This document shows positions 1-22,420 of a stretch of 22,420 nucleotides of DNA, piece after piece. A model generated the notes under the pieces. It made no database searches and had not been told where the DNA came from. It saw only the letters and a list, made by a program, of their open reading frames with translations. Position numbers and translations under genes: made by a program. This DNA comes from Gymnopus androsaceus JB14 (Eukaryota > Basidiomycota > Agaricomycetes > Agaricales > Omphalotaceae): positions 1 through 22,420 of the forward strand of contig ML770055.1 of assembly GCA_009733575.1 (NCBI GenBank). The letters are read 5' to 3'. Numbering within the stretch: position 1 is the first letter of the stretch; each line of letters opens with the position of its first letter.

Positions 1-178
1 GCACTTGATGGAGAATTATGTTCCAATTGTGAAAAAGCAGTTCAGGTATTTCTCAAAGAGCAGAAATGAAGGGTCCGGAAACAACAATGGTCAAGTAATA
101 GGTGCGGTCAAAGCGCTTGATTCACAAGACGATTCAAAAGTTGTTTCGAAATCAGGTGAATCGCCTCTGAAACGCTGA
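1..178 (+). CDS. Possible 3' end of a gene, cut by the window edge
   Basis: The second forward frame is open from the first base to a TGA at 176-178, about 58 residues. It reads like protein at its start (MENYVPIVKKQFRYFSKS), followed by a short Asn/Gly stretch. The last third lies inside the inverted-repeat element that begins at 100, so the natural C-terminus has probably been replaced by transposon sequence. The first frame is also open, as far as a TGA at 67-69, and ends with a CxxC-like motif; it is the alternative. No family is recognised. Confidence 0.25.
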   Translation, partial: HLMENYVPIVKKQFRYFSKSRNEGSGNNNGQVIGAVKALDSQDDSKVVSKSGESPLKR

Positions 179-198
179 AGCGGCTCAAGAGCCGCTTC
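177..198. repeat. Perfect 10-bp stem hairpin in the transposon
   Basis: GAAGCGGCTC at 177-186 pairs perfectly with 189-198 across a two-base loop (AA). It lies in the left sub-terminal part of the 100-664 element. Confidence 0.85.
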
Positions 199-204
199 AA
201 CAAA

Positions 205-220
205 GTGAATCGCGATTCAC
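205..220. repeat. Perfect 16-bp palindrome in the transposon
   Basis: GTGAATCGCGATTCAC is its own reverse complement and contains two of the GATTC motifs repeated through the element ends, arranged head to head. Confidence 0.85.
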
Positions 221-664
221 CTTCACACAATTCAGCTTTACATACTACTAGACTTTTGAAACTTTTTGTTGTAATTATGATATATTATACTTATGTTGGC
301 AGCACTGGACTCTTTCCAGGTGGCAACTCTAGCCTGGATGAGCTTGGTCAAGGTTCGGTTCATGAGTATCGTTCATCTTGACAGTAAAATTTTTTTGAAC
401 TCTTCACAAGGAAGCCCTAGTAATAGAAAGGAATCCACAAATCATATTATAGGCTCACTGGTAGCTATAATGCGGCCTGGACATTGTCTTTATTCAGGTT
501 ACTTCAAAATAAAATTTATTTATTTGGGAATGAAGCAATGGATGAATCGTATTTCTTTGATGTCCGGTCAAAGTTGAAACCGATTCTAGGCCGATTCAGA
601 AATTCAGAATCGCTTCAGAATCGCCGTAGAATCAAAACCTGAATCAAGCGCTTTGAACGTACCT

Positions 665-1293
665 AATGAGTGCTCATGCGACCCGGCTTACTCAAATAAT
701 ATGTACCAATAAATTCCGGAAAATTACCATTATCATAAGCAAATAACAAATAATACACACAGCATATAATGAGTTATAACGTATGAAGAAAAAAAGATTG
801 TCGGCCTGCATAGCAAAGCCACGCAATTAAAGTGGCGCTGTGCGACTTGCGCAATACAGCGCAAGCTCCCTTTGCGAAACATGATACATTGTTCAGAGGA
901 ATGGCGCATCACGCTCATCATGCTCAGTAAGTAAGTGCACCCATATATCAGATTAGTTGCAAGAGTAAAGTCGGAAATCGTTGAACAAGAAATAAAACCA
1001 AGAGAGCGGAGGGACGGAATAGAAATATAAAGAAACATAGTGATGTTTAATCGGCTAAAAGTTCGAAACTATCTCCAGAAACAAAAAGTAAAAAGTGGAA
1101 GGGAAGGGAACCATCACTCACAACTCAACACGAACCAACGCATGTTATATGACAACATTTGTATACTTGCTCAGGGACCCTTTGAGCGTAGGAGGAAGTT
1201 CTGATACTGCTACTGATACAGGTATAGAGGGTGATACGGTTTCCAATTCAAGCGCTGAAAAGGATTCGACATCAATGTCGTGTCATTATTCTT
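665..1293. other. Stretch without a recognisable gene
   Basis: No convincing coding sequence is seen on either strand. A minus-strand frame at 733-1038 (101 residues) is hydrophobic and has no recognisable family or gene structure, so it is not called. One hairpin is present: GCGCTGT at 835-841 pairs with 856-862 around a 14-base loop. Confidence 0.5.
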
Positions 1294-2419
1294 CTAGACA
1301 TTACTGACACGTGTAGGATGGTACTCTATTTCCAACAAATCCTCCTGGTTCTCCTCTTCTTCATCAATCCACTTCATCAAAGGCGAATCATCTACAATAG
1401 GAATCGAGAAGGGGATCGGAACAGAAGGAACATTTCCATTCACCCAGTTACCTTCTTCGGAACCCGCAAAGTGAGTTTCCTCTCCAGCCGTTTCTTCGCC
1501 CGAGGTAGACAGTTTGGGACTTGTTTCCCGAGGTTGGGTACTATCCACACATGGAGGCGGGTTTCGAATAGTTTTTGCTTTCAGTGCTGGACGGTAGGCA
1601 CGAAGATTCGATGAATCGGATTTTCTCCGTAGACTGGCCATAGGTGGAGGAAGCGGGACAGGTTCATGACTAGGACTCGAATGCGTGGTCGCGGTATTTG
1701 TCCTCCCATTAAACATTGTGTATGCCAGTACGCTCAAGGATTATATGTTGGTGGATACGGCATCGAAGAAGGCAAAAGAGTAGACTCAGAGATGTTACCA
1801 GAGTGATTCTGAGCATACACCTGGACTGCTTCACGAATTGCTCCTGAATAACCACTGGGTTCAAACCGAGGTTGAATTGCATTTGAGAGTGGCTAGAGTA
1901 GCTCATGTTTCTCTAGACATGCGTGAATGGGTAGGGATAAGGTGAACCGGCAGGGGCAACAGGCCTGAAAGAAGGATACGAGTCTTTGGTGCTTTCGTAT
2001 CGATTTTTCAACATCAGCGACGGCGAAGGAGGAGAGGTCTGGTTATGAGGCATTGGCGGAATCGGAGCATCTGGACGAGGCGAACGTAGATACGCATGGA
2101 TGTAAGCGGATGTATTGACATTGCTAGTTGTTGAAAAATTAGCAACGTCTACATTCGAAGAAAAAGAGGCCATTTCCACAGATGTAGGAGGATGCTAGGG
2201 ATCACCGCTTTGGAGATCTACATAGAGATCAGGATAAGGATCATCGTACTTGGGCCCCAAGTCTAGATTGGGGCCCTTCGAAAATCTTCTTGAACTTATC
2301 AACGTTGTGTCAATTGTGTGCGGGATTTTCGCAGGGACAATAAGGACACCATTGAATCGATTGATTGCCATACATGGTACCCAGCGTGTCGACCAGCAAT
2401 GGTACTGAACGTTTGTCAT
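1294..2419 (-). pseudogene. Decayed Ser/Pro-rich coding region, function unknown
   Basis: Several minus-strand blocks read like protein but change frame or hit stops. The block at 2419-2195 continues in the same frame past a single TAG (2195-2197) into 2179-1913, which is rich in Ser, Pro, Tyr and Asn. The block at 1737-1294 has a Pro/Ser linker and an acidic end (WIDEEEENQEDLLEIEYHP) before its stop. Between them, at about 1830-1745, another frame reads sensibly (AIREAVQVYAQNHSGNISES). Such mosaics are expected of a gene with many indels. No domain is recognised. It may be the 3' part of the same ancestral tract as 2690-4950 or a separate gene; the sequence does not decide. Confidence 0.45.
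2252..2276. repeat. GC-rich perfect hairpin inside decayed coding sequence
   Basis: GGGCCCCAA at 2252-2260 pairs with all nine bases of 2268-2276 around a 7-base loop (GTCTAGA). It lies within an otherwise coding-like block, as if one arm had been copied in inverted form into the gene. Confidence 0.8.
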
Positions 2420-2689
2420 ATTCTAGCCACCGGAGATGGTGTGAATGAGAACGTCGGCAGCAAGTAGACGGTAGATGGGGATTCTCGCCAGCTTATACAG
2501 ACTTTGAGAGCATCGGAGAAGATGGTCAGGATACGTGGGAGAGGGCCCTCGAATCTTGCGTGCAGCTTCTGCGCCCTAGCCAGTCGAATATTCTCCTTAA
2601 TCTATGACCTCGTTCCCCAGGAACATTGTAGCCCGATAACACGACCTCGACCTCCCGTGGAAGCTATGACTACGCTGTGCGCAACACCA

Positions 2690-4213
2690 TCTACAGCTCT
2701 AAAAATAGAGCTTTTTTGGCGAGATTTTGGTGAAAAGGTAGTTGACGTAGGAGAAGATGGAGGCGAATGTTGGATAGAGGAAAGCGAGGATCGCCAACAT
2801 TTGCGTTGGGAGCAGTAATGGATGATGGCGTTGTAGTCAAGGTAGACATTGCCTGAATCGTGGAAAATGAGTCCATGTCGGATTTAGAAAGCAAAGCACA
2901 CACCGAATTCAGGTATTTTTCTCCTTGAATAAGCTAGGACGTTGAGAGGTATCGTTCTCTAGAGTAACCCTGAGTAAAAGCTAAGCAAAAGGCGGTAAAA
3001 GGACATACCTAATCCATCGAAAGAACTAGGGAAAGATCAGGGCGCTGTAATAGGAATTTCTAGTGAGATAAAATATCAGTATCAGCGTACACTCGGTGCA
3101 AGAAGACTCACTCATCCTAACTACATCCTCTCCGGGTCGCGGTTTCATTTCAAAGGGCGTTTGAATTAGGCAGGCCAATTGGATTGGGGCTTGATATCCG
3201 AGTTGCGCCAGGTTTGTGGGTCAAAGGATTCGAAATTCTGGGCGGCGTCAAGGAAGGCACCATATCCATGCGACCGTTGATGCATTGGGACAATGCTCTA
3301 GATAACGGGCTTCCGTGATACCACTTGGGAGCGTAGGGACAAGGACGTGTATGAGAAGGCTTGGAGGTCAAAGTCGATGCAGAAGCAGCTAATGAAGGAA
3401 CCGATTGGGTCTCGAATTTAGATAACCGGGGTGGAAACCGGTATACCTCTCGTTCTTATGCACCTAGACCTTTAAAAGATTACTGAGCAGAGTGTATCAG
3501 TTGGAATGAAAGAAGAATTAAAGAAAAAAATACCGCATACCGCTCCTGTATCGGATCCCGTTCCCCAAGTTCCACAAATCCTCTCGATCTTCTTCTCAAG
3601 CGAGGCCTCCAAATTTCGATTCAACTTCGCTGAGCTGGCCTGTGAATCCACCGAGACCATTTGAAGCAGTCATTCAAGCGTTGGATATCTCGCAACTAGA
3701 GTCAGGTGTAGATGCAAGAAGCTCCGCGAGACGGAGCCAAAGCCAAAGCCCAACTCGAATAAGGTGAAGGAGTCAGTGACCTAGGTACACTACTACTCCC
3801 GTAGCCATGGTTCAATGAAGACATCCTAGTTTGATCCCTAAGCAGAACGAATCAGTAAAATCAGAACAAAGTTGACGGAACGGAAAATGACATACCTGGG
3901 ACCTCAACCACTCGACTGCTTGACCACCCAAGTTCCACGAACTCTCTCAATCTCCGTTCTCAAGATTGACTTGCGGTATCAATGCCAATGCCAACACCGC
4001 AACGCCCATTTCAACTACAACAGCGGAGTCCACTGTAGCCAGAAGCTGAAAGGAAGTCATTGGTGGTAGAAACGCGAAGAACAACGGAGGTAAGGGAAGA
4101 TTCTGTTGCAAAGGCAGGATTAGATGGAGTAGAGAAGATTGGTTTGCATTTGGCTGAGAGGAGATTTGGTGAAGGAGGGAGTGAGGATTACGCCTCACTG
4201 GCTCGGTTATTTC
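2690..4213 (-). pseudogene. Decayed exon series with a duplicated exon end
   Basis: Short minus-strand protein-like segments are separated by intron-like signals. GTATG-type donors on the minus strand occur near 3894, 3540 and 3012, with pyrimidine-rich tracts and AG downstream. A Ser/Thr-rich piece is seen at 2900-2770, a Pro-rich piece at 3371-3150, and a helical, coiled-coil-like piece at 3660-3540 (AKLNRNLEASLEKKIERICG). The tail of the last piece, followed by its splice donor, occurs again about 360 bases upstream near 3964-3926 in altered form. Frames do not join cleanly, so I treat the region as decayed. No family is recognised. Confidence 0.4.
3564..3964 (-). repeat. Duplicated exon-end segment (two copies about 360 bp apart)
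   Basis: Plus-strand bases 3564-3600 and 3926-3964 match at about 32 of 38 positions (both contain CCCAAGTTCCAC and TTCTCAAG). On the minus strand each copy encodes a short EIER/KIER...GTW peptide and is followed within about 40 bases by a GTATG splice donor, so the duplicated unit includes an exon-intron boundary. Confidence 0.6.
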
Positions 4214-4263
4214 TAGAGAGAAGGGCGTTAGTTGATAAAGAAAAAGATGAAGAAATAACGTAC
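4213..4263 (-). other. Spliceosomal intron, 51 bases
   Basis: On the minus strand it starts GTACGT, has a pyrimidine-rich middle, the branch-like AACTAAC about 15 bases before the end, and ends CTCTCTAG. Size and signals fit mushroom introns. Its length is a multiple of three, so reading through it does not shift frame. Confidence 0.6.
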
Positions 4264-4950
4264 CTACTGGTATTGGAGCCAACTGAGCCCCGAGTCTAGA
4301 GATATCTCTATTGGAGATTTGACGGTGCTCATCTTGGTCGGAAAGTAAGCCACACGTGCCGGCCAGCATTTCACTATACATGTTCTCCTCGACTCCCGCC
4401 CCTGCGCCACCTGATGATGGTTCGTCTCCAATAGGCATCGGAAGCTCCTTATCCCCATTGCTTCCTTCATCTTGTTGTACCCCATCCTCTTTATCGCCAA
4501 TTTCCTCGAAAGCATTGAAATCTGCCTCAAGGTCGGCGAATGTTCTGATAAACCCTCGCTCCCACCTTGATAACTGCAATATATCACTGTCCCAAACCTG
4601 GCATGGCCAACTTTCCTTCCCAGCAGGCTAGAGTCGTATATGATTCAGAAGAAGGCTTCGAATCCCTGGTAAAGAATTTGACGGAAGCCCCAAACCCAAA
4701 TCTTGGCATGCGACCTCGAAATGACCTTTGACCTGAACGCAAGCTTGTTGGAGCCTAAAGTGCTTGCGGCGCTGACTTCCAGTCCTGAACGGTTGGCAAA
4801 TCGACCAATACGGAGAGCTGGAGATGGCGGAGCAAAGTCTTGCGTAATCGCCTCAAACTTGAGGGAACGTCGAATCCGGGTTGAGGACGATTGGAAAATG
4901 GCAGAGGCAAGAACCTTCGGAGTGGATATTGTTCAAGTAGGGAAATCGAC
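4214..4950 (-). pseudogene. Dma1-like FHA/RING E3 ligase gene with the RING deleted
   Basis: On the minus strand, bases 4887-4690 encode the first half of an FHA (phosphothreonine-binding) domain. It has the LRIGRF strand with the Gly-Arg pair at 4815-4798 and the core NKLAFRSKVISRSHAKIW (4749-4696) with the Ser and His expected at the phosphopeptide site. The frame then shifts; KFF-RDSK-SS (about 4680-4655), DILQL (about 4586) and YQGGSEG (4572-4552) follow in changing frames. Directly after this comes RTFADLEAD (4546-4520), which in fungal Dma1/Dma2-type ubiquitin ligases lies just after the RING finger. The linker and all RING Cys/His ligands are therefore missing at a junction of a few bases. 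An acidic Gly/Ser tail and the 4213-4263 intron follow. In yeasts, Dma1/Dma2 act in the spindle-position and septation checkpoints. This copy cannot encode a working ligase. Confidence 0.7.
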
Positions 4951-5151
4951 GATTCGTAGTGATTCTGCAGCAAGGCATACGTCGGCCTGTAGAGTTGTGT
5001 AATGGCCATTTGAAGCCGCAGGCAGTGTCCGTGGTCCATGGTTCGTGGTGTGAGGCGAGGTATGGAATCAGAGTTACTTCAAATCCTTTAACCCTGCCCT
5101 TAATAGATGGAGAAGGGGTTGGAGGTTCGGCTCGTTACTCATTTCTGTGGT

Positions 5152-6266
5152 GGATACCGGGAAGGATACCGGATAGCGGGCCGCCGTATCCTTGCGAGTC
5201 CGTACCAAATGCATTACTACTTACTTACTACATATATATTAACATCAACTGTACTCGTTCTATTTGGAAAGGTGGCAAGAGCCAGTAAAATGTCAAAAAT
5301 GCAGTTGTGGGAATGTCCGGAGCCGAGTGCATTGCCCACCAATTTTAAACCTGTTGTCGGATACCAAAACTTTCTCTAAAATCATCAAATTTTGGAATTG
5401 TCGAAAATAAGGTCTATTCTAATCTACTGTACTATTTGAAGATGATCCATTCAGTGTTAAAAAAGTTTCTCGATACCAACATTTGCGGGTGTATTACTTA
5501 TTAGTACATTGATACTATTGATGTACTAGAAGTGTAATCACAAATGTCCGTATCATAAAACTTTCGCAAATCTCAACCAATGGACTTCATTTTTTGAACT
5601 TAAGCTGTACATACCTTAAAGTCTGTATTTCCTGAATTTGACGATTTTAGGCAAACGTTGAGTTCAGCCAGCACCGAGCCGAGAAGAGGTCAAAATTTGG
5701 CGGGCGTTTTGGCAGACGTCGGCAATCCCCGAAGTTGCACTTCCACCTCTTTTTTCTTGCTCGAGAGCGTCCAACTTTGATTACAACTGCCGGATAATGC
5801 TTGAACTCCCTAATTAGTCTATATAAATGTCCTGTCTAAGCCTCAGAAGTACAAAAAAATTGTTCATCTCTACCAAGCATGAAAAAGCTCAAAACAGCAA
5901 ACTTTTCAAACTTCGAAAAGATGCTGAATATTTTCTTGTTCTTATCTCGCCAATCTGAACATACAGACCTTTAGAATACATGTACAAAAGCTTATATCAA
6001 AAGTCTGAAAGGGAACGGGCTCAAACTGCGCTCAGATGAAATAGATTTATCATCGGATTGCACTTCTAGTACTGATTGCATTACTAGTGCATCAATAGTA
6101 GTACTAAGTTATTTCTAATATCCTCGAGCTCAGGCTCAGACTCTCAGTTACCGGTGGGATATATGTGAACAGAAATGGCCAATTTTTGTGAACTAAGTGA
6201 CGTTACGGTGAAGCGTTTATGGTGGTTTCACTGGCGGTCCGGTGTCCGGTATCCTTGCCGGTATCC
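5152..6266. mobile_element. Inverted-repeat element, about 1.1 kb, no transposase
   Basis: Bases 5152-5186 and 6232-6266 are inverted copies at 30 of 35 positions, each with two GGATACCGG motifs. Further in, 5514-5539 is repeated inverted within 6056-6099 (ACTATTGATG and TAGAAGTG blocks), and a weaker inverted match lies near 5610-5635 and 5965-5990 (TGTACAT...AAAG.TCTGTAT). The arms are thus long but eroded, as in a fold-back or MITE-like element. No coding sequence is recognised inside. No clear target duplication is seen. It ends just upstream of the decayed FHA gene. Confidence 0.55.
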
Positions 6267-7222
6267 TTGCCGTAACAGCAGAAATACTAGAAATCCGCAA
6301 AGGAGGAATGAAGGGATTCATCTTAGAAAATAAGTGTCTCATACTTTTCTGTGTGTAATGTAGAATTTTTCATACAATTTCTAGAGCATTCATGTGAGTT
6401 CCCTAAAAACTTATTCCAATTTTAAGTATTGCTGCTTACAGACTCTTAAGCGCTCATGGACAGATTGCACAGATAAGAGATAAGATATACCTGCCTATTT
6501 CAGTATTCCCTTCTTTTCTTTTATTTAATTTAATTTACTCCACAGATACCAGTACCGAGCCAGGGTTCTGGAGGCAGGATGAAAGTCTTGCGGCCAGATT
6601 GCTTGGGTCGTCATGGCGGTCATTGTGAAAGAAGCACGTTGGGTGTCTCTTGTTGATGATGATGCTTCTGATCAAACTGCCATGAACAACGAGCACCTGT
6701 AAATGTTGAGTTGAATGAAATTATGAGAGCATGTGGGCGAGTAAGAAAAGATGGAGATCAAGACCAGATGAATAGAGTGAGTTCCTGGGAGAGTGGGAGG
6801 TACTGGAGATGAAGCGGCGTCTACGGGTGAGAATAGAAAGCAGGTGAAGGACCATGGTTGCCGCTGGTCAGGACACTGGGTCACAGACAGAGGTCCTATT
6901 CTGCCCTGTGAAGTTGCTACAAAAAGAAGACATAAACTTTCAAAGCTCACAGGTATAGATTGAACAAGTCGGATATACATACCTGACACCTCGACCGCCT
7001 CTCTCTCCTCATCATCCTCTTCCTGGTGCCAACGGTTCAGAAGATAAAGTCAAAAAGTGATGAACTCAGAACTGGAATCCAAGGTCTACGTCGAATCATG
7101 CCAGTGCATTAGAGTGCACCGTTAGCATTGGTAAAAGATTTTACTGTGGTGCATTGAAAGGGTACAAGTTTCGGTCAAATTACAACATACACAGGCAGTG
7201 AGAATTCAGAATGAGGATAAGA
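6267..7222. other. No clear gene; possible exon remnants on the minus strand
   Basis: On the minus strand a short acidic reading (WHQEEDDEEREAVEVS) ends at 6983. A plausible 77-base intron follows (6982 down to 6906, GTATGT...CTTCACAG), and the sequence after it soon meets a stop. This may be a gene fragment, but no family is recognised. The rest shows no coding signal that I can support. Confidence 0.3.
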
Positions 7223-8035
7223 CTAAGGATTACAATCATGTGGGGTTCTATCTATGCGCAACTCGTCTAAACATGTCTGTGAGATAATTTATGGTTTTTT
7301 TTGACTGATTACTCACTTTATACCAGCACTCCAATACTAAGGACCCAAGATACATTCCCACAACTTGATGCTTGACAGCCAAAGGCGCGCCATTCGGATA
7401 GTTCTGAATTGCTGAGTTGGCTGCAAAGGCATCCAGATGCGCAACTAGAAACAGATCATAAGCTTTGGTTCTAATTTCACACAAGTTAAGTAGGAGCTTG
7501 AACTAACTGGTTGTCAAAGTAATGAAATGATCTTGGGTATCAAATGGTGCTGGCAGTGCCACCAAGTTACCATCTACAAGAAACCCACTATGGTCTGCGG
7601 CCATATTATTATGGACGTGCATTGGTTGGAGCTGAATGCCAGAAATATCAGTTAGACTTAAGTCAAGATAATAGAAGTACAAAGCTTACAATGTGTTAAT
7701 GGTGCCGAGTTGTGTATTAATGTTAGCAAGGGACGCCATGACCGCATGATGGTTTGCATTAACGGTATTGGTGAGGGCTTGGTATCCTGAGCTGTTTGGT
7801 GATTCATGTGAACAGTATTGGTGAGGCCATTGATATCTGCTTGCATATGGTTAGCACCGGCGAGTGCTAGAATGTTGGGCAAGAGACAAGGGTGTTCATG
7901 AGTGGAATGTTGGGTTGTATGGCCATGGTAGTGAAGAACAAAAGGGCAAAGCATAAGCGCTCGGGGCATCGGCATGCTTAGATGTGAGAAACCCAAATTT
8001 ATGAGCGCCAAATCTTTCTGTTTTGCACTGGCCAA
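7223..8035 (-). pseudogene. Decayed small gene with coiled-coil-like repeats
   Basis: The minus strand shows a heptad-like unit twice: GLTNTVHMNH near 7840-7795 and ALTNTVNANH near 7775-7745, the second continuing to MASLANINTQLGTINTL at 7740-7690. An intron with donor GTAAGC, a CTAAC branch site and CAG end lies at 7689-7632. Next comes a segment reading LQPMHVHNNMAADHSGF, then a conserved-looking block (AYDLFLVAHLDAFAANSA, 7465-7412). A 40-base intron (7316-7277) and a terminal exon stopping at 7223 follow. Frames do not join across the 7689-7632 intron or between the two repeats, so the gene is broken. The pattern resembles lineage-specific mushroom proteins of unknown function; that is an impression, not an identification. 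Confidence 0.45.
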
Positions 8036-8063
8036 TATCCTTTTCTACTCGCGCTCATTGGAG

Positions 8064-8109
8064 GTTACTGGGCTCGTCCAGTAACACCAATAACTGGACT
8101 CGTCCAGTT
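8064..8109. repeat. Two adjacent hairpins with the same loop core
   Basis: GTTACTGG at 8064-8071 pairs perfectly with 8078-8085 around GCTCGT. AACTGG at 8092-8097 pairs with 8104-8109 around ACTCGT. The loops share CTCGT while stem length and sequence differ. Confidence 0.8.
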
Positions 8110-9059
8110 GTCGTTCGGAATTTGCAAGCCTTGGTTCGCAACTTGTGGCACTCTCCTCCTGGTTTTGGTTCCTACGTCTGGCTATACGATCCCCCCCACT
8201 GGTCCCGCTGATCATCCCTGCCGCTCTGGGGATCCTGGACGCTCTGGGTATTCTAAAAGCTCATTATTCGTCGCAGGCGAATCATGCCACCAAAATCTTC
8301 GCTGTAGGTATTATTTTACTCAATCTCCTTCTTCCCTCCTCATCCTCCTGTTCAGACTTTGCAATCAATTTGATGGCCAGCTCCCCCGTGACGATGCCAA
8401 TGCTGCAAACTGCGATGCATTGTACCATTTGGTTAAACACAACATTAGGTTTGAAGGTGCCTCCCCTGCTCAGAATAACCTAACCCTGTTCTTATAGTTA
8501 CGGTTATTTATTTAGGCAAAATGTACGAGGTCAGGATTAACGAGGATGGAAGAGAGTCTCACAGATGTGCAAAGAATCCGCCTAGATCTCCGTTGATTTC
8601 TACAATGGCTGATGCTGAAGAAATAGAGCAGCTTTTGTTGACTCTCCTTGGGTCTTTCTAGGTGCTAGCCAAGATTAGGCCTCAAGCAAACGGCTCTCCT
8701 TGAATGATGAACAGTGGACATTGATGAGCCGGCATTGGATCTTCACAATGGTCAAGGAACCTGGGGTGCATTGTTTGACTTATCCAACTGTTCTTGGTGC
8801 TAATTATTGCTACAGATGAATTGACTATTGATAATGATGCTGACGCTAATACAGACGAGGCTGATAACAACACAGATGATGTCCCACTCCTCCTCCAGGT
8901 TAACAAGGTCCTTGAATGCGTCGATGGCCTCGGCAGCCTATACTCGTCCACAGCCTTCCAGAATTCATGGTGTTTGCTAGCTAGGATGAGGAGACTGTGT
9001 TCGGGACCTAATGGCGTGTCATTGGCACATATGAAAAGTGGTAAGCACTGATCTTGATA
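8110..9059. other. Coding-like fragments on the plus strand, no gene model
   Basis: The plus strand has protein-like snatches in different frames, for example DDANAANCDALYHLVKHNI near 8393-8450 and an Asp/Asn-rich piece near 8815-8885. No start, splice pattern or family ties them together. A short direct repeat (CGCTCTGGG) occurs at 8222 and 8240. Most likely the remains of decayed genes. Confidence 0.3.
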
Positions 9060-9162
9060 TACAGTGGCTGCCAAAATTGATGTCACCCCACGTGACCTAC
9101 TGAATGGCTACTGAATAGGCGAATAAATTGGGGGGGTGACATCAATTTTGGCAGCCACTGTA
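9060..9162. mobile_element. 99-bp Tc1/mariner-type miniature element with TA duplications
   Basis: A perfect inverted repeat of 28 bases, starting CAGTGGCTGCC and ending in TCACCCC, occupies 9062-9089 and 9133-9160. Both ends are flanked by TA (9060-9061 and 9161-9162), the target duplication of the Tc1/mariner superfamily, and CAGTGGC is a common start for fungal members. Only 43 bases separate the repeats and no coding is possible, so mobilisation would need a transposase encoded elsewhere. The identical arms suggest recent insertion. Confidence 0.88.
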
Positions 9163-10900
9163 ACTTGTATGGTAGAAATCTTTGGGCTCACTACCAGTTT
9201 ATTTCAACAGATAACTGTTCTTTATTATATTTCCATGTAGGGCACCCTTTGGAGACCCCAAATGCTAGGTTTCAACCCTATAGGCCTCGTTATGGCAACT
9301 ATCTACTGCTACAACTTCAAACTTGTTATTATGGTGAGTCTCATACGATTGCCTTCATTATAAGCTCAATTTTGGTAGATAGCGGACAAAAATATGGATT
9401 TGAGTAGGGTGGAGCCCAATGATCTTGTGGACTAACGGGTGGGAGCTATCGCATACGTGTGCCGATCATCTCATGGAGTTAATGCTGGGTGCTAATTTTT
9501 GGGCACCATTACTAGATGCTGCTGCCATGGCCTTCAATGTAGGAGTTGAGGGCTGATATTATAGTTTGGGGTATGATGACCATATATACCAAGTTATACA
9601 CCAATCAAAGATAGGCTTCGTATTATCTTGCCTTTACAAGTTTGGGTTATGAAATCTACTGTTTTTTGGGTAAACGACACTATGCAAAGGCAAATACTTA
9701 AGTTATTGGCAAGTGAACCTAAGAATAGGTGGATATAGGTCTTGGATGACATATGGCATCTACATAAACTTGATCTTTTCATTTCTCTCTGTTTCGGGAC
9801 GCTATTTGTTGCAATTTTGGACAGTGGGAACTTTAGAGTGGATAATAGGTGCGCCTTTCAGATGGTTCAAAAAACTTTGGAGGAGTGACTTTTAATTTCT
9901 ATTATCTAGGCTATTTACGGACCAGGAGGTGATCGCGCGCATAGATAAAATGACAGATATTTCCGTCGTTTCTGGTCATATTATACTACGTACGAGATGG
10001 ATACAGTGTTTGGTACATCCATTTTGCAGTTGGTGCTTGGTATAACTTGGTAAGCGCCCAAATTGGTATCAATAATAAGTGGCCTCATCACCGCTGCATT
10101 TTGAAAGATATTGACTCTGAATTATATTTCCAAGTACTAGGTACCCTGGAGGCCCTAAATACACAATTCAAACCTTTTCAGAGCTGAACTCCCAACTTTG
10201 GGCTGCATCGACTGTTCAGTAGTAAATAGGTAGAGTATTTCAGTTATTTCCGCGGTATAAGCTCAAATCCACTCAGATGGTCCCAAGGTTATATCTGCCA
10301 GTAGTAGGAACCCTGAGGAGCCTCTAGACCATCTCTAGACCAAGGTTTGAGAACTTTACTTTTCATTTGGCAACTTCACCCCGATAAGAAAACTGACTGT
10401 TATTTTTTGCCTAGCTCAACTTGTACACTGCGGTGGCGGGCATGGGTGAAGTAGGTGTCGTATGAATAGCCTAGAGTATTTTGGACTGTGGTGAAGGTAC
10501 ATGCCCAATTTAACACTGATCCGATTGCTCTTGGCAATTTTATGGCCATCAGAACTTATACTCACCAAATTTTGCTCGTTTGAGGTACAACAAGCTGCGG
10601 AGTGACAAGTAGTGAAGGGTTGTCATGCGGAGCTGGAAAAATGTGGAAGGGGGTCCTAGGATGTTGGTGAGTAGCTCCAATTAACCACTTATTAGTGGTT
10701 CTCAAGTTCCGCTAATCTAATAACAAGGTAGAAAGCTTTATTCATTATCAAAAGAATACAAAAAGCGGGTATGCTGCAGTATAGGAAAAGGAAAACAATA
10801 AAGTAATTTGAGGTGTGTGTGAATTTAAATGGCAAGTCATTGGCGTTAGCTCAAGAGAAAAGATAGAGAAAAGAAGGGATGTACCAAATTAATCCTTGTC
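9163..10900. other. 1.7 kb without a recognisable gene; three diverged repeats
   Basis: No frame gives a convincing protein; the longest (9165-9407, 80 residues) resembles nothing. Three related segments occur near 9225-9278, 10122-10174 and 10288-10330. Each runs TTATAT...CCAGTA..GG.ACCCT.GGAG.CC followed by an A/T stretch and a short pyrimidine/purine block. They look like diverged copies of one unit. Confidence 0.35.
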
Positions 10901-10913
10901 TCCAGCTTCATCC

Positions 10914-11537
10914 TCAATGGCAATGGCCAGAGGGACCCACAGCCATGCCAGCACCATCATAGTCATTGACATCGGAATTCTTGTGCCTCTGGTTAGCTTT
11001 ACCTTTTTCAAATGGGCACGGAGACGGTGACCTCGAAGATGAGGAATGCTCAGAGATGTTTGAGCTGGCAGGAGCCAGTGCTACCAAAGCTGTAGCAGAT
11101 TGAGTCCTGCGATTCATGCTCAGATCTTCAAGCTTGATCAAAGGATTTTTGAGCTCTGTCAAAGCATCCTGGGAAACCTTAAATGCTTGATTAAGCAGAG
11201 TTCCAGTCGGCGCCTCTAGCCAGAACAACTTGAAAGGCATGGGGCGTGCCTTTGGCACAAAAACAGGCATCTTGCTTCCCAGATTTGATTTCGCTCAAGG
11301 AAGGTTTGGCACGGTGTGGGCTGAAAAAGTATCAAGTTCAGCCAATAAGAACCATTGTCAAGAAAATATTAGCTTGCCTTTGCAATGCTTAAGTGTGGTT
11401 TTTCCCTTCCCATGCTTACCATATTTGTTGAAGAGACTGGTGTCATCTGGGGCATTTGCACCTGTAGGAATAGGAGGGATCACATTCAAAAATTCAGAAG
11501 GAACATTGATCTCCCCCTGTGTAAACCATTGTTGAGT
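10914..11537 (-). pseudogene. Decayed two-exon gene, function unknown
   Basis: On the minus strand an upstream exon reads GEINVPSEFLNVIPPIPTG then APDDTSLFNKY and ends at 11420. A candidate intron at 11419-11321 (GTAAGC ... TTTTTCAG, 99 bases) joins it in frame to a second exon. That exon meets one TGA (plus-strand 11295-11297) and then stays open for 118 residues to 10914. The second exon carries a basic N-terminal part, a helical middle (NQAFKVSQDALTELKNPLI) and a Ser-rich linker (SEHSSSSRSPSPCPF). Beyond the 5' exon the frame is lost, next to the copia leader. One nonsense codon in an otherwise consistent model suggests a fairly young pseudogene. No family is recognised. Confidence 0.45.
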
Positions 11538-11642
11538 ACATCAATAGGAGTAAAAGAAAATCCTCGCCAGAATTTTTCAAACCAACCTCAAACTCTCTTG
11601 CCCTCACACAGAAGAACACCCTCATAATCCAATACCTACACC

Positions 11643-12790
11643 ATGTCTGAGATCAGCGACGACAAAGAGAAATCGGATTGGAAGAAACTCACCCTTACCC
11701 CTATAAAGGAGAATGAAGACGGCTTGAAAAACTACAATGAGTTCAGGACAAAATCAACCCTTGAACTCAATGCCGCCGGTTACTGGAAATTCATTGACGG
11801 TCCAGAGTACAATCCTTCTGTGATTCCTGAACTCCAACTCAGCAAACAGGTTGAAGGGATAAATGACCTAGGGGAGAAAGTGACAATCCGAATCCCTGGT
11901 AACAAGATCCTAGTTCAAGCAGCCAAAGAGGAAGCAAAAACCTGGCTCAATGGTGACAAGAAAACACTATCCACCATCATTAAAGCTGTCCCTGTCCAGA
12001 AGCTATATGTTGTCCAGGGATGTACGAGCACCCACACAGCATGGTTTGCCCTGAAGAACGAATATGAACCTGCAAATATTCTCACCGCAATTGCCATAAA
12101 ACAGCAAATTATTGGTAACAGCTGCGATGGAGACAACCCACTGGTCTGGCTTCAAATGCAACTATATGGAAGGCTTCACAATGCAGACCCAAACATGATG
12201 CCTGACTTGGAATTTGCAAAACACCTTGTAGTACTCATGTCAAGCCAAGACTCCTGGAGATACTGTCGAGACGACCTACGGAAGCAGATGAGAGAAGGAG
12301 AAGCGTCCAGGAAACCCTTGACTTCCGGACAGGTCATCTGATAGTTGCAGACTGAAGAAATCAAGAGAGGAATTGCCCCTTTGGTGGCATCTATCAATGC
12401 CATAGTAGCAATAGGAAAGGGTAAAGGAAAGGAACGCGCGGTCGCAGGCGTCTATGCAGCAAACCCCAAATTTGTGGCCAATTCAATTGCTGCTAGCTCC
12501 AAACAACAAATAGGAATGACCAGAAAGGGAAGCCATACCCCTCCAGAAACCATTCCAATTCCAACCTCATCTGCAAGAATATGTATTGCTTGTTCCCAGC
12601 CAGCCACACAAAAGCAGAGTGTTTTGTATATGGTGGAGGTAAAGTCAGCCAGTATCCTCAGAACTTCAGAGGCCAGAGGGACCTACATCTCTCACTGCAA
12701 GCTAGAGCCACGGAAACTGGCTATAGAAAAGGCCAAGGGAGAGAGAGTCGACAACAAGAACCAGTGGGAATGGCAGAGGATCGAGCCAAC
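11643..12790 (+). pseudogene. Copia gag polyprotein with two stops and a frameshift
   Basis: The open frame 11643-12341 (232 residues) is a gag-like protein of the UBN2/copia type: WKFIDG near residue 48, a helical core and an AW..L..EY motif. It is the nucleocapsid part that would package element RNA into particles. The ATG at 11643 follows an A/C-rich leader. Tandem stops TGA-TAG (12339-12344) interrupt the frame, which then continues with QTEEIKRGIAPLV. A CCHC zinc knuckle at about 12575-12640 is split by a frameshift: the first two Cys (CIAC) are in one frame and the His...Cys half (SHTKAECF) in another. Confidence 0.85.
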
Positions 12791-12795
12791 ATGCA

Positions 12796-13497
12796 GTGTC
12801 CGCCAACTATGGACAGGCAACTGAGGAGGAAGTGAACAAAATCTTGGGACAAGTTGAAGATAGCTTTGCATTCATGATTCATGAACACAAAACAGACAAT
12901 AAATATGAAGTCAAAATCAAAGAGGAAGTCCAAATCAATGTGGCTGTGTTGGACATCAATATCCCACAAGACAACTCCATCAACCACAATACAGGTGCCA
13001 CCAGACATATATTTCAAGAAAAGAAACTCTTCCACAACTACACCGAGCTGGAAACACCACTCAACATACACCATTTTGGCTCAAAAGTTAAAACTATCTG
13101 CCGTAGCAATTGGAAAGGGAACAATTGTGTGTTGAAAGCTAAGTTTGGTGGTTCCCACAGGAATTTCTCCCTCTCCAATGTCCTTCACATTCCTTCCGCC
13201 CATTGCAATCTTATATCTGGTTTGAGGATTGATAGAAAGGGGGTCAGTACTCAAACTGGAGACGGCAAGATCACCTATTACAATGGGAAGAACATACCAT
13301 TTGCCCTTGGGTCCATTGTGCGGGACCTATACCAGATGGATGTAACTCCAGTACAAGCACTGGATCCTGATCCAAACACACCATCAACTTCCTCACAATC
13401 AGCAGTGATTGCAGGAATGGTGCCAGACATTACAGCACTGTTTGGTCCAGGTTCTGACTCCGAGGTGGCCAAACGAGTGGGTTTTACCACCATCTAA
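12796..13497 (+). pseudogene. Copia aspartic protease region, catalytic Asp lost
   Basis: A 233-residue open frame holds the retropepsin-type protease domain. The active-site motif, normally D-S/T-G-A, reads NTGATRHIF (about 12988-13014): the catalytic Asp codon has become AAT (Asn). Downstream landmarks of copia proteases remain, such as VLHIPSAHCNLIS near 13180. The protein ends with a Ser/Thr-rich spacer. The loss of Asp alone would abolish polyprotein processing. Confidence 0.8.
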
Positions 13498-13631
13498 TGG
13501 GCCATATAGATGTTAAAGGCCTCAAGTGCACCACAATTGGCCTACTCATCGATGCAGTGGAGGTCAAAAATTGCCGTATTTGCGTGTTGGCCAACATCAA
13601 ACGGCTTCCTTTCCCTCGATGGTCTCATACA
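13488..13631 (+). pseudogene. GAG-pre-integrase HHCC zinc-binding segment, frameshifted
   Basis: Shifted one frame from the protease block, this segment reads HHLMGHIDVKGLK and then CRICVLANIKRLPFP, the His-His...Cys-x2-Cys zinc-binding unit that precedes copia integrases. It ends in TGA at 13632-13634. Another frame change, near the T-run at 13648-13655, is needed to reach the integrase. Confidence 0.75.
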
Positions 13632-13656
13632 TGAGCAGACCGTCCCCTTTTTTTGA

Positions 13657-14559
13657 ATTCATTCTGATATTTGTGGTGCTCTCCCACTTGGTTACAGTCT
13701 ATTTCGCTATTTCATTGTCTTTGTAGATGATCACTTGCATTATATCTGGATTTTCTTCTTGAAATCCAGAGATGATGCAGTGAAATGCTTCAACGAGTTC
13801 CCTCTGGCTGCGGAAAAATACCTTGGATACCCAGTCTCCATCTTGAGGGTGGACAATGCCCCTGAGCTTGTGTCAGGTGCTTTCGAAACTTACTGCAAGA
13901 ACCATGGCATTTCCTATGAAAAACCCATACCCAATGCCCACCAACAGAATGGTGTTGTTGAGCAAACCATTCAAACCATCAAATTTATGCTGCACACTAT
14001 GCTCGTTGACGGAAACCTTTCCCACTGGTTCTGGCCTCTGGCTGCGCAAGCTGGTGTCCATATCAAGAATTGCATACCTCACTCAGCTTTACCTCCGGAG
14101 AAAATGCTCTTTGAGAGCATACTCAAAAAATGCGCAGATTTATCTCATATTCATCCATTTGGTTCACTTGTGACTTTGAGGAAGTCAGAGTCAGACAGCC
14201 TGAATAAAGTTACAGCTTGGGGGGAGGAAGGATGCTTTGTGGGACTCCAAGGGTATCTCATTTACTTTCCCCACTCCCGTACCATTCATGCTCAGCGGGA
14301 TGTTGTATTCCATGGCTTCCCTACCTCCCTGCCAAGCCTACCTCTGTCAGATCTCCTTTGGGATGATATCCCATTCAAACTTGAACATCGTTATCGAGAT
14401 GTGGAAGGGGTAGCGAATGCTTCCCATCTGACTTCCACTTCCCTGCAACCTGAAGTCCACAAGCTGGCAACCAAAGTCCACAAGCTGGCACTCAAAGTCC
14501 ACAAGATGGCAAATCGGATTTGGGAGTTAAAAACTCCTATTCTAAACTCTTATTTCTGA
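13657..14559 (+). pseudogene. Copia integrase core and C-terminal domain
   Basis: This is the longest undamaged module, open for about 300 residues. The catalytic triad of the rve core is visible: Asp in HSDICG (about 13663), Asp in RVDNAPELVSG (about 13850) and Glu in QQNGVVEQTI (about 13945). Landmarks of the copia C-terminal domain follow: HPFGSLVTL, GEEGCFVGLQGY and RDVVFHG. The integrase would join element cDNA to the host genome, but here it lacks an in-frame upstream polyprotein and ends at a TGA (14557-14559) after a 21-bp triplicated stretch. Confidence 0.85.
14453..14515 (+). repeat. Three tandem 21-bp units encoding KVHKLA-type heptads
   Basis: Units at 14453-14473, 14474-14494 and 14495-14515 each start AAGTCCACAAG. 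The length keeps the frame, giving EVHKLAT, KVHKLAL and KVHKMAN in the integrase tail. Confidence 0.8.
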
Positions 14560-14607
14560 CCTGTAATGACAATATGAGAAGACTGCCAGCTCGCTACGTC
14601 ATCAACC

Positions 14608-15251
14608 ATGCAAGCACCTTGGACGAGGGGGGGGTTGGATTCAAACCTACTTGAACACATCCTCAGTACCAACAATGAACTCAAAATTGAATGTGAAGAA
14701 ACAGACTTCCCATCACTTGCCCAATCTTTCATCATCTGCACCAAAGTTGCATATGCTGGTGCAGCACTCACTGAACCCATCAATGATGCTGATGAAAAGG
14801 ACCCAGCTACTGTCCAAGAAGCACAATCATTGATCTACTGGACATATTGGCTGGCCACAATTTACAAAGAACTCGAGTTGTTGAAAGAAAAGGGAGTCTA
14901 CAAGGAGGTGGATGATCTTCCAAAGGGGAGAAAAGCTGTTGGGTCAAAATGGGTGCTTCACATAAAGTGGAACAAGGAAGACCTTATTGCGAGATTCAAA
15001 GCTTGTCTAGTAGCAAAAGGATTCATCCAAGTCCCTGGCCAAGACTTCACATATACATTCGCTTCCGTAGCTTGATGGGAAAAGAGATATACATGCCGAA
15101 ACCTTTGATCGCTGGATCCGGATACTGGAGATTGCAAAAGGGACTCTATGGTCTCAAACAGTCAGGGAGACAATGGTACCTAGAGCTCAACTCAGAACTC
15201 GAGTCTGTTGGATTCAAATGCATGGAATCTGACTGGAGCGTATATGTTTGA
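14608..15251 (+). pseudogene. Copia reverse transcriptase fragment with core deletion
   Basis: The first frame (14608-15075) carries the RT N-terminal region: GVYKEVDDLPKGRKAVGSKW, a changed FK/RLVAKG motif (FKACLVAKGFIQVPG) and FTYTFASVA. The usual stretch leading to the first catalytic Asp (DVKTAFLNG) is then missing. The reading resumes in another frame at about 15072 with MGKEIYMPKP, then WRLQKGLYGLKQSGRQWYL, and stops at 15249-15251 after SDWSVYV. The catalytic YVDD is not present and RNase H is absent, so it cannot encode an active enzyme. Confidence 0.8.
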
Positions 15252-15309
15252 ATGGTGGGAACTGGACATTCGTACATAACAATGAGCGTTGCATCAGCAA
15301 AAATGGTCT

Positions 15310-16256
15310 GGGCCTGGGATAGCCTATAGGTTAGACTAATATAACCTGAGCAACCTGGGTGACTTAGGCCACCTAGGAATATGCCCAAATCCTGATATCA
15401 CTTGAGAGAGACTTAGGCTACCTAGGAATATACACAAATCCTGATATCACTTGAGAGAGACTTAGGCTACCTAGGAATATACACAAATCCTGATATCACC
15501 AGAGGGAGCCTCCTTGCAGCCTGAGCATAACCTGAGCACAGCCTGAGTACAACCTGAGGGAACCTGGGGAAGCCTGGAGAAGCCTGAGGAAGCCTGGGAC
15601 AGCCTGAGATTTATCTAGAACTAGGATTACAAGCTAAATAGATTCAATAAACTAGTACATTGAATTATAGAGTGTATAAATATCATTAAAAGAACAGTAG
15701 ACACCCCAATTATTCGAATTTATCAACATATAATTGCGTAAAATAAGCGCCCAAATAAGCGCCAAACCACGTGGGCACCTGTAGACTGCGTACAATTAAA
15801 AGTCTGTTGATGGGGTCAAATCAGATTCATCATGAAGTAACAGTTAACTTGATAAATATGTTAGTCTACTTGAACTTGAGTTAAAAATACTTAAGTGAGG
15901 TGTTCCAAGTCATAATTTAAGGCCAGTGAAACATTAATGAGTCTCAAAAAATAAGTTCACTTTGAAATAAATCAAAAATCCATGAGGTTAATAAGATAAT
16001 AAGGTTTAAGTAATATAAATGTGGAGATTGAGCAAATAGATACAGCTGAATAAATAAAGTATGAGAATTATTTTTTGCATTGTATAACTCAGCAGAAGTA
16101 TCCCTAGGTTACCTCAAGTTGCCTCAGGCTTCCCAGGCTTCCTCAGGCTCCCTCAGGTTCCCTCAGGCTTCCTCAGGATTCCTTCAAGAAGCCCAGGAAT
16201 AAGGGGGTGGACTTATGAAAGCCTGGGAGACCTAGGTGTCCTGGGTGTTGATGCGA
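15310..16256. repeat. Inverted repeat with CCTGAGG-rich arms around an AT-rich core
   Basis: The left arm (about 15320-15620) is built of AACCTGAG/AGCCTGAGG/AACCTGGG sub-units. The right arm (about 16100-16256) holds the same sub-units in inverted form (CCTCAGGCTTCCCAGG). The core (15640-16090) is AT-rich with no gene. This looks like a fold-back element that interrupts or replaces the 3' end of the copia RT. Related sub-units recur at 17238-17290. Confidence 0.6.
15361..15499 (+). repeat. Tandem repeat, 49-bp period, 2.8 copies
   Basis: Units begin at 15361, 15410 and 15459. Each starts GACTTAGGC.ACCTAGGAAT and ends in CTGATATCACTTGAGAGA; the third copy breaks off after GATATCAC. Copies 2 and 3 are identical where they overlap; copy 1 differs at three positions. 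Confidence 0.9.
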
Positions 16257-16893
16257 CTGCCGTGCATATATGCATCAATATATGCGTCGATATCGTCTCG
16301 GGTACCGCTAAAAAGGTACTCCACAGCAAGAGACAAGCAATGTCTATAACATTTGCATTATCCAAGTGCTTTGCATTGAAACGGGAGTATAAACGGGCCT
16401 CGAGATTCGGCTTAGAGAGCCTAAGATCCATTCACGGCGGTCAAAGCGTAATTTATTGATGGCATCAAACGAGACTTGGGGAGTCGAAATGGCGTGTCCT
16501 GGAGTTGTTTCAAGCCAGGGAGATCTGACGGAAGTGCAGACGAGTCCGACGGAACGTTAGGAAGGCAGGGTGGACGTTGTTTTAGCCGGAAAACGGAGGA
16601 ACAAGAAGATCCGAGGCAGGGAAAGCATTTAGGCCGAAATAGGAAAGATAGGATAAACGGAACCTTTTTACAGCCTTCAGGGCATCGGAAACGGAGCGAA
16701 AGGGACCCGAGGGATGAAACAGGGATGACTGCGGATAGGCAGGAAGGTTAGGAAGGATGGCAGGACAAGGACGGAGTTTTTGGTATAAGAAGGGGAGGAA
16801 AACGTCGAAATGGAGCAGGTTGCAGCACCCCCATCGCTACAAGCCTCGTTGTGTTTTGTACATATTGTTTGTGTGCTTATTGTTGTATTGTCC
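16257..16893. other. Purine-rich stretch, no convincing gene
   Basis: From about 16480 to 16830 the plus strand is strongly A/G-rich. A 91-residue basic frame (16476-16751) follows from that composition and resembles no family. A hairpin GCATATAT...ATATATGC lies at 16263-16284. The rest shows nothing I can name. Confidence 0.4.
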
Positions 16894-17122
16894 ATCGCGT
16901 GTTAGCGATTTATTTGCCTTTTGTGGCAGTTGTGTGCAAGCAACTGGCCTTTTATTGTGTTCAGGCAATTGTGTGCAAGCAATTGGCCTTCTTGTGTTTT
17001 GGCATCAGTGTGTAAGCTGTTGGCCTTATTGTATCGCGTGTTAGCGATTTGTTACTTGTACTATTGCGTGTTAGCAATAGTTGTGTGTTTTGACTTGTCT
17101 CATAAACAGTTTTTATACTGTT
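16894..17122. repeat. First block of stem-loops, seven hairpins in two main loop classes
   Basis: Hairpins at 16894-16909, 17033-17048 and 17061-17080 share the loop GTGTTA; their stems are ATCGC, ATCGC and CTATTGC, each perfectly paired. Hairpins at 16927-16946, 16966-16985 and 17003-17022 share the loop TGTGCAAG (TGTGTAAG in the third); their stems are CAGTTG, CAATTG and CATCAG, the last with one mismatch. A seventh at 17105-17122 has stem AACAGT. Changes on one arm are matched by the compensating change on the other, so pairing rather than sequence is kept. The surrounding bases are T/G-rich. Confidence 0.8.
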
Positions 17123-17237
17123 CTACTACCTACTCTACCTACCCACATTCCACTGTCTAAACAGCCCCCTGAACTTAGTGTTTTGGGTTGGTTTTGTGTT
17201 TTCATTCCATCCCACTTCGCATCAGTGTCCTGGGTGT

Positions 17238-18938
17238 CCTAGGAGACCTAGGCAGTCCTGAGGTATCCTCAGGTCATCCAAGGCCCAGACCATTTCTGCT
17301 GATGAGGTGTGGCTTCAGCTACACCCATATCACTATTTGGGTTAACCCAAACCAATATTTTTCTACAGAAATGTGCAGAAGCACAAGCTGCAAGCCAATG
17401 GGTTCTCCGTGAACTTCGACAGTTCACGGACACATTAGTGAAAGCTAATATGCCAGGATTTAATCCTGGTAGTTGCAATGAACCGGATGTAAAATCTACA
17501 TCCATGGTGACTGTAACATCTTGTCATACAGATTGGGTATGTATTCATACCCAGAACCTGGTGTTTTGTTCAAACAAAACACATCCCCTGAACAGATTCA
17601 TGCTAGGATTGACTCAGGAAGACAATCTCCTTGCGGAGATGATCCACACGAGAAAATCAGAGATACTGATAGAGACTGATGGGCTGACATTGCTCAGACA
17701 GGCCTAAGGCCTTCCTGTCATCCCCGCTCATCTGACAGTAAAATTTCACTGCCAGATGTCTCTCTGACACTTCCTGTGTCCTCATCCCCCCTCCCACCCT
17801 GGTTCCTCCCCCTTGCATTGATCTGCATCCCAAATTGATTCAAGAGGAGAGGTTCACCCCTCGGAAGGCTATGTCTTCCAAATTGACAGTGGTACACAGT
17901 ACCACTGTAAATTCATGTTTTGGCACAACTAGGCCCTTGAAAAGGGACTGGATGGACCAAGTCACTATCCAGCGACTCCATGACCAAGATCTCCAAGAAA
18001 TTGGAGATTCACAATTCCCTGACCAGGGAATTCTTTTTAATATTGATGGGTATCCCATTGATAGACTCCTGGACAGTGGGAAAGACCCACCGTCCAGAAA
18101 TTGTGGGGGGCAAATTGGTTGTAAACTATGATGGATTTCTGAAACTCACGGAGCAAGCTCAAAATGTGTACAACATTCACAAGCAAGCTTCTTTTCTCTT
18201 CGAGAGAGGGAGGGCCAGTGTAGAAATACACTAGCTCACTCTACATCTCAAGTACATGGGATTAAAAATCCCTCAAAACATGATCCGCCAGAGGATTGGG
18301 TACGGTACATCCAGATGTACCCCAACCAATGTCCTACTGGCATAAAGTATGATCACAATGATCATACTCTTACCTGTAATGTACAGGGATGGTTACTAGT
18401 AAGTAACCATGCCCCAGTTATAGCAGCGGGGACTCCCAAGGTGAAGCAGCATTGCTTCACCTTACAAACAGCGGAGTTGTTCACAACTCTGGGACTTTAT
18501 GCATCCATTACTGGATGTGACGAGACAAATACTGTCTCAAATATTTCAACATCACCATATAGAGTACAGGTGACATTGATAATGCTACATTGAATGATGT
18601 AGCCTTGTTTTACGCCTCCCAAGGCATTACCATTGAAATGGGAAAAGACATAACTGTCTTTGCCCTTCAGTGGTTGACTATGTTCCGTACAATGGACCCT
18701 AGTCTTCAATGTGAGTTACGTGCAACACGTAACCATGGTTCCTCATTCCTGTTTCTGAATACATGGCACGCTACCATGCATTTGAAATCCCAGGATATAT
18801 TCATAACACGCTATTGTGAATATGGTCCCAACTTCAACTATCAAGTTGAAGTTCTCACAAATAAGCTCCAGCTGGGTTGACACGCTATCAAACCAGTTGG
18901 GGGCCCCCTTCCTCTTCGATTGAACTGTAGGCTCAATC
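17238..18938. repeat. Dense array of about 45 short stem-loops
   Basis: Almost every 25-50 bases there is a short perfect or near-perfect inverted repeat with a 2-8 base loop. Perfect stems of ten or more: 17406-17430, 17561-17582, 17886-17908, 18346-18368, 18438-18463 (11 pairs) and 18830-18853. Stems of seven to nine include 17257, 17336, 17453, 17485, 17534, 17989, 18013, 18304, 18389, 18474, 18584, 18644 and 18715 (start positions). Many five- and six-pair ones lie between. Stem sequences are unrelated to each other. The only gap of note is the C-rich piece 17781-17860. Open frames of about 100-130 residues run through it on the plus strand (17309-17707, 17835-18131, 18590-18880), but none resembles a known family. 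Confidence 0.85.
18757..18896. repeat. Three hairpins sharing the loop CACGCTA
   Basis: Loops at 18766-18772, 18807-18813 and 18881-18887 are all CACGCTA. The stems are AATACATGG (8 of 9 paired), ATTCATAA (7 of 8) and CTGGGTTGA (8 of 9), which are unrelated. This is the clearest case in the array of a constant loop on changing stems. Confidence 0.8.
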
Positions 18939-18940
18939 TG

Positions 18941-18951
18941 GCTGGGGAGGG
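18941..18951 (+). promoter_or_regulatory. Candidate polypurine tract before the LTR
   Basis: GCTGGGGAGGG ends immediately before TGTAACG. A G-rich purine run directly before a TG-starting repeat is where plus-strand synthesis begins in LTR retroelements. The call depends on the LTR call next to it. Confidence 0.5.
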
Positions 18952-19157
18952 TGTAACGTCCCCGATCCCTGATTGGCAGGACCTCAGTCTTTACAGGTGG
19001 CAGCACATTCCCATGCCTGCCAATAATCTATATTATAATTATTATATAGGAGAATATCTTAGCTTTTAACCATCACCTTGTGAGTATACCTGAATAAATC
19101 CAGTAGTACTCATTGGCATGATATTAAGGCTCTAGGCTCCACTTAGGAGCCATTACA
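18952..19157 (+). mobile_element. Candidate 206-bp LTR
   Basis: The segment starts TGTAA and ends TTACA, giving the TG...CA ends and 5-bp inverted termini of LTRs, and follows a polypurine tract. It is itself structured: ATTGGCAGG at 18972-18980 pairs with 19016-19024, a 22-bp near-palindrome lies at 19028-19049, and GGCTCC pairs with GGAGCC at 19135-19151. No second copy is seen in the window, so either it is the 3' LTR of the hairpin-array element with the 5' copy lost, or the boundaries are coincidental. Confidence 0.5.
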
Positions 19158-19387
19158 AGGAGCCAAGTAGCTATGACATTGGCAGCAGAGTTGAGCGGGA
19201 TGGTGGGTGAAGTTTCTGGGGCTGAAGTAGAGGGAGATGATCTTTGATGGAAAGTGCTGACTTTCTTGATATGCTTTTGTAGTTTAGCATGTTGTCTGGC
19301 ATTGTAGAGGGTTTGACATTCCGACTGACAAATTTTGCAGGTAACAAGCCACTCGGTTTGGTAATGAGTAACTTCCCTGACCAGCAT
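19158..19387 (-). pseudogene. C2H2 zinc-finger gene fragment, cut by the LTR
   Basis: The minus-strand frame from ATG at 19387 reads a zinc finger early: C17-x2-C20-x12-H33-x5-H39 (CKICQSECQ ... RQHAKLQKH), the spacing of U1/JAZ-type C2H2 fingers that bind structured nucleic acid or DNA. A Ser/Thr/Pro-rich linker follows (SSPSTSAPETSPTIP). The coding sense fades at the LTR boundary (19157), so the gene looks truncated at its 3' side. An A/T-rich stretch precedes the ATG. Confidence 0.45.
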
Positions 19388-19439
19388 GCGTGTTTTTAAT
19401 AAAAGGATATGTACTTATGAAAGAATGATATGCACTTGC

Positions 19440-20350
19440 CTTGAAAGCAGTTTTGACTTTCCTCAGAAACGTAGAAGATTTGAAATTTCCTTTTTAAAAA
19501 TATCATGTGCTCTACCAAGGTGGTCCGACGGTCCAACTGCAGTGAGCGCTTCCAAGGTTCAACTTCGCCGTCACCTTGCATTCGCCACACTCATTTCTGT
19601 ATGATTCCTTTTTATAATGCCTAGAGTGGGTAAGCCTTATCCTAAGGTTACCTTTGAATCTTTACCTTTCAAATCACTCTTTGACCCAAATATACAACAA
19701 TCATTATTCCTCACGAAGCATGAAACAGAGCTCGCTCTCACTCACAACGAAACCACCAATATTGATGCCTACGACAACCAAAAAGACAATGACTCTTAAG
19801 TGATGACGACAATGTGCCCTCTACAAAGAAAGCCTGTATAACTGAGCCTCGCCTGCGTAGCTCGCGTACTGGACACCTCAATGTCATCACGCACAACAAC
19901 ATGATCCATATAACGCCTCGTACTCGAATTCCTCCAGAACTAGCTCTAATTGACTGTACCCTGGAGGGACTTGAAGTGGATGAATCAGATTGGGATATGC
20001 CCTGGTGTCGCAACAACTCCAAAATCTCTCCATCTCCCTCTTCATCTCCATCCATACCATCCTTTTCTTCGAGGACATCATCCCTTTGCCTTCATCTTCA
20101 GCTCCTTCATCTCAGCCATCTCCGTCTTCCTTCCTAGCATCCACCAATTATACTTCAATATATTCGTATTTCATTCATTATTCATTAGATTCGGTTGTTG
20201 TATTGTAGATTTGTCAAGATTTATTACCACAAGCGCTTAGCATGAATGACTCATAAGCGGAGAGATCTGATGGCCAGCAAAGGTAAAGTCATCTGACATT
20301 CTTGAAATGGATATTTCAAATTCGCCATGTTTCTGAGGAAAGTCCTCAAG
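19440..20350. repeat. Inverted repeat pair flanking an unknown gene
   Basis: Bases 19455-19492 and 20305-20342 are inverted copies (GACTTTCCTCAGAAAC followed by A..TTTGAAAT.TCC), about 30 of 36 matching. A weaker match continues inward for some 70 bases to the shared AGCGCTT near 19548 and 20233. Both encode a similar peptide (DFPQK...FEIS), so the repeat may once have been coding. The arms enclose the gene at 19617-20137, as in a non-autonomous element or a duplicated, inverted segment. Confidence 0.55.
19617..20137 (+). pseudogene. Gene of unknown function with a one-base frameshift
   Basis: A frame from ATG at 19617 (MPRVGKPYPKVTFESLPFKS) runs 60 residues to TAA at 19797-19799. Shifting by one base just before the stop gives a continuous acidic reading (SDDDNVPSTKKACITEPR) that runs to 20137. 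Together they would make a protein of about 170 residues: basic start, Asp/Asn-rich middle, Ser/Pro-rich end. The missing base sits in the run GACTCTTAAGTG. No domain is recognised. It lies between the inverted repeats at 19440-19560 and 20230-20350, so it may be passenger DNA of that element. Whether the break is real or a sequencing slip cannot be told here. Confidence 0.4.
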
Positions 20351-20465
20351 TCCTTGAAAGTCATCAAATTCTATTGGTTTTGTGGTTCCTCGATATGACA
20401 TCACGTGGACCAAACGCGGACAATGGTAAAGCAAAGTTATTTGGCGGGAGGAAAGTACAGGGTCT

Positions 20466-20652
20466 ATCTAGGGACTTGAAACCGAGTAGCAAAAACTTAA
20501 GCCTCAGTTGAAATCGGCAGTGGATAAACTCAATTTAGGTCTCGGAATCTTAATCTGGGTTTATTGGAGCGGGAAAGCAAAATAAAAGTGCGGCACAGCA
20601 CGATCTACGGGATTTGAAACCAGGTACAAAAATTTGAGCCTCGGTTGAAAAT
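20466..20652 (+). repeat. Diverged direct repeat, about 50 bp, 137 bp apart
   Basis: Bases 20466-20515 and 20603-20652 share ATCTA..GGA.TTGAAACC, then TACAAAAA/TAGCAAAAA and GCCTC.GTTGAAA. Weaker similarity precedes both copies. A short inverted match (GGATAAACT at 20522, AGTTTATCC at 20664) follows each unit. Confidence 0.65.
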
Positions 20653-20790
20653 CCGAAACAGTCCTCAGTTTATCCGCAGCCGGATAGACCGGGTGCATAC
20701 GAAGGTTTGGCCGTGTATCTAGCACTTTTGCCGAACGCAGAATTACTTAGCGCCCGTTAAGTAATTAGCGCCAGTTGTGCGTTTACGTAA

Positions 20791-20808
20791 TCTCTCTCTC
20801 TCTCTCTC
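20791..20808 (+). promoter_or_regulatory. CT microsatellite in the promoter of the next gene
   Basis: Nine TC units, followed by a further CT-rich stretch, end about 110 bases before the ATG at 20922. Pyrimidine-rich tracts upstream of the transcript start are common in fungal promoters. No clear TATA box is seen at the usual distance. Confidence 0.4.
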
Positions 20809-20921
20809 CTCTCAACCACACGTCGATTGTTGCTTCCAATTGCCACGGGAGCTCACATATATCACGTTTCAAAAGTTTCTTCTGATTCTCATATGAAAGT
20901 GGACCGATCCTGCAAGCTGAA

Positions 20922-22420
20922 ATGCCACCAGGGAAGAAGCAGAAACTGTGAGTTCAAAAGTTAATCTTCGTCGATTTCGTACCCACAATTTAACGTAGGG
21001 TATGCAATGACCCATATTGCCGGTTCCCTATGGATGGTAGCGATGAAAAAGCGCATACAAAAATGTATCATCTGCAGTCGCACACAGTCACCTTCAATGG
21101 TATGTAACGTGCGGATTCACTTGGAGTAAACCTGAAGCATTGAAATAGGTAGGGAAGTTGTTCTAAACCGTCGCGACGATGGCAAGATTCCTTGTGCTTG
21201 TTTTCTTGAATCACACGCACGGTACAACTATCAAAAAATTTATAGCATGATACGCAGAAAGACACACCCACCTCCTGGCGATAGTAATGCCGACATTGCT
21301 TTCCAGATATCGGCACCTCCACGACCACCTTCTGACCCAGTAGACGCGACAAATCCAGCCTTCATATCTACGGAGGCCGCTTCCAAACAGCCCTCGATCC
21401 TGGTACCTCCTGGATCCATTTCCGAGCCATCTGCTTCTCTTGCAATGACTCCTTCACCTCAGGAACCTATTTCCGAGTCTCCAGCTTCTTCTTCAGCCTT
21501 CACGGCTGTCCTAAACGAAAATTCTGTTCCCCAGCTCAATACAGGAGGTCAACCATCCACGGTTGATGGCACTATAATGTCCCAGCACGACCAATCGACT
21601 CCTGAACCTCTACCATCACCCACAGGTGTGATCTCACATCAGGGCTCTAGCCACCATTCAGATTTGGGTATCAACAATGTTCGAGGGGCGATGGATGTAG
21701 ACGAAGACAATGTAGAAGGAGACAAAGAGAATGAATCCATTTCGGAAGGTGTGTATTAGTTCATTAATCGCGAACGAAACCATAACCGTCCTTTTCAGAT
21801 GACAGCGATTCTGGAGGAGAGTCGGAAGACGATATGGACGTTGATCTGCCAGACCTGCCCAGCGATAATCGACCGTCTCACGACGTTCACGCTTTCCTCC
21901 TTCTATACGGGATCCAAGTCGAGCCCATATACAGATTCGTAGTCTGCATCGAGCCCGAATGCCAACAGATCATCTCACCTGCCAATATTCACAGTCATAA
22001 GCTCCAATACCACTACAAAAACACGCGTATTCTTCCTTCAGAAACGCGTCTCCCTCCCGCCAATGAGATTCTTTCGGCCATACGCACTGTCGGAGGCTTT
22101 GACCCTGTAGAGCTCGATCCTGCTGCTGGACCAATTCAACCGATTACTGGGGTCAAGATCATGAATGGCAAGAAGTGCACTACCGGTGATTGTACTGGAC
22201 ACGTCTATGGCAGTAACAACCCTTTGGTTACCCACCAATCTTCTGTCCATTCCAACGTCCAATACCAGAAACGCTCCTTCGAAGCAGTTAAATGCCAACC
22301 GTTAAATGCGTTGAAGAGTCGCCGAAAGTACATTGAAGTAATTCCCCCTCCCTCTAAACCAATGGAATCCGGCGGAATCGATCTTTTTCTTCAAGCAGCG
22401 GAGGCTTGTGACCTCCTCGC
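20922..22420 (+). CDS. OrsD-like zinc-finger protein (DUF3505 type), 3' end outside the window
   Basis: Four exons join in frame: 20922-20947, 20999-21099, 21149-21748 and 21799 to the edge, giving at least 449 residues. Introns are 51, 49 and 50 bases with GTGAGT, GTATGT and GTGTAT donors and TAG/TAG/CAG ends. A first Cys/His cluster follows the basic start (C11, C16, H28, H33). A long Pro/Ser-rich linker leads to an acidic patch near residues 243-262. A paired finger follows: C292-x4-C297 with H307/H309/H314, then PIQPITGV and C369-x4-C374 with H388/H393. This arrangement is typical of fungal OrsD-like/DUF3505 proteins, some of which continue into long, often helicase-linked, C-termini. Function is not established. 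It shows no stop or frameshift, unlike everything else here. The ATG is the first in a good context and is immediately followed by intron 1. Confidence 0.75.

Follow-up and report, generated by a model that had tools for sequence, protein, structure and literature searches.

Predicted chains of short hairpins along a Ty3/Gypsy lineage and a pol-less LTR retrotransposon of Gymnopus androsaceus

A hairpin array in a truncated retrotransposon copy

The DNA analyzed here (the window) is a stretch of 22,420 nucleotides from contig ML770055.1 of Gymnopus androsaceus JB14, and it contains a run of consecutive short hairpins (Table 1). A sequence-only reading had placed this run at 16894-18938 and reported many more stems than random sequence would give. 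Counting perfect Watson-Crick stems with loops of 0-8 bases, we found 20 stems of at least 7 bp and six of at least 10 bp in this interval; 200 shuffles that preserve dinucleotides averaged 1.29 and 0.035, with maxima of 5 and 1. All six of the long stems named in the reading were recovered, at 17406, 17561, 17886, 18346 and 18830 (10 bp each) and at 18438 (11 bp), and the excess was matched neither by the shuffles nor by other stretches of the window. Stem density peaks at 17-19 kb of the window, with 10 stems in each kilobase and five in the next-best one. Positions 1-1000 hold five perfect stems of at least 7 bp, one of them of at least 10 bp, well above the remaining window outside the array.

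The left boundary of the interval had to be moved. Positions 16894-17304 belong to two other repeats and have a local-fold z score of only -3.1, and the array proper starts after them. Its own z score is -14.8 (-12.7 for the reverse complement), and the local fold pairs 63% of its bases; the window's copia element gave +0.8 and -1.2, and three other window stretches gave +3.0, -0.4 and +0.6. A dispersed repeat of about 970 bp covers the greater part of the original interval's first 411 bases; it has a 99% identical copy at C46:312448-313423 and others at 92-94%, and it is nested inside an inverted-repeat element.

Table 1. Features at the hairpin locus, in window coordinates.
Feature	Position	Strand	Evidence
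Inverted-repeat element, foreign to the array element	15292..17304 (15292-16248 + 17225-17304)		Inverted repeat; copies without the insert
Dispersed repeat of about 970 bp, foreign to the element	16249..17224		Copies elsewhere in the genome
5'-truncated copy of a pol-less LTR retrotransposon (hairpin array and 3' LTR)	17305..19157	+	Alignment of other loci
Hairpin array, 3' part of the element interior	17305..18951	+	18 perfect stems of at least 7 bp; z score; MFED 38.7%
132-aa remnant of the element's open frame	17309..17707	+	ORF list; frame longer in full copies
Hairpin just 5' of the polypurine tract	18918..18938	+	Sequence; common to the pol-bearing C164 element
Polypurine tract GGCTGGGGAGGG	18940..18951	+	Directly before the LTR start; same block in C164
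3' LTR, 206 bp, TGTAAC...TTACA	18952..19157	+	Repeats in the genome; second LTR in full copies

Several smaller features lie to the left of the array. About five small hairpins at 16894-17110, in the 970-bp repeat beside it, have a similar loop (GTGTGCAAG, GTGTTAG) and different stems, the reverse of the array's pattern. A 49-bp unit occurs in three tandem copies at 15361-15507, within the inverted-repeat element. The remains of the copia-type LTR retrotransposon used as a control, at 11643-15251, have open frames that look gag-, integrase- and RT-like by eye and no hairpin excess. At 9060-9162 there is a perfect 30-bp inverted repeat with its arms 43 bp apart, perhaps a small dispersed inverted-repeat element; a 92% identical copy lies near another hairpin element (L003:1177-1280).

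The element and its pol-bearing relatives

Searching the Gymnopus androsaceus genome (83.3 Mb, 934 contigs) with the element gave at least 63 matches (40 scored of 107 candidates), and searching with the LTR alone gave at least 40 (40 scored of 123 candidates). Nearly all of 29 other loci align to the truncated copy as delimited in Table 1, with a common 3' end at about 19157; leftward of 17305 no alignment of the element to these genome loci extends, and the window copy starts abruptly there. Full copies have paired LTRs of about 206 bp with TG...CA ends, of which the window copy keeps the 3' one alone, and three of the four copies examined are flanked by 5-bp target-site duplications (CCATG, TGTAG and AAGAA), the fourth abutting N. 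In C23, C46 and C9 a full copy measures about 3.6 kb, of which about 3.2 kb lie between the LTRs; for those in C362, C301, C441 and C421 the LTR spacing points to about 3.8 kb, and the copy in C56 is longer. Judged from these sequence features, the array forms the 3' portion of an LTR retrotransposon that lacks pol, measures about 3.6-3.8 kb and is repeated across the genome, and the place of GGCTGGGGAGGG suggests that it serves as the primer for plus-strand DNA. The identity as an LTR retrotransposon, with full copies and coding relatives built alike, lay beyond what could be read from the window alone.

The full copies have stop-to-stop frames of 510, 369 and 535 aa. Five protein relatives of the element frame are all hypothetical proteins of Gymnopus androsaceus JB14, no Pfam domain was found above the cut-off in the frames, and a PDB sequence comparison of the one frame tried gave no match. 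One frame stretch had a WW-like look, which the Pfam search did not support. Local-fold z scores are -19.8 and -15.9 for the two halves of the C46 copy and -15.9 and -15.0 for those of the C23 copy, and in full copies the upstream half is no less structured than what the window retains. The region 5' of the C46 copy (L034:3000-4600) is hairpin-rich too (z = -5.7) and may hold another structured repeat.

A domain of the pol-less frame is 47% identical, ungapped over 159 residues, to a 795-aa ORF in C283 and 43% identical over 160 residues to an 810-aa ORF in C164. The C164 locus holds an element with Pfam matches to RVT_1, RT_RNaseH, Integrase_H2C2 and rve, that is, RT, RNase H and integrase in Ty3/Gypsy order, and the RT of this lineage is related to that of Ty3. 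Its gag carries a zinc knuckle, its pol frames are interrupted by stops, a 183-bp match between its two LTR copies contains one difference, and its protease region, which had no Pfam match, is named by position only. A 96-aa stretch after the integrase that looked chromodomain-like by eye, in the place where a chromovirus would carry its chromodomain, had no Pfam match. We had considered a host gene captured by the pol-less element and dropped this idea because the related ORF in C164 follows RNase H and integrase as a third ORF, with RT and the zinc knuckle upstream. This 810-aa ORF (L048:260-2689) contains a coiled coil, matches no Pfam family above the cut-off, and has relatives in this genome and in two other sources; the position after integrase is where retroviruses carry env.

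The C164 element and the pol-less element have in common the polypurine tract block, the LTR start TGTAACGCCCCC and the block CTTTTTTGA, which comes after the 5' LTR in both, where LTR retrotransposons have a tRNA primer-binding site. Their LTR bodies are unlike, and the frame of the pol-less element shows weak similarity to the N-terminal part of the C164 gag (best pairwise E 3.7e-5). Because of the common blocks and the ORF similarity, the C164 element is likely the kind of autonomous partner that the pol-less element has, and may mobilize it. RT relatives near 60% identity occur in other basidiomycetes (among 120 listed of 447 proteins, proteins only), and no relatives were confirmed in viral and prokaryote collections.

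Folding excess along gag-pol and in controls

Hairpins fill gag, RT, RNase H, integrase and the third ORF of the C164 lineage. Nine coding pieces of C164 gave z scores of -6.2 to -12.3 against dinucleotide shuffles, and codon-preserving shuffles gave -5.0 to -12.9 in each of the six pieces to which they were applied. Beyond the ORFs on the 3' side, a 1.4-kb stretch that begins with about 120 bases of LTR gave -0.4. RT pieces of C164 and two close relatives reached -13.3, -14.4 and -16.3, those of two sister lineages (57 and 53% RT identity) reached -7.2 and -5.8, and ten other Gypsy elements ranged from -0.7 to -4.4. Minus strands have z scores similar to those of the plus strands.

The folding excess was also measured as MFED in 350-nt fragments. 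It is 34.1% for gag-PR-RT, 39.4% for RH-INT and 19.0% for the third ORF of C164, 33.4% for C283, 40.5 and 38.6% for the RT of C32 and C17, and 45.4 and 51.3% for two pol-less copies. The sister lineages have 9.0 and 12.9%, the ten outgroup Gypsy elements -0.7 to 15.1% (three above 12%), the copia element 2.9%, other window parts 3.6 and 0.1%, and three host chaperonin loci -0.9, 0.6 and -1.8%; phage MS2 has 29.7%. On these predictions the extreme hairpin form is bound to a single one of the Gypsy lineages sampled.

That the hairpins arise by chance, from base composition or through an artefact of sequencing or assembly has a practically negligible probability: dinucleotide and codon shuffles, other window regions, the copia element, three host loci and ten other Gypsy elements are without comparable excess, which led us to reject chance and composition, and the many copies lie on different contigs.

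In three unrelated Gypsy elements (L065, L067 and L063) the MFED is 12-15%, as in coronaviruses, so that a moderate excess of folding may extend to more retrotransposons of the Gymnopus androsaceus genome.

Probable selection on stems

The stems had been described as unrelated to one another, which is right for the part of the element in the window; in full copies the upstream half contains repeats, mostly 171-180 bp long, with related hairpins that covary. We kept 63 of 66 repeat units, dropping three misfits, and analyzed the 12 units that are less than 90% alike. At a mean identity of 65%, 441 of 480 cells among these units are paired. A Watson-Crick double change was found in 17 of 41 pairs, compared with 1-4 when the partner column was slid by 1-3 positions; the structure prediction used this very alignment, which puts the slid versions at a disadvantage. 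Pairing kept at this divergence supports selection on a structured nucleic acid, one of the two readings offered from sequence being a highly structured RNA. Covariation among young copies (30 double-change pairs, 3-11 when slid) was set aside as evidence because it is mostly independent CpG decay, with CpG sites decaying in each arm independently and without repair. Compensatory changes in RT copies were too few to use, with, for example, one and two non-CpG Watson-Crick doubles for C164-C17 and the reverse and 0-2 when slid.

Among 30 pol-less copies, variants seen once fall on stems and unpaired bases alike. Transversions found in at least two copies are depleted in stems. When the window copy serves as reference, the ratio of shared to single transversions is 10/78 in stems and 23/51 at unpaired bases (p = 0.0029), after removal of sites where the reference base is not the majority one (38-100 per run) and of sites with fewer than 15 copies. 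The depletion has p < 0.05 for six of seven reference copies and p = 0.058 for the seventh; shared transitions in the same 30 copies show no depletion in stems. Since shared transversions are depleted and single ones are not, the pattern points to selection. Shared variants in the 3' frame of the pol-less element fall on the three codon positions as 48/44/56, and pairing is therefore kept in a part of the element where coding constraint is not visible.

Synonymous differences in RT were compared between C164 and C17, the most distant of its close relatives. They occur at 18 of 102 sites in arms, 103 of 324 elsewhere and 17 of 30 in loops (arms vs elsewhere, p = 0.0056), and with C17 as reference at 19 of 93 in arms and 108 of 335 elsewhere (p = 0.029), counts in which protein constraint and stems are not fully separated. 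Two further comparisons with C17 agree (C32, 13/98 in arms vs 107/323 elsewhere; C238, 16/95 vs 111/324), arm conservation is weak in C87-C164 (7/111 vs 38/358), and it is absent in C164-C219 (11/58 vs 40/224) and C510-C164 (10/79 vs 39/368). Stem synonymous sites thus differ about half as often as others in the oldest RT comparison, and this result and the depletion of shared transversions both agree with selection on structure. Taking the persistence of pairing together with the shared-transversion depletion, we consider the stems likely to be under selection.

Which molecule such selection would act on is less directly visible. RNA selection would predict that G-U pairs are favoured over A-C, and they are not; we withdrew this as an argument against RNA selection when the strict count of G-U to A-C in MS2 came out at 3:3, as a test that gives this result for MS2 lacks power. 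Selection on DNA, with hairpins or cruciforms acting in single-stranded cDNA or in the integrated copy, would fit the missing G-U preference and the equal folding of both strands. Against it, arms decay independently at CpG after insertion, without repair, and single variants strike stems and unpaired bases alike, so that nothing keeps the hairpins in the integrated copy (cDNA aside); we regard this explanation as very improbable.

Loop inversions and template switching

The RT copy C76 has two hairpins in which the loop is swapped for its own reverse complement. Scanning for inverted loops returned 5 of 88 unique loops in RT copies, all from this pair of sites, and for the pol-less loci 28 of 587, a count that includes reciprocal matches and some in flanks or simple repeats and comes by eye to about five sites within the element. 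Reversed-loop controls gave 0 of 79 (RT) and 0 of 510 (pol-less), and complemented-loop controls gave 0 of 99 and 3 of 616, all three at loops whose complement equals the reverse complement. By these sequence comparisons the inverted loops are the trace of switching between hairpin arms.

The sequence-only reading had also offered template switching that writes one arm as the complement of the other. The switching finds support in the loops inverted between copies, and the rewriting of one arm does not: no asymmetry in arm conservation was seen relative to C78, C141, C66 or C539 (p = 0.83, 0.40, 0.45 and 0.97), which represent two sister and two more distant lineages.

Template switching could also account for the hairpins as a mutational drive that has no function, if the RT of this lineage switches template in short inverted repeats and copies one arm onto its partner, with palindromes growing and becoming perfect wherever the protein tolerates them. 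The loop inversions with their clean controls speak for such a drive, as do the equal folding of both strands, perfect stems of at least 7 bp that are 2.7-6.9 times denser per kilobase than in MS2 at equal folding energy, and the fact that the pol-less element, which is less bound by protein, is the most structured. The lack of arm asymmetry tells against it, and stems diverge less both in shared transversions and at C164-C17 synonymous sites, a slowing that arm copying by itself should not produce. Drive alone is therefore insufficient, and we think it rather unlikely as the full explanation.

A possible role in shielding the RNA

The reading that we hold somewhat probable, on predicted folds, is that the interior hairpins of the pol-less element and its likely partner are maintained by selection and shield the RNA. 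The transcript would fold into consecutive short hairpins in the cell, and fast local folding would stop sense and antisense transcripts from annealing. The folded RNA would then be hidden from Argonaute/RdRP silencing and from nucleases; Argonaute and RdRP genes are present in Gymnopus androsaceus. During RNA or cDNA copying the polymerase would now and then switch between hairpin arms and flip loops, and such switching may help to perfect stems, with selection then keeping the result. Shielding as the function is argued by analogy, and on that footing is the most likely one. A bolder form of the proposal, which we advance tentatively, is that a Ty3/Gypsy clade turned its whole genome, coding sequence included, into a string of short, near-perfect hairpins by a ratchet, in which arm switching supplies and perfects the stems and flips the loops, and selection against long duplexes keeps the stems.

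The main functional rival to shielding, packaging or compaction, would fit the same data. RNA phages use hairpins as many weak sites for packing, and the hairpins here could likewise help the RNA to pack in virus-like particles or give many weak binding sites for Gag. Folding energy per length and paired fraction equal those of MS2, the C164 gag carries its zinc knuckle, and the pol-less element, which needs the Gag of another element, is the most structured. On the other side, there is no conserved hairpin motif or loop, the positions and sequences of hairpins vary between relatives, and Ty1 and Ty3, according to PMC11381356, package with a mosaic structure. We judge packaging to be unlikely.

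Two further identities for the array can be set aside. Dicer or miRNA precursors have stems of about 20 bp or more, and the longest perfect stem in the window array is 11 bp; with stems of at most 11-12 bp, the Dicer substrate mentioned in the sequence-only reading is unlikely. A known structured RNA family was dropped as well, since three Rfam matches were all under the gathering score.

Comparison with known systems

In the literature searched, we found no account of a retrotransposon with hairpin structure along its whole genome. The nearest parallel is genome-scale ordered RNA structure (GORS), which is described in RNA viruses and tied to persistence, its purpose still being debated. We find excess folding energy along the whole genome in the C164 lineage and the pol-less element. 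GORS is further marked by a degree of folding that relatives keep while the bases that pair change; here, in one domain compared across six sequences, some hairpins sit at the same codons with other letters and others are shifted, and the degree of folding falls in the sister lineages. Many consecutive stem-loops along coding sequence, in excess over dinucleotide shuffles, also correspond to GORS as defined in PMC7642675. The virus survey in the same source gives an MFED of 7.5-10.7% for HCV, about 15% for SARS-CoV-2 and 23.4% at the highest, whereas the values here are 34-51% in most parts and 19% in the third ORF, at the same fragment length and with shuffling that is similar and not identical. 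The predicted hairpin density of the pol-less element and of the genes of its likely partner thus exceeds those published values for structured RNA viruses. The present case also differs in being a retrotransposon and not a positive-strand RNA virus, in its short and perfect stems, and in loops inverted between copies; the hairpin lineage works like GORS without being a viral member of it.

Phage MS2 has the same folding energy, -32.2 per 100 nt in both, and a similar paired fraction (0.60 and 0.58), but only 1.96 perfect stems of at least 7 bp per kilobase, compared with 5.3-13.6 in five stretches here. Small inversions in hairpin loops are known from chloroplast DNA, where a loop between inverted repeats is likewise flipped between relatives; here they occur in a family of nuclear retrotransposons whose hairpins extend over the entire element. 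LARD and TRIM are non-autonomous LTR elements, and the pol-less element resembles them in having LTRs, a polypurine tract and target duplications without pol; it differs in its gag-related and third-ORF-related open frames and in predicted structure along its entire interior. Ty1, Ty3 and HIV-1 are LTR retroelements too, and their genomic RNAs are mosaics, stably structured over up to 30% (Ty1, Ty3) and about 40% (HIV-1) according to PMC11381356, whereas every gag-pol piece tested here has a folding excess.

If the proposal is right, genome-scale ordered RNA structure exists outside RNA viruses, at levels above the published viral values, and an anti-silencing strategy would be written in sequence and not in protein. 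Synonymous sites of a transposon would be under structural constraint; the loop inversions themselves offer a readable record of template switching. The structured lineage shares its genome and its RNAi-equipped host with Gypsy lineages of lower structure and with a pol-less derivative whose 3' part keeps its pairing where coding constraint is not visible any more, and the purpose of RNA structure, debated for GORS in viruses, can therefore be tested here by comparison within one genome.
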